Shown piece after piece: positions 1-64,000 of a stretch of 64,000 nucleotides of DNA (its first letter is position 1; each line of letters starts with the position of its first letter). This DNA comes from Oceanimonas pelagia (GTDB lineage Bacteria; Pseudomonadota; Gammaproteobacteria; Enterobacterales; Aeromonadaceae), in NCBI RefSeq assembly GCF_030849025.1, contig NZ_CP118224.1, positions 1,348,001 to 1,412,000 on the forward strand, given 5' to 3'. Below the pieces are notes generated by a model that was given only the letters and a program-made list of their open reading frames with translations, made no database searches and had not been told where the DNA came from. Both the position numbers and the translations under genes were made by a program.

Positions 1-2453
1 GTCCTGAAGAAAAGGCCCGGCTGAAAAAGGAAAAGGAGCACAAGGCGCTGATCGCCCGCATGGGGGTGGATCCCGAGCAGGGCTGGAAGGCGGACTATCA
101 GGTGTTGCCGGGCAAGGAAAAGGTGGTCAACGAGCTGCAGGCCCTGGCCGAAAAGGCCGACACCATCTATCTGGCAACGGATTTGGACCGTGAGGGGGAA
201 GCCATTGCCTGGCACCTGAAGGAGCTGATTGGCGGCGACGATGACCGTTTCAAGCGGGTGGTGTTCAACGAGATCACCAAGTCGGCCATTCAGGAAGCCT
301 TCAGCCAGCCGGCCGAACTGAACCTGAACCGGGTGAACGCCCAGCAGGCCCGGCGTTTTCTCGACCGGGTGGTGGGTTACATGGTGTCGCCGTTGTTGTG
401 GAAAAAGGTGGCCCGGGGCCTGTCCGCCGGCCGGGTGCAGTCGGTGGCGGTGCGTCTCATCGTGGAAAAGGAGCGTGAGATCAAGGCGTTTGTGCCCGAG
501 GAATACTGGGACATTCAGGTGGCGCTGAGCAACGAGCAACAGCTGGCGCTGTCGATGATGGTGGCCAAATACCAGGGCAGGGAGTTTCGTCCCGCCAACG
601 AGGCCGATGCCATGGCCGCGGTGAACGCCCTGCGGGCAAGCCGCTTTGAAGTGGCCTCCCGGGAAGACAAGCCCACCCAGAGCAAGCCCCCGGCGCCTTT
701 TATCACCTCTACCCTGCAGCAGGCCGCCAGCACCCGGCTGAGCTTTGGCGTGAAGCGCACCATGATGCTGGCCCAGCGACTGTACGAGGCCGGTTACATC
801 ACCTACATGCGTACCGACTCCACCAACCTCAGCCAGGAAGCGGTGGCCTCGGTGCGCGACTTTATTCGGGAGCACCACGGCAGTGCCTATCTGCCCGAGT
901 CCGCCAACGTCTATGGCGCCAAGGCCAACGCCCAGGAAGCGCACGAGGCCATTCGTCCGTCCGACGTAACCCTGTCCGCCGACCAGCTCGACGGCATGGA
1001 GGCCGACGCCAAGCGGCTGTACGATCTTATCTGGCGCCAGTTTGTGGCCTGCCAGATGACCCCGGCCCAGTACGACAGCAGCACCATCACGGTGCGCGCC
1101 GGCGACTATGAACTCAAGGCCCGGGGCCGCATTCTGCGCTTCGCCGGCTGGACCAGGGTGCTGACGCCCCAGAGCCGCAAGGGGGAAGACACCGAGCTGC
1201 CGGCGGTGCAGGCGGGTGAAACCCTGACCCTGAACGAGCTGACTCCCAAGCAGCATTTCACCAAGCCGCCGGCCCGCTTCACCGAAGCGGCGCTGGTACG
1301 CGAGCTGGAAAAACGCGGCATCGGCCGGCCGTCCACCTATGCCTCCATCATCTCCACCATTCAGGACCGGGGCTACGTGAAGGTGGAAAGCCGTCGTTTC
1401 TATGCCGAGAAAATGGGCGAGATCGTGGCCGATCGGTTGCAGGAAAGCTTTGCCGAGCTGATGAACTACGACTTTACCGCCCAGATGGAAAGCAAGCTGG
1501 ACGAAATTGCCGGCGGCAAGCTCAACTGGACCCAGGTGCTCGATGCCTTTTATGCCGAGTTCAGCGAAGAGCTCGACAAGGCCGAGCGTCCGGCGGAAGA
1601 GGGCGGCATGCGCGCCAATGAAATGGTGCTGACCGACATCGACTGCCCGGCCTGTGGCCGCAAAATGGGCATTCGCACCGCCACCACCGGGGTGTTCCTG
1701 GGCTGCTCCGGCTATGCCCTGCCGCCCAAGGAGCGCTGCAAGCAGACCATCAACCTGATCCCCGGTGACGACTTTGTGCTGGCCAACGACGAGGAAGCGG
1801 AAACCGACGCCCTGCGTGCCAAGCACCGCTGCGGCAAGTGCGGCACCGCCATGGACGCTTACCTCATCGACGACAAGCGCAAGCTGCATGTGTGCGGGCA
1901 GAATCCGGACTGCGACGGCTACGAGCTGGAGCAGGGGCAGTTCAAGCTGAAGGGGTACGAGGGGCCGGTGATCGACTGCGATCGTTGTGGCAGTGACATG
2001 CAGCTCAAGAGCGGCCGCTTTGGCAAGTACATGGCCTGCACCAACGAAGACTGCAAGAACACCCGCAAGATCCTGAAAAACGGCGAAGTGGCCCCGCCCA
2101 AGGAAGATCCGGTGCATCTGCCCGAGCTGCCCTGCAGCCAGTCCGATGCCTACTTTGTGCTGCGTGACGGCGCCGCCGGTCTCTTTATGGCCGCCAGCAA
2201 CTTTCCCAAATCCCGGGAAACCCGGGCCCCGCTGGTGGAAGAGCTGGTACGCTTCAGGGACAGGCTGCCGCCCAAGTTCCGTTATCTGGCCGAGGCGCCC
2301 ACCGAAGATCCGGACGGCAACAAGGCGGTGGTGCGCTTCAGCCGCAAAAACAAGGAACAATACGTGATGACCGAGGTCAATAAAAAAGCGACCGGCTGGA
2401 CGGCCCACTATGTCGACGGCAAGTGGCAGCAGCACCAGAAAGGCAAAAAATAA
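1..2453 (+). CDS. topA: DNA topoisomerase I (5' end outside window)
   Basis: Relaxes negatively supercoiled DNA by single-strand cleavage and passage. The reading frame is open from the first bases of the window (codons start at base 3), so the true start lies upstream; the first methionine in view, at 60, is internal. Visible are the TOPRIM signature [17 protein letters not shown], the [13 protein letters not shown] motif, the active-site region [14 protein letters not shown] with the catalytic tyrosine at codon 804-806, and three C-terminal four-cysteine zinc-ribbon units (starting [27 protein letters not shown]). About 817 residues are present against roughly 865 in E. coli, so only the extreme N terminus is missing. 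It ends in TAA just before a large palindrome. Confidence 0.97.
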
Positions 2454-2460
2454 CGATGGG

Positions 2461-2486
2461 CACGGCCCGGCCATGGCCGGGCCGTG
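2461..2486. terminator. 26-bp perfect palindrome after topA
   Basis: A perfect inverted repeat (arms CACGGCCCGGCCA / TGGCCGGGCCGTG) begins 8 bases after the topA stop codon. It would form a very stable GC hairpin in RNA, but no T tract follows on either strand, so it is a weak intrinsic terminator at best, or a 3'-end-stabilising structure. Confidence 0.5.
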
Positions 2487-2554
2487 AACGCAGGGCTCTT
2501 GAGCACAGGGAATGACGTGCGATGCATTCAGGCCAGGCCTGAACAGGAGTGAAT

Positions 2555-2719
2555 ATGGATATTCGAGAAGTGAGACCCGGCATGATCTGCCACACCACCG
2601 ACGGCTCCGGCTATGTGCTGGAGGTGGACGTCAAGAACGAGCTGATATTAATGCAGCGGGAAGACGAAACCATTCCCTTTCAGGTGCATGTCAGCGATTT
2701 GATCGACGAGCTGGACTGA
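2555..2719 (+). CDS. Small conserved-looking protein of unknown function (54 aa)
   Basis: A 54-residue acidic protein beginning MDIREVRPGM and ending DLIDELD. ATG 2555 is chosen because AGGAG (2545-2549) precedes it by five bases; an in-frame GTG lies two codons upstream. The sequence alternates short hydrophobic strands with charged residues (GYVLEVDVKNELILMQRED) and predicts as a small beta-rich SH3/KOW-like fold; that is only an impression. No family is recognised. It lies between topA and the convergent atl gene, and has codon use like its neighbours. Confidence 0.6.
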   Translation: MDIREVRPGMICHTTDGSGYVLEVDVKNELILMQREDETIPFQVHVSDLIDELD

Positions 2720-2734
2720 CAGGCCCGGCGCGCT

Positions 2735-3073
2735 TCAGCCTTTCAGCAGCATCAGCATGGCGGCCAGATCCGGCTGCCAGCGGTGCTTTTGCATGTTTAC
2801 CCGGGCGCCAGTGAATGTCACCCCTTCCGCCAGCAGCCGGGCGCGTTGCTCCTGCGCCGCCGAGCTGCCTGCCGGCAGGCTGATGCGTCCGTCGGCTGCC
2901 ACCACCCGGTGCCAGGGCAGGTCCCGAGTGTCGGCGTTGCGCAGCACGCGTCCCGCCAGCCGGGACCTGCCGGGCAGGCCGGCCAGATCCGCCAGCTGGC
3001 CATAGCTCACCACTTGCCCGGCGGGCACCAGGGCAAGCAGCTGCAGGATGGCCCGCTCGGCAGACCTGGGCAT
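2735..3073 (-). CDS. atl: Alkyltransferase-like DNA-binding protein (Atl/YbaZ)
   Basis: 112 residues homologous to the DNA-binding domain of O6-alkylguanine-DNA alkyltransferase (MGMT/Ogt). The family's catalytic Pro-Cys-His-Arg motif reads PWHRVV here (Trp54 in place of cysteine), the hallmark of ATL proteins, which bind O6-alkylguanine lesions without repairing them and hand them to nucleotide excision repair. The helix-turn-helix with the arginine finger (GRVLRNADTRDLPWHR) is intact. Its ATG lies one base after the stop of the upstream chemoreceptor gene on the same strand, so the two are probably co-transcribed. Confidence 0.9.
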   Translation of the reverse strand: MPRSAERAILQLLALVPAGQVVSYGQLADLAGLPGRSRLAGRVLRNADTRDLPWHRVVAADGRISLPAGSSAAQEQRARLLAEGVTFTGARVNMQKHRWQPDLAAMLMLLKG

Positions 3074-3074
3074 A

Positions 3075-4631
3075 TCAGGAGAAGGTACGGGTCATGTCGT
3101 TCAGCCCCTGAGAGCGCGCCAGCAGCTCCTTGCTGGAGGTTTCCACCTGCAGGATCTTGCCCAGGTTGGCGGAAGAGGCCTCGGAGATCTGGTGCACATT
3201 GCGGCTGATCTCCTCGGCCACCAGCGCCTGCTGACCGGCGGCGGCGGAAATTTCCACGGTTACGCCCACGATATGATCAATTTCCTGCACCACTCTGGAC
3301 AGGCTCTCGGTGCCGGCCTCGGCGGCTTCCACACACTCGTGGCTGTGGGCCATGTTGGCATCCATCATGGTGCGCCAGCGGGCCAGGGTTTGCTGGATCT
3401 GGCCGATGCTGCCCTGGATCTGCTCGGTCGCGCCGTGGGTGCGGGTGGACAGGGCTCGCACTTCTTCCGCCACCACCGCAAAGCCCCGGCCGTGCTCGCC
3501 GGCCCGGGCCGCTTCGATGGCGGCGTTGAGGGCCAGCAGGTTGGTCTGATCGGCAATGCCCTGAATTTCCGTCATCAGGGTGCCGATGCGGTTGGACTCT
3601 TCCGACAGCGCCACCGTGGCCTGGGCGGCCTGCTCTGCTTCCCGGGCCAGCTGCACAATTTTCTGCCGGGTCTGCTCCAGTTGCTCCTGAGTCAGATGGC
3701 ACTGGTGCTGGGCCTCTTCCGCATTGCTGGCGGCCTTCTGGGTGTTCTGGGTAATGTCGTGGGCGGTGGCCGACATTTCATCGATGGCGGCGGCAATCTG
3801 GTGGGTATCGCTGTCCTGGCGGCTGAGATCGTCCCGGGCGCCGGTCATGGCCTGCATCATGCCCGCCGCCAGAGCCTTGAGCGAGCCGGTGGCGTCGTCA
3901 ACCCGGCCCAGTATGGTGCGGGTACGGGCCTGCCACAGCCCCAGGTGGTAGTCGGCGATGGAATGGGGCGCGTTGCCGGAATAGACCAGCCGCGACAGGC
4001 TGTCGTACTCCTTGCCCAGGCGGTGGAAATAGTGGCGGGTTCCGAACAGCTGATCGCGACAGCAAAGCAGCAGCCAGCCCAGAGGCAACAGGCTCCAGAC
4101 AAGCCCCGTTGCACCGCCATTGGCAAACGCGCCCGCCAGCAGGCCAAGCAGGGTGGCTCCCCCCAGCCAGGGCCGCAGCGTACGCCAGCGGGGGGAAAGC
4201 GCCCGGGTTTTACGCTGCTCGGCGGCCAGCAGGCCGGCATAGGCCTGTTCGGCCCGGGCCCGCACCGCCGGGTCCAGCTGGGTACGCACTGACTGATAGC
4301 CGGTCACCTCGCCGTTTTCATAAATGGGAGTGACGTAGGCATCCACCCAGTAGTAACGGCCATCCTTGCAGCGGTTTTTGACGGCGCCGCGCCAGGCCTG
4401 GCCCTTTTGCATGTGTTCCCAGAGATCCCGAAAGGCGGCCCTGGGCATGTCGGGATGGCGTACGATATTGTGATTCTTGCCGACCAGCTCGTCGGGGGTA
4501 TACCCCGCTACCTTGCAGAAAATGTCGTTGGCGTAGGTGATCACACCGCGCTTGTCGGTGGTGGACACCAGCTGCTCCTGCTTGCCGTATGTTACTTCTT
4601 CATCGATGACGTGCTGGTTTCTTCTGTTCAT
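3075..4631 (-). CDS. Aer-type PAS-containing methyl-accepting chemotaxis protein
   Basis: 518 residues. An N-terminal PAS domain (about 20-120, with [17 protein letters not shown] and [18 protein letters not shown]) resembles the FAD-binding PAS domain of the aerotaxis receptor Aer. A hydrophobic stretch follows at about 150-185 (LLGLLAGAF ... [11 protein letters not shown]), with no periplasmic ligand domain, then a cytoplasmic signalling region with the conserved hairpin tip [21 protein letters not shown] and [10 protein letters not shown]. Probably senses redox state or oxygen and signals to CheA/CheW. No other che genes are nearby. The ribosome binding site is weak (AAAGAAA). Which exact Aer paralogue it is cannot be told. 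Confidence 0.9.
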
Positions 4632-4667
4632 GAATTTCTTTCATATGAGCTTGGCTTGGCAGGCGTA

Positions 4668-4711
4668 TCGGCCCGTGGTGAAGAAACTTGAGGGACACGG
4701 GCCGAATTTTT
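4668..4711 (+). terminator. Plus-strand hairpin with T tract between receptor and ggt
   Basis: Perfect 10-base arms TCGGCCCGTG (4668-4677) and CACGGGCCGA (4696-4705) are followed by ATTTTTA on the plus strand. Both flanking genes run on the minus strand, so the T tract points the wrong way for them; on the minus strand the hairpin has no T tract. Confidence 0.5.
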
Positions 4712-4727
4712 ACGGGTGGCCGGGCCG

Positions 4728-6446
4728 TCAGTCTGCGGCCAGGGCCAGCCCCTCGCGGCGTGGGTCGGCGACGCCCCGCAGGCCCTCGGCGGTGCGCATA
4801 ATCAGGTGCAGGCCCGAGTTAAGCTCGGTGGTGCGAACCTCATGGCCGAGTGCCGTCATCGCCGCCTGCAGGGCCAGGTTGCGGCCAAAGGGCTCCATGT
4901 CCAGGGTATTTCCCCGGTGCAGCACATGAGGCTGATGCACGGCCTCACGCACGTCCATGCCCCAGTCGAGCAGGTTCACCAGGGTATGCAGCACATAACC
5001 GATAATGCTGCTGCCGCCGGGGGAGCCCAGCACCAGCAGCAATTGCTCCTTATCGTCAAACACCAGGGTCGGGCTCATGGAGGAGCGTGGCCGCTTGCCG
5101 GGCTGCAGCCGGTTGGCCACCGGCACCCCCTTGATCTCGGGCTCAAAGGCAAAGTCGGTCAGCTCGTTATTGAGCAGAATGCCCTGTACCATCAGCCGGG
5201 AGCCAAAGGCATTCTCAATGGTGGATGTGAGAGACACCGCATTGCCATCGGCATCGATGATGCTGATGTGTGTGGTGGAGGGGAACTCGGGCGAGGCATC
5301 GGGCGCCGTGGGCCAGTGTCCCTTGGGGGTGCCCGGGGCCACCGAGGGCAGGGCGCGCTCGGTGTTTTTCAGTAATTGAGCGCGTTCGGCCAAGTAGTCG
5401 GCGTCGAGCAGGCCTTCTACCGGTACCGGCACAAAATCACTGTCGGTGACGTAGCGGGCGCGGTCGGCAAAGGCCAGCCGCGAGGCATCGGCAATCAGCC
5501 GCCAGGCCTCGGATGAGCTGGGTCCCAGCCGGCTCAGTTCGAAATGGGACAAAATCCCCATGATCTGGCCCAGGGCCAGGGTGCCCGAGCCGGGCGGTCC
5601 CATGCCGCACACCTTGTACTGACGATAGGGAAAGCATAACGCCGGGCGCTGTTGCACCCGGTACTGCTCGAGATCGGCCAGGCTCAGATGACCGCCGGCA
5701 TCTTGCACCTTGTCTATCATCAGTTGGGCGATTTTGCCGGCGTAAAAGGCCGAGGGGCCTTCAATGCTGAGTCGGGTCAGCAGGGCCGCCAGCTCCGGGT
5801 TGGCCAGACGATCACCGGCCGCGAGTGGCCGGCCTTGCTTGTCAAAAAAGTAAAGGCGGCTGGCGGGGTCCCGTTGCAGGCTGTCACGATGTTGTGCGAT
5901 TGATTGTGCCAGTCGCGGCGACACCTCAAAACCGTTCAGCGCCAGGGTAATGGCCGGCGCAAACAGCTCCCGCCAGGGCAGGGTGCCGAAACGCTGGTGT
6001 GCCTGCCACATCAGCATCACGGTGCCCGGGGTGCCTACCGAGCGACCGCCGACCACGGCGTCCATAAACGCCAGAGGCTGGCCCTGATCGTCGAGAAACA
6101 AGTCGGGAGGTGCCTGGCGGGGTGCAGTTTCCCGGCCATCCAGGGTGATGAGTTGCCGCTCCTGCTGTTGCCAGTGCACCAGAAAACCGCCGCCGCCCAG
6201 CCCCGAGGACTGGGGCTCGACCAGGGTCAGCACCATCTGGGCTGCGATCATGGCGTCCACCGCGCTGCCGCCCCTGGCCAGCATGGCCCGGCCTGCCCGG
6301 CTGGCGTGCGGGTTGGCGGTGACCACCATGGCCTTGTCGGCATGAACCAGGGGCTGGTTCTGCCAGCCGGTGGCAGCCTCGGGGGCCGGCCGGTTGTCGG
6401 CATGAGCCAGAGGCAGCCAGAGCAGGGCAAACAACAACAGAGGCAT
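4728..6446 (-). CDS. ggt: Gamma-glutamyltransferase (glutathione hydrolase) precursor
   Basis: Periplasmic Ntn-hydrolase that cleaves or transfers the gamma-glutamyl group of glutathione. 572 residues from the ATG at 6446, chosen because a clean signal peptide (MPLLLFALLWLPLAHA) begins there and TTGGAG lies upstream; the open frame continues 30 codons further without an RBS. The autocatalytic cleavage site PSTTHISIIDADGNAV places the nucleophile at Thr391, which becomes the N terminus of the small subunit. SPGGSSIIGY forms the oxyanion region and GLGGGGF is the conserved glycine loop. Length and motif positions match E. coli Ggt closely. It appears monocistronic. Confidence 0.95.
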   Translation of the reverse strand: MPLLLFALLWLPLAHADNRPAPEAATGWQNQPLVHADKAMVVTANPHASRAGRAMLARGGSAVDAMIAAQMVLTLVEPQSSGLGGGGFLVHWQQQERQLITLDGRETAPRQAPPDLFLDDQGQPLAFMDAVVGGRSVGTPGTVMLMWQAHQRFGTLPWRELFAPAITLALNGFEVSPRLAQSIAQHRDSLQRDPASRLYFFDKQGRPLAAGDRLANPELAALLTRLSIEGPSAFYAGKIAQLMIDKVQDAGGHLSLADLEQYRVQQRPALCFPYRQYKVCGMGPPGSGTLALGQIMGILSHFELSRLGPSSSEAWRLIADASRLAFADRARYVTDSDFVPVPVEGLLDADYLAERAQLLKNTERALPSVAPGTPKGHWPTAPDASPEFPSTTHISIIDADGNAVSLTSTIENAFGSRLMVQGILLNNELTDFAFEPEIKGVPVANRLQPGKRPRSSMSPTLVFDDKEQLLLVLGSPGGSSIIGYVLHTLVNLLDWGMDVREAVHQPHVLHRGNTLDMEPFGRNLALQAAMTALGHEVRTTELNSGLHLIMRTAEGLRGVADPRREGLALAAD

Positions 6447-6554
6447 AATGGACTCCAACGCGAAACAGGACCCCAAGCTTAGCAGCCGGGGCGCTAAAAA
6501 ATTACCCAAGATGCTGAAAATTAAAGCAAATGACACAATGTTGCGAAAAAGCGC

Positions 6555-6582
6555 TTGTATTGGCGAACGTCCTGCCTATAAT
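6555..6582 (+). promoter_or_regulatory. Promoter of tRNA-Gly/tRNA-Cys unit
   Basis: TTGTAT (6555-6560), a 16-base spacer and a consensus TATAAT (6577-6582) lie 45 bases before tRNA-Gly. The GC-rich discriminator GCCCACCC after the -10 box is typical of stringently controlled stable-RNA promoters. Confidence 0.7.
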
Positions 6583-6626
6583 GCCCACCCATCAGCGGCG
6601 ATGAGCGGCTGATACCTTCTTGATAA

Positions 6627-6702
<76 letters not shown>

Positions 6703-6712
6703 GTTCTGCACA

Positions 6713-6786
6713 GGCGCGTTAGCAAAGCGGTTATGCAGCGGATTGCAAATCCGTTCAGTCCGGTTCGACTCCGGAACGCGCCTCCA
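6713..6786 (+). tRNA. tRNA-Cys (anticodon GCA)
   Basis: 74 bases with encoded CCA. Acceptor stem GGCGCGT/ACGCGCC, anticodon loop TTGCAAA with GCA at 6745-6747, and T-arm GGTTCGACTCC are intact. The last 32 bases overlap the 3' end of the convergent DUF1853 gene. Confidence 0.97.
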
Positions 6787-7603
6787 TTTTTCCGTGCTCT
6801 CCCTCTTTATTCCAACTGCGGTTCACCCTGACATACCAGTTGCCGTGCCGATCCCGGTAGTTTTGCCGATCCCGTTGTTCGCAGGTGCGCCGGCCGCCGG
6901 TCATCCAGCCCAGTTTTTGTTGCGGCTCAAAGCCGGTGCCGGGCAGTTCATGGCCCCACCGGCCAATATTGCCGGCGTGGCTGGCGGGCAGGGGGGCTCC
7001 CAGGGGATAGAACAGCCGGCCTTTCAGCACCAGCCGGGTATGGTCCGGCATCAGCCCTTCCGCCGTCAGCGCCCGGCGCACCGCCGGCTGCCGGCTCAGA
7101 CGCAACTGATGCTGCTGCATATGATCCAGTTTGCGACGCAGCCTGTCGCAAGGATTGATGCCCAGGGCGCTGTCGTGCGGCGCCTGTATGTCGGTGATCA
7201 GGTAAAACTTGACCGCCAGCTCCCAGTGTTCGATGCGCCGGTGGCGATGATCCCACAGCAGCAGATCAAAGGCTCCCAAAGTGCGTCCGGCCACCACCTG
7301 CTGGCGATTGTAGCCAAGCACCTGAAAGCGCGGGTGATCCAGCAGAAAGAAATGCCACAGGGCCTCGAAATACTGACCCAGACGACGACAGTTGCCGCAA
7401 TAACGCAGCAGCACCGCCGGCTCCCGATCCAGTGCCAGCAGGCGCGGGCGATACTCCTCGAGCAATTGTGAATACCACTGGTCGTCCGGCGCCTGCTCCA
7501 GTCCGGGCAACAGGCTCGGGCTGCCAATGGCCCAGGCCAGATCTCGCACCTCGTTGTGGGTCAGCCGGTTCAGCAACTCGCTGAGTAAAGGGCTCATAAC
7601 CAT
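6755..7603 (-). CDS. DUF1853 family protein
   Basis: 282 residues of a proteobacterial family without an assigned role. Family features seen: GQYFEALWHFFL, a GAFDLLLWD segment and HWELAVKFYLI, reminiscent of restriction-endonuclease-like beta-strands (resemblance inferred). Start ATG 7603; a second ATG is two codons in. Oddity: the frame runs through the spacer into the antisense of tRNA-Cys, so the last residues (RSGVEPD) are encoded by the complement of the tRNA and the TGA lies at 6755-6757, inside the tRNA. No earlier stop exists. It is divergent from the nif3-family gene 47 bases away. Confidence 0.8.
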   Translation of the reverse strand: MVMSPLLSELLNRLTHNEVRDLAWAIGSPSLLPGLEQAPDDQWYSQLLEEYRPRLLALDREPAVLLRYCGNCRRLGQYFEALWHFFLLDHPRFQVLGYNRQQVVAGRTLGAFDLLLWDHRHRRIEHWELAVKFYLITDIQAPHDSALGINPCDRLRRKLDHMQQHQLRLSRQPAVRRALTAEGLMPDHTRLVLKGRLFYPLGAPLPASHAGNIGRWGHELPGTGFEPQQKLGWMTGGRRTCEQRDRQNYRDRHGNWYVRVNRSWNKEGEHGKMEARSGVEPD

Positions 7604-7650
7604 TCTCTTTATGATTTACAATGGGCCAATTTCAAATGACGGGAGCCAGC

Positions 7651-8409
7651 ATGAACAACATGGAGCTCGAACAGCTGCTTAACCGCCAGCTGAATGTGGA
7701 TGCTATTCGCGATTATTGCCCGAACGGCCTGCAAGTGGAAGGCCGTGCCGAGGTGCGCCACCTGGTGACCGGCGTGACCGCCAGTCAGGCACTGATCGAC
7801 CGGGCCGTGGAGCTTGGCGCCGATGCCTTGCTGGTGCATCACGGCTACTTCTGGAAGGGGGAGTCCCAGCCGGTGCGGGGCATGAAGCGCCACCGCCTGA
7901 AGGCCCTGCTCGGTCACGATATTAATCTCTATGCCTATCATTTGCCGCTGGACATCGCTCCCGGGCTCGGCAACAACGCACAACTGGCGAGTCTGCTGGG
8001 CATTGATGTGACCGGCCCGCTTGAAGCCGGCAATCCGCTGTCGGTGGCCATGGCCGGCGAGCTGGCGTCGCCGCTCAGCGGCCCCGAGCTGGCCGCGCGC
8101 ATTGAGCAGCAACTGGGCCGGCGCGTGCTGCACGTGGGCGAAGGCGGGCCGAATCGGATCCGTCGGGTGGGCTGGTGTACCGGCGGTGGTCAGGGCTATA
8201 TCGAGCTGGCGGCAGAGCAGGGCATGGACGCCTTTATCAGCGGTGAGGTGTCGGAGCAGACGGTGCATGTGGCCCGGGAGCTGGGAGTGCATTTTTTTGC
8301 GGCGGGGCATCATGCCACCGAGCGTTACGGCGTCAAGGCGCTGGGCGAATGGCTGGCGGCCGAGCATGGTTTGCAGGTGGATTTTGTCGACATCGACAAC
8401 CCGGCCTGA
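7651..8409 (+). CDS. Nif3-like dinuclear metal centre protein (YbgI/DUF34)
   Basis: 252 residues from ATG 7651, preceded by GGGAG; an ATG in the same frame ten codons upstream lacks an RBS. Metal-binding motifs are visible: DYCPNGLQVEG, LLVHHGYFWKG (two histidines) and AGHHATERYG near the C terminus. Family members form hexameric toroids with a two-metal site; E. coli YbgI is similar in length. The biochemical role is not settled (GTP cyclohydrolase-like and metal-insertion roles have been proposed for relatives). Confidence 0.9.
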   Translation: MNNMELEQLLNRQLNVDAIRDYCPNGLQVEGRAEVRHLVTGVTASQALIDRAVELGADALLVHHGYFWKGESQPVRGMKRHRLKALLGHDINLYAYHLPLDIAPGLGNNAQLASLLGIDVTGPLEAGNPLSVAMAGELASPLSGPELAARIEQQLGRRVLHVGEGGPNRIRRVGWCTGGGQGYIELAAEQGMDAFISGEVSEQTVHVARELGVHFFAAGHHATERYGVKALGEWLAAEHGLQVDFVDIDNPA

Positions 8410-8413
8410 ACAT

Positions 8414-8445
8414 AAAAAAGACCAGGGCGGAGATCCGACCCTGGT
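8414..8445 (-). terminator. Minus-strand intrinsic terminator without an obvious gene
   Basis: Stem ACCAGGG (8421-8427) / CCCTGGT (8439-8445) is followed on the minus strand by CTTTTTTATG. On the plus strand, where it could end the nif3-family transcript, it is followed only by TTTCGC. No minus-strand gene lies between it and luxO. Confidence 0.65.
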
Positions 8446-8637
8446 TTCGCAGCAGCCACACGGGCATAAAACAGGCTTCGCTTCACATCGCGCTAACGCA
8501 TGAAAATGCGGAATTACAAGAGTAACAAATGAGTCATAACGAATGTTGAAATGATGTTAACATGGCGTTACTCAATGGCAAGTCTTTTTTGTTCGGTGGC
8601 TGAAAACAACAAATATGGAAACAACGAGAGAAACGAG

Positions 8638-10017
8638 ATGGTAGAGCAAAGGCTGAATGTCCTGATGGTGGAAGACACGCCATCGCTGGCGGCCATGTAT
8701 CAGATGTTTTTGCAGGACGAGCCTCTGTCGCTGACGCTGGTCAGCAGTGGCCAGGAGGCGCTGGAGCATATTCGTCGTCAGCCGCCCGACATTCTGTTGC
8801 TGGATCTGATCCTGCCCGACATGCCTGGTATGGACATTCTGCAATGGCTGCACCAGGAGCAGCTGAATGTCACCACCATAGTGATGACGGCCCACGGCTC
8901 GGTGGACGTGGCGGTAGACGCCATGCGCCTGGGGGCCCACGACTTTATCAGCAAGCCGGTGGAAGCCGAGCGGCTCAAGGTAACCCTGCACAACACCATG
9001 AAATTCCGCCACCTCAACCAGCTGGTGGATCAATACCGTCATGAAATGGAGCGGGAACGGTTTCAGGGCTTTATCGGCGAAAGCCTGCCGATGCAAAAGG
9101 TCTACCGGCTGATTGAAAATGCCGCTCCCAGCACCGCTACCGTGTTTATCACCGGAGAAAGCGGCACCGGCAAGGAGGTGTGTGCCGAGGCCATTCACCA
9201 GCTCAGTGGCCGGGCTGATGGCCCCTTTATCGCCCTGAACTGCGCGGCGATTCCGCGGGATCTGATGGAAAGTGAGCTGTTTGGTCACATCAAGGGCGCC
9301 TTTACCGGGGCGCTGCAGGATCGGGACGGCGCCGTGATCCGCGCCAACGGCGGCACCCTGTTTATGGATGAGATCTGTGAAATGGATCTGGAGCTGCAAA
9401 GCAAGCTGCTGCGCTTTCTGCAGACCGGCCTGATCCAGCCGGTGGGCAGCTCCAACCATGTCAAGGTGGATGTGCGCATCGTCTGTGCTACCAACCGGGA
9501 TCCCCTGGTGGAGGTGGAGCAGGGCCGGTTCCGGGAAGACCTTTACTACCGCCTGCATGTGATTCCGGTGCACCTGCCGCCACTGCGCGAGCGGGGGGCC
9601 GATGTGATCAGCATCGCCACCGCCCTGGTACGCCAGGCCTCGCGGGAAGAGGGCAAGGAATTTGTGGGCCTGTCGGAAGCCACCAAGGACCGGCTGCAGG
9701 CCTATCACTGGCCGGGTAACGTACGCCAGCTGCAAAACGTGATCCGCAACGCAGTGGTGCTGCACCGGGGAGAGTGGATCGAGGTGGACATGCTGCCGGC
9801 TCCCCTCGATCGGCCCCTGTCCGAGGCGCCCGCCGCAGAGCGGGATCTGCTGCCGGCATCTCAGCCGATCCTGCCGCTGGCGGTGATCGAGCGCCAGGCC
9901 ATTGAACGCACCATCGCCCATTGCGACGGCAACATTTCCCGGGCGGCGGCCCTGCTGGAAGTGAGCCCGTCCACCATTTACCGCAAGTTGCAGAGCTGGG
10001 GAGGCGACCATGGCTGA
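8638..10017 (+). CDS. luxO: LuxO-type sigma54-dependent response regulator
   Basis: Quorum-sensing phosphorelay regulator of the LuxO family, 459 residues from ATG 8638 (GAGAGAAACGAG upstream; the longer frame has no RBS). A receiver domain (phosphoacceptor Asp56 in DILLLDL) is followed by an AAA+ domain with Walker A TGESGTGKE at about 172-180, the sigma54-contacting GAFTGA loop at about 220-225, and a C-terminal Fis-type helix-turn-helix (ISRAAALLEVSPSTIYRKL). The sequence between receiver and AAA+ domain and CATNRDP closely match Vibrio LuxO. It overlaps luxU by 8 bases. In Vibrio, phosphorylated LuxO activates sigma54-dependent small RNAs; a candidate lies just beyond luxU. Confidence 0.9.
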   Translation: MVEQRLNVLMVEDTPSLAAMYQMFLQDEPLSLTLVSSGQEALEHIRRQPPDILLLDLILPDMPGMDILQWLHQEQLNVTTIVMTAHGSVDVAVDAMRLGAHDFISKPVEAERLKVTLHNTMKFRHLNQLVDQYRHEMERERFQGFIGESLPMQKVYRLIENAAPSTATVFITGESGTGKEVCAEAIHQLSGRADGPFIALNCAAIPRDLMESELFGHIKGAFTGALQDRDGAVIRANGGTLFMDEICEMDLELQSKLLRFLQTGLIQPVGSSNHVKVDVRIVCATNRDPLVEVEQGRFREDLYYRLHVIPVHLPPLRERGADVISIATALVRQASREEGKEFVGLSEATKDRLQAYHWPGNVRQLQNVIRNAVVLHRGEWIEVDMLPAPLDRPLSEAPAAERDLLPASQPILPLAVIERQAIERTIAHCDGNISRAAALLEVSPSTIYRKLQSWGGDHG

Positions 10018-10384
10018 CTGGCAGCGGCTGCATGGCCGTCTGCCACTGCTGGATGAGCTTCGGCTGGAACAGCTGGAGCGGGATCTGGGTGGCGAAGCAC
10101 TGGAACGGTTGTTGCGACTGTTTGCGGAAGACGGTGTGCAGCAGGGGGCCTCCCTGGCCGAGGCCTTTGCTGAACAGAATGAGGACGGCATGGCCCGCTG
10201 GTGTCACAGCCTGAAGTCGGCCTGTGGCAGTTACGGGGCGCTGCGTTGCCAGTTTCTGGCAGAAAAGCTGGAGGCGGCCTGCCGGCGCCATGAACCAGCG
10301 GAGATTGCCGCCCTGATGAAGGCCTGGCAGCAGGCACTGCAAGAAACACTGGCATGCGTGCAGAACCGGCTGGGCTCACGGTAA
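10010..10384 (+). CDS. luxU: Phosphorelay (HPt) protein LuxU
   Basis: 124-residue histidine phosphotransfer protein. The HPt signature ARWCHSLKSACGSYGA places the phosphorylated histidine at His66. Start ATG 10010 overlaps the luxO stop (ATGGCTGA), a translationally coupled arrangement seen in Vibrio luxOU. It would relay phosphate from hybrid sensor kinases (none in the window) to LuxO Asp56. Its stop is only seven bases from the terminator of a converging transcript. Confidence 0.88.
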   Translation: MADWQRLHGRLPLLDELRLEQLERDLGGEALERLLRLFAEDGVQQGASLAEAFAEQNEDGMARWCHSLKSACGSYGALRCQFLAEKLEAACRRHEPAEIAALMKAWQQALQETLACVQNRLGSR

Positions 10385-10390
10385 AGAGGC

Positions 10391-10465
10391 AAAAAAAAAT
10401 GGCCAACCCAATGGGTTGGCCGAACTTCAGCGGGAGCTGAAGAGAGCACGGGATAAAAACGACTG
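10391..10465 (-). ncRNA. Candidate sigma54/LuxO-dependent small RNA
   Basis: About 75 nt predicted from the promoter position (start near 10465) to the T9 run ending at 10391. It contains an unpaired 5' part with ATCCC, a perfect stem-loop (CTTCAGC, loop TCCC, GCTGAAG; 10425-10442), and a strong terminator (GGCCAACCC, loop ATT, GGGTTGGCC, then A and nine T; 10391-10421). C-rich single-stranded loops are typical of sRNAs that pair with Shine-Dalgarno sequences. The conserved core of Vibrio Qrr RNAs (GTTGTTAGTGAA) is absent, so it is not a recognisable Qrr. No ORF with an RBS is present. Existence is inferred from promoter, activator sites and terminator together. Confidence 0.6.
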
Positions 10466-10475
10466 GTTACATATA

Positions 10476-10491
10476 TGAAAGTATCGTGCCA
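10476..10491 (-). promoter_or_regulatory. Sigma54-type -24/-12 promoter
   Basis: The minus strand reads TGGCACGATACTTTCA: a perfect -24 element (TGGCACG) and a -12 element TTTCA with one mismatch to TTGCA, at the correct 10-base spacing between the two dinucleotides. It points at the short transcript ending at 10391. Confidence 0.6.
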
Positions 10492-10548
10492 ACTTTGCAA
10501 AAGCCCATGCTACAAGGGTTGGCGGCATTTCGGACCCAAAAATAGCCA

Positions 10549-10561
10549 TTGCAGAGTGCGA
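10549..10561 (-). promoter_or_regulatory. LuxO-like activator box 1
   Basis: Minus strand TCGCA-CTC-TGCAA, nine of ten arm bases matching the LuxO dyad TTGCA-N3-TGCAA as I recall it for Vibrio. Centred about 90 bases upstream of the predicted sRNA start, a usual enhancer distance. Confidence 0.5.
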
Positions 10562-10588
10562 ATTTTCCCATTGTGAAAGTCTTTTTTG

Positions 10589-10601
10589 TTGCAATATGAA
10601 A
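10589..10601 (-). promoter_or_regulatory. LuxO-like activator box 2
   Basis: Minus strand TTTCA-TAT-TGCAA, nine of ten arm bases matching TTGCA-N3-TGCAA and with an A/T-only centre. Centred about 130 bases upstream of the predicted sRNA start and 40 bases from box 1. Confidence 0.5.
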
Positions 10602-10736
10602 CTGCCAGAACCGAGTGACACCGTCCGCTGACCTGGGTACCGGCCGGTTTGCCTTCCCGTTGTTCGTGAACAAATATTTCTTGATCTGAAGCAATGTTTG
10701 CCCCTAAGGTGAAAGTGATAATTGTCATCGCCGTTA

Positions 10737-10868
10737 AAAACTCCGAGTCCGGTATGCCTAAGTCGTCGTAACACCGTCGATAGGGAGGCTGGACCGTTCG
10801 AGCCGCAAGTTGCGGTTCGTAAGGGTGCCGAGAGAAATGTCGTCGCCTCCCGTTCTGGAAAGGTGTTT
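10737..10868 (+). ncRNA. Moco (molybdenum cofactor) riboswitch in moaA leader
   Basis: The 5' leader of moaA ends GAAATGTCGTCGCCTCCC followed by GTTCTGGAAAGGTGTTT and the ATG, almost base-for-base the end of the E. coli moaA Moco-RNA leader. A hairpin (GGTGCCGA ... TCGTCGCC) precedes the ribosome binding site AAAGGTG. The upstream part (from about CTCCGAGTCC) is GC-rich and structured. In E. coli this element lowers moaA expression when cofactor is plentiful. The 5' boundary is approximate. Confidence 0.85.
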
Positions 10869-11849
10869 ATGTTGGAATTACAAGACGCGTTCGCGCGCAA
10901 GTTTCATTATTTGCGGTTGTCGATCACCGACGTCTGCAATTTTCGTTGCCAGTACTGCCTGCCCGACGGCTACCGGCCGGACGGGCGCAAGTCCTTTCTG
11001 ACCCTGGATGAAATTCGCCGTGTCACCCGGACCTTTGCCGCCATGGGCACCAACAAGGTGCGCATCACCGGTGGCGAGCCGTCCATGCGCCGGGATTTCA
11101 CTCACATTATCGAGGCGGTGGCGTCGACCCCGGGCATTCGCAAGGTGGCCACCACCACCAATGGCTACCGCATGGCGGAGCGGGTGGCCGACTGGCGCAG
11201 CGCCGGCCTGAGCGCCATCAATGTCAGTGTCGACAGCCTGGACCCGCGCATGTTTCACCAGATCACCGGGCAGAACCGCTTTCATGAGGTGATGGCGGGC
11301 ATCGATGCCGCCTTTGCCGCCGGCTTTGAGCAGGTCAAGGTCAATACCGTGCTGATGCGAGGGCTGAACGACGGCGAGCTGGGCCGGTTTCTGGACTGGA
11401 TCAAATCCACGCCCATTCAGCTGCGCTTTATCGAGCTGATGCAGACCGGGGAAATGGACGAGCTGTTTGAGCGCCACCATGTGCGCGGGGCCGCCATCAA
11501 GGAAAAGTTGCTGGCCGCGGGCTGGCAGCAGAAGGTGCGCGCCCATAATGACGGCCCGGCCGAGGTATTCTGGCATACGGACTACGTGGGCGAAATCGGC
11601 CTGATCATGCCCTATGCCAAAGACTTTTGTGCCAGCTGTAACCGGCTGCGGGTGTCGGCCCTGGGCAAGCTGCATTTGTGCCTGTTTGGCGAATATGGTG
11701 TGGATCTGCGCGACCTGCTGCAGCATGAAGGCCAGCAGGCGGCGCTGCAACGCCGCCTGCGCGAAGCCCTGGCCGACAAAAAGGCCACTCATTTTCTGCA
11801 CCAAGGCCAAAGCGGCATGACTCCCCACCTGGCCTCCATCGGCGGCTGA
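10869..11849 (+). CDS. moaA: GTP 3',8-cyclase MoaA
   Basis: Radical-SAM enzyme of the first step of molybdenum cofactor synthesis (GTP to 3',8-cyclo-7,8-dihydro-GTP). 326 residues from ATG 10869, directly after the riboswitch RBS; the open frame extends upstream only through the leader. The SAM cluster cysteines are Cys23, Cys27 and Cys30 ([10 protein letters not shown]). The second cluster region reads [18 protein letters not shown], and the C terminus ends in the functional double glycine (SIGG). It stands apart from moaBCDE, with the nap operon in between. Confidence 0.97.
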
Positions 11850-11896
11850 GTTTCTGCTGAACGACGGGCGTGGCCGTCCCCGTGGCCACGCTGAGC

Positions 11897-11910
11897 TTGA
11901 TCCTGATCAA
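11897..11910 (+). promoter_or_regulatory. Consensus FNR box upstream of nap
   Basis: TTGATCCTGATCAA is an exact TTGAT-N4-ATCAA. Its centre (11903.5) lies 30 bases before a possible -10 box GATCAT (11934-11939), giving a class II activator geometry with transcription starting near 11945. It predicts anaerobic induction of napFDABC. Confidence 0.8.
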
Positions 11911-12047
11911 GCTCGCCTCAAATACATATTCCAGATCATTCTTTTTGCTCTCCCGCTGTTTTACTCTGTGGCCAGTAAGCCCGGAACAGATTCACGTGTA
12001 CGAAATGTGTGCTAATTTCGTGGCTGATCACCACAAACGGGAGCAGT

Positions 12048-12548
12048 ATGGATACCACACCCGATTTATCACGGCGGCGCTGGCTCAGAGGAGGGCTGGG
12101 CGCAAAAGGTCCGGCCCAGTCCCTGCCCTGGGCGGTGCCCTGGCCGCAGTTCAGCGACGGCTGCACTCGCTGCGGCGACTGTCTGCGGGCCTGTCCCGAG
12201 CAGATCATCGTTACCGCCGACGGCGGCTTTCCGAGCATTGATTTTTCCCGGGGGGCATGCACCTTTTGCGGAGCGTGCGCGACGGCCTGTGCCGAACCCC
12301 TGTTTTCCCCGCGAAGCGACTCCCCCTGGCGGCAGTATGCGGCGTTTCATGATGCCTGCCTGGCGCAAAAGGGGGTGCATTGCCGCAGCTGCGAAGACGG
12401 TTGCGAGCCCGCCGCCATTCGCTTTCGTCCCCGGCTGGGGGCAGTGGCGGTGCCCGAGCTGAACGAAGCCGCCTGCAACGGCTGCGGCGGCTGCGTGGCG
12501 GCCTGCCCGGTGGGAGCCATTCACATGGTGAAGGAGGAGCAAGCATGA
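12048..12548 (+). CDS. napF: Ferredoxin-type protein NapF
   Basis: Cytoplasmic iron-sulfur protein involved in maturation of NapA. 166 residues from ATG 12048, after GGGAG. It starts with an arginine pair (SRRRWLRGG) and carries cysteine clusters CTRCGDCLRACPE, CTFCGACATACAE and CNGCGGCVAACPVGAI, plus an extra CRSCEDGC group, consistent with four [4Fe-4S] clusters. First gene of the nap operon; its TGA overlaps the napD ATG (ATGA). Confidence 0.93.
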   Translation: MDTTPDLSRRRWLRGGLGAKGPAQSLPWAVPWPQFSDGCTRCGDCLRACPEQIIVTADGGFPSIDFSRGACTFCGACATACAEPLFSPRSDSPWRQYAAFHDACLAQKGVHCRSCEDGCEPAAIRFRPRLGAVAVPELNEAACNGCGGCVAACPVGAIHMVKEEQA

Positions 12549-12814
12549 GTGAGCAGGAATGGCATGTGGCCAGCCTGGTGGTGCACTGCCGGCCCGAGAG
12601 CATGCCGGCGGCCATAGACGCCATTGAACAGTTGCCCGGTGCCGAGGTGCCGGTGTCCGGCGAGCAGGGCAAACTGGTGGTGGCGCTGGAAGGACCCGAC
12701 CAGCAGCACATTGTTCGGCACATCGACGCCATTGCCCTGATGGACGGCATTCTCTCCACCACCCTGATTTATCATGAATTTGCCGGGCCTGAGGCCGGTA
12801 AGGAGCCAGCATGA
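12545..12814 (+). CDS. napD: NapA signal-peptide-binding chaperone NapD
   Basis: 89-residue cytoplasmic chaperone that binds the twin-arginine signal peptide of NapA and delays export until the cofactor is inserted. The family pattern [12 protein letters not shown] ... [10 protein letters not shown] ... [11 protein letters not shown] is clear. It overlaps napF and napA by four bases each (ATGA), showing tight translational coupling. Confidence 0.92.
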
Positions 12815-15300
12815 AACTGAATCGTCGCGACTTTATGAAAGCCAATGCCGTGGCGGCGGCGGCCGCAGCCGCCGGGCTAGCGCTGCCGGCCGGGGCCACC
12901 AATCTGATCACCAGCCGGGATCAGACCGCCATCAGGTGGGACAAGGCGCCCTGCCGCTTTTGTGGCACCGGCTGCTCGGTGCTGGTGGGCTCCCAGAACG
13001 GCAAGGTGGTGGCCACCCAGGGGGATCCCGAGGCGCCGGTGAACCGGGGGCTGAACTGCATCAAGGGCTATTTTCTGTCGAAGATCATGTATGGCAAGGA
13101 TCGGCTGACCACGCCCTTGCTGCGCATGACCGACGGAAAATACGACAAGCACGGCGAATTCACTCCTGTCAGCTGGGATCAGGCCTTTGATATCATGGCG
13201 GAAAAATGGAAGGCGGCGCTCAAGGAACAAGGCCCCGAGGCCGTGGGCATGTTCGGCTCCGGCCAGTGGACCATCATGGAAGGTTACGCCGCCGCCAAGC
13301 TGTACAAGGCCGGCTTTCGTTCCAATAACCTGGATCCCAACGCGCGCCATTGCATGGCCTCGGCGGTGGCCGGCTTTATGCGCACCTTTGGCATGGACGA
13401 GCCCATGGGCTGCTACGACGACATCGAAGCCACCGACGCCTTTGTGCTGTGGGGCTCCAATATGGCGGAAATGCACCCCATTCTGTGGTCGCGGCTGACC
13501 GACCGCCGCCTGAGCGCACCCCATGTGCGGGTGCATGTGCTGTCCACCTTTGAGCACCGCAGTTTCGAGCTGGCCGACAACGGCATGGTGTTCGAGCCCC
13601 AGACCGATCTGGCCATTCTTAACTACATTGCCCATTACATTATCGAAAACGGCCATGTAAACCGTGACTTCGTCGATCGCCATGTGCGTTTTGTGAAGGG
13701 CGAAACCGACATCGGTTATGGCCTGCGCCCGACCCATCCACGTCAGGCGGCGGCCGCCAATCCCGACTCCGGTGCCGCCAGCCCAATCAGCTTTGAAGAC
13801 TTTGCCGCCTTTGTGGCCGACTACGACCTCGAGACCGTGGCCGAACTGTCCGGCGTGCCCGCCGAGCGCCTGGAAGCCCTGGCACAGGCCTATGCCGATC
13901 CCGCTACCAAGGTGGTGTCGTTCTGGACCATGGGCTTTAACCAGCATACCCGGGGTACCTGGGCCAACAACATGGTCTACAACATTCACCTGCTCACCGG
14001 CAAGATTGCCGAGCCCGGCAACAGTCCGTTTTCCCTCACCGGCCAGCCGTCTGCCTGCGGTACCGCCCGGGAGGTGGGCACCTTCGCCCACCGTCTGCCC
14101 GCCGACATGGTGGTGGCCAACCCTGAACACCGCGCCATGGCCGAAAAAATCTGGAAGCTGCCCGAGGGCACCATCAATCCCGTGCCCGGCTACCACGCGG
14201 TGCTGCAAAACCGCATGCTCAAGGACGGCAAGCTCAATGCCTACTGGGTGATGTGCAACAACAATATGCAGGCGGCGGCCAACATGAACGAGGAAAGCCT
14301 GCCCGGCTACCGCCACCCCGACAACTTTGTGGTGGTGTCGGATCCGTATCCCACGGTCACCGCCCAGGCGGCGGATCTGGTGCTGCCCACCGCCATGTGG
14401 GTGGAAAAGGAAGGGGGCTACGGCAATGCCGAGCGCCGTACCCAGGTGTGGTATCAGCAGGTGAAAGCGCCAGAGGGTGCCCGTTCGGATCTGTGGCAGC
14501 TGATGGAATTCTCCAGACGTTTCACCATGGAGGAGGTCTGGCCCGAGGCGCTGCTGGCGAAAATGCCCGAATACCGGGGCAAGTCGCTGTATGAGGTGCT
14601 GTTTAACAACGGCCAGGTGGATCGTTTCCCTGCCGAGGACTGCAAGAACGAGCTCAACGACGAACGGGATCACTTCGGCTTTTATGTACAAAAGGGCCTG
14701 TTTGAGGAATATGCCGAGTTTGGCCGGGGCCACGGCCACGATCTGGCGCCCTACGACCGTTACCACCAGGAGCGGGGCCTGCGCTGGCCGGTGGTGAACG
14801 GCGAGGAAACCCGGTGGCGCTACCGGGAAGGCTATGACCCCTATGTGGAAAAGGGCAGTGGCGTGCAGTTTTACGGCCACAAGGACAAGCGCGCGGTGAT
14901 CTTTGCGCTGCCCTACGAGCCGGCGGCGGAAGCGCCCGACGACGAGTTTGATCTCTGGCTGTCCACCGGCCGGGTGCTGGAGCACTGGCACTCCGGATCC
15001 ATGACCCGGCGGGTGCCCGAGCTGCACCGCTCCTATCCGGCGGCCCAGGTGTTCATGCATCCGGACGATGCCAAAGCCCGTGGCCTGCGCCGGGGCGACG
15101 AGGTGGTGCTGGCTTCCCGTCGGGGCGAGATGAAAACCCGAGTCGAAACCCGCGGTCGCAACCGGCCGCCCCGGGGCCTGGTGTTTGTGCCCTGGTTTGA
15201 CGAAAGCCAGCTGATCAACCGCCTGACCCTGGACGCGACCTGTCCGTTGTCCAAGGAAACTGACTACAAGAAGTGTGCTGTCAGGGTAACCAAGGCCTGA
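12811..15300 (+). CDS. napA: Periplasmic nitrate reductase catalytic subunit NapA
   Basis: Mo-bisMGD enzyme reducing nitrate to nitrite in the periplasm. 829 residues with a Tat signal peptide ([20 protein letters not shown]). The [4Fe-4S] cluster is held by Cys48, Cys51, Cys55 and Cys83 (CRFCGTGC ... NCIKG), and the molybdenum ligand is Cys181 in DPNARHC. Length matches the family. Receives electrons from NapB/NapC. A long open frame on the opposite strand is a GC-driven shadow. Confidence 0.98.
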
Positions 15301-15327
15301 TCGGTGTAAGCAAGGTGGAGAACGCAT

Positions 15328-15774
15328 ATGAACATCACTGCAAGATATTTTATCGTCCCCCTGTTGCTGCTGGCCGGACTGGCCGTGGCCGCTCCCGATG
15401 CGGGCAATCTTGAGGCACTGCGGGGCAAGCTGCCGCTGGACCGGGATCCGGCTCCGGCCCGCATTGCAGACCCGCTCAAGGATCAGGGCATTCAGGACAG
15501 AGACTACATTCACCAGCCGCCCCTGATCCCCCATCAGGTGCGCGACTATGAAGTGGATCTCAAGGTCAACCAGTGTCTGTCGTGCCACGGCTGGAAAAAC
15601 GCCGCCAGCCGCAATGCGCCCCGGGTCAGCCCCACCCACTACGAAAACCGGGACGGCCTGACCCTGAGCGACATCAGCCCCCGGCGCTATTTCTGCCTGC
15701 AGTGCCATGTGCCCCAGACCGGGGCAGAGCCGCTGGTGGACAGCACCTTTATGCCGGTTGAGTCACTGCGCTGA
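15328..15774 (+). CDS. napB: Diheme cytochrome c NapB
   Basis: Small electron-transfer subunit of periplasmic nitrate reductase, 148 residues with a cleavable signal peptide (YFIVPLLLLAGLAVAA). Two heme-binding CXXCH motifs: CLSCH (Cys83-His87) and CLQCH (Cys123-His127). GGTGGAG lies nine bases before the ATG. It sits 27 bases after napA. Confidence 0.95.
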   Translation: MNITARYFIVPLLLLAGLAVAAPDAGNLEALRGKLPLDRDPAPARIADPLKDQGIQDRDYIHQPPLIPHQVRDYEVDLKVNQCLSCHGWKNAASRNAPRVSPTHYENRDGLTLSDISPRRYFCLQCHVPQTGAEPLVDSTFMPVESLR

Positions 15775-15783
15775 GGAGGTCTT

Positions 15784-16377
15784 ATGGCGAACAAGAACGG
15801 ATTGCTGCGGCGGTTGTGGCGGGTGTTTCGCACCCCCGCCCGGGTGGCGGCGGGGGTGGTGTTGCTGCTGGGTTTTGTCGGCGGGGTCATTTTCTGGGGG
15901 GGCTTCAACACCGCGCTGGAAATGACCAACACCGAGACCTTCTGCATCGGCTGTCATGAAATGCGCGACAACGTGTACCTGGAATACCGGGATACCATTC
16001 ACTATGCCAACCGCTCCGGGGTTCGGGCCAGCTGTCCCGACTGCCATGTGCCCCACGAGTGGACCCACAAAATCGTGCGTAAAATCGCGGCGTCCAAGGA
16101 GGTATGGGGCAAGATCACCGGCATTATCGACACGCCGGAGAAGTTCGAAGCCCACCGCCGGCACATGGCCGAGCGGGAATGGCAGCGCATGAAGGAAACC
16201 GACTCCCGGGAGTGCCGCAACTGCCACAACTTCGACTACATGGACTTCAGCGTGCAGGGCAACCGTGCCGCCGAGGCCCATTCCACCTCGCTGGCCAGTG
16301 GCGAAAAAACCTGCATCGACTGTCACAAGGGCATTGCCCACCGGTTGCCCGACATGCGTGGTGTCGAGGGTTTCTGA
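15784..16377 (+). CDS. napC: Membrane-anchored tetraheme cytochrome c NapC
   Basis: NapC/NirT-family quinol dehydrogenase passing electrons from the quinol pool to NapB. 197 residues: one N-terminal membrane anchor (about 20-42, [18 protein letters not shown]) and four CXXCH hemes (CIGCH 54, CPDCH 84, CRNCH 144, CIDCH 177). Last gene of napFDABC; napE, napG and napH are absent. A strong terminator follows. Confidence 0.95.
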
Positions 16378-16397
16378 TCTGGATCCATGAAGCGTGC

Positions 16398-16432
16398 AAA
16401 AGCCTGTGGCATGATGGCCACAGGCTTTTTTG
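16398..16432 (+). terminator. Intrinsic terminator of the nap operon
   Basis: Stem GCCTGTGG / CCACAGGC (16402-16425) with an 8-base loop and a T6 run, preceded by AAAA. Confidence 0.9.
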
Positions 16433-16509
16433 TTATTGACCTGTCCCGCTTCGGGGTGAACAATGCAGGCAGTAAATGTTTTTAAGTGAAAGTATTAAGG
16501 GGGACATTC

Positions 16510-17019
16510 ATGAGTCATGCAAGCCAGGAGCGGGTACCGCTCAATATCGCGGTGCTCACCGTTTCCGATACCCGCAATGAAGACACCGACACGTCCGGCC
16601 GCTTTCTGGTGGACGCGCTCACCGGAGCCGGCCACAAGCTGGCGGAAAAGGCCATTCTGAAAGACGACAAATATGACATTCGCGCCCTGGTGTCCCGCTG
16701 GATTGCCAGCCCCGAGGTGCAGGTGGTATTGATCACCGGCGGCACCGGCTTTACCGGCCGCGACACCACCCCCGAAGCGGTGGCGCCGCTGCTCGACACC
16801 GTGGTCGACGGCTTTGGCGAGCTGTTCCGCCATATCACCTATCAGGAGCTGGGCACCTCCACGGTGCAGAGCCGCGCCCTCGGCGGCCTGGCCAACCGCA
16901 CCGCGGTGTTCTGCCTGCCGGGCTCCACCGGCGCCTGCCGCACCGGCTGGAACGGCATTCTCGCCGAGCAGCTCGACGCCCGTCACAAGCCCTGCAACTT
17001 TGTGCAGCATCTGGTGTAA
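16510..17019 (+). CDS. moaB: Molybdenum cofactor biosynthesis protein MoaB
   Basis: 169 residues of the MoaB/MogA fold, which adenylylates molybdopterin or has a related role. ATG 16510 is preceded by GGGGGA. The motif VLITGGTGFTGRDTTPEAV is the family's phosphate-binding loop, followed by FRHITYQELGTSTVQSRALGG and CLPGSTGACRTGW. First gene of moaBCDE, separated from moaA by the nap operon. Confidence 0.95.
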   Translation: MSHASQERVPLNIAVLTVSDTRNEDTDTSGRFLVDALTGAGHKLAEKAILKDDKYDIRALVSRWIASPEVQVVLITGGTGFTGRDTTPEAVAPLLDTVVDGFGELFRHITYQELGTSTVQSRALGGLANRTAVFCLPGSTGACRTGWNGILAEQLDARHKPCNFVQHLV

Positions 17020-17022
17020 GCC

Positions 17023-17499
17023 ATGAGTGAACTGACCCACATCAACGCCTCGGGTGAGGCCAACATGGTGGACGTGAGCGACAAGGTGGTGACCAGCCGG
17101 GAAGCCCGGGCCGAGGCCTGGGTGCGGATGGCCCCCGAGACCCTGGCGCTGATCCTGGAAGGCCGGCACCACAAGGGGGATGTGTTCGCCACCGCCCGCA
17201 TCGCCGGCATCATGGCCGCCAAGAAAACGTCCGATCTCATTCCGCTGTGCCATCCGCTGGCGCTGTCAAAGGTGGAAGTGAAGCTCGAGCCCGACCGCGA
17301 GCGGAGCGGGGTACGCATAGAAAGCTACTGCAAGCTGGCGGGCCAGACCGGGGTCGAGATGGAAGCCCTGACCGCCGCCTCGGTGGCGGCGCTGACCATT
17401 TACGACATGTGCAAGGCGGTACAGAAAGACATGCTGATCGAGGGTGTGCGCCTGCTGGAGAAAAAAGGCGGCAAGTCCGGGGAGTTCAAGGCCAAATGA
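17023..17499 (+). CDS. moaC: Cyclic pyranopterin monophosphate synthase MoaC
   Basis: Converts 3',8-cyclo-dihydro-GTP to cyclic pyranopterin monophosphate, following MoaA. 158 residues with the conserved [21 protein letters not shown] and YDMCKA motifs. Starts three bases after moaB and overlaps moaD (AATGA). Confidence 0.97.
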
Positions 17500-17741
17500 T
17501 CAAGGTAGTATTTTTTGCCCGCGTGCGGGAACAACTGGACACAGACACTCTGGATATACCGGCGGAGTTTACCGATGTAAATGCCCTGCGGCAGCACCTG
17601 GCAGCGCGTGATGACACCTGGGCCCGGGTGCTGGCTGACAACAGCCTGCTGGTGGCGGTGAACCACGAGGTGGCCACACCCGGCACCATGCTCAAGGACG
17701 GCGACGAAGTGGCCTTCTTTCCGCCGGTCACCGGAGGCTGA
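17496..17741 (+). CDS. moaD: Molybdopterin synthase sulfur carrier MoaD
   Basis: 81-residue ubiquitin-fold sulfur carrier. The C terminus ends in the required diglycine (PPVTGG), thiocarboxylated before donating sulfur to MoaE-bound precursor. ATG 17496 overlaps the moaC stop. Confidence 0.95.
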
Positions 17742-17742
17742 G

Positions 17743-18183
17743 ATGATACGGGTACAGACCGGCGACTTTTGCCTCGCCACCGAATACGACGCCCTGAGCC
17801 GGTCGCACCAGACCGGCGCCGTGGTCACCTTTGTGGGCAAGGTGCGGGACATGAATCAGGGCGATGCGGTCAGCGGCATGACCCTGGAGCACTACCCGGG
17901 CATGACCGAGCACGCCCTGGAAAACATCGTGGCCGAGGCCAAAAGCCGCTGGCCGCTGCTGGAGTGCCGGGTCATTCACCGGGTGGGCGCCCTTGAGCTG
18001 GGGGATCAGATAGTGTTTGTGGGCGTGGCGAGCGCTCACCGGGAAGCGGCTTTTGCCGCCTGCCATTTCATTATGGATTACCTCAAAACCCGGGCGCCGT
18101 TCTGGAAGAAAGAGCGCACCAGCGAGGGCGAGCGCTGGGTGGATGCCAAAGACAGCGACACCGAAGCGGCCAAGAAATGGTAG
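17743..18183 (+). CDS. moaE: Molybdopterin synthase catalytic subunit MoaE
   Basis: 146 residues; with MoaD it inserts the two dithiolene sulfurs into cyclic pyranopterin. Conserved FVGKVRDMNQG, LEHYPGMTE, HRVGALELGD and a C-terminal KTRAPFWKKE with the catalytic lysine region. One base after the moaD stop. Confidence 0.97.
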   Translation: MIRVQTGDFCLATEYDALSRSHQTGAVVTFVGKVRDMNQGDAVSGMTLEHYPGMTEHALENIVAEAKSRWPLLECRVIHRVGALELGDQIVFVGVASAHREAAFAACHFIMDYLKTRAPFWKKERTSEGERWVDAKDSDTEAAKKW

Positions 18184-18255
18184 GTCGCGAAGGCTGAGCA
18201 ATGAAGGAGTGAAATGCGGCCTCAAGCCGGCATTACCGTTAACCAGGTCACGTTC

Positions 18256-18286
18256 AGGCCCCAGCCAAGGCAGGGGCCTTTGTGTT
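18256..18286 (+). terminator. Hairpin between moaE and convergent moeA
   Basis: AGGCCCC / GGGGCCT stem followed by TTGTGTT; a moderate terminator for moaBCDE. The T content is low. Confidence 0.55.
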
Positions 18287-19526
18287 ACCAGTAAAGCCCG
18301 TCGATCAGCTCCAGGGTCACGGTTTCGCCGGTTTCCACCGGGCCTCTGTCCTGCTCCAGATGCAGCAGGCAGTTGGCCTCGGCCATGGCGCTGAACACCG
18401 CCGAGCTTTGTGAGCCGGCGGGCACCACGCCCAGGCTGCCGTCGGCCTGGCGCTCGACCCGGCCGCGCTGGAAGTCCATGCGTCCGGGCGACTTCTTAAA
18501 GGGCATCAGGGCGGTGGCCTGCAGGGTGAGGGGGGGCGCCAGCCGCTCGCCGGCCAGTGTGGCCAGGGCAGGGCGCACCAGCAGATGAAAGGTCACCGCC
18601 GCCGACACCGGGTTGCCCGGCAAACCGAAAAAGGCACAACGGTCGATGTGGCCAAAGGCAAAGGGCTTGCCCGGCTTGATGGCCAGCTTCCAGAAACCGA
18701 TGCGGCCCACGTCTTCCAGCACTACCTTGGTATGATCCGCATCGCCCACCGAGACGCCACCGGAGGTGATAAGGGCGTCGTGGCTGGCCGCCGCCTTCAG
18801 GAACGCCTTGCGAATGAGTTCAGGGTCATCGGCAATAATGCCGTAGTCGGTGATCTCCACGCCCAGCCGGGTGAGCATGGCGGCCAGGCCAATGCGGTTG
18901 GAGTCGTAGATCTCTCCCGGCGCCAGCAAGTCTCCGGGGGATCTGAGCTCGTCACCGGTGGAGAGCAGCGCCACCCTGAGCGGCCGGCGCACATTGACCT
19001 GCTCCAGCCCGAGCGATGCCAGTACCGACAGCACCCGGGCATTGATACGCATGCCGGCCTGAAACACGGTTTCGCCCTGGGCCAGATCTTCCGCCGCCTG
19101 ACGCACATGCTGCCCCGGCTCCACCTTGCCGGTAATGGCCACCCGGTTGTGCTCCGAGGTACAGTTTTCCTGCATGACCACGCTGTCGGCGCCCAGAGGC
19201 AGGGCGGCGCCGGTCATGATGCGTACGCACTGGCCGGCGTCAACCCGGCCGGTAAAGGGATGGCCGGCAAGGCTGGTGCCAATCAGCTCCAGCTTTTCCC
19301 CCGTCATCGTGTCTTCGGCCCGCAGGGCGTAACCGTCCATGGCCGAATTGGCAAAGGCCGGCACATCCAGCGGTGAAATCACCGCCTCGGCCAGCACCCG
19401 GTTGAGGGCCTGCTCCAGGGGTACCAGCTCCGCCGCTGCCACCACATCGAGCTGACCCAGCATGTCGGCCCGCGCATCGTCGAACGGGCGCAAACCGGGT
19501 TGACTGCAACAATCTTGAATCGCCAT
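18285..19526 (-). CDS. moeA: Molybdopterin molybdenumtransferase MoeA
   Basis: Inserts molybdate into adenylylated molybdopterin. 413 residues from ATG 19526 (GGGAG upstream). Conserved segments: PLEQALNRVLAEAV, FANSAMDGYALR, TGAALPLGADSVV, LSTGDEL, SNRIGLAAML, TSGGVSVGDADHTK and FGLPGNPVSA. The gene converges on moaE; moeB is not next to it. Divergent from folE across a 153-base gap. Confidence 0.96.
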   Translation of the reverse strand: MAIQDCCSQPGLRPFDDARADMLGQLDVVAAAELVPLEQALNRVLAEAVISPLDVPAFANSAMDGYALRAEDTMTGEKLELIGTSLAGHPFTGRVDAGQCVRIMTGAALPLGADSVVMQENCTSEHNRVAITGKVEPGQHVRQAAEDLAQGETVFQAGMRINARVLSVLASLGLEQVNVRRPLRVALLSTGDELRSPGDLLAPGEIYDSNRIGLAAMLTRLGVEITDYGIIADDPELIRKAFLKAAASHDALITSGGVSVGDADHTKVVLEDVGRIGFWKLAIKPGKPFAFGHIDRCAFFGLPGNPVSAAVTFHLLVRPALATLAGERLAPPLTLQATALMPFKKSPGRMDFQRGRVERQADGSLGVVPAGSQSSAVFSAMAEANCLLHLEQDRGPVETGETVTLELIDGLYW

Positions 19527-19679
19527 CTTCAGGCTCCCTGATGGTGTTGATGAGGCTCATTATTTCAGACTCGGGCGGTTATTGTCATGCACGGGGATGA
19601 GTGAGTGTTAATCCGCCATTCACAGCAAAGCCCAAATGCACTACCATGCCCAGAGATTGTATACCCCACGGAGATCATC

Positions 19680-20336
19680 ATGACCGCATTGAGCGACGCA
19701 GCCATTCGGGTCCGCTCGGCCCTGGAAGCCCGGGGCCTGGAAACCCCCATGCGCAGCCACAACCTGACCACGGATGAACAACAGGAAAGAATCACCGGCC
19801 TGATGACCCAGGTAATGGACGTACTGGGGCTGGATCTGCAAGACGACAGTCTGGCCGAAACCCCCCAGCGTATCGCCAAGATGTATGTCCGTGAAATTTT
19901 TTCTGGCCTGGATTATGCCCACTTTCCCAAGATCACCCTGATCGACAACAAGATGAAGGTGGACGAAATGGTGCAGGTGCGCGATATCAGCCTGACCAGC
20001 ACCTGTGAGCACCATTTCGTGACCATAGACGGCACCGCCACCGTAGCCTACATTCCTCGGGGCAAGGTGATTGGTCTGTCCAAGATCAACCGCATCGTGC
20101 AGTTCTTTGCCCGCCGTCCGCAGGTGCAGGAGCGGCTGACCCAGCAGGTGCTGGTGGCCCTGCAGACACTGCTGGAGTCTGACGATGTGGCGGTGAGCAT
20201 TACCGCCACCCACTATTGCGTCAAGGCCCGGGGCGTGATGGACGCCACCAGCAATACCACCACCACCTCACTGGGCGGTATCTTCAAGAGCCGCCCGGCT
20301 ACGCGCCAGGAGTTTCTGAGCGGCGTGGTGCGCTGA
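19680..20336 (+). CDS. folE: GTP cyclohydrolase 1
   Basis: First step of tetrahydrofolate synthesis (GTP to 7,8-dihydroneopterin triphosphate). 218 residues from ATG 19680 (GGAG upstream); the longer frame has no RBS and adds residues absent from the E. coli protein. The zinc-binding region [13 protein letters not shown] and [12 protein letters not shown], and [21 protein letters not shown], are nearly identical to E. coli FolE. Confidence 0.97.
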
Positions 20337-20348
20337 TCGCAACCTTTG

Positions 20349-20373
20349 CCATGCCGGGTCTGGCCCGGCATGG
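20349..20373. terminator. GC hairpin after folE
   Basis: CCATGCCGGG / CCCGGCATGG perfect 10-base arms with a 5-base loop, no T tract. Likely marks the folE 3' end; one of several related ATGCCGG-stem hairpins in the window. Confidence 0.45.
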
Positions 20374-20389
20374 CACTGAAGGAAGATGA

Positions 20390-20668
20390 ATGAAACCCAG
20401 AGTGGAAATTCGCTATTGCAGCCTGTGCCGCTGGCTGCTGCGTTCAGGCTGGCTGGCCCAGGAGATTCTGTCGACCTTTGCCGATGAGGTGGGCGAGGTG
20501 GCGCTGATCCCCGGCGACAAGGGGCAGTTTCAGATCTTTGTGGACGGCGAGCGGATCTGGTGCCGTGTGGCCGATCAGGGTTTTCCCGAGGCCAAGGACA
20601 TCAAGCAGCGCATTCGTGACAAGATCGCCCCCGACCGCGACCTGGGTCACAGTGACCGTCATCACTGA
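20390..20668 (+). CDS. SelW/Rdx family thioredoxin-fold protein
   Basis: 92 residues of the Rdx (SelT/SelW/SelH) family. The redox motif near the N terminus is EIRYCSLCRW, a cysteine version of the CxxU seen in eukaryotic selenoproteins. Pattern continues with GEVALIPGDKGQFQIFVDGERIW. The family is thought to be redox-active, but the partner is unknown in bacteria. GAAGGAAG precedes the ATG. Confidence 0.85.
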   Translation: MKPRVEIRYCSLCRWLLRSGWLAQEILSTFADEVGEVALIPGDKGQFQIFVDGERIWCRVADQGFPEAKDIKQRIRDKIAPDRDLGHSDRHH

Positions 20669-20673
20669 GTGAT

Positions 20674-22389
20674 TCAGCGCGGACCCTGCTCCAGGTGCGG
20701 CGCAATATAGCGCTCGTGGCGGGCCGGCTTGAGCCGGGCCAGATCCACGATCACCAGGCCGTCCACACAGTCGGCAAAGTCCGGATCCGTACCGAAGTCC
20801 ACAAACTGCACGCCACCGGGCTCGCACAGCTCGGCGTACTGTTTGTACAGGGTGGGAATGGCCACGCCCAGGTGATCCAGCCGTTGTTTTAACCGTTGCA
20901 GGTCTGCCCGGTAGTCATTACCGGCAAAGGCGTCCAGCAAATGCCCGGGACTGGCCGGCAAGGGCCGGCGGGAGCGGGCCAGTCCGGCCCGTCCGGAAAA
21001 GTACAGCCGGTAAAAGGCCACCAGCAGATCCCGGGCGGCCACCGGCAGCGCGGCGCTGAGCGATACCGGGCCGAACAGGTAGCGATACTGGGGATGGCGG
21101 GCCAGAAAAGCGCCAATGCCGTACCACAGATAATCCAGGCTGCGCCGGCCCTGATAGGCGGGCTGAATAAAGCTGCGGCCCAGTTCAATGCCCTGCTCGA
21201 GAACGGGGGCCATGGTGTGGTCGAATTCAAACAGCTGGTGGGTGTAGAGTCCTTCGGCGCCGCGGCGCTCCAGTTGCCGGGCGGCGGGCACAAAGCGATA
21301 GGCGCCAATCACTTCCAGCTCCTGCGGGTCCCACAGCAGCAACTGGTAATAATCATCATCAAACGGGTCCAGGTCCCGGCGTTTGCCGGTGCCTTCCCCC
21401 ACCGCCCGAAACGCCAGCTCCCGCAGCCGGCCAATTTCCCGCAGGATCACGCAGTGCCCGGACGGATCCCGCCTGGTGAGGTAAATGGCCTTGCCGTCCC
21501 GGGTTTGCCCCAGCCGTTCGCATTTTTCCACCGCTTTTTTGAGTAACTGGCGCGGTTCGGGCGCGGCCACGGCAACCTGGGTTTCAAACAGTCCGCTTCT
21601 GCCCTTGCCCAGCCGGTACAGGTGGCTGCGAAACAGCATGGCCAGCCCCTTGTCGCTGACGCCGCTGCGACGACAGTGCTGCCAGGCCACCGGGCGGCCG
21701 ATGCGCAGGCTGATTTGCCGGTTGCGCTGGCGAAACATTTCACGCACCAGCAACACACCGCTCAGCGGACGGCACAGCAGTGAGCTTAAATAAAAGAAGG
21801 CAGAGTTACGGCCTTCCAGGTGAATGGGCACAATGTCGGCCCGGGCGCGAATGGCCAGGCGAATGAAGCCGGCATGCCAGCGGCCGTCGCGCACGCCGGT
21901 GGCGCCAAGGCGGGACACCTCGCCGGCGGGAAAAATAATGACCACGCCGCCGGCACTCAGGTGATGCTGCAGGGCGCCAAGCTGGGCCCGACCGGTGCGG
22001 CCACCCAGGTTGTCCACCGGCAGCAGCAGCGAGCTGAGCGGCTCGATGCGGGCCAGCAACTGGTTGGCCACAATGCGGGTGTCCGGACGCAGCCGGCACA
22101 CCAGCCGCAGCAGGGCCAGGCCATCCAGGGAGCCGATGGGATGGTTGGCCACAATCACCACCGGGCCGGTGGCCGGAATGTGCTCCAGCTCCTGCTCCTG
22201 GACCTGTACGCGAAAATGAAAATAGTCGAGCACCTGCTCGACAAAGTCGAGACCGCGCAGATGGGGGTACTCGGCGGCGAAGTCGATAAAGGCCTGCTCG
22301 TGCAGCAGGTGGCGCAGCAGGGGCTTGCAGCCGGGCAGGTGTTGCCAGCGGGGCAGAAACTCGGCGGCCAGGGTGTCTACAGAAAACAT
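20674..22389 (-). CDS. OlsF-like bifunctional acyltransferase (PlsC domain plus GNAT-type N-acyltransferase domain)
   Basis: 571 residues from ATG 22389 (AGGAG upstream). The N-terminal half (about 60-260) is a lysophospholipid-acyltransferase domain with the NHPIGSLDG active-site block, FPAGEVSR and IHLEGRNSAFFY. The C-terminal half (about 310-530) is a hemolysin/OlsB-type N-acyltransferase region (REIGRLRELAFR, YQLLLWDPQ, GRSFIQPAYQGRRSLDYLW). This two-domain order is that of Serratia OlsF, which makes ornithine lipids on its own; substrate assignment here is by analogy. Divergent from the patatin gene. Confidence 0.78.
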   Translation of the reverse strand: MFSVDTLAAEFLPRWQHLPGCKPLLRHLLHEQAFIDFAAEYPHLRGLDFVEQVLDYFHFRVQVQEQELEHIPATGPVVIVANHPIGSLDGLALLRLVCRLRPDTRIVANQLLARIEPLSSLLLPVDNLGGRTGRAQLGALQHHLSAGGVVIIFPAGEVSRLGATGVRDGRWHAGFIRLAIRARADIVPIHLEGRNSAFFYLSSLLCRPLSGVLLVREMFRQRNRQISLRIGRPVAWQHCRRSGVSDKGLAMLFRSHLYRLGKGRSGLFETQVAVAAPEPRQLLKKAVEKCERLGQTRDGKAIYLTRRDPSGHCVILREIGRLRELAFRAVGEGTGKRRDLDPFDDDYYQLLLWDPQELEVIGAYRFVPAARQLERRGAEGLYTHQLFEFDHTMAPVLEQGIELGRSFIQPAYQGRRSLDYLWYGIGAFLARHPQYRYLFGPVSLSAALPVAARDLLVAFYRLYFSGRAGLARSRRPLPASPGHLLDAFAGNDYRADLQRLKQRLDHLGVAIPTLYKQYAELCEPGGVQFVDFGTDPDFADCVDGLVIVDLARLKPARHERYIAPHLEQGPR

Positions 22390-22482
22390 GGCGGGCTCCT
22401 TGTTCTGATGATGGGCCCAGCCTAGACGGCCGTGGTGACGGCAAAGTGGCGCCGGCATGATGATTTGATGACAGGGTAGTCC

Positions 22483-23418
22483 ATGTTAAGACAACGAACG
22501 GAACCAGATCACAGAATCGTTGAGCCTGCCGCCGGTGACGGGCCGACGCGGGGGCGGCTGGCCCTGATTTGCGAGGGGGGAGGCCAGCGCGGCATTTTTA
22601 CCGCCGGTGTGCTCGACGCCTTTATGGCGGCAGACTTTGACCCCTTTGATCTCTTTATCGGCTCGTCCGCCGGCGCCCAGAACCTGTCTGCCTACGTGTG
22701 CCATAGCCGCGGCTTTGCCCGGGAAGTGATCACCGATTACACCACCCGCGCCGACTTTTTTCGGCCGCTGCATTTTGCCCGGGGCGGCGATCTGGTGGAT
22801 CTGGACTGGTATTTCGAGGTGCTGCGCCACGAACTGCCGCTGGATGTGGTGACCGGGCGCCGGCGGCTGGGCCGGCGGGAGTTGCTGTTCTGCAGCACCC
22901 GGGCGCGGGATCACCAGCCCCATTATTTTCATCCCGCCGACACCGACTGGTTGTTGGGGCTCAAGGCCTCGAGCGCCATTCCACTGCTTTACCGGGCCGG
23001 GGTGGAGTGGCGGGGCGAGCGCTACCTCGACGGTGGTGTGGCCGATGCCATTCCGGTGCGGGAAGCCTGGCGCCGGGGGGCCGGGGTGCTGGTGGTGATC
23101 CGCACCCAGCCCGGGGATCTGCGGGTTACCCTGAGCTGGGTCCGGCGGCTGGAAGGCTGGCTGGGACGGGACCGGCTGGGAGAGTTGCTGGCCATTGTGC
23201 GTGCCTATCAGCGCTGCTGCGAGCAGGCCCAGCACTTTATCAGCCGGCCACCGGAGAATGCACTGGTGTTTGAAATCGCGCCACCGGCCCCCCTGCACAG
23301 CCGAGTGCTGGGCTCGAGCCGGGCGCAGCTGGGGCAGGACTATTCGTTGGGATTCAGTTGCGGACAGTCCTTTCTGCACCGGCACGGCACCCTGCTGGAA
23401 CGGCTGGCGAGCCAATAA
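22483..23418 (+). CDS. Patatin-like phospholipase
   Basis: 311 residues with the complete patatin active site: oxyanion loop CEGGGQRG, nucleophile elbow GSSAG (catalytic serine at about residue 66) and the catalytic aspartate in DGGVAD at about 185. Similar to YjjU-type proteins. No signal peptide, so probably cytoplasmic or membrane-associated. The RBS is poor, so the start could lie a little further in. Divergent from the OlsF-like gene, which suggests both act in membrane lipid turnover (inference). Confidence 0.88.
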   Translation: MLRQRTEPDHRIVEPAAGDGPTRGRLALICEGGGQRGIFTAGVLDAFMAADFDPFDLFIGSSAGAQNLSAYVCHSRGFAREVITDYTTRADFFRPLHFARGGDLVDLDWYFEVLRHELPLDVVTGRRRLGRRELLFCSTRARDHQPHYFHPADTDWLLGLKASSAIPLLYRAGVEWRGERYLDGGVADAIPVREAWRRGAGVLVVIRTQPGDLRVTLSWVRRLEGWLGRDRLGELLAIVRAYQRCCEQAQHFISRPPENALVFEIAPPAPLHSRVLGSSRAQLGQDYSLGFSCGQSFLHRHGTLLERLASQ

Positions 23419-23570
23419 AATTGAAATTGAAGCGGGATCGGCACTGGTCAGCGCCCGGCGTGAGTTGTACACTCGCCCCCCGATTTTTTGCAATCGCCGA
23501 ATGAGCTGCGTTTACCCGATAAGGCAGCATGGCTTGCCTTATACTGATGAAAAATCGAATTAAAATCGCT

Positions 23571-23592
23571 CCGGACCCCTGGTCCGGATTTT
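23571..23592 (+). promoter_or_regulatory. Hairpin in the speA leader (possible attenuator)
   Basis: Perfect CCGGACC / GGTCCGG stem with a 3-base loop followed by ATTTTCTG, 34 bases before the speA start and just after a good -10 box (TATACT, 23540-23545). It lies in the 5' leader, where it could cause premature termination. A second inverted repeat (AAGGCA ... TGCCTT, 23521-23540) overlaps the -10 box. Confidence 0.45.
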
Positions 23593-23625
23593 CTGTGACC
23601 CTGAACTGACAAGGGGGCAAAGAGC

Positions 23626-25530
23626 ATGGCTGAATGGTCCGCAAACGATGCGCTCAAGGTATATAACCTGCCTTACTGGGGCGCCGGTTTTTTTCATCTT
23701 GATGAACAGGGACGTGTGTGTGTCACGCCCGACAAGACCCGGCCCGAGGCAAAAGTGGTATTGGCAGAAGTGGTGGAGCAACTCAAGGCCGAGGGTTACG
23801 CCGCGCCTGTGTTGCTGCGTTTTCCCGATATCATCAAGAGCCGCATCGACGCCCTGTTCAACGCCTTTAACGGCGCCATAGAGGACTATGGCTACGAAGG
23901 CGATTACCTGACCGTGTATCCGATCAAGGTCAACCAGCAGCGCGGCGTGCTCGATGCCGTGACCAAGGCCTACAAGGACAAGCCCCGGCTGGGCCTTGAA
24001 GCCGGCTCCAAACCCGAGCTGCTGGCGGTGCTGGCCCACACTCACGAGACCGAGTCGGTGATCGTGTGCAACGGCTACAAGGACAAGGAATACGTGCGCC
24101 TGGCCCTGCTGGGTACCCGCATGGGCCACCAGGTGTACATTGTGATTGAAAAGCTCTCCGAGCTGTCGCTGGTGATGGAAGAAGCGGCCAGACTCAAGGT
24201 CACGCCGCGCCTGGGCGTGCGTGCCCGGCTGGCTTCCCAGGGGGCCGGCAAGTGGCAGTCGAGCGGCGGCGAGAAGTCCAAGTTCGGCCTGAGTGCCACT
24301 CAGGTGCTGAGCCTGGTCAACCGGCTGAAGGACGCCGGCTGCATCGACTGGCTGCAGTTGCTGCATTTTCACCTTGGCTCCCAGATCGCCAACATTCGCG
24401 ATATTCAGAAGGGCATTCGCGAGTGCGGTCGTTTCTATGCCGAGCTGCGCCGTCTCGATGTACCGGTGAACATAGTGGACGTGGGCGGCGGCCTAGGGGT
24501 GGACTATGAAGGCACCCGCTCCCAGAGCTATTGCTCGGCCAACTACAACCTGCGTGAATACGCCAACAACGTGGTGTGGGGCATTGGCAACGTGTGCCGG
24601 GAATACGATCTGCCCCATCCGCGCATCATCAGCGAGTCGGGCCGGGCCATTACCGCCCACCACGCCATGCTGGTGGCCAACGTGATCAGCATCGAGTCGG
24701 CCCAGAGCACCAAGCCGGCGGCACCGCCTCAAGACGCGCCCTTTCTGCTCGGTAACATGTGGGAAACCTGGGAGGACTTGTGCCGGGAAGATCCGCCGCT
24801 GCTGGAAATCTACCACGACACGGTGGCGGAGCTGGCCGATGTGCACGAGCAGTACAACATGGGCCTGATGACCCTGGAAGACAGGGCCTGGGCGGAAGAA
24901 GTGCACCTCAACATTTGCCTCGGCATCAAGGCGAAGCTGGATCCGGTGAACCGGGCGCACCGGCCCATTATGGACGAGCTGAACGAGAAGCTGGCGGACA
25001 AGTGTTTCGTCAACTTTTCGCTGTTCCAGTCGCTGCCCGACGCCTGGGGCATTGACCAGATTTTTCCGGTGCTGCCCCTGGACGGCCTCGACCGTCCCCC
25101 CAGCCGCCGGGCGGTGATCCTGGACATTACCTGCGACTCCGACGGCGCCATCGATCAGTATGTGGATGGCCAGGGTGTGGAAACCACCCTGCCCATGCCC
25201 GAGTTCGTGCCCGGTCAGCCCCAGTATCTGGGCTTTTTCCTGGTGGGGGCTTATCAGGAGATTCTGGGTGACATGCACAACCTGTTTGGCGATACCCACA
25301 GCGCCGAAGTGGTGCTCGACGAACAGGGCAGGGCACAGATCACCAACATCAAGGAAGGCAGCAATGTGGCCGAGCTGCTGCGTTATGTGGACATCGATCC
25401 CTCGGTGATCAACGCCCAGTACGAGCTGCAGGCCAGTCACCCGGATCTGGACGAAGAAACCCGGGCGCTGCTGCTGAAGGAATTGTCCGCCGGCCTGGAA
25501 GGCTATGCCTATCTGGAAGAAGAGCACTAA
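23626..25530 (+). CDS. speA: Biosynthetic arginine decarboxylase
   Basis: PLP enzyme converting arginine to agmatine, the entry to the agmatine route to putrescine. 634 residues; the PLP lysine is Lys101 in TVYPIKVNQQ. Also seen are LGLEAGSKPEL, LLHFHLGSQI, DVGGGLGVDY, the ISESGRAI motif and, near the C terminus, DITCDSDG (substrate-binding cysteine and aspartate). Preceded by AAGGGGG. The matching agmatine-processing genes aguB and aguA are 11 kb downstream. Confidence 0.97.
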   Translation: MAEWSANDALKVYNLPYWGAGFFHLDEQGRVCVTPDKTRPEAKVVLAEVVEQLKAEGYAAPVLLRFPDIIKSRIDALFNAFNGAIEDYGYEGDYLTVYPIKVNQQRGVLDAVTKAYKDKPRLGLEAGSKPELLAVLAHTHETESVIVCNGYKDKEYVRLALLGTRMGHQVYIVIEKLSELSLVMEEAARLKVTPRLGVRARLASQGAGKWQSSGGEKSKFGLSATQVLSLVNRLKDAGCIDWLQLLHFHLGSQIANIRDIQKGIRECGRFYAELRRLDVPVNIVDVGGGLGVDYEGTRSQSYCSANYNLREYANNVVWGIGNVCREYDLPHPRIISESGRAITAHHAMLVANVISIESAQSTKPAAPPQDAPFLLGNMWETWEDLCREDPPLLEIYHDTVAELADVHEQYNMGLMTLEDRAWAEEVHLNICLGIKAKLDPVNRAHRPIMDELNEKLADKCFVNFSLFQSLPDAWGIDQIFPVLPLDGLDRPPSRRAVILDITCDSDGAIDQYVDGQGVETTLPMPEFVPGQPQYLGFFLVGAYQEILGDMHNLFGDTHSAEVVLDEQGRAQITNIKEGSNVAELLRYVDIDPSVINAQYELQASHPDLDEETRALLLKELSAGLEGYAYLEEEH

Positions 25531-25550
25531 ACCGCAGTATCCCGCCAGTC

Positions 25551-25577
25551 AACGCCCCGTAACGGGGCGTTTTTTAT
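25551..25577 (+). terminator. Intrinsic terminator of speA
   Basis: AACGCCCCGT / AACGGGGCGTT stem followed by T6, 20 bases past the stop codon. Confidence 0.9.
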
Positions 25578-25592
25578 TGTGGCGGTGGCCAG

Positions 25593-25760
25593 TCAGCCGG
25601 CGTCGGAGTCGTCGTGCTGCTCGGCCAGTTTGTGTTCAAAGTCCCGGGTCACAATGGCCAGCGCGGCCAGTGCCACCTCGGGCCTTACCTCGTTGATTTC
25701 GAGCAGTTCAATCAGATCCACCGCGAGTTGAATATGGGCAGGGGCGTCGTTCAGGTTCAT
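25593..25760 (-). CDS. ybaM: YbaM family protein (DUF2496)
   Basis: 55 residues from ATG 25760. The sequence NLNDAPAHIQLAVDLIELLE followed by EVALAALAIVTRDFEHKL aligns along its length with E. coli YbaM, a small alpha-helical protein of unknown function. The open frame extends 23 codons further upstream but without similarity. It converges on speA. Confidence 0.82.
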   Translation of the reverse strand: MNLNDAPAHIQLAVDLIELLEINEVRPEVALAALAIVTRDFEHKLAEQHDDSDAG

Positions 25761-25812
25761 GATCGGTGTGTGGTGACAACAGGGGCGTGCAGTGTACTCA
25801 AAAGCGGCAGGC

Positions 25813-25867
25813 AAAAAAACGCCCAGCAAAGGTGCTGGGCAAAGACTTAGTGCTTAATTGCAGTGGC
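25813..25867 (-). ncRNA. Candidate sigmaE-dependent small RNA with a RybB-like 5' seed
   Basis: About 55 nt predicted. The 5' end, placed by the promoter, reads GCCACTGCAATTAAGC; the first eight bases are identical to the conserved 5' seed of enterobacterial RybB (GCCACUGC). A single terminator hairpin (GCCCAGC, loop ACCTTT, GCTGGGC) and GTTTTTTT complete it. RybB is a sigmaE-dependent, Hfq-binding repressor of outer-membrane protein mRNAs. The rest of RybB is not conserved and this RNA is shorter than the 79 nt of E. coli RybB, so it is either a minimal analogue or a distant relative. No ORF competes for this DNA. Confidence 0.65.
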
Positions 25868-25873
25868 ACTAAG

Positions 25874-25901
25874 TCAGAACACGGCGGCGCGAAAAGGTTC
25901 C
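25874..25901 (-). promoter_or_regulatory. SigmaE-type promoter of the RybB-like RNA
   Basis: Minus strand GGAACCT (25895-25901), a 16-base spacer and TCTGA (25874-25878). This is one base from the sigmaE consensus GGAACTT-N16-TCTGA. It places the start at 25867, the first G of GCCACTGC. A 10-base inverted repeat (GACTTAGTGC / GCACTAAGTC, 25844-25875) overlaps the -10 box. Confidence 0.65.
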
Positions 25902-25948
25902 CGCCTGCCCAAAATTATTTGCACAAAAATTATCCGCTCGCGTCTGCC

Positions 25949-25994
25949 TTGACAGCCGCCCGGCTCAAACATAGATTTTAAACAGGTGTTTAAA
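25949..25994 (+). promoter_or_regulatory. Promoter and operator of the PsrA-like repressor gene
   Basis: TTGACA (25949-25954), 17-base spacer, TAGATT (25972-25977). The palindrome TTTAAACAGGTGTTTAAA (25977-25994) directly follows the -10 box and contains AAAC-N4-GTTT, the core of PsrA operators. The position predicts autorepression. Confidence 0.65.
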
Positions 25995-26012
25995 CCTGCG
26001 TGGGAGTAGCCG

Positions 26013-26642
26013 GTGGCCCGAAAGGATACCAAGCAGAGAATACTGGACGCCGCCGAAGTGCTGTTTGCCGAGCAGGGCTTCGGCGATACCTCGCTGCGGC
26101 GGATCACCAGGGCCGCGAATGTGAACCTGGCGTCGGTCAACTATCATTTCGGCTCGCGCAAGGATCTGATCAAGGCGGTGATGGACAGGTATTTCGGGCT
26201 GTTTATGCCGGCGGTCAATGAAGCCCTGGTGCGGCTGCTGGAGCAGCCCCGCCTTACCGTGGAGCAGGTGTTCGAATGTTTTGTGGCGCCGCTGATGGGG
26301 CTGAGCCGCCTTCGCGCGCGAGGCCCGGAAATTTTTTTGCAGTTGCTGGGGGGCGGCTACATGGATAACCAGGGTTTTTTGCGCTGGTTTATCATCAACC
26401 ACTATGGTGAGGTGGTTGAGCACTTTATTCAGTGCATGCGGCGGGCGGCGCCGGCGCTGTCATCCGCCGAGCTGTTCTGGCGGCTGCATTTCACCCTGGG
26501 CACCGTGGTGTTTACCATGGCCTCCAGCGAGGCGCTCAGGGACATTGCCAGAAACGATTTCAACGAGCATATCGACGTGGAAGGCCTGGTCCGCAAGGTC
26601 ATTCCCTACCTGGCCAGCGGCATGGAAGCCCGCACCGATTGA
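26013..26642 (+). CDS. TetR-family regulator, PsrA-like (fatty-acid metabolism)
   Basis: 209 residues starting at GTG 26013 (GGGAG upstream). The N-terminal TetR helix-turn-helix reads TSLRRITRAANVNLASVNYHFGS; the C-terminal domain (LRARGPEIFLQLLGGG, ELFWRLHFTLGTVVF) resembles Pseudomonas PsrA, a repressor released by long-chain acyl effectors. It is 27 bases upstream of fadE on the same strand and likely in one operon. Assignment to PsrA rests on the overall sequence, the partner gene and the operator type. Confidence 0.8.
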   Translation: MARKDTKQRILDAAEVLFAEQGFGDTSLRRITRAANVNLASVNYHFGSRKDLIKAVMDRYFGLFMPAVNEALVRLLEQPRLTVEQVFECFVAPLMGLSRLRARGPEIFLQLLGGGYMDNQGFLRWFIINHYGEVVEHFIQCMRRAAPALSSAELFWRLHFTLGTVVFTMASSEALRDIARNDFNEHIDVEGLVRKVIPYLASGMEARTD

Positions 26643-26669
26643 CACAACCCGGCGGTTGAGGAGGTCATG

Positions 26670-28934
26670 ATGAGTTTACGCAGAAAGTGGATAAGCGCCC
26701 CGGCCTTTGCCACCTTTAAAAAGGTGTTGCCGCCGCTCTCGGCAACCGAACGCGAAGCCATGGAGGCCGGCTCGGTGTGGTGGGACGGCGAGCTGTTCAG
26801 CGGCCGGCCCGACTGGAATATGCTGCTTTCTTACGGTCCGTCACGGCTGAGTGAACGGGAACAGGCCTTTCTCGACAACGAGGTGGAGACCCTGCTGGCC
26901 ATGCTCGACGATTACCGCATCGTCAGCGACGACCGGGAGCTGCCCGAGCCGGTGTGGAACTACCTGCGCAACAAGGGCTTTTTCTCGCTGATCATTCCCG
27001 AGTCCTATGGCGGGCTGAATTTTTCCGCCTTTGCCAACTCCACCATAGTGGCGCGCATCGCCAGCCGCAGCACCAGTGCCTCGGTCACCGTGATGGTGCC
27101 CAATTCCCTGGGGCCGGGCGAGCTGCTGATGCACTACGGCACCGAGGCGCAAAAACAGCGCTGGCTGCCGGGACTGGCCAGCGGGGCCGAGATCCCCTGT
27201 TTTGCCCTTACCGGCCCCGAGGCGGGCTCCGACGCCGGCTCCATTCCCGACAGTGGCGTGGTGTGCATGGGCGAATTCGAGGGCAAACAGGTGCTGGGGC
27301 TGCGCCTGAACTGGGACAAGCGCTACATTACCCTGGCGCCCAGGGCCACCGTGCTGGGGCTTGCGTTCAAGCTGTATGACCCCGACCACCTGCTGGGGGA
27401 AACCGAAGAACTGGGCATTACCTGCGCCCTCATTCCCACTTCCCACCCCGGGGTGGAAACCGGTGACCGGCACCTGCCCATGGGGCTGGCCTTTCTTAAC
27501 GGCACCACGCGGGGCCGGGATGTATTTATTCCCCTCGACTGGATCATCGGCGGGCCCGATTACGCCGGCCGGGGCTGGCGCATGCTGGTGGAATGCCTGT
27601 CGGCAGGAAGGGGCATTTCGCTGCCGGCGCTGGGCACCGCCAGCGGCCATCTGGCCACCCGCAGTACCAGCGCCTATGCGGTGGTGCGCAGGCAGTTTGG
27701 CCTGTCCATCGGCCGCTTTGAAGGTGTGCAGGAAGCTCTGGCCCGCATTGGCGGCCTGACCTATCAGCTGGAGGCGACCCGGCGACTTACCACCCGGGCG
27801 CTGGACATGAATGAAAGCCCGGCCATCGTCACCGCCATTTCCAAATATCACATGACCGAGATGGCACGTACCGTGATCAACGATGCCATGGACGTGCATG
27901 CCGGCAAGGCCATTCAGATGGGCCCGAAAAACTACCTGGCCCACAACTACATGGGCATGCCCATCGCCATTACCGTGGAAGGGGCCAATATTCTCACCCG
28001 CAACCTGATGATCTTCGGCCAGGGCGCCACCCGTTGCCATCCTTATGTACTGAAGGAAATGGCCGCCGCCGCCAACCCCGACGAGCAGGCCGGGCTGGCC
28101 GAGTTCGACCGCCTGCTGGTCCGCCATATCGGCTTTGCCGCCGGCAACGCCCTGGGGGCGCTCTGGCAGGGGCTGACCGGTGCCCGCTTTAACGGGGCGC
28201 CCGTGTCCGGCGATACTGCGGTCTATTTTCGCCAGTTGGGTCGAATGAGCCGGGCCCTGGCCCTGTGCGCCGATGTCTCCATGCTGATGCTGGGCGGCGA
28301 CCTCAAGCGCAGGGAAATGCTTTCGGCCCGGCTGGGTGACGTGCTCAGCCACCTGTACCTGGCCAGCGCCACCCTCAAGTATTTCGAAGACAATGGCCGG
28401 CCCGCCGATGAACTGCCTTTTGTGCATTACGCGGTAAGCCGTAACCTGCACCTGATCGGCCAGGCGCTGACCGGCTTCCTGCAGAACTTTCCCAACCGGC
28501 CGGTGGCCTGGACATTGAAGGCGCTGATCTTCCCCCTCGGCAACCGCTACCGCATGCCGGCCGACCGGCATGTGCACGCCATCTGCAAGCATCTGATGAC
28601 CCCGGGCGGCGTGCGGGAGCGGCTGTCGGCCCTGTGTTACCTGCCCCCCGCCGAGGAGCCGGGGCTGGGTGAGCTGGAAGCCGCCTTTCTGGCCATGGTG
28701 GGGGTGATGGAGGTGGAAAAGAAAATTCACGAGGCCCAAAAGACCGGGAGGCTGCCCCGCAAGCTGGCACAGCCCGAGTTGTGGCAGCAGGCCCGGCAGG
28801 CGGGCATTATCAGTGAAACCGAGGCACACCGGTTGGGGGAGGCCGACGAGCTGCGCCGGCGTGCCATTGCCGTGGACAGCTTCGCTCCCGGTGCACTCGG
28901 CCGCCGTCAGGGCAAAAAGGTCGATGCGGCCTGA
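26670..28934 (+). CDS. fadE: Acyl-CoA dehydrogenase FadE
   Basis: FAD enzyme of the first beta-oxidation step. 754 residues from ATG 26670, five bases after AGGAGG (an adjacent ATG at 26667 is too close). It carries the acyl-CoA dehydrogenase core (IPESYGGLNFSAFANS, FALTGPEAGSDAGS, GIGxxP-type nucleotide-contact segments) and the long C-terminal extension specific to FadE (ALIFPLGNRYRMPADRHVHAICKHLMTP). E. coli FadE is about 60 residues longer at the N terminus, where it has membrane-spanning segments that are missing here. Confidence 0.93.
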   Translation: MSLRRKWISAPAFATFKKVLPPLSATEREAMEAGSVWWDGELFSGRPDWNMLLSYGPSRLSEREQAFLDNEVETLLAMLDDYRIVSDDRELPEPVWNYLRNKGFFSLIIPESYGGLNFSAFANSTIVARIASRSTSASVTVMVPNSLGPGELLMHYGTEAQKQRWLPGLASGAEIPCFALTGPEAGSDAGSIPDSGVVCMGEFEGKQVLGLRLNWDKRYITLAPRATVLGLAFKLYDPDHLLGETEELGITCALIPTSHPGVETGDRHLPMGLAFLNGTTRGRDVFIPLDWIIGGPDYAGRGWRMLVECLSAGRGISLPALGTASGHLATRSTSAYAVVRRQFGLSIGRFEGVQEALARIGGLTYQLEATRRLTTRALDMNESPAIVTAISKYHMTEMARTVINDAMDVHAGKAIQMGPKNYLAHNYMGMPIAITVEGANILTRNLMIFGQGATRCHPYVLKEMAAAANPDEQAGLAEFDRLLVRHIGFAAGNALGALWQGLTGARFNGAPVSGDTAVYFRQLGRMSRALALCADVSMLMLGGDLKRREMLSARLGDVLSHLYLASATLKYFEDNGRPADELPFVHYAVSRNLHLIGQALTGFLQNFPNRPVAWTLKALIFPLGNRYRMPADRHVHAICKHLMTPGGVRERLSALCYLPPAEEPGLGELEAAFLAMVGVMEVEKKIHEAQKTGRLPRKLAQPELWQQARQAGIISETEAHRLGEADELRRRAIAVDSFAPGALGRRQGKKVDAA

Positions 28935-28952
28935 CGGCCACAGACGAGGTGG

Positions 28953-28976
28953 CAGGCCGGGCCCGTGCCCGGCCTG
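28953..28976. terminator. GC hairpin between fadE and eda
   Basis: CAGGCCGGGC / GCCCGGCCTG perfect 10-base stem with a 4-base loop, followed by TGGTTATTATC. Only a weak T tract; probably ends the psrA-fadE transcript. Confidence 0.5.
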
Positions 28977-29009
28977 TGGTTATTATCAGAGGATGAACAA
29001 CATACCGAC

Positions 29010-29636
29010 ATGAGGTCACTGACTGAGCGCATGGCGCAACTGAAAATTCTGCCGGTGATCACGCTGGACCAGGCCGAAGACATTCTGCCCCTGGGGCGCC
29101 TGCTGCACGACAGCGGCCTGCCGGCGGCTGAGATCACCTTTCGCTCCGCGGCCGCTGCCGAGGCCATTCGCCTGTTGCGCCGGGCTCATCCGGCCATGCT
29201 GATTGGGGCCGGTACCGTGCTCAATCGGGAGCAGGTACAGGCGGCGAAACAGGCTGGAGCCGATTTTGTGGTGGCGCCGGGTTTCAATCCCACCACGGCG
29301 CGCGCCTGCCGGGAGCGGGACATGCCCCTGATCCCCGGGGTCAACAATCCCAGTACCATAGAGGCGGCACTGGAAATGGGCCTGACCACGCTCAAGTTCT
29401 TTCCGGCGGAAGCCTCCGGCGGCGTCAATATGCTCAGGGCATTGCAAGGTCCCTTTGGCCGGCTTGATTTCCTGCCCACCGGAGGCATTAACGCCGGCAA
29501 CATTCGCGACTACCTGGCCCTGCCCGGAGTGATCGCCTGTGGCGGCTCCTGGATGGTGGACAAGGCATTGGTCAATGCCGGCAACTGGGAGGAAATCGGT
29601 CGTTTGACCCGGGAAGCGGTGGCCCTGGTGCGATAA
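29010..29636 (+). CDS. eda: KDPG/KHG aldolase
   Basis: Splits 2-keto-3-deoxy-6-phosphogluconate to pyruvate and glyceraldehyde-3-phosphate in the Entner-Doudoroff pathway. 208 residues from ATG 29010; the RBS is poor and the ATG 21 bases further (29031) is possible. The Schiff-base lysine is Lys129 (TTLKFFPAEASGG) and the catalytic glutamate Glu41 (AAEITFR); LPTGGI binds phosphate. Here eda stands without edd, beside pykA and hexR. Confidence 0.94.
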   Translation: MRSLTERMAQLKILPVITLDQAEDILPLGRLLHDSGLPAAEITFRSAAAAEAIRLLRRAHPAMLIGAGTVLNREQVQAAKQAGADFVVAPGFNPTTARACRERDMPLIPGVNNPSTIEAALEMGLTTLKFFPAEASGGVNMLRALQGPFGRLDFLPTGGINAGNIRDYLALPGVIACGGSWMVDKALVNAGNWEEIGRLTREAVALVR

Positions 29637-29652
29637 GGTAGCGCGAAGCCAC

Positions 29653-29683
29653 AAAAAGGCCGGGCGATATGCCCGGCCTTTTG
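29653..29683. terminator. Bidirectional terminator between eda and pykA
   Basis: AAAAAGGCCGGGC / GCCCGGCCTTTTG with loop GATAT. A and T tracts on both sides serve both converging genes. Confidence 0.85.
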
Positions 29684-29705
29684 CCATCACGGGAGTAAGA
29701 ACATC

Positions 29706-31145
29706 TTACTCGACGGTGAGGATCTTGCAGGTGTTGGTGCTGCCCACCACTTCCATCATGTCGCCGTGGGTCAGCAGGACCAGATCGCCGCTGTTGACAT
29801 AGCCGGACTGCTTCAGGGTGGCAATGGCCTCACGGCAGATTTCGGAGATGTTTTTGCTCTCGTCGGCCTTGAAGTACACCGGGGTGACACCGCGGTACAG
29901 GTTGGTCCAGGACAGGGTCTTTTCTTCCTGGGACAGGGCGAAGATCGGCAGGCCGGAGCTGATGCGGGACAGCAGCAGCGGGGTGGTGCCGGAGTGGGTC
30001 AGGGCCACAATGGCCTTCACACCCTGCAGGTGGTTGGCGGCATACATGGTAGACATGGCCACGGTTTCTTCCACCGAGGTGAAGGTGAAGTTCATGCGGT
30101 GGTTGGACACATTGATGCTGGGGTGCTTTTCGGCGCCCAGGCACACCTCGGCCATGGCCTTGACGGTTTCCACCGGGAACTGGCCGGCGGCGGTTTCGGC
30201 GGACAGCATTACCGCATCGGTGCCGTCGAGCACGGCGTTGGCCACGTCCATGACTTCGGCCCGGGTGGGCAGGGGCGCGGTGATCATGGACTCCATCATC
30301 TGGGTGGCGGTGATCACCACCCGGTTCAGGCGGCGGCTGGTGCGGATCAGCTTCTTCTGGACGCCCACCAGCTCGGGATCACCGATTTCCACACCCAGGT
30401 CACCCCGGGCCACCATCACGGCATCGGAGGCCAGGACCACGTCTTCCATGGCGGCATCGGTGGCGACGGCTTCGGCGCGCTCCACCTTGGCCACCAGCTT
30501 GGCATTGCTGCCGGCGGCGCGGGCCAGCTCACGGGCGATGCGCATGTCTTCACCGGTACGGGGAAAGGACACGGCCAGGTAGTCCACGCCGATCTTGGCG
30601 GCGGTCTTGATGTCTTCCTTGTCCTTGTCGGTCAGGGCCGGAGCGGACAGGCCGCCGCCCTTCTTGTTGATGCCCTTGTTGTTGGACAAGGGGCCGGCCA
30701 CGGTGACTTCGGTCAGCACCTTGTTGCCTTCCACGCCTTCTACCCGCAGCTGTACGCGGCCGTCGTCGAGCAGCAGAATGTCGCCGTTTTTCACGTCCCG
30801 GGGCAGCTCTTTATAGTCGATGCCCACGCTCTGCTGGTTGCCTTCACCCTTGGGCAGGTCGGCATCGAGCACGAACTTGTCACCGAGGTTCAGCTGGATT
30901 TTGCCGTCCTTGAAGGTGGAAACACGGATCTTGGGTCCCTGCAGATCGCCCAGAATGGCCACGTGCTTGCCCAGTTTCTTGGCGATGGCCCGTACCTGGT
31001 TGGCACGGTTCATGTGATCTTCCGGGGTGCCGTGGGAGAAGTTCATACGAACCACGTTGGCACCGGCGGCAATAATGCCTTCGAGGTTGTTGTCACGGTC
31101 GGTGGCCGGGCCCAGGGTGGTCACGATCTTGGTGCGTCTTAACAT
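29706..31145 (-). CDS. pykA: Pyruvate kinase II
   Basis: Last step of glycolysis (PEP plus ADP to pyruvate plus ATP). 479 residues from ATG 31145 (TTGGAG upstream; the open frame starts four codons earlier with TTG). [21 protein letters not shown] and VRMNFSHG, the catalytic [18 protein letters not shown] and [11 protein letters not shown] are present. Residue by residue it follows E. coli PykA (AMP-activated type) rather than PykF. Confidence 0.96.
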
Positions 31146-31684
31146 GAGAGACTCCAATTGGAAGAAAGAATGAATACGATGGAAAAAACAGGATTGTGCA
31201 TCAGGCCGGTCGGCCGTTGCCGGAAAAACGGTCGGAAAGTGTCGGCAGTCAGGGGGGGTACGGCGGCATTACGGGCCGAAACTGACGAATTATGAAAAGG
31301 CCATGGGTTGCTCACGGTCCGACACATCATCCTTGGTTTATGAAATTGTTATCGATGATAACCGAAGCCATGGCAAAAGTGTAGACGGGATCACAAAAAT
31401 GCCGGGGTTTTCACTCGCTCTTGATCGCGGTCAAGGCGTCTCGTTCAGCGGCGCTATTTTAATCTGCCGGCGTATGTCAAATTAATGAAATAAAAAGGAA
31501 ATATTCATTAATCCGACAGAGGGGGCGACGTACGGGGCAGGCGGTAATAATACAGGTTGTTTGTTTTTTGTTCGCAATTATCAGGGGAGGTTGTCACGGG
31601 TTGGCTGTAACATTTCCCGCCGCGAATTAACATGACGGCGCCGAGCCGGACCAGGGGCCCGGCTCAACAGGCGGAAAGAGGGCG
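31146..31684. promoter_or_regulatory. 539-base regulatory stretch between hexR and pykA
   Basis: No credible coding sequence. Candidate sites: an inverted repeat GTTATC-GAT-GATAAC (31348-31362); a CRP-like TGTAG-N6-TCACA (31380-31395, right half perfect); an FNR-like TTGAT-CGCG-GTCAA (31421-31434, one mismatch); and an AT-rich dyad ATTAATGAA / TTCATTAAT (31481-31512). A HexR consensus box (TGTARTTNNATTACA type) was looked for and not found. These suggest complex carbon- and oxygen-dependent control of pykA. Confidence 0.45.
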
Positions 31685-32536
31685 TCAGTAATGCGGGCCG
31701 TCGAAGCGGGAGTTTTTGATGCCTTCCTTTACCTTTTTCAGGTTCTCCCGGAAGCGGGCGCCCCGGCGCAGAATAAAGCCGGTGGCCAGTACGTCGATCA
31801 GTACCATCTGGGCCAGTCGTGAGGCCATGGGCAGGTAAACGTCGGTGTCTTCCGGGACGTCCATCGACAGCACCACGCTGCATTCACGGGCCAGGGGTGA
31901 GTCCCTGGCGGTCAGGCCGATGACCACGGCGTCGTTCTGACGGGCCAGCTGGGCCACTTCCACCAGCGCCTTGGTGCGGCCGGTGTGGGAGATCAGCACC
32001 ACCACGTCCCCCTCGGTGCTGGCGATGCAGCTCATGCGCATCATCACCACGTCGTCAAAGCACAATACCGGCACGTTGAAGCGAAAGAACTTGTTCATGG
32101 CGTCGTGGGCCACGGCGGAAGAGGCACCGAGGCCGAAGAACGACAGCTTGCGCGCCTGGGTCAGAATATCCACGCAACGGTTCACCGCCTGAGGATCCAG
32201 GCTGTGGCGTGCCGAGTCGAGACAGGCCATGCTGGACTCGAAGATCTTGGCGGTGTAGGACTCGGGACCGTCGTCTTCTTCCACATGGCGGTTCACGTAG
32301 GGGGTGCCGTTGGCCAGGCTCTGGGCCAGGTGCAGCTTGAAGTCGGGAAAGCCCTTGGTGTCGAGGCGGCGACAGAAGCGGTTGACGGTGGGCTCGCTGA
32401 CGTCGGCCAGCTTGGCCAGCGCCGCGATGCTGGAGTGAATGGCGGTCTGGGGCGAGGCGAGGATCACTTCCGCCACCTTGCGTTCCGACTTGCTGAAACT
32501 GTCGAGATTTTTGGTAATTTTTTCCAATGTATTCAT
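31685..32536 (-). CDS. hexR: HexR transcriptional regulator (RpiR family)
   Basis: KDPG-responsive repressor/activator of central carbon genes. 283 residues: N-terminal helix-turn-helix domain (SSIAALAKLADVSEPTVNRFCRRLDTKGFPDFK) and C-terminal sugar-isomerase (SIS) domain (FFGLGASSAVAHDAMNKFFR, VLISHTGRTKALVEVA). Extremely close to E. coli HexR. GGAAG precedes the ATG. Its neighbours eda and pykA are typical HexR targets. Confidence 0.95.
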   Translation of the reverse strand: MNTLEKITKNLDSFSKSERKVAEVILASPQTAIHSSIAALAKLADVSEPTVNRFCRRLDTKGFPDFKLHLAQSLANGTPYVNRHVEEDDGPESYTAKIFESSMACLDSARHSLDPQAVNRCVDILTQARKLSFFGLGASSAVAHDAMNKFFRFNVPVLCFDDVVMMRMSCIASTEGDVVVLISHTGRTKALVEVAQLARQNDAVVIGLTARDSPLARECSVVLSMDVPEDTDVYLPMASRLAQMVLIDVLATGFILRRGARFRENLKKVKEGIKNSRFDGPHY

Positions 32537-32743
32537 CTGAACTTCCGGCTCAGTGAGGCGGGCAGCCGCCGCCCCGAATAATGCAAAACAACGGATACAC
32601 TATACAGGACAAGTGATTGGCGTAAGAGCCCTGCCATACCAAAGTATGATGACAACCTGAAAAAATTACTTGATGGGCGAAAAAAAAGCCAACAAAACTG
32701 TAGTTAAACAACAAATGAAATGAATTGACGACAGCCACAGCTA
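32537..32743 (-). promoter_or_regulatory. hexR promoter region
   Basis: The minus strand carries TATAGT (complement of 32599-32604) with CTTACG 16 bases upstream, about 60 bases before the hexR ATG. The rest of the interval is AT-rich and I see no gene in it. Confidence 0.5.
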
Positions 32744-32768
32744 CAAAAAAGCCCCGTTATCCGGGGCC
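32744..32768 (-). terminator. Intrinsic terminator of rimO
   Basis: Minus strand GGCCCCGG-ATAA-CGGGGC followed by TTTTTTG. It lies beyond a palindromic repeat downstream of rimO. Confidence 0.8.
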
Positions 32769-32783
32769 GATGTCTAATTTTTC

Positions 32784-32875
32784 CGTCATGCCCGCGAAGG
32801 CGGGCATCCAGTGAATGCCGCACAAGTTTAAACCTGTGCAATCATCATGGACTCCCGCCTTCGCGGGAGTGACCC
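32784..32875. repeat. Palindromic intergenic repeat (REP/MITE-like)
   Basis: Inverted, imperfect ends GTCATGCCCGCGAAGGCGGG (32785-32804) and ACTCCCGCCTTCGCGGGAGT followed by GAC (from 32851) enclose about 45 bases. Ends of the type GTCATNCCCGCGAAGGCGGGNATCC are widespread in proteobacterial intergenic DNA. A partial look-alike (CCCGCGGGAGTGACGG) lies near 60249. Confidence 0.7.
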
Positions 32876-32890
32876 ATGCTCAATAGCCGA

Positions 32891-34204
32891 TCAGGCCAGT
32901 TCGGCCCAGAGATCATACTCGTCGGAGTGGGTGACGGTGGCGGTGACCATGTCGCCGGGCTTGAGACCGGTTTCTCCGTTCAGGTACACCAGGCCGTCGA
33001 TCTCCGGGGCATCGGCGCTGGAGCGACCGATGGCGCCTTCTTCGTCGACTTCATCGATCAGCACCTGAATGGTCTTGCCCACCTTCTGCGCCAGGCGACG
33101 GGTGGAGATTTGCTGCTGCAGCGCCATAAAGCGCTCATAGCGTTCCTGCTTGACCTCTTCCGGCACCGGATCGGCCAGCTCGTTGGCGCGGGCGCCTTCC
33201 ACCGGGCTGTAGGTAAAGCAGCCCACCCGATCCAGCTCGGCCTGCTCGATAAAGTCGAGCAGCATCTGAAAGTCTTCCTCGGTCTCGCCGGGGAAGCCCA
33301 CGATAAAGGTGGAGCGAATAGTGAGCTCGGGGCAGATTTCGCGCCAGCGGCGAATGCGTTCCAGGGTGCGTTCCACCGCACCGGGGCGTTTCATCAGCTT
33401 GAGAATGCGCGGGCTGGCGTGCTGCATCGGAATGTCCAGGTAGGGCAGCAGCTTGCCGTCGCGCATCAGCGGAATCAGGTCGTCCACATGGGGGTAGGGG
33501 TAGACATAGTGCAGGCGCACCCACACGCCCATCTTGCCCAGCTCTTCGCACAGGGCCTGAATGTGGGTCTTCACCGGCATGCCGCTGGCAAAGCCGGTTT
33601 TGTGCTTCACATCCACACCGTAGGCGGAGGTGTCCTGGGAGATCACCAGCAGCTCCTTGACCCCGGCATCCGCCAGCCGGCCGGCCTCGGCCAGCACGTC
33701 GCCGATAGGGCGGCTGTCCAGATCGCCGCGCATGGACGGAATAATGCAGAAGGTGCATTTGTGATTGCAGCCTTCGGATATTTTCAGATAGGCATAGTGC
33801 TTGGGGGTCAGCTTGACGCCCTGCTCGGGCACCAGGTTGACAAAGGGGTTGTACTCCGGACGCGGCACATAGCGGTGCACGTGTTCCAGCACCTGCTCGT
33901 AGGAGTGGGGGCCGGTGATTTCCAGCACCTTGGGGTGCACTTCACGAATTTGATCTTCCTTGGCACCCAGACAGCCGGTGACGATGACCTTGCCGTTTTC
34001 GTTGAGGGCCTCACCGATGGCTTCCAGGGATTCCTGTACGGCGCTGTCGATAAAACCACAGGTATTGACGATCACCATATCGGCATCATCGTAGGAAGGC
34101 ACCACATCATAACCTTCGATACGCAGTTGGGTCAGAATACGCTCGGAGTCGACCAGGTTTTTCGGGCAGCCGAGAGACACAAAGCCGATACGGGGAACAG
34201 ACAT
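32891..34204 (-). CDS. rimO: Ribosomal protein S12 methylthiotransferase RimO
   Basis: Radical-SAM methylthiotransferase modifying Asp89 of ribosomal protein S12. 437 residues from ATG 34204 (an in-frame GTG lies two codons upstream; neither has a strong RBS). An N-terminal UPF0004 domain with a three-cysteine cluster ([25 protein letters not shown]) precedes the radical-SAM motif [15 protein letters not shown], and a C-terminal TRAM domain. Length and sequence match E. coli RimO. Confidence 0.96.
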
Positions 34205-34291
34205 ACTCACTAGAATGAACTCACTTTGAAGAACGAATACAAGAAAGGGCGCATTTTACACCGGGGCAGGTTGATTAAAAAAGCCCCAATA

Positions 34292-34321
34292 ACAAAAACA
34301 CCCCGGCGGGCCGGGGTGTTT
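34292..34321 (-). terminator. Intrinsic terminator of sodB
   Basis: Minus strand AACACCCCGG-CCCG-CCGGGGTG followed by TTTTTGTT, 16 bases past the sodB stop. Confidence 0.85.
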
Positions 34322-34337
34322 GACGCGTGAAGAAAAC

Positions 34338-34922
34338 TTACTTGGCGAAGTTTTCTGCCACGAAGTCCCAGTTGACCAGGGCCCAGAAGGCTTTCACATA
34401 GTCGGGACGCACGTTGCGGTAATCGATGTAGTAGGCGTGCTCCCACACGTCACAGGTCAGCAGGGGAGTCAGGCCTTCTTCGGTCAGCGGGCAGCCGGCG
34501 TTGGAAGTGTTCACCAGGCCCACGGTGCCGTCGGCCTTTTTCACCAGCCAGGTCCAGCCGGAGCCGAAGTTGGTCACGGCAGACTTGGTGAACTCTTCCT
34601 TGAAGGCGTCGAAGGAGCCGAAGGCGGCCTTGATGGCATCGGCCAGGGCGCCGGTGGGCTCGCCGCCACCATTGGGAGACAGGCAGTTCCAGTAGAAGGT
34701 GTGGTTCCAGACCTGCGCGGCGTTGTTGAAAATACCGCCGGTGGAGGTCTTGATGATGTCTTCCAGAGACTTGCCTTCGAACTCGGTGCCGGGAACCAGG
34801 TTGTTCAGGTTAACCACATAGGTGTTGTGGTGCTTGCCGTGGTGATATTCCAGGGTTTCCTGGGAGATGTGCGGCTCCAGCGCGTTCTTGGCGTAAGGCA
34901 GTGCGGGAAGTTCAAATGCCAT
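34338..34922 (-). CDS. sodB: Superoxide dismutase [Fe]
   Basis: 194-residue iron superoxide dismutase, cytoplasmic. Metal ligands His27 (EYHHGKHH), His74 (WNHTFYW), Asp158 and His162 (CDVWEHAYY). [15 protein letters not shown] and GSGWTWLV fit the Fe-type subgroup. A small GC hairpin (GCCGGG / CCCGGC, 34946-34961) sits just before the RBS. In enterobacteria this leader is a target of the iron-responsive sRNA RyhB; no such claim can be tested here. Confidence 0.96.
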
Positions 34923-35197
34923 TGTTCAATTCTCCATTTTTATATGCCGGGTGAGCCCGGCGAAGACATTGCTGCTTTTTCTTCTTTCTGTGACGGTTAC
35001 GACCGCTATCAGCATAGTCGCAGACCGCTAAACTGCTGACAGAATTGTAACAGTTTGCCCATGAATGAAACAACAACAGCTTTTGTGCGGGTACCGTGCC
35101 ACGGTGGCGAGGCGGTGCAATTAATCGGTTGCGGCCCTTGAGACCGGGAAGGGATGCAGTAGAATGAAGCCTTCAGCAACTTTCGTCCGGAGTGGTC

Positions 35198-35536
35198 ATG
35201 GACACCATTGAAAAAATCAAAACCCAGATCAGCGAAAACCCGATTCTGCTGTACATGAAGGGATCTCCCAAGTTTCCGAGCTGCGGTTTTTCCGCCCAGG
35301 CGTCCCAGGCCCTGATGAACTGCGGCGAGCCCTTCGCCTACGTGGATATTCTGCAAAACCCCGAGATCCGCGCCGAGCTGCCCAAATACGCCAACTGGCC
35401 GACTTTTCCCCAGCTGTGGGTGGAAGGGGAACTGATCGGCGGCTGCGACATCATCATTGAAATGTTCCAGCAGGGCGAGCTGCAGACCCTGATCAAGGAA
35501 ACTGCCGCCAAATACCCCAAGCCCGAGCAGGCCTGA
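35198..35536 (+). CDS. grxD: Monothiol glutaredoxin GrxD
   Basis: 112 residues from ATG 35198 (CCGGAG upstream; a GTG two codons before is in frame). The CGFS active site (Cys29) and PKFPSCGFSAQA, WPTFPQLWV, GGCDI are those of E. coli GrxD, which binds and transfers [2Fe-2S] clusters with BolA proteins. Divergent from sodB, another iron-linked gene. Confidence 0.96.
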   Translation: MDTIEKIKTQISENPILLYMKGSPKFPSCGFSAQASQALMNCGEPFAYVDILQNPEIRAELPKYANWPTFPQLWVEGELIGGCDIIIEMFQQGELQTLIKETAAKYPKPEQA

Positions 35537-35540
35537 GCGC

Positions 35541-35603
35541 AAAAAGGCAGGCGCCTGCCTTTGTATTGATATCGTCATGCCGGCCCTGGGCCGGCATTTT
35601 TTC
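35541..35603 (+). terminator. Two tandem terminator hairpins after grxD
   Basis: A perfect palindrome AAAGGCAGGC/GCCTGCCTTT (from 35543) is followed by TGTATTG; then ATGCCGGCC / GGCCGGCAT (35577-35597) with T6. A third GC hairpin (ATGCCGGG / CCCGGCAT, about 35635-35656) lies closer to the converging aguA. Confidence 0.8.
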
Positions 35604-35670
35604 AGGTGCAGCTCGAACGCTGTCAGAGTGAAGATGCCGGGGCGAAGCCCGGCATGTGGCGATATCGCCT

Positions 35671-36741
35671 TTAAACCGCCGGGATCTGCTGGGTAATGCA
35701 GTGAATATTGCCGCCACCGAGCAGAATTTCCCGCGCCGGTATGCCCACCACTTCCAGCTCCGGGAAGATGGTTTCCAGCCGGGACTGCGCCTCACCGTCG
35801 GTGCGCGAGTCCAGCAGCGGAAACAGCAGCCGGCCATTGGTGATGAGAAAGTTCACATACGACGCCGCCAGCCGCTCGCCGGCCGGGCGTGGCACCCCGC
35901 TGCCGCTGGCCACGCCGGCGGCTTCCTCGTCGCTGATGTACAGCGGGCCCGGTTGGGGCAGCAGCCACACCTTGAGCTTGCGGCCTTTGGCATCGGTGGC
36001 GGAGCTCAGCACTTCAAATGCCGCCTGGGTACGCACATACTGCGGATCCTGCGGGTCGTCGCAGCCGTGCAATATCACTTCACCCGGGCGGGCGAAACAG
36101 GCCATGTTGTCGATATGGCCGTCGGTTTCGTCCATGTACACCCCTTCGTCCAGCCAGATGAAGGTGGTCACCCCGAGGGTATCGCGCAGGTGCTGCTCGA
36201 TCTCGGCCTGGCTCAGGTGCGGGTTGCGGTTGGGGTTGAGCAGGCATTCGCGGGTGGTGAGCAGGGTGCCTTCGCCGTCCACATGAATGGAGCCGCCTTC
36301 CAGCACCAGCGGGCTTTCCACCGCCGCAATGCCATGCTGGGCCAGCATGGCTTGCGCCACCGCCTGATCCCGATCCCAGGGGGAATAGAGGCCGCCATGG
36401 TCACCGCCCCAGGCGTTAAAGCGCCAGTCAATGCCCTTGATGCCACCCTGGCCGTCTACCACCACGGTGGGACCGGTATCCCGGGCCCAGGCATCGTCAC
36501 TTTCAATCTGCACCAGAGTCACCGCCGCCGGCATGGTGGCGCTGGCCTTGTCCATTTCCGCCGCCGGCACCGCCATAAACACCGGCGTCACCTTTGAGAT
36601 GGCCTCGGCCAGCCCGGCAAAGGTGGCCTGGGCCGGGACGCCGTTTTCCCGCCAGTTGTCGGGGCGGTGGGGCCAGATCATCCACACCGCCTGCTGGGGC
36701 GCCCACTCGGCGGGCATGTAAAAGCCCTTGAGTGCGTCCAT
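35671..36741 (-). CDS. aguA: Agmatine deiminase
   Basis: Hydrolyses agmatine to N-carbamoylputrescine and ammonia. 356 residues from ATG 36741; the longer frame upstream overlaps aguB. Catalytic cysteine Cys348 in [29 protein letters not shown] and [13 protein letters not shown] are the family motifs, with the ETDGHID block. It overlaps the aguB stop by one base (TGATG) and so is coupled to it. Confidence 0.97.
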
Positions 36742-37631
36742 CAGCGGCCTCCGCTCTGTTTGCCGTCTGAAGTCAGCAGGGTCTGGTACATGGCCGGGCG
36801 GCGATCCCGGAACAGGCCCCAGCTGGCGCGGGTTTTGGCAATCTCCGCCAGATCGAAACTGTGCACCAGCACGCACTCACTGGTCTTGTCGGCCTGCTGC
36901 ACCAGCTCGCCGAACTGATCGGCAATAAAGGACGAGCCGTAGAAGGTGATTTCCAGGTTGTCGTGGTACTTGCTCTGCTCGGTGCCGATGCGGTTGGAGG
37001 CGATCACCGGCACCAGGTTGGCGGCGGCATGGCCCTGCTGGGTGCGGGTCCAGTGGGGCTGGCTGTTAATGCTGGCGTCCTGGGGCTCTGAGCCGATGGC
37101 GGTGGGGAAGAAAATCAGCTCGGCCCCCAGCAGCGCCAGGCTGCGGGCGGTTTCCGGGAACCACTGATCCCAGCAGATGCCCACGCCGATTTTGGCATAG
37201 CGGGTCTGCCACACCTTGAAGCCGGTGTCGCCGGGGGTAAAAAACTGCTTTTCCTGGTAGCCGGGACCGTTGGGAATGTGGGTCTTGCGGTACAGATCCA
37301 GCACGGCGCCGTCGGCGTCGATCACCACCAGGGAGTTGTAATAGGCATTGCCGGCGCGCTCAAAGAAGCTCAGCGGCAGCACCACTTCCAGCTCCTTGGC
37401 CAGCGCCTGAAAATGGGCAATCAGCGGGCTGTTGTCCACTTCCTGAGCCAGGGCAAAGTGCTCCGGGCTTTGATCAATGCAGAAGTAGGGCGCTTCAAAC
37501 AGCTCCTGAATAAGAATGATCTGGGCGCCCTGACCGGCGGCCTGGCGCACCAGCTTTTCGGCGCGGGCGATGTTTTCGTCTCGGTTCCAGCTGCAGGCCA
37601 TCTGGGTGGCGGCCACGGTTACCATGCTCAT
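36741..37631 (-). CDS. aguB: N-carbamoylputrescine amidase
   Basis: Nitrilase-superfamily enzyme giving putrescine, CO2 and ammonia. 296 residues from ATG 37631, seven bases after AAGGAG. The Glu-Lys-Cys triad is Glu43 ([10 protein letters not shown]), Lys116 (YRKTHIP) and Cys153 ([12 protein letters not shown]). First gene of aguBA, divergent from a LysR gene. Confidence 0.97.
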
Positions 37632-37725
37632 ATCAAGGCTCCTTGTATCGGGTTCAAACAACCGGTGCGGTGCGCCGGTTCGGATTGTGTTGAGTCTGCG
37701 GCTTGCCGGCTCATCCATCAAATGA

Positions 37726-37744
37726 ATAATATTAATTTTATTAT
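37726..37744. promoter_or_regulatory. AT-rich dyad between aguB and lysR
   Basis: ATAATA-N7-TATTAT lies in the 131-base divergent promoter region, a usual place for a LysR-type operator. No sequence match to a known regulator site is claimed. Confidence 0.35.
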
Positions 37745-37762
37745 CCATGGCGTGAATTATGT

Positions 37763-38665
37763 ATGAAGCTTCATCAACTCGATCTTAATCTGTTGCTGGC
37801 CTTTGACGCCCTGATGAGCCAGCGCAACGTCACCCGGGCGGCACAGCAGTGTTTTATCAGCCAGCCGGCCATGAGCCATGCCCTGAACCGGTTGCGCCAG
37901 TTCTTTGAAGATCCGCTGCTGGTACGCAGCGCCACCGGCATGCAACCTACCCAGCGGGCCCAGAGCCTGCATCAGGCGGTGCGCCGGGCGCTGACCCTGC
38001 TGGAGCAGGAACTGGGGCGGGAAGAACATTTCGAGCCGGCCAGCTCCCGCCGGCGTTTTGTGATCAGCACCACCGACTATGTGGAGTGTGTGCTGATCCC
38101 GCCACTGATTAACCGGCTGAAGACCCTGGCGCCCGGGGTACGCATTGAAATCGACATTCTGCGGGATCAACTGCCCGAGGCGGCGCTGGCCAATGGCGAG
38201 GTGGATCTGGTGCTGGGGTTTGATGAATATATGAAGGTACCGGCGTCGCTGTGCACCGAGACCTGGCTGACCGAGCCCCTGGCGGGAGTGGTGGCCGCCG
38301 ATCATTCTGAAGTAGGGGATGCGTTGACGCTGACGCAACTGACCGCGCTGCCCCATGTGTTTCACTCGCCTCTGGGGACCCGGGAGGCCAGCATCGATAC
38401 CTGGCTGGCAGAGCAGGGGCTGAAACGGCAGATTTCGGTGAACAGCCAGAGTTACATGTCGGCGGCGGCCATCGTGGCGCAAAGCGATCACCTGTTGGTG
38501 CTGCCCAGCAAGGTGGCCGGCCTGCTGGCCGGCGCCTGGCCGTTAAGAAAGGTGGCGCTGCCGGCCACGGCGCCGGTCTATCACCTCAACTGCGTCTGGC
38601 ACCCGCTGCACGACCGTCAGCCCGCCCTGCAATGGTTGCGGGAACTACTGCGCTCGTTGATTTGA
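37763..38665 (+). CDS. LysR-family regulator divergent from aguBA
   Basis: 300 residues: N-terminal winged helix (LNLLLAFDALMSQRNVTRAAQQCFISQPAMSHALNRL) and a C-terminal substrate-binding domain. By position it is the likely regulator of agmatine catabolism; the effector is unknown. Confidence 0.88.
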   Translation: MKLHQLDLNLLLAFDALMSQRNVTRAAQQCFISQPAMSHALNRLRQFFEDPLLVRSATGMQPTQRAQSLHQAVRRALTLLEQELGREEHFEPASSRRRFVISTTDYVECVLIPPLINRLKTLAPGVRIEIDILRDQLPEAALANGEVDLVLGFDEYMKVPASLCTETWLTEPLAGVVAADHSEVGDALTLTQLTALPHVFHSPLGTREASIDTWLAEQGLKRQISVNSQSYMSAAAIVAQSDHLLVLPSKVAGLLAGAWPLRKVALPATAPVYHLNCVWHPLHDRQPALQWLRELLRSLI

Positions 38666-38711
38666 ATTGACGGTGAGGTGTGAGGGGGAAGGGTTAAAGG
38701 GGTGAAAACCA

Positions 38712-38735
38712 CTGTGCCGGGCAAAGGCCCGGCAC
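38712..38735. terminator. GC hairpin after the lysR gene
   Basis: GTGCCGGGC / GCCCGGCAC stem with an AAAG loop and no T tract, in the gap between two converging genes. Confidence 0.4.
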
Positions 38736-38771
38736 AACTGATGGCTGACAGCTTACCGCTGAAAGCTCTTC

Positions 38772-40094
38772 TTAAAGTACCATGGCCGCCAGCCAGCCAA
38801 AGCCAATCAACGGAAGGTTGTAGTGCAGGAAGGTCGGTACCACCGAATCCCAGATATGATCGTGCTGGCCGTCGGCATTCAGGCCAGAAGTGGGCCCCAG
38901 CGTCGAGTCGGAGGCGGGCGAGCCGGCATCGCCCAGGGCGCCGGCGGTGCCGATAATGGCCAGGGTAGCCAGAGGTGAAAAGCCCAGCGACATGCACAGC
39001 GGCACGTAAATGGGGGCGATGATCGGAATGGTGGAAAACGACGAGCCAATGCCCATGGTGATCAGCAGGCCCACCACCAGCATGGCCAGCGCCGCCAGCG
39101 CCTTGTTGTCGCCCAGCACGCTGGCCACCGCCTGCACCAGGCTGCCAATGCCATCGGTGGCCTTGATCACGGCGGCAAAGCCGGCGGCGGAGATCATGAT
39201 AAAGCCGATCAGCGACATCATCTTTACCCCCTGAGTAAAGGCGTCCTGGCTTTCCCGGAACCTGATCACCCCGCCCATGGTGAAAATCACAAAGCCCACC
39301 ATGGCGCCGAGAATGATGGAATCGCTGTACAGTTGCAGGCTCAGCGCACTGGCAATGGCCACCACCGCAATGCCAATGTGCAGCGGGTTGATTTGAATGT
39401 GCTCGGGCTCTACCGCGATGATCTTGCTTTCATCGTAGCGGCGGGGCTTGCGGTAGCTGATAAACAGCGCCACCAGCAGCCCGAGGAACATGCCGCCCAC
39501 CGGAATGCCCATGGCCAGGGGCAGCATGCCCTTGGTGGCCTCAACGCCGTTTTCTACCAGGTTGGCCAGCAGAATGTTGTTGAGAAAAATGCCGCCAAAA
39601 CCCACCGGCAGCAGCATGTAGGTGGCGGTCAGACCAAAGGTGAGCACGCAGGCCACCGCCCGGCGGTCCAGCTGCAGCCGCGCCATCACGTGCAGCAGCG
39701 GCGGCACCAGAATGGGAATAAAGGCGATGTGAATGGGGATCAGGTTCTGGGACGACACCGCCGCCAGCAGCAGGGCACACAGCAGCACCGCCTTGATCCA
39801 CAGCACCCGGCCCTGGCTGGCGTCCTGGCCGAGGGCACGAATAATGCGTACCGCCAGCAGATCGGTAATGCCGGAGCGGGAAATGGCCACCGCAAAGGCG
39901 CCGAGCATGGCGTAGCTGAGGGCGATGGTGGCGCCGCCGCCCAGGCCATCGGCAAAAATTTTGGCAGTGTCGGTCAGCGACAGGCCAGCCACCAGGCCGC
40001 CCACCAGGGCGCTCAGCGCCAATGAGATCACCACGTTGATGCGCAGCAGGCTCAGCACCAGCATCAGAGACACGGCGATGACAACGGGATTCAT
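38772..40094 (-). CDS. Na+/H+ antiporter family membrane transporter
   Basis: 440 residues with 11-12 hydrophobic segments from the N terminus ([35 protein letters not shown]). It carries conserved polar elements of the NhaC/YuiF-type superfamily: [56 protein letters not shown] and [33 protein letters not shown]. Ion and substrate are assigned by family only; members may carry other small solutes. Monocistronic. Confidence 0.8.
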
Positions 40095-40238
40095 GGAATA
40101 TCCTTCAGGTTTTTACAAAAAAAGAAGCGGGTAGTTTGCAAATTGAGCCGGGAATGTCGAGCATTATTTTGTTTTTGTCCCCGGCGGGTTGTTTTGTTTG
40201 TTTTTTGAGCAGGTGACGGGGCTTGTCTGCCTTGCCCC

Positions 40239-40267
40239 TTGGGTTTGTCGATGGGCACCCATATAAT
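40239..40267 (+). promoter_or_regulatory. Promoter of the peroxiredoxin gene
   Basis: TTGGGT (40239-40244), 17-base spacer, consensus TATAAT (40262-40267), 60 bases before the ATG. The leader ends CCCAAGGAGATAAAA, a strong RBS. Confidence 0.7.
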
Positions 40268-40326
40268 ATCTGACTGATTCGGTATGGTTTTAAAAAACCG
40301 TTCTGTTAAAACCCAAGGAGATAAAA

Positions 40327-40932
40327 ATGAGCGTACTGGTAGGCCGTCAGGCACCCGACTTTACCGCTGCCGCCGTGCTGGGCAATGGCGAAATCGTTGA
40401 GAACTTCAACCTCAAGGAATTCACCAAGGGCAAAGCCGCCGTGGTGTTCTTCTATCCGCTGGACTTCACCTTTGTGTGTCCTTCCGAGCTGATCGCCTTC
40501 GATCACCGTTTTGAAGAGTTCCAGAGCCGTGGTGTGGAAGTGATTGGTGTGTCCATCGACTCTCAGTTCACCCACAACGCCTGGCGCAACACCGCCATCG
40601 ACAAGGGCGGCATCGGTCAGGTGCGTTATCCGCTGGTGGCCGATGTCAAGCACGAAATCTGCCAGGCCTATGACGTTGAGCATCCGGAAGCCGGTGTGGC
40701 CTTCCGCGGCTCTTTCCTGATCGACGCCAACGGCGTGGTTCGCCACCAGGTAGTGAACGATCTGCCCCTGGGCCGTAACATCGACGAGATGCTGCGCATG
40801 ATCGATGCCCTGCAGTTCCACGAAGAGCACGGTGAAGTGTGCCCCGCCCAGTGGGAAAAGGGCAAGGCCGGCATGCAGGCCTCTCCGGACGGTGTGGCCA
40901 GCTACCTGTCTGAAAACGCTGCCGGCCTGTAA
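40327..40932 (+). CDS. Typical 2-Cys peroxiredoxin (AhpC/TSA family)
   Basis: Reduces hydrogen peroxide and organic peroxides. 201 residues; peroxidatic Cys51 in DFTFVCPSE and resolving Cys172 in GEVCPAQW. GGIGQVRYPLVAD (GG-loop type) and a YL-containing C-terminal tail (SYLSENAAGL) suggest a robust-to-sensitive Prx1/AhpC type. Strong RBS and promoter fit a highly expressed protein. ahpF is not adjacent, so the reductant is unknown. Confidence 0.95.
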   Translation: MSVLVGRQAPDFTAAAVLGNGEIVENFNLKEFTKGKAAVVFFYPLDFTFVCPSELIAFDHRFEEFQSRGVEVIGVSIDSQFTHNAWRNTAIDKGGIGQVRYPLVADVKHEICQAYDVEHPEAGVAFRGSFLIDANGVVRHQVVNDLPLGRNIDEMLRMIDALQFHEEHGEVCPAQWEKGKAGMQASPDGVASYLSENAAGL

Positions 40933-40950
40933 GGCGACCGTACAGCACGA

Positions 40951-40979
40951 CAATGCCGGCATGATGCCGGCATTTTTTA
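40951..40979 (+). terminator. Intrinsic terminator of the peroxiredoxin gene
   Basis: AATGCCGGC / GCCGGCATT stem followed by T6; the converging small gene ends at its edge. Confidence 0.85.
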
Positions 40980-41225
40980 TGGCTGCTGTTGGCTTATTTC
41001 CACCCCGGGGCCGCCCAGGTCATCGGCCGCGTGCAGCGGGGTGGGCTCGGTTACCCCCCATATCAGCAGCAGTGCAGCCATCGCCACCGTGCTCATCAGC
41101 CACGACAACGGCCTGTGCAGCAGCGACGTGCTCTGTACGTCGTCCCGCAGGGTACGGCAATGAATGCAACGCTTGTGATGGGCAAAAAACGGTTGGCCGC
41201 ATTGCTCACAATGGATCAACGACAT
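40977..41225 (-). CDS. Small zinc-ribbon membrane protein of unknown function
   Basis: 82 residues. The N-terminal zinc ribbon has two CxxC pairs (CEQCGQPFFAHHKRCIHCR). One transmembrane helix follows at about 38-57 (PLSWLMSTVAMAALLLIWGV), then a short acidic tail. AGGAAT precedes the ATG. No family is recognised. The open frame on the opposite strand lacks such features. Confidence 0.65.
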   Translation of the reverse strand: MSLIHCEQCGQPFFAHHKRCIHCRTLRDDVQSTSLLHRPLSWLMSTVAMAALLLIWGVTEPTPLHAADDLGGPGVEISQQQP

Positions 41226-41388
41226 ATCCCGATTCCTTTTTTATTGTTCGTATGGCTCTCTTCCCCGACGGCAATATTATCCGCAGGTGGTATTTTGAAC
41301 AATTTTAAAAAGGACTCAAATGATTATTTTGTGATCGCGCTGGCGTAATTGTGAGCAGGTGAGGGCGGCCGGGCCGCCCGTTACCCCA

Positions 41389-41634
41389 TCAGGCGGGCGT
41401 GGATTCCTTGAGTAGGCCCAGCATGATTTGAGCGTGCTCGGCGGTTTCACGACCCAGCTCGGTCAGGTAGCCGCCATCGGGCTGGGTGATCAGTCCTTTT
41501 TCGTGCAGGCGCGCGGCGGCCTCGATCAGGCCGGGGCTGGCATCGTGGTGCACCTTGATGCCCTGCTGAGTGGTATCGAGATTGAAATGCAACAACAGGT
41601 TGAGTTCGTCCATCAGTGCCGGGTGATAGCGCAT
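41389..41634 (-). CDS. TIGR02647 family small protein
   Basis: 81 residues matching the TIGR02647 pattern: MDELNLLLHFNLDTTQQGIKVHHDA, then LITQPDGGYLTELGRETAEHAQ. Looks like a small winged-helix fold; sometimes annotated as DNA-binding, without direct evidence. Monocistronic. The 160 bases upstream of the zinc-ribbon gene boundary hold only a GC palindrome near 41367. Confidence 0.8.
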   Translation of the reverse strand: MRYHPALMDELNLLLHFNLDTTQQGIKVHHDASPGLIEAAARLHEKGLITQPDGGYLTELGRETAEHAQIMLGLLKESTPA

Positions 41635-41805
41635 GGGCAGTCCTTTAGCGAGTGAGAAACACCTGTCACGTTAGCCTGTTATGACGCCGGGGAGTGAGGC
41701 GCGGGTCACAATTACCGAGTCGACCGGGTCTTTTTCGGGCTTGCATCCGGCAGCCCGGTTGCGGATTATGTGAGTTTTGTCACAACCACCAAGGAACATG
41801 CCCGC

Positions 41806-43284
41806 ATGAGCGCCATTTGTATCAAGGACGCCCGTTTTGCCATCAGCGATCGTCATCAGTTGCACATTCCCGAACTGAGCCTGGCCGGCGGCCAGTGCTG
41901 GGCCTTTGTGGGGGCCAATGGCAGCGGCAAAACGGCACTGGCCCGGGCCCTGGCGGGGGAGCTGAAGTGCCTGGAAGGCCAGGCCGGGCACCACTTTTCC
42001 CGTGTAGAATGGGTATCGTTCGAGCAGCTTCAGCAACTGGCGGACCGGGAGCGGGACGAGGATGAGAGCGATCTGCTCGACGTTCAGGACGACGGTCACA
42101 GCGCCCGCCAGATTATTCTTGAGGGCGGTAATGACAAGGCCCGGCTTGAGGCGCTGGCGGCGCGCTTTGGCATCACCGCGCTGCTGGATCGCGGTTTCAA
42201 GTACCTTTCTACCGGTGAAACCCGCAAGGTGCTGCTGTGCCGGGCGCTGCTGAGCCAGCCCGAGCTGTTGGTGCTCGACGAGCCCTTTGACGGCCTGGAC
42301 GCCCATTCCCACGAGGGCCTGATGGGACTGCTGGCCGAGCTGGTGGCTGCCGGCCAGACCCTGGTGCTGATCGTTAATCGCTTCGAAGAGCTGCCCGGCT
42401 TTGCCAGCCATCTCGGCATGCTGGCCGAATGCGAGCTGATCCAGGCCGGCCCGCGGGAAGCGGTGAGCGCCTCGGTCGAACTGCAGCAGCTCCACCACCT
42501 GGCGGCGCTGGAAGCCTGCACGCGCGCCCTGCCGCCGGCGGATCCGGACGCCGAGCGCCGGGAGCTGGACACCGTAACGCCGCGCATTGTGATGCGTGAC
42601 ATTCAGGTCAGCTATGGCGACAAGGTGATCCTCAATGGCCTCAACTGGCAGGTAAATCCGGGGGAGCACTGGCAGGTAATGGGCCCCAACGGCGCCGGCA
42701 AGTCTACCCTGCTGAGCCTGGTCACCGGCGATCACCCCCAGGGCTACAGCAACGATCTCACCCTGTTTGGCCGGCGCCGGGGCAGTGGTGAGACCATCTG
42801 GGACATCAAGCAGCACATCGGCTACGTCAGCACCACCATGCAGCAGGACTACCGGGTGACCGCCACGCCCAAAGCGGTGATCCTGTCGGGCTTTTTCGAC
42901 TCCATCGGCGTGTATCAGCAACCCGGCGATGCCCAGCTCAAGCTGGCGGATCAGTGGCTGGCGCTGCTCGGCATGGAGCGGCTGGCCAACGAGCCCTTCC
43001 GTAATCTTTCCTACGGCCAGCAGCGGCTGCTGCTGATCGCCCGGGCCATGGTCAAGCATCCGCCCATTCTTATCCTCGACGAGCCGCTGCAGGGGCTGGA
43101 TACCTTTAACCGCCACTGGGTCAAACGCTGGATCGATCTGCTGGTGGCCGAAGGCGGCACTCAGTTGCTGTTTGTGTCTCATCATCCGTCGGATGCTCCC
43201 TCCTGTATCAGCCACCGGCTCAGCTTTGTGCCTGACGGCGAGGGTGGTTACCGCTACCTTGGTGAGGCGCTCAACAAGGCTTGA
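41806..43284 (+). CDS. modF: ModF, duplicated ABC ATPase linked to molybdate transport
   Basis: 492 residues from ATG 41806 (AAGGAA upstream). Two complete ABC cassettes: Walker A GANGSGKT with signature LSTGETRK and Walker B LLVLDEP in the first; GPNGAGKS, LSYGQQR and ILILDEP in the second. No membrane domain. E. coli ModF (490 residues, next to modABC) is the closest known protein. Its exact role, storage or handling of molybdate, is unproven. It fits the molybdenum theme of the window although modABC is absent. Confidence 0.87.
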   Translation: MSAICIKDARFAISDRHQLHIPELSLAGGQCWAFVGANGSGKTALARALAGELKCLEGQAGHHFSRVEWVSFEQLQQLADRERDEDESDLLDVQDDGHSARQIILEGGNDKARLEALAARFGITALLDRGFKYLSTGETRKVLLCRALLSQPELLVLDEPFDGLDAHSHEGLMGLLAELVAAGQTLVLIVNRFEELPGFASHLGMLAECELIQAGPREAVSASVELQQLHHLAALEACTRALPPADPDAERRELDTVTPRIVMRDIQVSYGDKVILNGLNWQVNPGEHWQVMGPNGAGKSTLLSLVTGDHPQGYSNDLTLFGRRRGSGETIWDIKQHIGYVSTTMQQDYRVTATPKAVILSGFFDSIGVYQQPGDAQLKLADQWLALLGMERLANEPFRNLSYGQQRLLLIARAMVKHPPILILDEPLQGLDTFNRHWVKRWIDLLVAEGGTQLLFVSHHPSDAPSCISHRLSFVPDGEGGYRYLGEALNKA

Positions 43285-43342
43285 CCCGAAACAAGGACGG
43301 GGTCAGGATGGGGATCCCACTTGTTCGTCGGGATGTTGACCG

Positions 43343-44017
43343 ATGCTGAATATGGACTTTTCTCAAGCTGTGACCCTTCCCTATCAGGCTGAACGCTGGC
43401 AACCGTCGCCGGCCGCCGGCGTGTGGCGTTATCCGCTGGAGCGCGAAGCCGCAGAAAGCGGCCATGTGACCAGCCTGGTGCGGTTTGAGCCGGGGGCGGC
43501 GTTTCCTGAACATGCCCATCCCCTGGGTGAGGAGTTCTGGGTGCTGGAGGGCACCTTTTCCGATGAAAATGGCGATCACGCCGCCGGCAGCTATGTACGC
43601 CATCCGCCGGGCAGCCGGCACCGGGCCTTCAGCCGGGAAGGCTGCGTGATTTTCGTCAAGCTTAACCAGTTCGAGCCCGCAGACGATGCCGTTCGTGTGG
43701 TGGTGGAAAAGCAGGGGCTCTGGCTGACTGGCGAGCACGGCTTTCGCCGGCTGGCACTGCACCGTTATGGCGGGGTCAACACCAGCCTGCTGGAATTTGC
43801 CGAGGGCGGCCGTTTTCCTGCCTGCTGCTACCGGGACGGACTGGAGATCCTGGTGCTGGAAGGAGAGCTGAGCGATGGCAGTGCGCGTTTTGGCGCGCGC
43901 AGCTGGCTGCGTCTGCCACCCATGTCGGTGCCGGCGCTGCAGGCCAGTGGCCATACCCGGCTGTGGGTGCGCACCGGCCACCTGACCAGGGCGCGGCCGG
44001 TGAGCCAGGTCATGTAG
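43343..44017 (+). CDS. ChrR-like two-cupin protein
   Basis: 224 residues (an ATG three codons in, 43352, is an alternative start). Two tandem cupin domains of the ChrR type: the first with FPEHAHPLGEEFWVLEGTFSDENGDHAAGSYVRHPPGSRH keeps the metal ligands, while the second (FPACCYRDGLEILVLEGELSDGSARFGARSWLRLPP) has lost the histidines. The zinc-binding anti-sigma N-terminal domain of true ChrR is missing, and no ECF sigma gene is adjacent, so it is more likely an enzyme or metal-binding protein than an anti-sigma factor. Confidence 0.8.
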   Translation: MLNMDFSQAVTLPYQAERWQPSPAAGVWRYPLEREAAESGHVTSLVRFEPGAAFPEHAHPLGEEFWVLEGTFSDENGDHAAGSYVRHPPGSRHRAFSREGCVIFVKLNQFEPADDAVRVVVEKQGLWLTGEHGFRRLALHRYGGVNTSLLEFAEGGRFPACCYRDGLEILVLEGELSDGSARFGARSWLRLPPMSVPALQASGHTRLWVRTGHLTRARPVSQVM

Positions 44018-44019
44018 GC

Positions 44020-44050
44020 AAACAGCCCGCCGGATGGCGGGCTGTTTGTT
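44020..44050. terminator. Bidirectional terminator between cupin gene and rnt
   Basis: AAACAGCCCGCC / GGCGGGCTGTTT with loop GGAT; T and A tracts serve both converging genes. Confidence 0.8.
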
Positions 44051-44723
44051 ATGGCTGCGGCTCGGGCTCGCCGAAGTCCGGCGTGTCGGCGGGCGCGGGG
44101 GGCCAGCCGCCCAGCAGCTTCCAGCGGTTGACGATGGTGCAGAACAGCTCGGCGGTCTTGCGGGTATCGTACAGGGCGCTGTGGGCTTCCTTGTTGTCAA
44201 AGCTCATGCCGGCGGCACGGCAGGCCTTGGCCAGCACCGTCTGGCCCAGGGCCAGGCCGGCCAGGCTGGCGGTGTCAAAGGTGGCGAAGGGGTGAAAGGG
44301 GTTGCGCTTGAGCTCGGCGCGCTCCGCCGCCGCCATCACGAAGCCGTGGTCGAAGGAGGCATTGTGGGCCACGATCACCGCGCGCTGACACTGGTTGGCC
44401 TTGATGCCCTTGCGCACCCCCTTGAAGATGTGCTCGAGCGCTTCCCGCTCGGTTACGGCGCCGCGCAGGGCGCTCCAGGGGTCGATGCCGGTAAATTCCA
44501 GCGCCGCCGGCTCCAGATTGGCTCCCTCAAAGGGAGTAACATGAAAATGAAAGGTCTGATCCGGACTCAGCCAGCCATTTTTGTCCATTTTCAGAGTGAT
44601 GGCGGCAATTTCCAGCAGGGCGTCGGTGCGGGCATTAAAGCCGCCGGTCTCCACGTCGATCACCACCGGGTAGTAGCCTCGAAAACGCTCGTGTAGCTGA
44701 TTTGCTGACGTTGTTGCCGTCAT
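44049..44723 (-). CDS. rnt: Ribonuclease T
   Basis: DEDDh 3'-5' exonuclease maturing tRNA and other stable RNA 3' ends. 224 residues with Exo[12 protein letters not shown] (Asp23, Glu25), Exo[14 protein letters not shown] and Exo[17 protein letters not shown] (His and Asp). Matches E. coli RNase T; upstream of it, divergently, lies a tRNA gene. Confidence 0.95.
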
Positions 44724-44853
44724 GTTGTTCCTGTCGCTGCAAAAAATGGTCGTTCATTATGCCAGAACCGGCCGCTATCGTCGCCCGCCACGGGGGTAAG
44801 CCAAACGAATGGCGTAATAATGCGCAAACGAAACGCACGGTCAGAAAAAGGGG

Positions 44854-44882
44854 TTGCACCCGGCGCCGGCCTTGCCTACTAT
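44854..44882 (+). promoter_or_regulatory. Promoter of tRNA-Ser
   Basis: TTGCAC (44854-44859), 17-base spacer, TACTAT (44877-44882) and a GC-rich discriminator ACGCCCCGC, 41 bases before the tRNA. Confidence 0.75.
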
Positions 44883-44923
44883 ACGCCCCGCTGCCGCGGC
44901 ATGGTCCGACAGCAACAAAATCT

Positions 44924-45011
44924 GGTGAGGTGTCCGAGTGGCCGAAGGAGCACGCCTGGAAAGTGTGTATACGGAAACGTATCGAGGGTTCGAATCCCTC
45001 CCTCACCGCCA
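44924..45011 (+). tRNA. tRNA-Ser (anticodon GGA)
   Basis: 88 bases with encoded CCA. Acceptor stem GGTGAGG/CCTCACC, anticodon loop CTGGAAA (GGA at 44958-44960), the long class II variable arm (TATACGGAAACGTAT) and T-arm GGTTCGAATCC. Confidence 0.96.
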
Positions 45012-45021
45012 AACAAGATAA

Positions 45022-45054
45022 GCCCTTGATTCTTAACGGATTCAAGGGTTTTTT
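45022..45054 (+). terminator. Intrinsic terminator of tRNA-Ser
   Basis: CCCTTGAT / ATTCAAGGG stem followed by T6. Confidence 0.8.
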
Positions 45055-45334
45055 CGTTTCAGAACCCAGGCCGCCTTTCACCGATTGGTACAGAAGGGTG
45101 GTACAGAATGAGCGTCGTCGTACCCCCTGACGCCGTCTATCCCCCGGGGGCGCAGTCCGTCTCCACCGCTCCGCTCAAGGCGACATTTTCAACCTCAGGG
45201 TTTTACCTGCGAGGGCGTGCCCCTTGGCATTCCATGGCGCCATTTTTACCAGACTGGCCTGCTTTTTGCTGTGGTGAACGGCGTGAATGCAAAGCAAAGG
45301 GTGAATACCTTGCAAGGAGCCGGGAGCGTACATT
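45055..45334. other. Gene-poor stretch after tRNA-Ser
   Basis: No supported gene. A 9-base direct repeat GGTACAGAA (45087-45095 and 45100-45108) lies about 75 bases past the tRNA, of the kind seen at the left edge of integrated elements; no integrase is present. The rest shows no clear element. Confidence 0.4.
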
Positions 45335-45418
45335 ATGGAAACGGACTGGGTAGAGCGGTGCTTGTGGCTGTTGTTGGCGTTGAATGTTTTGTTCATGTTG
45401 CTGTACGAGGGTTTCTGA
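45335..45418 (+). CDS. Candidate single-pass membrane microprotein (27 aa)
   Basis: ATG 45335 follows GGGAG by eight bases. The product begins METDWVERCLWLLLALNVLF and ends LLYEGF: an acidic amphipathic start, a 14-16 residue hydrophobic helix and a short tail, typical of bacterial membrane microproteins. A second tiny in-phase product start (MAKKPAASKKRNR, 45421-45462) follows two bases after its stop. No known family is recognised. Confidence 0.45.
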   Translation: METDWVERCLWLLLALNVLFMLLYEGF

Positions 45419-45638
45419 GCATGGCCAAAAAGCCGGCTGCGTCAAAAAAACGTAACCGATGATCCCTGCCCGGGGGGAGCCATCGTCAGGGAATGACCGA
45501 ATATCCGCCATTCGCACCGGCAGAGCCGCTTGTCGGTAAAAAGCGCCTTCGTTTTTATGGCAATATGGCCGCCTTAATCCATATGGAGCCCCGTTTCACC
45601 GGGGCACAGATGCGGAATCCTGCTCGGGAAGGTGGCTG

Positions 45639-48600
45639 GTGAGTGATGTATTACTGATGTCCCTGCAACGCGGACATCACCGGGAGGTGATCAAGGGCTG
45701 CTGCTGGATTGTCCTGCTGGCGCTGATCATGGGCTTGTCCCAGTGGTTGCCCCTGTTTCGGCGTGTCGAGTTCCTGATCGGCTATGTGCCGCTGAACATC
45801 ATTTTCGAGATTTCGGCCTTCGCCATTGCCATGATGATTTTTGGCATGGCCTGGGTGACCCAGCGCTACCGGCCATCGCTGCAGACCCTGGTGATCGGCG
45901 TCGGGTTTCTGGGCATTGGCCTGCTGGACCTTTCCCATGTGCTGTCCTATCGGGTGCTGCCAGACTTTGTGACCGCCAATACGCCGGAGAAAGCGATCAA
46001 TTTCTGGCTGGCGGCGCGCACCCTTACCGCCGCCATTCTGCTTTATGTGGCCTTTTTGCCTGCCCTGATGGAAAAACGGACCCGACCCCACCAGCGCAGG
46101 GGGCTGCTGCTGCTGATGCTGGCCCTGGTGGCGCTGGTGCATGTCTGGTTTCTGCTGTTTCCCGGCCATGTGCCCGACACCTATGTGGTGGGGCAAGGGC
46201 TGACCGATTTCAAGGTGCACTTTGAGTATGGAATTATCGGTGCCCATGTGCTGGCGGCACTGGGGATGGCCAATCGTTACCGCAGCGAAGGATTTGTCAG
46301 CCATCTGTATCTGGCCGTGTCTGCCATCATCATGGCCATGGCCGAGCATTTTTTTACTATTTACGTCGATTTTACCGACGTCAACAACATACTGGGCCAC
46401 CTTTACAAAATCATTACCTTTGGCTTTCTGTACCGGGCGCTGTTCCGGGAGATGGTGTACGAGCCCTATCAGTACCTGCGTGATACCCGCTCCCGGTTGC
46501 AGGCTACCATGGAGGCACTGCCCGACTCCCTGCTGGAGGTGACCCGGCAGGGGGACATTCTGTCGGTGCATGCCGGTGGCGTCAGCCATCCGCTTCCGGC
46601 CCGGCGGCTGCGGCCCAACACCAATGTACGTGACTGGTTGTCGGTGCCGGCCGCGGCGGTATTTTTTGACGCCCTGCACACCTCCGCCCGGAAAGGCGTG
46701 GCCCATGACATTCGCATTCAGGCGGACACGGAAACCGGCCCTTGCCATCTGAGCCTGTCGGTTTCCACCAAGCAAAATGAAGGTGCCGGCAGCTTTCTGG
46801 TGCTGTTTCGCGATATCAGCCAGCAGGCGGCAAACGAGCGGCGCATTCTGCATGAAACCCACTTGAACAGTGCCCTGTTGTTGCTCAATAACCTGGCCCT
46901 GGAGCGCAATGAGCCACAGTTGCTGGCGCGTGCTGCGGAGCAGGCGGCCCGGCTCACCGCCAGTGGCGGGGCGCTGATCCACCTGGGGGCCTACCGGGGC
47001 GGCCTGCTTGAGAGCCCTGTCGAGTATGGGGCGCAGGGATTTCAGCGGACATGGCACGGCACGCCACCCTGGCAGCAGGCCGCCGACAGCGGGCAGCCGG
47101 TTGACTGGCACGAACAGGGTGGTGGCATCAGCCTGCCGGTGCAGAGCCAGGGTGACACCTGCCTGGTGATCAGCGTGTTCGGCAACCGCGGCGGTTACGG
47201 CGAGCAGGAGCGGGACACCCTTCACATGCTGGCCAGCACCCTGTGGAGCCGGCTCAGTCAGTGTCGGCAGCACCGCACCATTCAGTTGCTGTCAAAGGCG
47301 CTGGAGCAAAATCCCTACCCGGTCATCATTACCGACGCCGAAGTGCGCATTCAGTATGTGAACCGGGCCTTTACCCGGGTCAGCGGCTATGCCGCCGAGG
47401 AAGTGATGGGACGCAATCCGAAAATGCTGAAATCGGGCAAGACCGACCGCAAGGTATATGCCGATATGTGGACCACTCTTCACCGGGGTCAGCCGTGGCG
47501 GGGGGAGCTGATTAACCGTTGCCGCAACGGCAGCCTGTATGTGGAAAGCGCCTCCATCTACCCCATCAGTGACGAGACCGGCAGGGTGATCAATTATGTG
47601 GCCCACAAGGAAGACATTACCCAACACCGGGAAAACGAGGAGCGGCTGCGTCAGCTGTCCCAGTTCGATCAGCTTACCGGAGTGCTTAACAAGCATGCCT
47701 TTGAACAGCAGCTGATGCAGCAGATGGCCCGGGCCCGCGGCCGGGGTGAGGGGTTGTCGTTGCTGTGGCTGGACCTGGACAATTTCAAATCGGTCAATGA
47801 CACCCTGGGCTATGTGGCCGGCGACGAACTGCTGGTGGAGATTTCCAACCGCCTGAGAAACCAGCTGGCCCCGGGCAGCCTGATCGGCCGGCCCGAGGGC
47901 GACAGTTTTGTACTGGCGGTGGAGGGCAATGAACAGGAAGCGGTGGCCCTGCTGGCCGAACGGCTCCTGTTGCATGTACAGGAGCCGGTGATCCTGCACG
48001 ACAATTCCCTGTCGCTCAGCACCTCCCTTGGCATCGCCACCTTTCCCCACGACGGCGGCAATGCCGTGGAACTGTTCAAGGCGGCGGAGCTGGCCATGTA
48101 CAAGGTCAAGCAGGACGGGCGCAACGGCCTGCGCTTTTATGCGCCGGAAATGCAAAAACACAGCGAGCGGGCGCTGGCGCTGGCCACGGCCCTGAAAAAT
48201 GCCATTGCCAACAACGAGCTGGCGCTGGTTTTTCAGCCCCAGCTGGACTTGCAGCATCATTGCCTGATCGGCGCCGAGGCCCTGTTGCGCTGGCGCCATG
48301 CCGAGTGGGGGGTTGTGTCGCCGGCCGAGTTTATTCCCCTGGCGGAGCAGAACGGCCTGATCGTGAGCATTGGCTGGTGGATCATCGACCGGGTGCTGGA
48401 GCAGCTGGCGGCCCTGCAGCGAGCGGGCAGGGCGGAGCTGTCCATTGCGGTGAACGTATCGGCGGTGCAGCTGGTGCAGCCGGACTTTGTGACCGAACTG
48501 CAGGCCCGGGTTGCGGCCAGCGGTGTGCCCGCCGGGGCCCTCGACCTGGAGCTGACCGAGTCGGTGGCCATGGTTAACCCGGAAGAAACCGGCGAGAAAA

Positions 48601-48932
48601 TCGCCCGCCTCAGCGCCGCCGGGTTCCGCATTTCCATTGACGACTTCGGTACCGGCTATTCCTCCATGAGCTATCTCAAGCGTTTTTCGGTGGACAAGAT
48701 CGACAAGTCCTTTATCGACGAGGTCACTCACAACCACGAAGACAAAACCATCGTCAATGCCATTATCCACATGGCCCGCAACCTGGGCATGACCACCATT
48801 GCCGAAGGGGTGGAAACCGAGGAGCAGCGGAATACCCTGCAACGCAAGGGCTGCGATGCCATTCAGGGCTACTGGTACAGCCGCCCGCTGCCGCCGGAAG
48901 AGTTTGCGGCCTTTGTGGCGGCGCACCGGTAA
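45639..48932 (+). CDS. MASE3-PAS-GAF-PAS-GGDEF-EAL cyclic-di-GMP phosphodiesterase
   Basis: 1097 residues starting at GTG 45639 (GGAAGG upstream; ATG 45657 possible). An N-terminal MASE3 membrane sensor (about 20-275, seven to eight helices; FWLAARTLTAAILLYVAF, NNILGHLYKIITFGFLYRA) is followed by a PAS-like region (about 285-400), a GAF-like region (about 410-540), a PAS/PAC (about 555-670, ITDAEVRIQYVNRAFTRVSGY), a GGDEF domain whose signature is degenerate (PEGDSF in place of GGDEF) and an EAL domain with intact EALLRWR, ELTES and DDFGTGYSSMSYL. It should degrade cyclic-di-GMP; synthase activity is unlikely. Confidence 0.92.
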   Translation: MSDVLLMSLQRGHHREVIKGCCWIVLLALIMGLSQWLPLFRRVEFLIGYVPLNIIFEISAFAIAMMIFGMAWVTQRYRPSLQTLVIGVGFLGIGLLDLSHVLSYRVLPDFVTANTPEKAINFWLAARTLTAAILLYVAFLPALMEKRTRPHQRRGLLLLMLALVALVHVWFLLFPGHVPDTYVVGQGLTDFKVHFEYGIIGAHVLAALGMANRYRSEGFVSHLYLAVSAIIMAMAEHFFTIYVDFTDVNNILGHLYKIITFGFLYRALFREMVYEPYQYLRDTRSRLQATMEALPDSLLEVTRQGDILSVHAGGVSHPLPARRLRPNTNVRDWLSVPAAAVFFDALHTSARKGVAHDIRIQADTETGPCHLSLSVSTKQNEGAGSFLVLFRDISQQAANERRILHETHLNSALLLLNNLALERNEPQLLARAAEQAARLTASGGALIHLGAYRGGLLESPVEYGAQGFQRTWHGTPPWQQAADSGQPVDWHEQGGGISLPVQSQGDTCLVISVFGNRGGYGEQERDTLHMLASTLWSRLSQCRQHRTIQLLSKALEQNPYPVIITDAEVRIQYVNRAFTRVSGYAAEEVMGRNPKMLKSGKTDRKVYADMWTTLHRGQPWRGELINRCRNGSLYVESASIYPISDETGRVINYVAHKEDITQHRENEERLRQLSQFDQLTGVLNKHAFEQQLMQQMARARGRGEGLSLLWLDLDNFKSVNDTLGYVAGDELLVEISNRLRNQLAPGSLIGRPEGDSFVLAVEGNEQEAVALLAERLLLHVQEPVILHDNSLSLSTSLGIATFPHDGGNAVELFKAAELAMYKVKQDGRNGLRFYAPEMQKHSERALALATALKNAIANNELALVFQPQLDLQHHCLIGAEALLRWRHAEWGVVSPAEFIPLAEQNGLIVSIGWWIIDRVLEQLAALQRAGRAELSIAVNVSAVQLVQPDFVTELQARVAASGVPAGALDLELTESVAMVNPEETGEKIARLSAAGFRISIDDFGTGYSSMSYLKRFSVDKIDKSFIDEVTHNHEDKTIVNAIIHMARNLGMTTIAEGVETEEQRNTLQRKGCDAIQGYWYSRPLPPEEFAAFVAAHR

Positions 48933-48987
48933 TGGAGGGTTTTATCAGTCGTATCAGTCACCTGGAGGCCACAAATATTGTCGGCAT

Positions 48988-49000
48988 GAAACAATGTTTG
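48988..49000 (+). promoter_or_regulatory. PsrA-type operator upstream of the acyl-CoA synthetase
   Basis: GAAAC-AAT-GTTTG matches the PsrA box (G/C)AAAC-N2-4-GTTT(G/C), 45 bases before the ATG. It may place this gene under the PsrA-like repressor at 26013. Confidence 0.55.
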
Positions 49001-49044
49001 CAATACTTGCCATTGTGGCTCACTCATCCGTAACAAGGAATGTT

Positions 49045-50703
49045 ATGAATACTTCCGACCGCACACTGCCGTTGCAAATGCTGTATCACTGGGCCGGGCA
49101 GCGCCCGGATGAAATTTACCTGCGTCAGCCAAGAGAGGATCACTGGCACGAGCACAGCTGGGGCTCGGTGCTGGAAATGGCCGCCCGGCTGGTGGCGGGG
49201 CTGCGCCGGCTTGGCCTGAAGCCGGGAGACAAAATCGCCCTGCTGTCAAAAAACTGCGCCGAGTGGTTTATCTGCGATTTTGCCCTGCAGATGGGGGGCT
49301 ACATCAGTGTGCCCATTTACCCCACCGCCGGCGCCGACACCGTGCGCTATGTGCTGGAGCACAGTGAAAGCCGGGCGCTGTTTATCGGCAAGCTGGATGA
49401 GCCGGCGGCCCAGGAGCCGGGTATTCCCGAGGCGCTGATCCGCCTGGCCATGCCCTATGCCACGCCCATGGAAACCCACCATCACTGGGACAGCCTGCTG
49501 GTGCACGAGCCCGTAAACGAGCGGCCGGTGCCCGCCGCCGACACCCTGATGACCCTGGTGTATACCTCGGGCAGTACCGGCAAGCCCAAGGGGGTGATGA
49601 TCACGCACGGTGCCTATGCCGCCGCCTGTCGCGGCATACTGGAAACCACCGGGCTCAACGCCGAGGACCGGGCCTTTTCCTATTTGCCACTGGCGCACAT
49701 TACCGAGCGGGTGTATGTGCTCGGCGCCAGCCTTTATGCCGGTGCCCAGGTGGGCTTTGCCCACAGCCTGACGACCTTTGTCGATAACGTGAAAACCATT
49801 TCACCCACGGTATTTATTTCGGTGCCGAGGCTCTGGACCAACTTTCGCAGCGGCATTCTGGAAAAGGTGCCCGAGCCAAAACTGAAGCTGTTGCTGCGTA
49901 TTCCGCTGCTGTCTGGGCTGGTCAAGAAGAAAATTCGGGCTGGGCTCGGGCTTGACCAGGCACGCATTCTCGGCTGCGGCTCGGCGCCGGTGGCACCTTC
50001 ACTGCTGCGCTGGTATGAAAGGCTCGATATGCCCATCACCGAGGCCTGGGGCATGACCGAGAACCTGGCCTATTCCACTCTCAACTATCCGTTTCGCTCC
50101 GACAAGATTGGCACCGTGGGCAAGGCCGGGGTCGGGGTGGAGATCCGCATTGCCGACAACGGCGAAATACTGTGCCGCTGCGACGGCATGATGCAGGGCT
50201 ATTACAAGAATGAGGAAGCCACCCGCGAGGCGCTGCGGGATGGCTGGCTGCACACCGGCGATCGGGGCAGGCTGGACGGAGACGGTTACCTCAGCATTAC
50301 CGGCCGGCTCAAGGATGCCTTTAAAACCGCCAAGGGCAAATACGTACTGCCCGTGCCCATAGAAGCCATGCTGATTGAAAACAGCCTGATCGAGCAGGTG
50401 TGCGTGGTGGGCAGCGGCCAGGCCCAGCCCATGGCCCTGGTGCAACTGGCCGAAGGCTGTGCCGGTCAGGACCGGGAGCGGCTGGCAAGTGTCCTGTCGG
50501 CCACCCTGGGGCACATTAACCGCAAGCTGGAGAGCCATCAGCGCCTGGGCGGCATACTGATCATGAAAACGCCCTGGACGGTGGAAAACGACATTCTGAC
50601 GCCCACGCTCAAAATCAAGCGACACCTGCTGGAGCAACAATACGGCGATCTGGATCAGCGCTGGCCGGAGGGCCAGAGCATTGTGTGGGAGCAGGAGCTG
50701 TGA
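49045..50703 (+). CDS. Long-chain acyl-CoA synthetase (AMP-binding family)
   Basis: 552 residues from ATG 49045 (AAGGAA upstream). The adenylation motif YTSGSTGKPKGVMITH, AWGMTENLAYST, DGWLHTGDRG and LKDAFKTAKGKYVLP mark an acyl-activating enzyme of the FadD15/ACSL type, forming acyl-CoA from free fatty acid, ATP and CoA. The chain-length preference is unknown. It follows the EAL gene but has its own upstream region. Confidence 0.88.
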   Translation: MNTSDRTLPLQMLYHWAGQRPDEIYLRQPREDHWHEHSWGSVLEMAARLVAGLRRLGLKPGDKIALLSKNCAEWFICDFALQMGGYISVPIYPTAGADTVRYVLEHSESRALFIGKLDEPAAQEPGIPEALIRLAMPYATPMETHHHWDSLLVHEPVNERPVPAADTLMTLVYTSGSTGKPKGVMITHGAYAAACRGILETTGLNAEDRAFSYLPLAHITERVYVLGASLYAGAQVGFAHSLTTFVDNVKTISPTVFISVPRLWTNFRSGILEKVPEPKLKLLLRIPLLSGLVKKKIRAGLGLDQARILGCGSAPVAPSLLRWYERLDMPITEAWGMTENLAYSTLNYPFRSDKIGTVGKAGVGVEIRIADNGEILCRCDGMMQGYYKNEEATREALRDGWLHTGDRGRLDGDGYLSITGRLKDAFKTAKGKYVLPVPIEAMLIENSLIEQVCVVGSGQAQPMALVQLAEGCAGQDRERLASVLSATLGHINRKLESHQRLGGILIMKTPWTVENDILTPTLKIKRHLLEQQYGDLDQRWPEGQSIVWEQEL

Positions 50704-50823
50704 ATTGATTATTTCAAAAATGGAACAATCACATATTTCGTTTTGCAAAATAACCGCTAATTAACACCGGAAGCCTGTGTTACCGTGTGTTCAGCTTACT
50801 TAGTATCTTTTGTTAGTGGAGTC

Positions 50824-50853
50824 GGGCAGGAATGGATCCTGCCCATTTTTTTG
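50824..50853 (+). terminator. Intrinsic terminator downstream of the acyl-CoA synthetase
   Basis: GGGCAGG / CCTGCCC stem followed by ATTTTTTTG. It lies 120 bases past the stop codon, so the transcript has a long 3' region; an independent small RNA ending here cannot be excluded. Confidence 0.85.
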
Positions 50854-50857
50854 TCCG

Positions 50858-51796
50858 CTATTCCTGCTTTCCGTTCCCGAGTTTGCCTTCGCCGCCCGTG
50901 ACCCAGGTTGAAGCCAGCCGGCTGCGCATGTGCTGATCGATAAACTCGATAAAGGTGTTCAGTCGCACCGGGGCCAGCTCGCGGTTGTGATACACCATGT
51001 GAAAGGGCCGTTTTCCCCCCTGCCAGGCGGGCAGCACCGGCTGCAACAAACCCGCCTCGGTGTAATGGGCCACATAGTGGCGGGGCACGTTGACAATGCC
51101 CAGCCCGCGGATGGCAGCCTTGACCGCCGCCTGCATCTGGTTTACCGACAGGCGCGGCACCGGTTTAAGGTGAAAACGCCGGCCCTGGCTGTCGGTCAGC
51201 TGCCAGTTGCGGTGCGGCCAGCACTGAATGATGTGGTGCTGATCCAGCTCTTCCGGGCTGTGCAGATCGCCTTTTTGCGCCAGGTAGCCGGGGGCGGCAA
51301 ACAGGCCATACTGCACCTCGCCCAGCTGGCGCGAACGCAGGCTGGAGTCGGGCAGTTCGCCGCTGAAAAATACCACATCCAGATCGGTGTCGAGCAGGCT
51401 GGTATAGTCGTTGCTCTGCAGCAGCTCGATGCGAATTTGCGGATACTGCAGGCAGAACTCGGTAATGCCGTCCATCAGAAAGGTGTTGGAGATGGCGATG
51501 GGCGCCGCCACCTTGATCAGGCCACTCATGGTCTGGCTCTGCCCCTGAATATCGCCGGTCACCTGCTCCATTTCACTGAGCAGGGGATGGAGGCGCTCGT
51601 AGTAGCGCCGGCCTTCCTCGGTCAGTTGCAGCTTGCGGGTGGTCCGGCTCAGCAGCTTGCAGCCCAGGGCCTGCTCCAGCGCGGAAATCCGCCGGCTGAG
51701 GGTGGCGGTGGGCATGCCCAGCTGGGTGGCGGCATGGGAAAAGCCGCCCTGTTGCACAACCTTGACGAAAAGATAAAGGGCGTCGAGATGTTTCAT
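50858..51796 (-). CDS. LysR-family transcriptional regulator
   Basis: 312 residues from ATG 51796. Winged helix at the N terminus (FVKVVQQGGFSHAATQLGMPTATLSRRISALE) and a substrate-binding domain (VAAPIAISNTFLMDGITEF). The subgroup resembles CrgA/DhcR-like regulators. No divergent target is apparent; DUF2982 lies upstream on the same strand. Confidence 0.85.
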   Translation of the reverse strand: MKHLDALYLFVKVVQQGGFSHAATQLGMPTATLSRRISALEQALGCKLLSRTTRKLQLTEEGRRYYERLHPLLSEMEQVTGDIQGQSQTMSGLIKVAAPIAISNTFLMDGITEFCLQYPQIRIELLQSNDYTSLLDTDLDVVFFSGELPDSSLRSRQLGEVQYGLFAAPGYLAQKGDLHSPEELDQHHIIQCWPHRNWQLTDSQGRRFHLKPVPRLSVNQMQAAVKAAIRGLGIVNVPRHYVAHYTEAGLLQPVLPAWQGGKRPFHMVYHNRELAPVRLNTFIEFIDQHMRSRLASTWVTGGEGKLGNGKQE

Positions 51797-51851
51797 GGTG
51801 GTGCCGGTCGGGGAGTAAAAGCCAGGCTGCATTGTGCCTGCTTGTGCCGGC

Positions 51852-52544
51852 TCAGGAAAGAGGAGCGGCCCGCTCGGCAAGATAGTGGCGCAGCAACTGT
51901 ACAAAGTCGCGGGTGTCCCGGTCCAGGCTGGACTCGTGCACCAGCAAATCATAACCATAGAGCTCGCGCAGATGGCTCATGCGGTGGCCCAGCATGGCGG
52001 CCAGCCCTTGGTAATGCCGGCCAGCGGCGGAGCGGTAGTGGTTGTCTTCGATCAGCCAGTCATGCAGCCGGCTGCGGTCGATGGCACCATAGCGCACACC
52101 CATGGCAAGCAGCGGCCGCTGCTCGGTCAGCAGGTGTACAATGAGCCTGGGTGTCATCAGCGGCAGAAATTCGTCATAATCCCGTATCTTGATGCCCACA
52201 TAGGGCAACGACACCAGCTCCAGGCCACTGTTTACCCTGGGCTGGTCGATGCGAATGATGTTGTTCCAGTGCAGGCTCCAGCCACCGATGCGGTGGTGAA
52301 AATGCAGGTTGTCTGCGCTCAGTGAAAAGCTGTACACCGGCTCGCGCAGCTTGAGCAGCCCCAGCACCAGGGTGACCACACACACCAGCAGTAAAAACAC
52401 CAGCACCAGCCGGGCGCTGTCTCCCAGCCAGTAAAGCAGGGGCAGCAACATCAGTATGCCGGCGCCGCCGGCCAGGATCAGGGTGGGGCCGTGGCGGCGC
52501 GACATGGGTTCAATGTGCCGGGTTTGCTGCATGTGGCTTTTCAA
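51852..52544 (-). CDS. DUF2982 family membrane protein
   Basis: 230 residues (ATG 52532 is an alternative start). Two transmembrane helices at about 20-65 (TLILAGGAGILMLLPLLYWL, LVLVFLLLVCVVTLVLGLL), then a soluble domain with GGWSLHWNNIIRIDQPRV, SLPYVGIKIRDYDEF and TPRLIVHLLTEQRPLL, the conserved blocks as I recall them for DUF2982 of Vibrio-related bacteria. Function unknown. Confidence 0.65.
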   Translation of the reverse strand: MKSHMQQTRHIEPMSRRHGPTLILAGGAGILMLLPLLYWLGDSARLVLVFLLLVCVVTLVLGLLKLREPVYSFSLSADNLHFHHRIGGWSLHWNNIIRIDQPRVNSGLELVSLPYVGIKIRDYDEFLPLMTPRLIVHLLTEQRPLLAMGVRYGAIDRSRLHDWLIEDNHYRSAAGRHYQGLAAMLGHRMSHLRELYGYDLLVHESSLDRDTRDFVQLLRHYLAERAAPLS

Positions 52545-52598
52545 TTCCCGTGGGTTTCCTTATGGTGATGATACACAGACCGAACGCAAGAGGTGAAC

Positions 52599-53324
52599 AT
52601 GTCAGCCGCCATCGAGGTGATGCGCAACCACAGATCCATTCGCAAGTTTACCGACGAAGCCATTGCCCCCGAACAGCTTCAGGCCATCATGGCCGCCGCC
52701 CAGTCGGCGTCCAGCTCCAGCTTTTTGCAGGCCTCCAGTGTAATACGTATTACCGACAGTGAGCTGCGCCGGCAGGTCATGGTGCTGTGCGGCGAGCAGG
52801 CCTATGTGGCCGGTGCCGCCGAATTCTGGGTGTTCTGCGCCGATTTTCACCGTCACCTGCACTGGGTGCCGCACGCCCGAACCGGCTTTGCCGAACAGTT
52901 GCTGATCGGCGCCATCGACACCGCATTGATGGGACAAAACGCCATCACCGCTGCCGAGTCGCTGGGGCTGGGGGGCGTGTTTATCGGTGCGGTGCGCAAT
53001 CAGCCGCACCGGTTGTGCGAACTGCTGGCGTTGCCTCAGGGGGTGATCCCCCTGTTTGGCCTGTGTCTGGGGCATCCGGCTCAGGATCCCGAGCCCAAGC
53101 CACGGCTGCCGGCTGCGCTGGTGTTTATGGAAAACCGCTACCAGGCCGAGCCGGATGAGGCGAAAATGGCCGAATACGATGCGCAGGTGCGCCGTTACTA
53201 CCAGACCCGCACCGGTGGCAACAAGGACATGACCTGGACCGGGCAAATCGCCGCCACCCTGGCCCGTGAGGCCCGCCCCTTTATGCTTGATTTTCTGCGG
53301 CAGCAGGGCTTCTGTCTGCGCTAG
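52599..53324 (+). CDS. nfsA: Oxygen-insensitive NADPH nitroreductase NfsA family
   Basis: FMN enzyme of the nitroreductase fold. 241 residues from ATG 52599 (AGAGGTG upstream; GTG 52593 possible). MRNHRSIRKFTDE, QSASSSSFLQASSVIRI, GLGGVFIGAVRNQP and FGLCLGHP are NfsA/flavin-reductase blocks; length equals E. coli NfsA (240). Its 3' end overlaps the convergent usp gene by 44 bases. Confidence 0.92.
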   Translation: MSAAIEVMRNHRSIRKFTDEAIAPEQLQAIMAAAQSASSSSFLQASSVIRITDSELRRQVMVLCGEQAYVAGAAEFWVFCADFHRHLHWVPHARTGFAEQLLIGAIDTALMGQNAITAAESLGLGGVFIGAVRNQPHRLCELLALPQGVIPLFGLCLGHPAQDPEPKPRLPAALVFMENRYQAEPDEAKMAEYDAQVRRYYQTRTGGNKDMTWTGQIAATLAREARPFMLDFLRQQGFCLR

Positions 53325-53757
53325 CCTCGTTGTCGAGCTTGACCACCAGCAGGTCACAGTCGCTGATATCAAGAAAGCTGGCGCTGTTGGAAAACAGGTG
53401 CCCCCAGAAGCGGTGATGGGGGCGGTGACCGCAGATGAGCAAATCGGCACCGGCTCGCTTTACCGCCAGGCGCACCGCCTGGCGTACATCGCCACTGGGC
53501 AGGGAAATGCTGCTCACCTGTCGTTGTGCCTCCTGCAGCAGCCGCATCAGCTCGTGGCCGCTTTCCAGCCGAAGCTTCATTTTCAGCTGACGCAGATCCA
53601 TGTTCAGGCTGCCCACATACACTCCGCTCAGATCAGGCTCCACATGTACCAGGTGCAGCTCCGCCTGGTTGCTCTCGGCCAGATCTGCCGCCCGCCTGAG
53701 CAGGGGCTTTTCCCTGTGATTGAGCTCCAGCGCTACCAGAATGTTGCGATAGGGCAT
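53281..53757 (-). CDS. Universal stress protein (UspA domain)
   Basis: 158 residues, one Usp domain: N-terminal YRNILVALEL, central VSSISLPSGDVRQAVRLAVKRAGADLLICGHR and a C-terminal glycine-poor nucleotide region (HHRFWGHLFSNSASFLDISDCDLLVVK). The canonical G-2X-G-9X-G(S/T) ATP motif is only partly kept, so it may be of the non-ATP-binding type. AGGAGG precedes the ATG. Confidence 0.88.
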   Translation of the reverse strand: MPYRNILVALELNHREKPLLRRAADLAESNQAELHLVHVEPDLSGVYVGSLNMDLRQLKMKLRLESGHELMRLLQEAQRQVSSISLPSGDVRQAVRLAVKRAGADLLICGHRPHHRFWGHLFSNSASFLDISDCDLLVVKLDNEASADRSPAAAENQA

Positions 53758-53896
53758 ACACGCCTCCTGCCAGATAATGACCGGGCCTGTTGGCCGGGTG
53801 CGTCATTAGTTCAAAGAATAGAACAAACAGTGTACCGCCAGCGGCTGACACAGGGCAGGAAAACTGTGTTAAAATTCGCCACCCAGGAGGTTCATC

Positions 53897-54097
53897 ATGT
53901 ACGTTGCCGTTATTCTGCTGGCCCTGTTGAGCGGGCTGCTGTTTTACATCGCCGCCCTGCAAAGTGCCTTGCCCCCGCGTCGCTGGGCCATGCTTGGCTG
54001 CCTGTTTGGTCCGGCCGTGCTGCCCATGTTCATGGCGCGCCGGCGCTGGTTGCTGGTGTGTGCCCGGGGAGGGCGTTACGCGCTGTTGCGGGCCTGA
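53897..54097 (+). CDS. Small membrane protein of unknown function (66 aa)
   Basis: 66 residues. Two hydrophobic helices (YVAVILLALLSGLLFYIAAL and WAMLGCLFGPAVLPMFMA) joined by a basic turn, followed by a positively charged tail. AGGAGG lies at good spacing before the ATG. No family recognised. Confidence 0.7.
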   Translation: MYVAVILLALLSGLLFYIAALQSALPPRRWAMLGCLFGPAVLPMFMARRRWLLVCARGGRYALLRA

Positions 54098-54138
54098 TTG
54101 ATCCCGCTCAAGCCTTCTGTTCACCTTGTTGCTACACT
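54098..54138 (+). promoter_or_regulatory. FNR-like class II promoter before the TIGR02808-type gene
   Basis: TTGAT-CCCG-CTCAA (54098-54111, one mismatch to the FNR box) lies 28.5 bases from its centre to a -10-like TACACT (54133-54138), close to ideal class II spacing. Transcription would start near 54145, just before the small gene at 54169. Confidence 0.5.
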
Positions 54139-54168
54139 CGCTGACGTGGTGTTGTTTGGAGCGGAATT

Positions 54169-54303
54169 ATGAGTGCATTGGAAAAACTGGTGTGGAACGT
54201 GCTGGGTTATGCCGCCATGCCGTTAATCTTTCTGTTTGGTTTTATTGCGGTGTCGGTGGCGGCCTGCCTGATACTCATGTGGCTTGACAAGCGCCGGGGA
54301 TGA
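54169..54303 (+). CDS. TIGR02808-type short membrane protein (44 aa)
   Basis: 44 residues, beginning MSALEKLVWNVLGYAAMPLI and ending LDKRRG. A single hydrophobic helix spans most of it. The start pattern (short acidic helix, VLGYAAMP) is that of the TIGR02808 family of short gammaproteobacterial proteins as I recall it. TTTGGAG precedes the ATG. Function unknown; the FNR-like box upstream suggests an anaerobic role. Confidence 0.65.
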   Translation: MSALEKLVWNVLGYAAMPLIFLFGFIAVSVAACLILMWLDKRRG

Positions 54304-54310
54304 GCCTTTG

Positions 54311-54324
54311 TTGACCGAGATCAA
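54311..54324 (+). promoter_or_regulatory. FNR-like box with class II geometry
   Basis: TTGAC-CGAG-ATCAA, one mismatch to consensus. TAACCT (54346-54351) is at the expected -10 distance, giving a start near 54358. Confidence 0.5.
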
Positions 54325-54357
54325 GGGGCGCTCCCGCCAGTGGAGTAACCTTGGTCG

Positions 54358-54461
54358 GTGTTGACGCCACGTCAGCAGACTGAGGCTCACCGGGGGTGAA
54401 CTCAGATTCTGGTTTCTGTTCACTCGTTAATTTACTGGCCCTTGGCGGCCAGTTTTTTTTT
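54358..54461 (+). ncRNA. Candidate FNR-controlled small RNA
   Basis: About 104 nt from the predicted start to the end of a T9 run. It contains an extended stem-loop (CTGAG-G-CTCACC ... GGTGA-A-CTCAG, about 54384-54409) and a terminator (CTGGCC-CTTGGC-GGCCAG plus T9, 54435-54461). No ORF with an RBS. In position and architecture it recalls E. coli FnrS, but I see no sequence homology. Alternatively it is the 3' untranslated part of the 44-aa gene. Confidence 0.4.
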
Positions 54462-54630
54462 GAACCGTCATCAAAACGTCACCGGATCCGGGCAGCATGA
54501 CGGCTGCTTGGGTTTTGGCCAATTGGCATGACGGCTGAACGATTAATGTCACCGCAATGTTCTATATATGTTATAAGAGTGATAACCAAATCGAGGGCTC
54601 AGCCGGCTGTTTAAAGAGTGAGCTGGATCC
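54462..54630. other. Intergenic stretch before the sixA promoter
   Basis: No gene seen. A 12-base direct repeat GCATGACGGCTG occurs at 54495-54506 and 54526-54537. The remainder is AT-rich with no clear element. Confidence 0.4.
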
Positions 54631-54659
54631 TTGAGCGACACGAGTCGCAGGGGTATGAT
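54631..54659 (+). promoter_or_regulatory. Promoter of sixA
   Basis: TTGAGC (54631-54636), 17-base spacer, TATGAT (54654-54659), 45 bases before the start codon. Confidence 0.65.
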
Positions 54660-54703
54660 GCCCGCCATTTTTAAAGGCGGGTTCGCCTGAAGGTGAGGTG
54701 GAG

Positions 54704-55216
54704 ATGAACATCTTTATCATGCGTCATGGTCAGGCAGCGCCACAGGCGTCGAACGATGCGTTGAGGCCGTTAACCGAGCAGGGATGCGAAGAAGTATGCC
54801 TGATGGCGCAGTGGCTGGCGCCACAGGTGCCGGTGTTCGACCGGGTGCTGGTCAGCCCGTATGTGCGCAGTCAGCAAACCTGGCAGCAGATGTCCCGTTT
54901 TATTCCGGGCATTCAGGTGGACGATTGCAATGAGCTGACGCCCGACACCGATGCCGACCTCACCGCCAGCCTGATCCTGGCCTATTGCGAGCCGGAGCGG
55001 GAGGGCAACCTGTTGGTGGTCAGCCACATGCCTCTGGTGGGTTTTCTGATTGAAAGCCTGTGTCCGGGTACCCTGGCACCGATTTTCGTGACCGCCGGAA
55101 TTGCCAGGATCACCCTGGAAAAGGGGCACGGTGGTTTGTTTAACTGGCTGGAGGGACCGCACAGTGTCCGTACCCAGCATGCAGGAGCCTGGCCGTTATG
55201 CGGTACCACAGGCTGA
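54704..55216 (+). CDS. sixA: Phosphohistidine phosphatase SixA
   Basis: 170 residues from ATG 54704 (GAGGTGGAG upstream). The RHG catalytic motif is at the N terminus (FIMRHGQAAPQ, phosphoacceptor His8); the second histidine lies in VVSHMPLVG. Family members dephosphorylate HPt domains such as ArcB and the nitrogen PTS protein. Length and sequence match E. coli SixA (161). Confidence 0.92.
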   Translation: MNIFIMRHGQAAPQASNDALRPLTEQGCEEVCLMAQWLAPQVPVFDRVLVSPYVRSQQTWQQMSRFIPGIQVDDCNELTPDTDADLTASLILAYCEPEREGNLLVVSHMPLVGFLIESLCPGTLAPIFVTAGIARITLEKGHGGLFNWLEGPHSVRTQHAGAWPLCGTTG

Positions 55217-55276
55217 ATGATTCAACTAACAACAAAATATGAAACATGAGCACAGATAAAAAGGCAGGGGTGAGAA

Positions 55277-55489
55277 ATGCGAATCTTTAACAAGTATCAG
55301 CCTTTGTTGATCGCCAAATACGTTAAAACCTTCTTCAAGGGCAGGCTCTACATTCACGGCCGTGGCGCCTACAGCTACGCCCGGGGCATGCTGATCATGC
55401 CCGAGCAGGCCGATGACCGCCACCGCAAGACGGTGAGTGAAATCAACCGGCTGATCGGTCAGCTGAACTCACCACAACCCGCCGCCTGA
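55277..55489 (+). CDS. ytfK: YtfK family protein (DUF1107)
   Basis: 70 residues; MRIFNKYQPLLIAKYVKTFFKGRLYIHG aligns with E. coli YtfK (68 residues), reported to promote SpoT-dependent (p)ppGpp accumulation during phosphate and fatty-acid starvation. GGGGTGAG precedes the ATG. Confidence 0.88.
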   Translation: MRIFNKYQPLLIAKYVKTFFKGRLYIHGRGAYSYARGMLIMPEQADDRHRKTVSEINRLIGQLNSPQPAA

Positions 55490-55513
55490 GCAGGGCGTAT
55501 ACGGGATCTTGCG

Positions 55514-55541
55514 ACAAGGCCGGGCATTTGCCCGGCCTTGT
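55514..55541. terminator. GC hairpin between ytfK and smrB
   Basis: ACAAGGCCGGGC / GCCCGGCCTTGT with a 4-base loop. No clear T tract; between two converging genes. Confidence 0.5.
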
Positions 55542-55546
55542 CCGTA

Positions 55547-56068
55547 TTACGACTCGGTTTTCAGCAGCACCAGCAGGGCGGCATCGCCCCCCCATTCCCG
55601 GGTGGCCTGGTGAAAGGCCATCACCTGCGGGTGCTGGGCCAGCCACATGGGCAGGCGCTGCTTGAGAATGTGCTTGCCATGGCCGTGCATGATAGACACG
55701 CAATGCACGTTGTTGCGGCGGGCGGCCAGCAGCAGTGCCGACAGCTCCTGCTTGGCCTCTTCCTGAGTCAGGCCATGCAAATCCAGGAACAGCTCGGGCA
55801 CATAGTCGCCCCGGCGCAGCCGCTTCAGTTCAAAGGCCGAGGTATCGTCGGCGCGAAAGCGGGTCGGACCGTCCTGATCCAGCCAGGGTTCATACAGGTC
55901 GGAAAACGGATGGGCTTCGGCCCTGTCCTTGCGCTCCGCCGCCCGGACGGCTTTCACCTTGACCGGCGACCGGTGCGGACTTATGGTATCCTGCTTCAGT
56001 CTGCGGATACCCTTCATCGCTTCCATAAACAGCGTTTTGTCGTCTTCGGGAGAGGATGAGGCGGTCAT
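55547..56068 (-). CDS. smrB: Smr-domain endonuclease SmrB
   Basis: 173 residues. The C-terminal Smr domain has LFLDLHGLTQEEAKQEL and VSIMHGHGKHILKQRLPMWL, where the DLHG and GHG motifs provide the nuclease residues. E. coli SmrB cleaves mRNA at collided ribosomes. As in E. coli it is divergent from prmB. Confidence 0.92.
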   Translation of the reverse strand: MTASSSPEDDKTLFMEAMKGIRRLKQDTISPHRSPVKVKAVRAAERKDRAEAHPFSDLYEPWLDQDGPTRFRADDTSAFELKRLRRGDYVPELFLDLHGLTQEEAKQELSALLLAARRNNVHCVSIMHGHGKHILKQRLPMWLAQHPQVMAFHQATREWGGDAALLVLLKTES

Positions 56069-56117
56069 GTTCGCTCAGTCAATCAAAAAACAGCCATTTT
56101 AACGAGGCGGAGGGGTT

Positions 56118-57038
56118 TTGGACACGCTTTTTAACGATGAGGCGCTCACCGAGCTGCACACCATGGGTGACTGGCTGCGGTTTGCCGCCAGCCGCTTTCA
56201 GCAGGCCGGCCTGTTTTACGGCCACGGCACCGACAACGCCTGGGACGATGCGGTGCAACTGGTGTTGCCGTTGCTGCATCTGCCCCTCGACTGTCCGCCC
56301 CAGGCGAAGGATGCCCGGCTGGTGCCCGCCGAGCGCCGGGTGCTGCTGGACGCCATTCGTCGCCGGGTGGAAGAACGCCTGCCCACGCCCTACATTACCC
56401 ACACCGCCTGGTTTGCCGGCTATGAATTCTACGTGGACGAGCGGGTGCTGATCCCACGCTCGCCCATTGCCGAGCTGATCGATACCCGCTTTGCGCCCTG
56501 GCTGGCCCATGAGCCCGCCCGCATCATGGACATGTGCACCGGCTCCGGCTGCATCGCCATCGCCCTGGCCCATGCCTTTCCCGAGGCGGAAGTGGACGCT
56601 CTCGACATCTCCCGGGATGCCCTCGACGTGGCCGAGATCAACATTCAGAACCACGGTCTGGAACAGCAGGTGATTCCCATAGAGTCGGATCTGTTCTCGG
56701 CGCTGCCCGCCGGTGACAAGTACGATCTGATCGTGGCCAATCCGCCCTATGTGGACGAAGAGGACATGAGCGATCTGCCCGAGGAGTTCCGCCACGAGCC
56801 GGAGCTGGCGCTGGCCTCCGGGGCCGACGGCCTCGACTTTACCCGTCGCCTGCTGGCCCAGGCCTGTGACTTCCTCACCGACGACGGCGTGCTGGTGGTG
56901 GAAGTGGGCAACAGCCAGGTGCACATGGAGTTTGCCTTTCCCGAGTTGCCGCTGTCCTGGGTGGAATTCGAGCACGGCGGCCATGGCGTGTTCGTGATCA
57001 GCCGGCGGGATCTGCTGCCGCATAAAGACCAGTTTTAA
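56118..57038 (+). CDS. prmB: Ribosomal protein uL3 glutamine methyltransferase PrmB
   Basis: 306 residues starting at TTG 56118, supported by GGAGGGG just upstream and by alignment of the N terminus (MDTLFNDEALTELHTM) with E. coli PrmB; no nearer ATG fits. Rossmann methyltransferase with MDMCTGSGCIAIALA (SAM loop) and IVANPPYVDEEDMS (NPPY). Methylates Gln150 of uL3. Followed 24 bases later by aroC. Confidence 0.94.
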   Translation: MDTLFNDEALTELHTMGDWLRFAASRFQQAGLFYGHGTDNAWDDAVQLVLPLLHLPLDCPPQAKDARLVPAERRVLLDAIRRRVEERLPTPYITHTAWFAGYEFYVDERVLIPRSPIAELIDTRFAPWLAHEPARIMDMCTGSGCIAIALAHAFPEAEVDALDISRDALDVAEINIQNHGLEQQVIPIESDLFSALPAGDKYDLIVANPPYVDEEDMSDLPEEFRHEPELALASGADGLDFTRRLLAQACDFLTDDGVLVVEVGNSQVHMEFAFPELPLSWVEFEHGGHGVFVISRRDLLPHKDQF

Positions 57039-57062
57039 TCATAAAGTTGTAAGGAAAAATTC

Positions 57063-58148
57063 ATGGCAGGGAACAGTATAGGAACCCTCTTTCGCGTCTC
57101 CACCTTTGGCGAGAGCCACGGCCTGGCGCTGGGCGCCGTGGTCGATGGTGTGCCTCCCGGCGTGGAGCTGACCGAAGCAGATTTGCAGCACGACCTCGAC
57201 CGGCGCAAGCCCGGCACCTCCCGCTTTACCACCCAACGGCGGGAGGCGGACGAAGTCAAGATTCTGAGCGGCGTGTTTGAAGGCAGGACCACCGGCACCT
57301 CTATTGGTCTGCTCATCGAAAACACCGATCAGCGTTCCAAGGACTATTCCGCCATCAAGGATCTGTTCCGCCCCGGCCATGCCGATTACACCTATCACCA
57401 GAAATACGGCATTCGCGACTACCGGGGCGGCGGCCGCTCCTCGGCGCGGGAAACCGCCATGCGGGTAGCCGCCGGCGCCATTGCCAAGAAGGTGCTGGCC
57501 CGGTTCGGCGTGTCCATCTACGCCCATCTGACCCAGCTCGGCCCGATCAAGGCAGAAAGCTTTGACCGCAGCATCATTGAAACCAATCCCTTCTTTTTTG
57601 CCGATGCCGGCAAACTGGAGGCGCTGGACGAGTACATGCGCGAGCTGAAAAAGGAAGGCAATTCCATCGGCGCCAAAATTCAGGTGGTGGCCACCGGCGT
57701 GCCCGTGGGCCTGGGTGAGCCGGTGTTTGACCGCCTTGACGCCGATCTGGCCCATGCGCTGATGGGCATCAATGCGGTCAAGGGCGTGGAAATCGGTGAC
57801 GGTTTTGCCGTGGTGGAGCAAAAGGGCTCCGAGCACCGCGACGAGCTGACGCCGGAAGGCTTTGCCAGCAACCACGCCGGTGGCATTCTGGGGGGCATTT
57901 CCAGCGGTCAGGACATCGTCGCCAGCATCGCGCTCAAGCCCACCTCCAGCATCATGGTGCCGGGCAAGACCATCGACAAGGACGGTAACCCCACCGAAAT
58001 GGTCACCCGCGGCCGCCACGACCCTTGCGTGGGCATTCGCGCCGTGCCCATTGCCGAGGCCATGATGGCCATTGTGCTGCTCGATCACCTGTTGCTGAAC
58101 CGCGCCCAGAACGCCGGCGTGCACACCGGCACCCCGCAATTGCGCTGA
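57063..58148 (+). CDS. aroC: Chorismate synthase
   Basis: Last shikimate step (EPSP to chorismate, reduced FMN-dependent). 361 residues with [35 protein letters not shown] and [15 protein letters not shown] signatures. AAGGAAAA precedes the ATG. Co-linear with prmB as in E. coli. Confidence 0.97.
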
Positions 58149-58239
58149 GGCGTAAACCCGGCGGTACTGGTGCCAGCGCTCATTTTGAGCGGTAGCTGAT
58201 GGCATTCACTTGTATGCCCGCAACCAGCGGGTAGAATAG

Positions 58240-58264
58240 CGGCCCTGTGAAGGGCCGTTTTTAT
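58240..58264 (+). terminator. Intrinsic terminator between aroC and epmC
   Basis: CGGCCCT-GTGA-AGGGCCG followed by TTTTTAT. Confidence 0.85.
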
Positions 58265-58272
58265 ATCTGTTT

Positions 58273-58797
58273 ATGTCGTTTTGCTACCGGGAGCTGATCT
58301 CCCTGTTCGATCACACCTTTTTTGACACTCACAATACCCGCCTGGAATTGGGGGACGACGAGCCCATCTACCTGCCGGCCGATGGCGAGGTGGACCATCA
58401 TCGCATTGTGTTTGCCCACGGCTTTTTTGCCAGCGCCCTGCATGAAATTGCCCACTGGCTGCTGGCAGGTGAGGCCCGTCGCCAGCAGGTGGATTATGGC
58501 TACTGGTATCATCCCGACGGTCGCGACGCCGCGGCCCAGGCGGCCTTTGAGGCGGTGGAGGTCAAGCCTCAGGCCATTGAGTGGGCACTGTCGGCAAGCT
58601 GTGGCTTTCCCTTTAACGTGAGCTGCGACAACCTGGAAGGCACGGTGGAGCCGGACCGGCACGCTTTTCGTGCCCGCGTGCGCGAGCAGGCCCTGCGTTA
58701 TCTCGAAACCGGTTTTCCGCCCCGGGCCCAGCGGCTGATGGCGGTGCTGCAACGGCACTACCGGCGCTCACCTTTAACCGCCGCCGACTTTGTTTAA
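58273..58797 (+). CDS. epmC: Elongation factor P hydroxylase EpmC (YfcM)
   Basis: Hydroxylates the lysyl-modified lysine of EF-P. 174 residues; IVFAHGFFASALHEIAHWLLAG (metal-binding HExxH-like segment), VDYGYWYHPDGRDA, EVKPQA and FPFNVSCDNLEG match E. coli YfcM. The ATG lies directly behind the preceding terminator with a poor RBS. Confidence 0.93.
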   Translation: MSFCYRELISLFDHTFFDTHNTRLELGDDEPIYLPADGEVDHHRIVFAHGFFASALHEIAHWLLAGEARRQQVDYGYWYHPDGRDAAAQAAFEAVEVKPQAIEWALSASCGFPFNVSCDNLEGTVEPDRHAFRARVREQALRYLETGFPPRAQRLMAVLQRHYRRSPLTAADFV

Positions 58798-58806
58798 GGA
58801 GCACTC

Positions 58807-59940
58807 ATGTTCAGGATCGGACTGATTATCAACCCTCTGGCTGGTCTTGGGGGCAGCGTGGCGCTCAAGGGCAGTGATGGCATGGCCGCCGAGGCCCTGG
58901 CCCGGGGCGCCGAGCCCCGGGCCCAGCAGCGCAGCGGTCTGGCCCTGGCCGAGCTGAGTGAACTGAAAGACCGGTTTTGCCTCTATACCGTGGCCGGCAA
59001 CATGGGTGAGCATCTGTGCCGGGAGCTGGCACTGCCGTTTGAGGTGTGCCACCAGCCGGCCGAGCCTACCACCGCCGCCGATACTCAGGCCGCCGTGGCC
59101 AGCCTGGTGGCGCAGGGCATTGATCTGCTGCTGTTTGCCGGCGGTGATGGCACCGCCCGGGACATCTGCGCGGTGGCGCCGGAAAGCCTGTGCGTGCTGG
59201 GCATTCCCGCCGGGGTGAAAATTCATTCCGGCGTCTATGGCGTCACTCCCGCCGGCACCGGCCGGCTGCTGGCCAAACTGGTGCGTGGCGAGCCGGTGAG
59301 CCTGGTGGAAGCGGACGTGATGGACATCGACGAAGATGCCTTTCGCCAGGGCCGGGTGCGTGCCCGGCGCTACGGCGAAATGCTTATTCCCGGCGAACTC
59401 AGCTATGTGCAGGCGGTGAAGGTGGCCGGCAGAGAGTCGGAAGAGCTGGTGCTCACCGACATCGCCGACGAGGTGATCGAGCGCATGGAGGCGGAAGACG
59501 ACTGCTACTTTATCATGGGCTCGGGCAGCACGGTGGCGGCGGTGATGGAGCGGCTGGGCCTTGAAAACACCCTGCTGGGCGTGGATCTGGTTTATCAAAA
59601 ACAACTAATTGCCTCGGATCTGGATGCTCAGGGCCTGTATGAACACATCAGGGACAGAAACTGCAAGCTGGTGATCACCCTGATCGGGGGCCAGGGCCAT
59701 GTGTTTGGCCGCGGCAATCAGCAGCTCAGCCCGGCGGTGATACGCGCCGTGGGGCGCGACAATATCTGGCTGCTGGCGACCAAGTCCAAGCTCAGCTCTC
59801 TGAACGGGCGCCCGCTGCGAGTCGACACCAATGATCCCGACCTGGACCGCGAACTCGGCGGCCTGATGCGGGTGATCACTGGCTACCATGATGAAGTGCT
59901 GGTACGGGTGGCAAACCCGGAATACGAGGCAAATGAATGA
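58807..59940 (+). CDS. ATP-NAD kinase-like protein (COG3199 type)
   Basis: 377 residues; GLIINPLAGLGGSVALKGSDG at the start, LLFAGGDGTARDI (the GGDG kinase motif), GIPAGVKIHSGVYGVTP, and IMGSGSTVAAVMERL. The family relates to NAD kinase and AcoX proteins; the substrate is not established. Ten bases after epmC, overlapping yfcL by four bases (ATGA). Confidence 0.82.
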   Translation: MFRIGLIINPLAGLGGSVALKGSDGMAAEALARGAEPRAQQRSGLALAELSELKDRFCLYTVAGNMGEHLCRELALPFEVCHQPAEPTTAADTQAAVASLVAQGIDLLLFAGGDGTARDICAVAPESLCVLGIPAGVKIHSGVYGVTPAGTGRLLAKLVRGEPVSLVEADVMDIDEDAFRQGRVRARRYGEMLIPGELSYVQAVKVAGRESEELVLTDIADEVIERMEAEDDCYFIMGSGSTVAAVMERLGLENTLLGVDLVYQKQLIASDLDAQGLYEHIRDRNCKLVITLIGGQGHVFGRGNQQLSPAVIRAVGRDNIWLLATKSKLSSLNGRPLRVDTNDPDLDRELGGLMRVITGYHDEVLVRVANPEYEANE

Positions 59941-60221
59941 ACATTTTTGAATTTGAACAGCGGCTGCTGAATGACATCGACAGTAAGGTGGCTGAAGCCA
60001 CGCCGGATCAGCTGTTTGCCGGTGGCTACCTGCGCGGGCACATCACCCTGGCGGTGGCCCAGAGCGAAATTGCCGGCCGCAACCATGTGCGCGACGTCAA
60101 GGCGCGGGTCAAGACCAGCCTGAACCAGGCCATTCTGAGCGGCGAGCTCAACGACGATGATCAGAAACTGGTGCTCAACTACTGGAATCAGCTGCTGGCC
60201 CGGGCGGAAGCCGGCGCCTGA
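59937..60221 (+). CDS. yfcL: YfcL family protein
   Basis: 94 residues; FEQRLLNDIDSKVAEAT followed by LFAGGYLRGHITLAVAQSE aligns with E. coli YfcL. In E. coli yfcL also neighbours epmC. Helical, function unknown. Overlaps the ATP-NAD kinase-like gene. Confidence 0.88.
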   Translation: MNIFEFEQRLLNDIDSKVAEATPDQLFAGGYLRGHITLAVAQSEIAGRNHVRDVKARVKTSLNQAILSGELNDDDQKLVLNYWNQLLARAEAGA

Positions 60222-60275
60222 GTGGCAGGCTTCGTGAAATAACGTCGCCCCGCGGGAGTGACGGTTTCAAGTAAA

Positions 60276-60310
60276 TAAAAAGGCCGACCCATGAGGGGCG
60301 GCCTTTTGCA
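60276..60310 (-). terminator. Intrinsic terminator of cysNC
   Basis: Minus strand AAGGCCG / CGGCCTT stem with a CCCC...GGGT inner pairing, then TTTTTATTTAC, about 20 bases past the cysNC stop. Confidence 0.8.
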
Positions 60311-60329
60311 TTTAGCAGCAGGGTAGGGG

Positions 60330-62252
60330 TCAGATGGACCAGTCACCATTGCCGATAATGCCTTTCTCCTTCAGCAGTTCGATCACCGCATCGGCCGCTT
60401 CGTCGGCACTCAGCCGGGTGGTGTCGAGGCGGATTTCCGGGTTCTCCGGCTGCTCGTAGGCGGAGTCGATGCCGGTGAAGTTCTTCAGCTCACCGCGGCG
60501 GGCCTTCTTGTACAGCCCCTTCACGTCGCGCTCTTCCGCCACGTTGAGCGGGGTGTCCACGTGCACTTCGATGAATTCACCGTCTTCCAGCAGCTCCCGG
60601 GCCAGGCGGCGCTCGGCGCGGAACGGCGAGATAAAGGCGGTGAGCACGATCAGGCCCGCATCCACCATCAGCTTCGACACTTCCGCCACCCGGCGAATGT
60701 TCTCCACCCGGTCGGCGTCGGTAAAGCCCAGATCCTTGTTCAGGCCGTGGCGCACGTTGTCACCGTCCAGCAGGTAGGTGTGGTTGCCCTGCGCGTGCAG
60801 CTTTTTCTCCACCAGGTTGGCGATGGTCGACTTGCCGGCACCGGACAGGCCGGTAAACCACAGCACCGCCGGTTTCTGGCCCTTGGAGAGCGCCCGCGCT
60901 TCCTTGTTCACGTCCACGTGCTGCATGTGAATGTTCTGGCTGCGGCGCAGGGAGAAGTGCAGCATGCCGGCGGCCACGGTGTTGTTGGACAGCCGGTCGA
61001 TCAGAATAAAGCCGCCGGTGTCCTTGTTGCTCTGGTAGTCGTCAAAGGCAATGGCCCGGTCCAGGCTGAGGTTACACACCGCAATGCCGTTCAGATCCAG
61101 CTTCTTGGCGGCCACGTGCTCCAGGGTGTTGACGTTCACCTGATACTTGATGTCGGTCACCGAGGCGGTCACCGTCTTGGTGCCGATCTTCAGCAGGTAG
61201 GGGCGGCCCGGCAGCAGTGGATCTTCGTGCATCCACACCAGAGTGGACTCGAACTGATCGGCGGTTTCCACCGGCGCCTCGGCGGTGGAGATCACATCCC
61301 CCCGGGAGATGTCGATTTCATCTTTCAGGGTCAGGGTCACCGACTGACCGGCTACCGCTTCGGGCAGATCGCCGCCGTGCACCACAATGCGGTCGACGGT
61401 GCTTTCCTTGCCCGACGGCAGCACGCGAATGCGATCGCCGGGTTTGACCACGCCGCTGGCGATGGTGCCGGCAAAGCCGCGGAAGTCCAGGTTGGGGCGG
61501 TTGACCCACTGCACCGGCAGGCGGAAGGGCGCGCGCTGCATGCGGGTGTCGTCCACTTCCACGGTTTCCAGGTAGCCCATCAGGGTGGTGCCGTGATACC
61601 AGGGCATGTTGGCGCTGGGCTCAACGATGTTGTCGCCCTTGAACGCCGACATGGGAATATAGGTGATGTTGTCGAGGTTGAGCTGCTCGGCAAATTGCGC
61701 GTAGTCTTCCTTAATCTTGCGGAAGGTGTCTTCCGAGTAGTTCACCAGATCCATCTTGTTGATGGCCACCACCACCTGGCGAATGCCCAGCAGCGACATC
61801 AGGTAGCTGTGGCGGCGGGTCTGGGTGAGAATGCCCTTGCGCGCATCCACCATCAGAATGGCGGCGTCGGCGGTGGAGGCGCCGGTCACCATGTTGCGGG
61901 TGTACTGCTCGTGTCCGGGAGTGTCGGCCACAATGAACTTGCGCTTGTCGGTGGAGAAGAAGCGGTAGGCCACGTCGATGGTAATGCCCTGCTCGCGCTC
62001 GGCGGCCAGGCCGTCCACCAGCAGCGCAAAGTCGATGTCCTCACCCTGAGTGCCGTACTTTTTCGAGTCGGCCTCCATGGCGGCGAGCTGATCTTCAAAC
62101 AGCATCTTGGACTCGAACAACAAGCGCCCGATCAGGGTACTCTTGCCATCGTCCACGCTGCCGCAGGTGATAAAGCGCAGCAGGCTCTTGTGCTCGTGCT
62201 GTTGCAGGTATTGCTCGATATCGGAAGCGATCAGATCGGATTGGTGCGCCAT
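60330..62252 (-). CDS. cysNC: Fused sulfate adenylyltransferase large subunit / APS kinase
   Basis: 640 residues from ATG 62252, which overlaps the cysD stop (TGATG). Residues about 1-440 are the GTPase CysN ([10 protein letters not shown] at 31-40, [18 protein letters not shown]) that energises APS formation; about 445-640 is APS kinase CysC ([32 protein letters not shown]) making PAPS. In E. coli these are separate genes; NodQ-type fusions occur elsewhere. Cytoplasmic sulfate activation. Confidence 0.96.
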
Positions 62253-63151
62253 CAGAAGTAACCCTCTTGTTTTTTCTTTTCCATGGATGCAGCGGAGTCG
62301 TGGTCGATCATGCGGCCCTGGCGCTCCGAGGTCTTGGTCAGCAGCATTTCCTGAATAATGGCGGGCAGGGTGTCGGCCTCGGACTCCACCGCGCCGGTGA
62401 GCGGGTAGCAGCCGAGGGTACGGAAACGCACGCTCTTCATCATCGGCACTTCGCCCTCTTTCAGCGGCATGCGCTCGTCGTCCACCATGATCAGGGTGCC
62501 GTCGCGCTCCACCACCGGACGCTGGGCGGCGTAATACAGCGGCACGATGGGAATATTCTCCAGGTGAATGTACTGCCAGATATCGAGCTCGGTCCAGTTG
62601 GACAGCGGGAACACGCGAATGGACTCGCCCTTGTGCTTGCGGGTGTTGTACTGCTTCCACAGCTCGGGGCGCTGGTTTTTCGGATCCCAGCGGTGCTGGG
62701 CGGTACGGAAGGAGAAAATGCGCTCCTTGGCCCGGGACTTTTCCTCATCGCGGCGGGCGCCCCCAAAGGCGGCGTCGAAACCGTACTTGTCCAGTGCCTG
62801 CTTGAGCCCTTCGGTCTTGGTGATGTCGGTATGAATGGCGGAGCCGTGAGTGAAGGGGTTGATGTCCTTCTCGATGGCTTCCGGGTTGATGTGCACCAGC
62901 AGCTCCATGCCCAGCTCCTTGGCCATGCGATCGCGGAACTCGTACATTTCGCGGAACTTCCAGCGGGTGTCCACGTGCAGCAGCGGAAAGGGCGGCACCG
63001 AGGGGTAGAATGCCTTCATGGCCAGGTGCAGCATCACGGCGCTGTCCTTGCCGATGGAGTAGAGCATGACGGGGTTGTCGGCCTCGGCCACCACTTCCCG
63101 CATGATGTGGATACTTTCGGCTTCCAGCCGTTGCAGGTGCGTCAGATTCAT
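62252..63151 (-). CDS. cysD: Sulfate adenylyltransferase small subunit
   Basis: Forms adenosine-5'-phosphosulfate with CysN. 299 residues; PP-loop [44 protein letters not shown]. First gene of cysD-cysNC. Confidence 0.97.
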
Positions 63152-63183
63152 AGTGATACTGTTCTCGCCTTTGGATTATGCTA

Positions 63184-63229
63184 ATAACAAAATGTTATAG
63201 ATATTCTGTATATCAAGTTTATTTGATAT
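63184..63229. promoter_or_regulatory. Two dyads in the cysD/transporter divergent region
   Basis: ATAACA-AAA-TGTTAT (63184-63198) and ATATCAA-N6-TTGATAT (63210-63229) lie in the 120-base AT-rich gap between divergent genes. Good candidates for sites of a sulfur regulator such as CysB; no consensus match is claimed. Confidence 0.4.
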
Positions 63230-63271
63230 ATGCGTACAATGATAGCCCTGCTAAAGAGCGAGTGGTTATAT

Positions 63272-64000
63272 ATGTCAGCATATTTGGTATTAGCATCGAT
63301 TGGCGCCTTGCTGGCGTTGCTTATTCATGGCCGGCTGTCACCGGCGGTGTTGTTCAGCAGCTGGGCGGCAGGCTATGTGATCCTCGGGGTGGTGGACGAG
63401 CAGGCCATGCTGTCGAGTTTTTCCAACCCGGCACTGATCACCCTGCTGGTGCTGATGCTGGTGTCGCTGGCGCTGGAGCGCTCGCCCTTGCTGGAGCGGC
63501 TGTCCGATACCCTGCTGAGAGGGCAGGAATGGCGCGCCAGCCTGCGGCTGATGGGACTGACCGCCGGGCTTTCCGCCTTTCTCAACAACACCGCCGTGGT
63601 GGGCTCGCTGCTGGGGGTGATCTCCCGCCAGCGCCATATTCCTGCCTCGCGGTTGCTTATTCCGCTGTCGTTCGCTTCCATTCTCGGCGGCATCACTACC
63701 CTGGTGGGCACCTCCACCAACCTGGTGGTGAACTCCTTCGTGGTCAACGCCGGGCTGCCGGCACTGGGCATGTTCCAGTTCACCCTGGTGGGTCTGCCGG
63801 TGGCGCTGCTGTGCCTGCTGGGCCTGCTGTTCAGCCGGCGCTTTTTGCCCTCGCACCAGATGCAGGGCGAAGAAGGCACCCAGCCCTATTTTCTGGAAGC
63901 GCGGCTGGAAGCCGGCTCGCCGCTGATAGGGCACAGCATTGAAGACAATGGCCTGCGTCGGCTCAACGGCCTGTTTTTGCTGGAAATTGCCCGTAACGAC
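63272..64000 (+). CDS. SLC13/DASS-type transporter, probable sulfate permease (3' end outside window)
   Basis: 243 residues visible, open to the window end. Six or so transmembrane helices from the N terminus (YLVLASIGALLALLIHG), then SAFLNNTAVVGSLLGVI and GGITTLVGTSTNLVVNSFVV, the two NT/ST-type hairpin motifs of the SLC13/ArsB-like superfamily. The stretch EARLEAGSPLIGHSIED looks like the start of a TrkA-C (RCK) domain, as in sulfur-linked members. In-frame ATGs at 63230 and 63239 are alternative starts. Divergence from cysD-cysNC supports sulfate transport (inference). Confidence 0.82.
   Translation, partial: MSAYLVLASIGALLALLIHGRLSPAVLFSSWAAGYVILGVVDEQAMLSSFSNPALITLLVLMLVSLALERSPLLERLSDTLLRGQEWRASLRLMGLTAGLSAFLNNTAVVGSLLGVISRQRHIPASRLLIPLSFASILGGITTLVGTSTNLVVNSFVVNAGLPALGMFQFTLVGLPVALLCLLGLLFSRRFLPSHQMQGEEGTQPYFLEARLEAGSPLIGHSIEDNGLRRLNGLFLLEIARND

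Follow-up and report, generated by a model that had tools for sequence, protein, structure and literature searches.

The window analyzed in this study, a stretch of 64,000 nucleotides from the 3.59 Mb genome of Oceanimonas pelagia, carries luxO and luxU on the plus strand, and a predicted small RNA gene lies on the opposite strand directly past luxU (Table 1). A first-pass annotation had named two LuxO-like dyads, a sigma54 promoter and two stem-loops with a terminator at this place, and all of these elements were found on the minus strand where it had put them. The dyads, given there as about -130 and -90, each have one mismatch to TTGCA-N3-TGCAA and were measured to begin at -136 and -96, and both hairpins together with the run of nine T residues do fall inside 75 bases. 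The sigma54 promoter is likewise present, but its sequence does not match the consensus at -13, where T replaces G.

Table 1. Features of the luxO-luxU region of the window and of the adjoining predicted small RNA gene
Feature	Coordinates	Strand	Basis or remarks
luxO, sigma54-dependent response regulator, presumed activator	8638-10017	plus	NF041946, 660 bits (curated cut-off 800)
luxU, HPt phosphorelay protein	10010-10384	plus	PF01627, 35.6 bits; NF041948, 34.5 bits (cut-off 140); convergent with the RNA gene
Small RNA gene, predicted 75 nt, non-coding	10391-10465	minus	predicted +1 near 10465 (CAGTCGTTTTTATCCCGTG...)
Intrinsic terminator	10391-10421	minus	hairpin 10401-10421, followed by A and T9 (10391-10399)
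Stem-loop 1, CTTCAGC-TCCC-GCTGAAG	10425-10442	minus	fold; loop differs among relatives
5' region with conserved core TTTATCCCGTGCTCTCTTCAG, proposed pairing region	10437-10465	minus	conservation and fold; last part of the core lies inside stem 1
Sigma54-type promoter TGGCACGATACTTTCA, T instead of G at -13	10476-10491	minus	GG and the -12 C invariant in relatives
LuxO-type UAS, proximal, TCGCACTCTGCAA, one mismatch	10549-10561	minus	begins at -96 from the predicted start
LuxO-type UAS, distal, TTTCATATTGCAA, one mismatch	10589-10601	minus	begins at -136 from the predicted start
Molybdenum cofactor riboswitch RF01055, ahead of moaA	10729-10881	plus	71 bits; divergent from the RNA gene, common intergenic region

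The predicted RNA folds 5 s.d. below its shuffled versions, and none of 200 shuffles reached as low a value. Terminator-like sites as such were about as frequent as expected over 2.6 kb (2 found, 2.8 expected). A small peptide was ruled out as the product, as the RNA contains no ATG and one of its frames holds a stop. Weak Rfam matches (suhB/mmgR at 16.6 bits and E 0.42, ctRNA_p42d and SorY) fell far under the gathering scores and were taken as chance.

A covariance model, R1, was built from 22 RNAs of the window's genus (g1), the window copy included, and it matches that copy at 10393-10465 with 105.5 bits. Mean column identity among these 22 RNAs is 91%, and their loops vary. The compensatory changes in the stems that the annotation had proposed as a check were found: 11 of 16 pairs were changed on both sides and 96.9% of cells pair among 62 RNAs (39 distinct) in an alignment that was fitted to R1's own structure, and 3/16 pairs covary in an independent MAFFT alignment of the 22 g1 RNAs. 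None of 500 shuffles equaled 11/16, and slid controls gave 0-3 pairs. All nine pairs of the terminator stem show two-sided changes among the 39 distinct relatives, and stem 1 conserves its sequence as well as its pairing. The core TTTATCCCGTGCTCTCTTCAG is exact in 58 of the 62 loci; the 5' part of the RNA is unpaired in the fold, and much of the core is single-stranded. The C-rich loops of the annotation do exist, but they are not conserved even within g1; conservation lies instead in the unpaired 5' stretch and in the stem 1 sequence. A C-rich loop as the active part was ruled out on the same ground, since the loop reads TCCC, TTTA, TCTA, TTAG and others among g1 RNAs.

Searches with R1 covered 394 genomes from the order, 75 from the family and 56 from a second family (f3), under stricter filters that lose some weak matches, so that absences are not final. 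The RNA was found in 70 of the 75 family genomes (g1 22/23, g2 36/37, g3 0/1, g4 3/3, g5 9/11) and in 7/56 genomes of f3. The family genomes lacking an R1 match were G056, G031 (80% complete), G038, G071 and G072. Across the order, matches at E <=1.5e-4 came from 13 g1, 21 g2 and 4 f3 genomes. Nine weaker matches in other families (9/394, E 2e-4 to 0.01) were set aside, the core being absent at the places compared in five of these genomes (one place each; G144, G172, G174 and G268 were left out). The sister genus g2, represented by 37 genomes of the family with sizes of 3.4-5.2 Mb, is probably Aeromonas. The RNA class is wider than the first-pass annotation had supposed: besides g1, it is found in g2, in two more genera and in some members of the second family.

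In 22 of the 23 g1 genomes, the RNA gene and its promoter adjoin luxU. At one g4 locus (L220), the order is luxO, luxU, FIST protein, hybrid kinase and RNA, with the RNA gene convergent; a second (L221) has open reading frames of the same kind and order, judged by resemblance, and a cofD-like one on the opposite strand; and at the third (L222) the RNA gene is the immediate neighbor of the HPt gene, an arrangement also seen in the window. The g2 locus L070 has the order HPt-(cofD)-FIST-kinase-RNA, and luxO is located elsewhere. The grouping of the FIST protein and the hybrid kinase with luxU and the RNA gene at L220, L221 and L070 makes them a likely input to LuxU. In V. cholerae, the FIST protein VpsV and the kinase VpsS feed LuxU, and the cluster of HPt, FIST and hybrid kinase genes that ends at the RNA in the sister genera resembles this pair in gene content. 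In the simplest history, the ancestor would have had luxO, luxU, the FIST gene and the kinase gene in one cluster with the convergent RNA gene at its end; the middle of this cluster would then have disappeared in g1, and luxO in g2.

Conservation of the promoter and the boxes was evaluated at 62 RNA loci (22 g1, 21 taken from the 36 g2 genomes with the RNA, 3 g4, 9 g5 and 7 f3), and both are kept in the relatives, the boxes far better outside g1 than within it. The promoter GG at -24 and the C at -12 are present in 62/62 loci each. At -13, the loci carry T (56), C (4) or G (2), a pyrimidine in 60/62; this is a conserved departure from the sigma54 consensus, and the three qrr promoters compared have G. 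The pattern TGGCACG-N4-TTTCA, which was drawn up after the promoter had been seen, has a single match in the window, and at least one match with one mismatch allowed occurred in 28/100 shuffles.

The consensus of the LuxO UAS appears as TTGCAWWWTGCAA in a passage of PMC10162802; against this Qrr-type UAS, TTGCAWWWTGCAA, the window holds two boxes with one mismatch each and none that is exact. The two dyads, 40 bp apart, are the only ones in the 64-kb window that differ from TTGCA-N3-TGCAA at no more than one position. By chance, 3.66 would be expected per window, and at least two were reached in 86/100 shuffles, so the case rests on the position and conservation of the dyads and not on their number. 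Loci having a box with at most one mismatch amounted to 9/22 in g1, 21/21 in g2, 3/3 in g4, 9/9 in g5 and 7/7 in f3, against 0.45, 1.17, 0.18, 0.65 and 0.26 expected, respectively (200 shuffles per locus). Outside the window's genus, this corresponds to 40/40 loci. Exact boxes were seen at 0/22, 10/21, 3/3, 9/9 and 7/7 loci of the same groups, that is, at 29/40 loci outside g1 versus about 0.2 expected, with shuffles giving at most 0.1 loci per group. The g1 boxes are degenerate: 13/22 loci have none with at most one mismatch, and the best box has three mismatches at L015, L019, L020, L021 and L029. The weakest boxes are those of the window's own genus, and their identification rests on the relatives. 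In the window, the proximal dyad has a TCGCA half-site, a deviation that it shares with many g2 boxes. Sequence outside the boxes is poorly conserved upstream of the g1 promoters. Tandem 7-bp repeats (GTGAGGC) stand immediately upstream of the boxes in several g1 species (L015, L020, L021).

Altogether, a class of LuxO/sigma54-controlled small RNAs parallel to Qrr is very probable, with respect both to its RNA gene and to its control logic. Vibrio Qrr genes also have LuxO-type boxes upstream, encode a short RNA with a strong terminator and are found together with LuxO. Three Vibrio-type qrr promoters that were compared have the same GTTGGCAC start as the promoter here, and their distance from the -12 C to the RNA start, 11 nt, equals the one predicted here. 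The three loci run from AAAAGTTGGCAC through TGC, 11 nt and the start to a terminator built on GCCAATC, with GCCAATC followed by GCCT in two of the three qrr terminators; this architecture is strikingly similar to that of the RNA gene here. Unlike Qrr, the RNA described here has one copy per genome, another gene neighborhood and a pyrimidine at -13, and no clear HapR is found in the window's genus. GlmY and GlmZ are also transcribed from a sigma54 promoter under a response regulator, in which they resemble this RNA, but they differ from it in activator, boxes and sequence.

The Qrr model itself (RF00378) yielded no match over the cut-off in any of the 75 family genomes under the stricter filters; in the window there was none at the gathering score, and none at E 10 in 10350-10650. 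The same model finds Qrr in 29 of the 394 genomes of the order, all belonging to family f22, and none of the 47 genomes of the order matched by R1 belongs to f22. Three weak Qrr matches in the family (E 0.018-0.073) were below the cut-off, and the same search was weakly positive in 2/14 control genomes. A canonical Qrr gene elsewhere in these genomes, which the annotation had named among the findings that would speak against its proposal, was not recovered over the cut-off in the 75 family genomes. The proposal that this RNA replaces Qrr in the lineage is supported by this result together with the R1 matches in 70/75 family genomes, and the description of a Qrr-like control logic without the Qrr core agrees with boxes and promoter that are kept and a conserved core that differs.

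A rather doubtful alternative is that the RNA is a highly diverged Qrr, which would have inherited promoter and terminator from an ancestor shared with qrr and exchanged nothing but the pairing core. The AAAAGTTGGCAC promoter start, the start spacing and the GCCAATC terminators shared by the three qrr loci favor such a descent, as does the placement of Vibrio qrr1 upstream of the luxO homologue, which is stated in a passage of PMC3352281. However, the Qrr model gave no match over the cut-off in 75 genomes, the RNA has 75 nt versus the 108 positions of that model, and the Qrr core is absent, with no resemblance seen between the two RNA cores. Terminators of the GGCCAACC type are also found elsewhere (L090), and the RNA gene lies downstream of luxU or of the kinase gene rather than upstream of luxO. 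This alternative concerns ancestry and could hold together with the reading of the RNA as a counterpart of Qrr.

For the output of the RNA, candidate targets were searched in several ways. Qrr RNAs act with Hfq, by pairing, on the mRNAs of luxR/hapR, aphA and luxO. The HapR model gave no match at E<=1e-25 in 13/13 g1 genomes searched. The window's genome encodes 11 TetR proteins; among the four of them scanned, the only HapR-model match had 21.7 bits versus a cut-off of 350. In g2, a LitR-like gene is present in 21/21 genomes searched, with HapR-model scores of 136-150 bits. Since genomes that have LitR and those that lack it do not differ in the core, the conservation of the core is unlikely to be due to LitR. 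The 18-nt complement of the RNA, with up to three mismatches, was found in 12 genomes at the RNA gene itself 12 times and at 8 other places, compared to 18 for the reversed pattern, and no complement was visible by eye in ten litR leaders of g2. Pairing with the start of luxO in the window, computed apart because luxO was not among the 54 mechanically chosen open reading frames kept, reached -20.5 kcal/mol, and 11/54 of those frames paired better; the top-pairing one (41671-43215), in which no Pfam domain was recognized, appears to be spurious. The luxO-start pairing is not kept in the luxO leaders of g2. These searches of 12 genomes, of litR and luxO leaders and of window reading frames gave no convincing target.

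It is improbable that the RNA acts as a protein-binding sponge and not by mRNA pairing. The sequence of stem 1 is kept beyond what pairing demands, which would suit a protein-binding site, but the fold leaves much of the conserved core unpaired. CsrA sponges carry a GGA motif, and the absence of GGA from the RNA rules out a sponge of this type.

The RNA is also associated with LuxO in its distribution. LuxO (E 1e-125 or better) was found in 72/75 family genomes; of those without a match, G038 also lacks the RNA, and G011 and G068 (63% complete) have it. LuxO without the RNA was seen in G056, G031, G071 and G072 of the family and in G173 and G457 of f3. The locus L031 (G056) is the sole one in g1 with luxO and luxU but no RNA match, and offers a natural test case. 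In f3, LuxO-like matches were full-length in 8 genomes (569-614 bits) and partial in 7 (464-505 bits), and the RNA occurred in 6/8, 1/7 and 0/41 of the full-length, partial and remaining genomes, respectively. Co-occurrence was therefore 7/15 with a LuxO-like protein of at least 460 bits versus 0/41 without (Fisher p = 2.8e-5), and all seven f3 genomes with the RNA have a LuxO-like gene. Linkage does not account for this co-occurrence: in these seven f3 genomes, which are draft assemblies, the RNA and luxO are on separate contigs, and in two single-contig g2 genomes they are separated by about 0.5 Mb (G037) and 2.1 Mb (G010). The window protein and the six g2 proteins compared have the LuxO recognition helix SPSTIYRK in common.

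Another sigma54 activator, such as a second LuxO-like protein or one of NtrC type, is a distinctly improbable driver of the RNA. The window's genome does contain a second LuxO-like gene (622 bits), and there is a precedent in V. fischeri, where SypG uses sites that overlap those of LuxO, according to a passage of PMC10162802. Nevertheless, second copies at E 1e-125 are listed only in G000, G047, G061 and G063, and in two families the RNA occurs together with a LuxO-like protein. The second regulator (G000:C1:2506290-2507708) immediately follows an open frame of 1097 aa that has a match to HPt. We consider it hardly credible that there is no RNA gene, with the hairpins no more than a luxOU 3' end and the boxes serving moaA. 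It is true that moaA and its Moco riboswitch are divergent and that a terminator-like site alone is not unusual, but it is solely on the minus strand that the hairpin is followed by a T tract, other genera have the RNA, promoter and boxes beside different genes, and the stems covary.

The best reading is that the RNA is probably an Hfq-dependent, trans-acting and base-pairing small RNA of the LuxO circuit in the place of Qrr, a candidate functional counterpart of the Vibrio RNAs. We infer the direction of the signal, Hfq and mRNA pairing from the Vibrio system. In this reading, LuxO would be phosphorylated (in Vibrio, at low cell density and via LuxU), and phosphorylated LuxO would bind the two dyads about 90-140 bp upstream. 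Bound LuxO would then contact sigma54-RNA polymerase at TGGCACG-N4-TTTCA, with transcription starting near 10465. The resulting 75-nt RNA would end at the T9 terminator, and Hfq would probably be bound through the U tracts. By analogy with Qrr, mRNAs may be regulated by pairing with the nearly invariant UUUAUCCCGUGCUCUCUUCAG, and target mRNAs would carry a complement to ATCCCGTGCTCTC.

Among the matches listed from the open-access PMC literature, which leaves out most subscription papers and all preprints, no title or start of an abstract describes this RNA, and 13-letter pieces of the core were found in 0 papers of that collection. No description of the RNA was thus found in the open literature searched. 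A passage of the A. salmonicida genome paper states that other unidentified genes may participate, as Vibrio uses multiple small RNAs, and a 2020 genome paper calls the mechanism of regulation still unclear. Should g2 be Aeromonas, as we take it to be, the RNA would also offer a concrete candidate, open to testing, for the output that is missing in that genus.

On balance, we favor the view that the LuxO circuit of the Aeromonadales works through an RNA class of its own, the working part of which would not be homologous to Qrr and has a 21-nt core nearly unchanged over two families, with targets other than HapR/LitR; the wiring of LuxO to a small RNA would thus be older, or more reusable, than the RNA. 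A regulatory slot of LuxO, sigma54 and small RNA that is retained while the RNA filling it differs may provide insights into how small RNA regulons get replaced.
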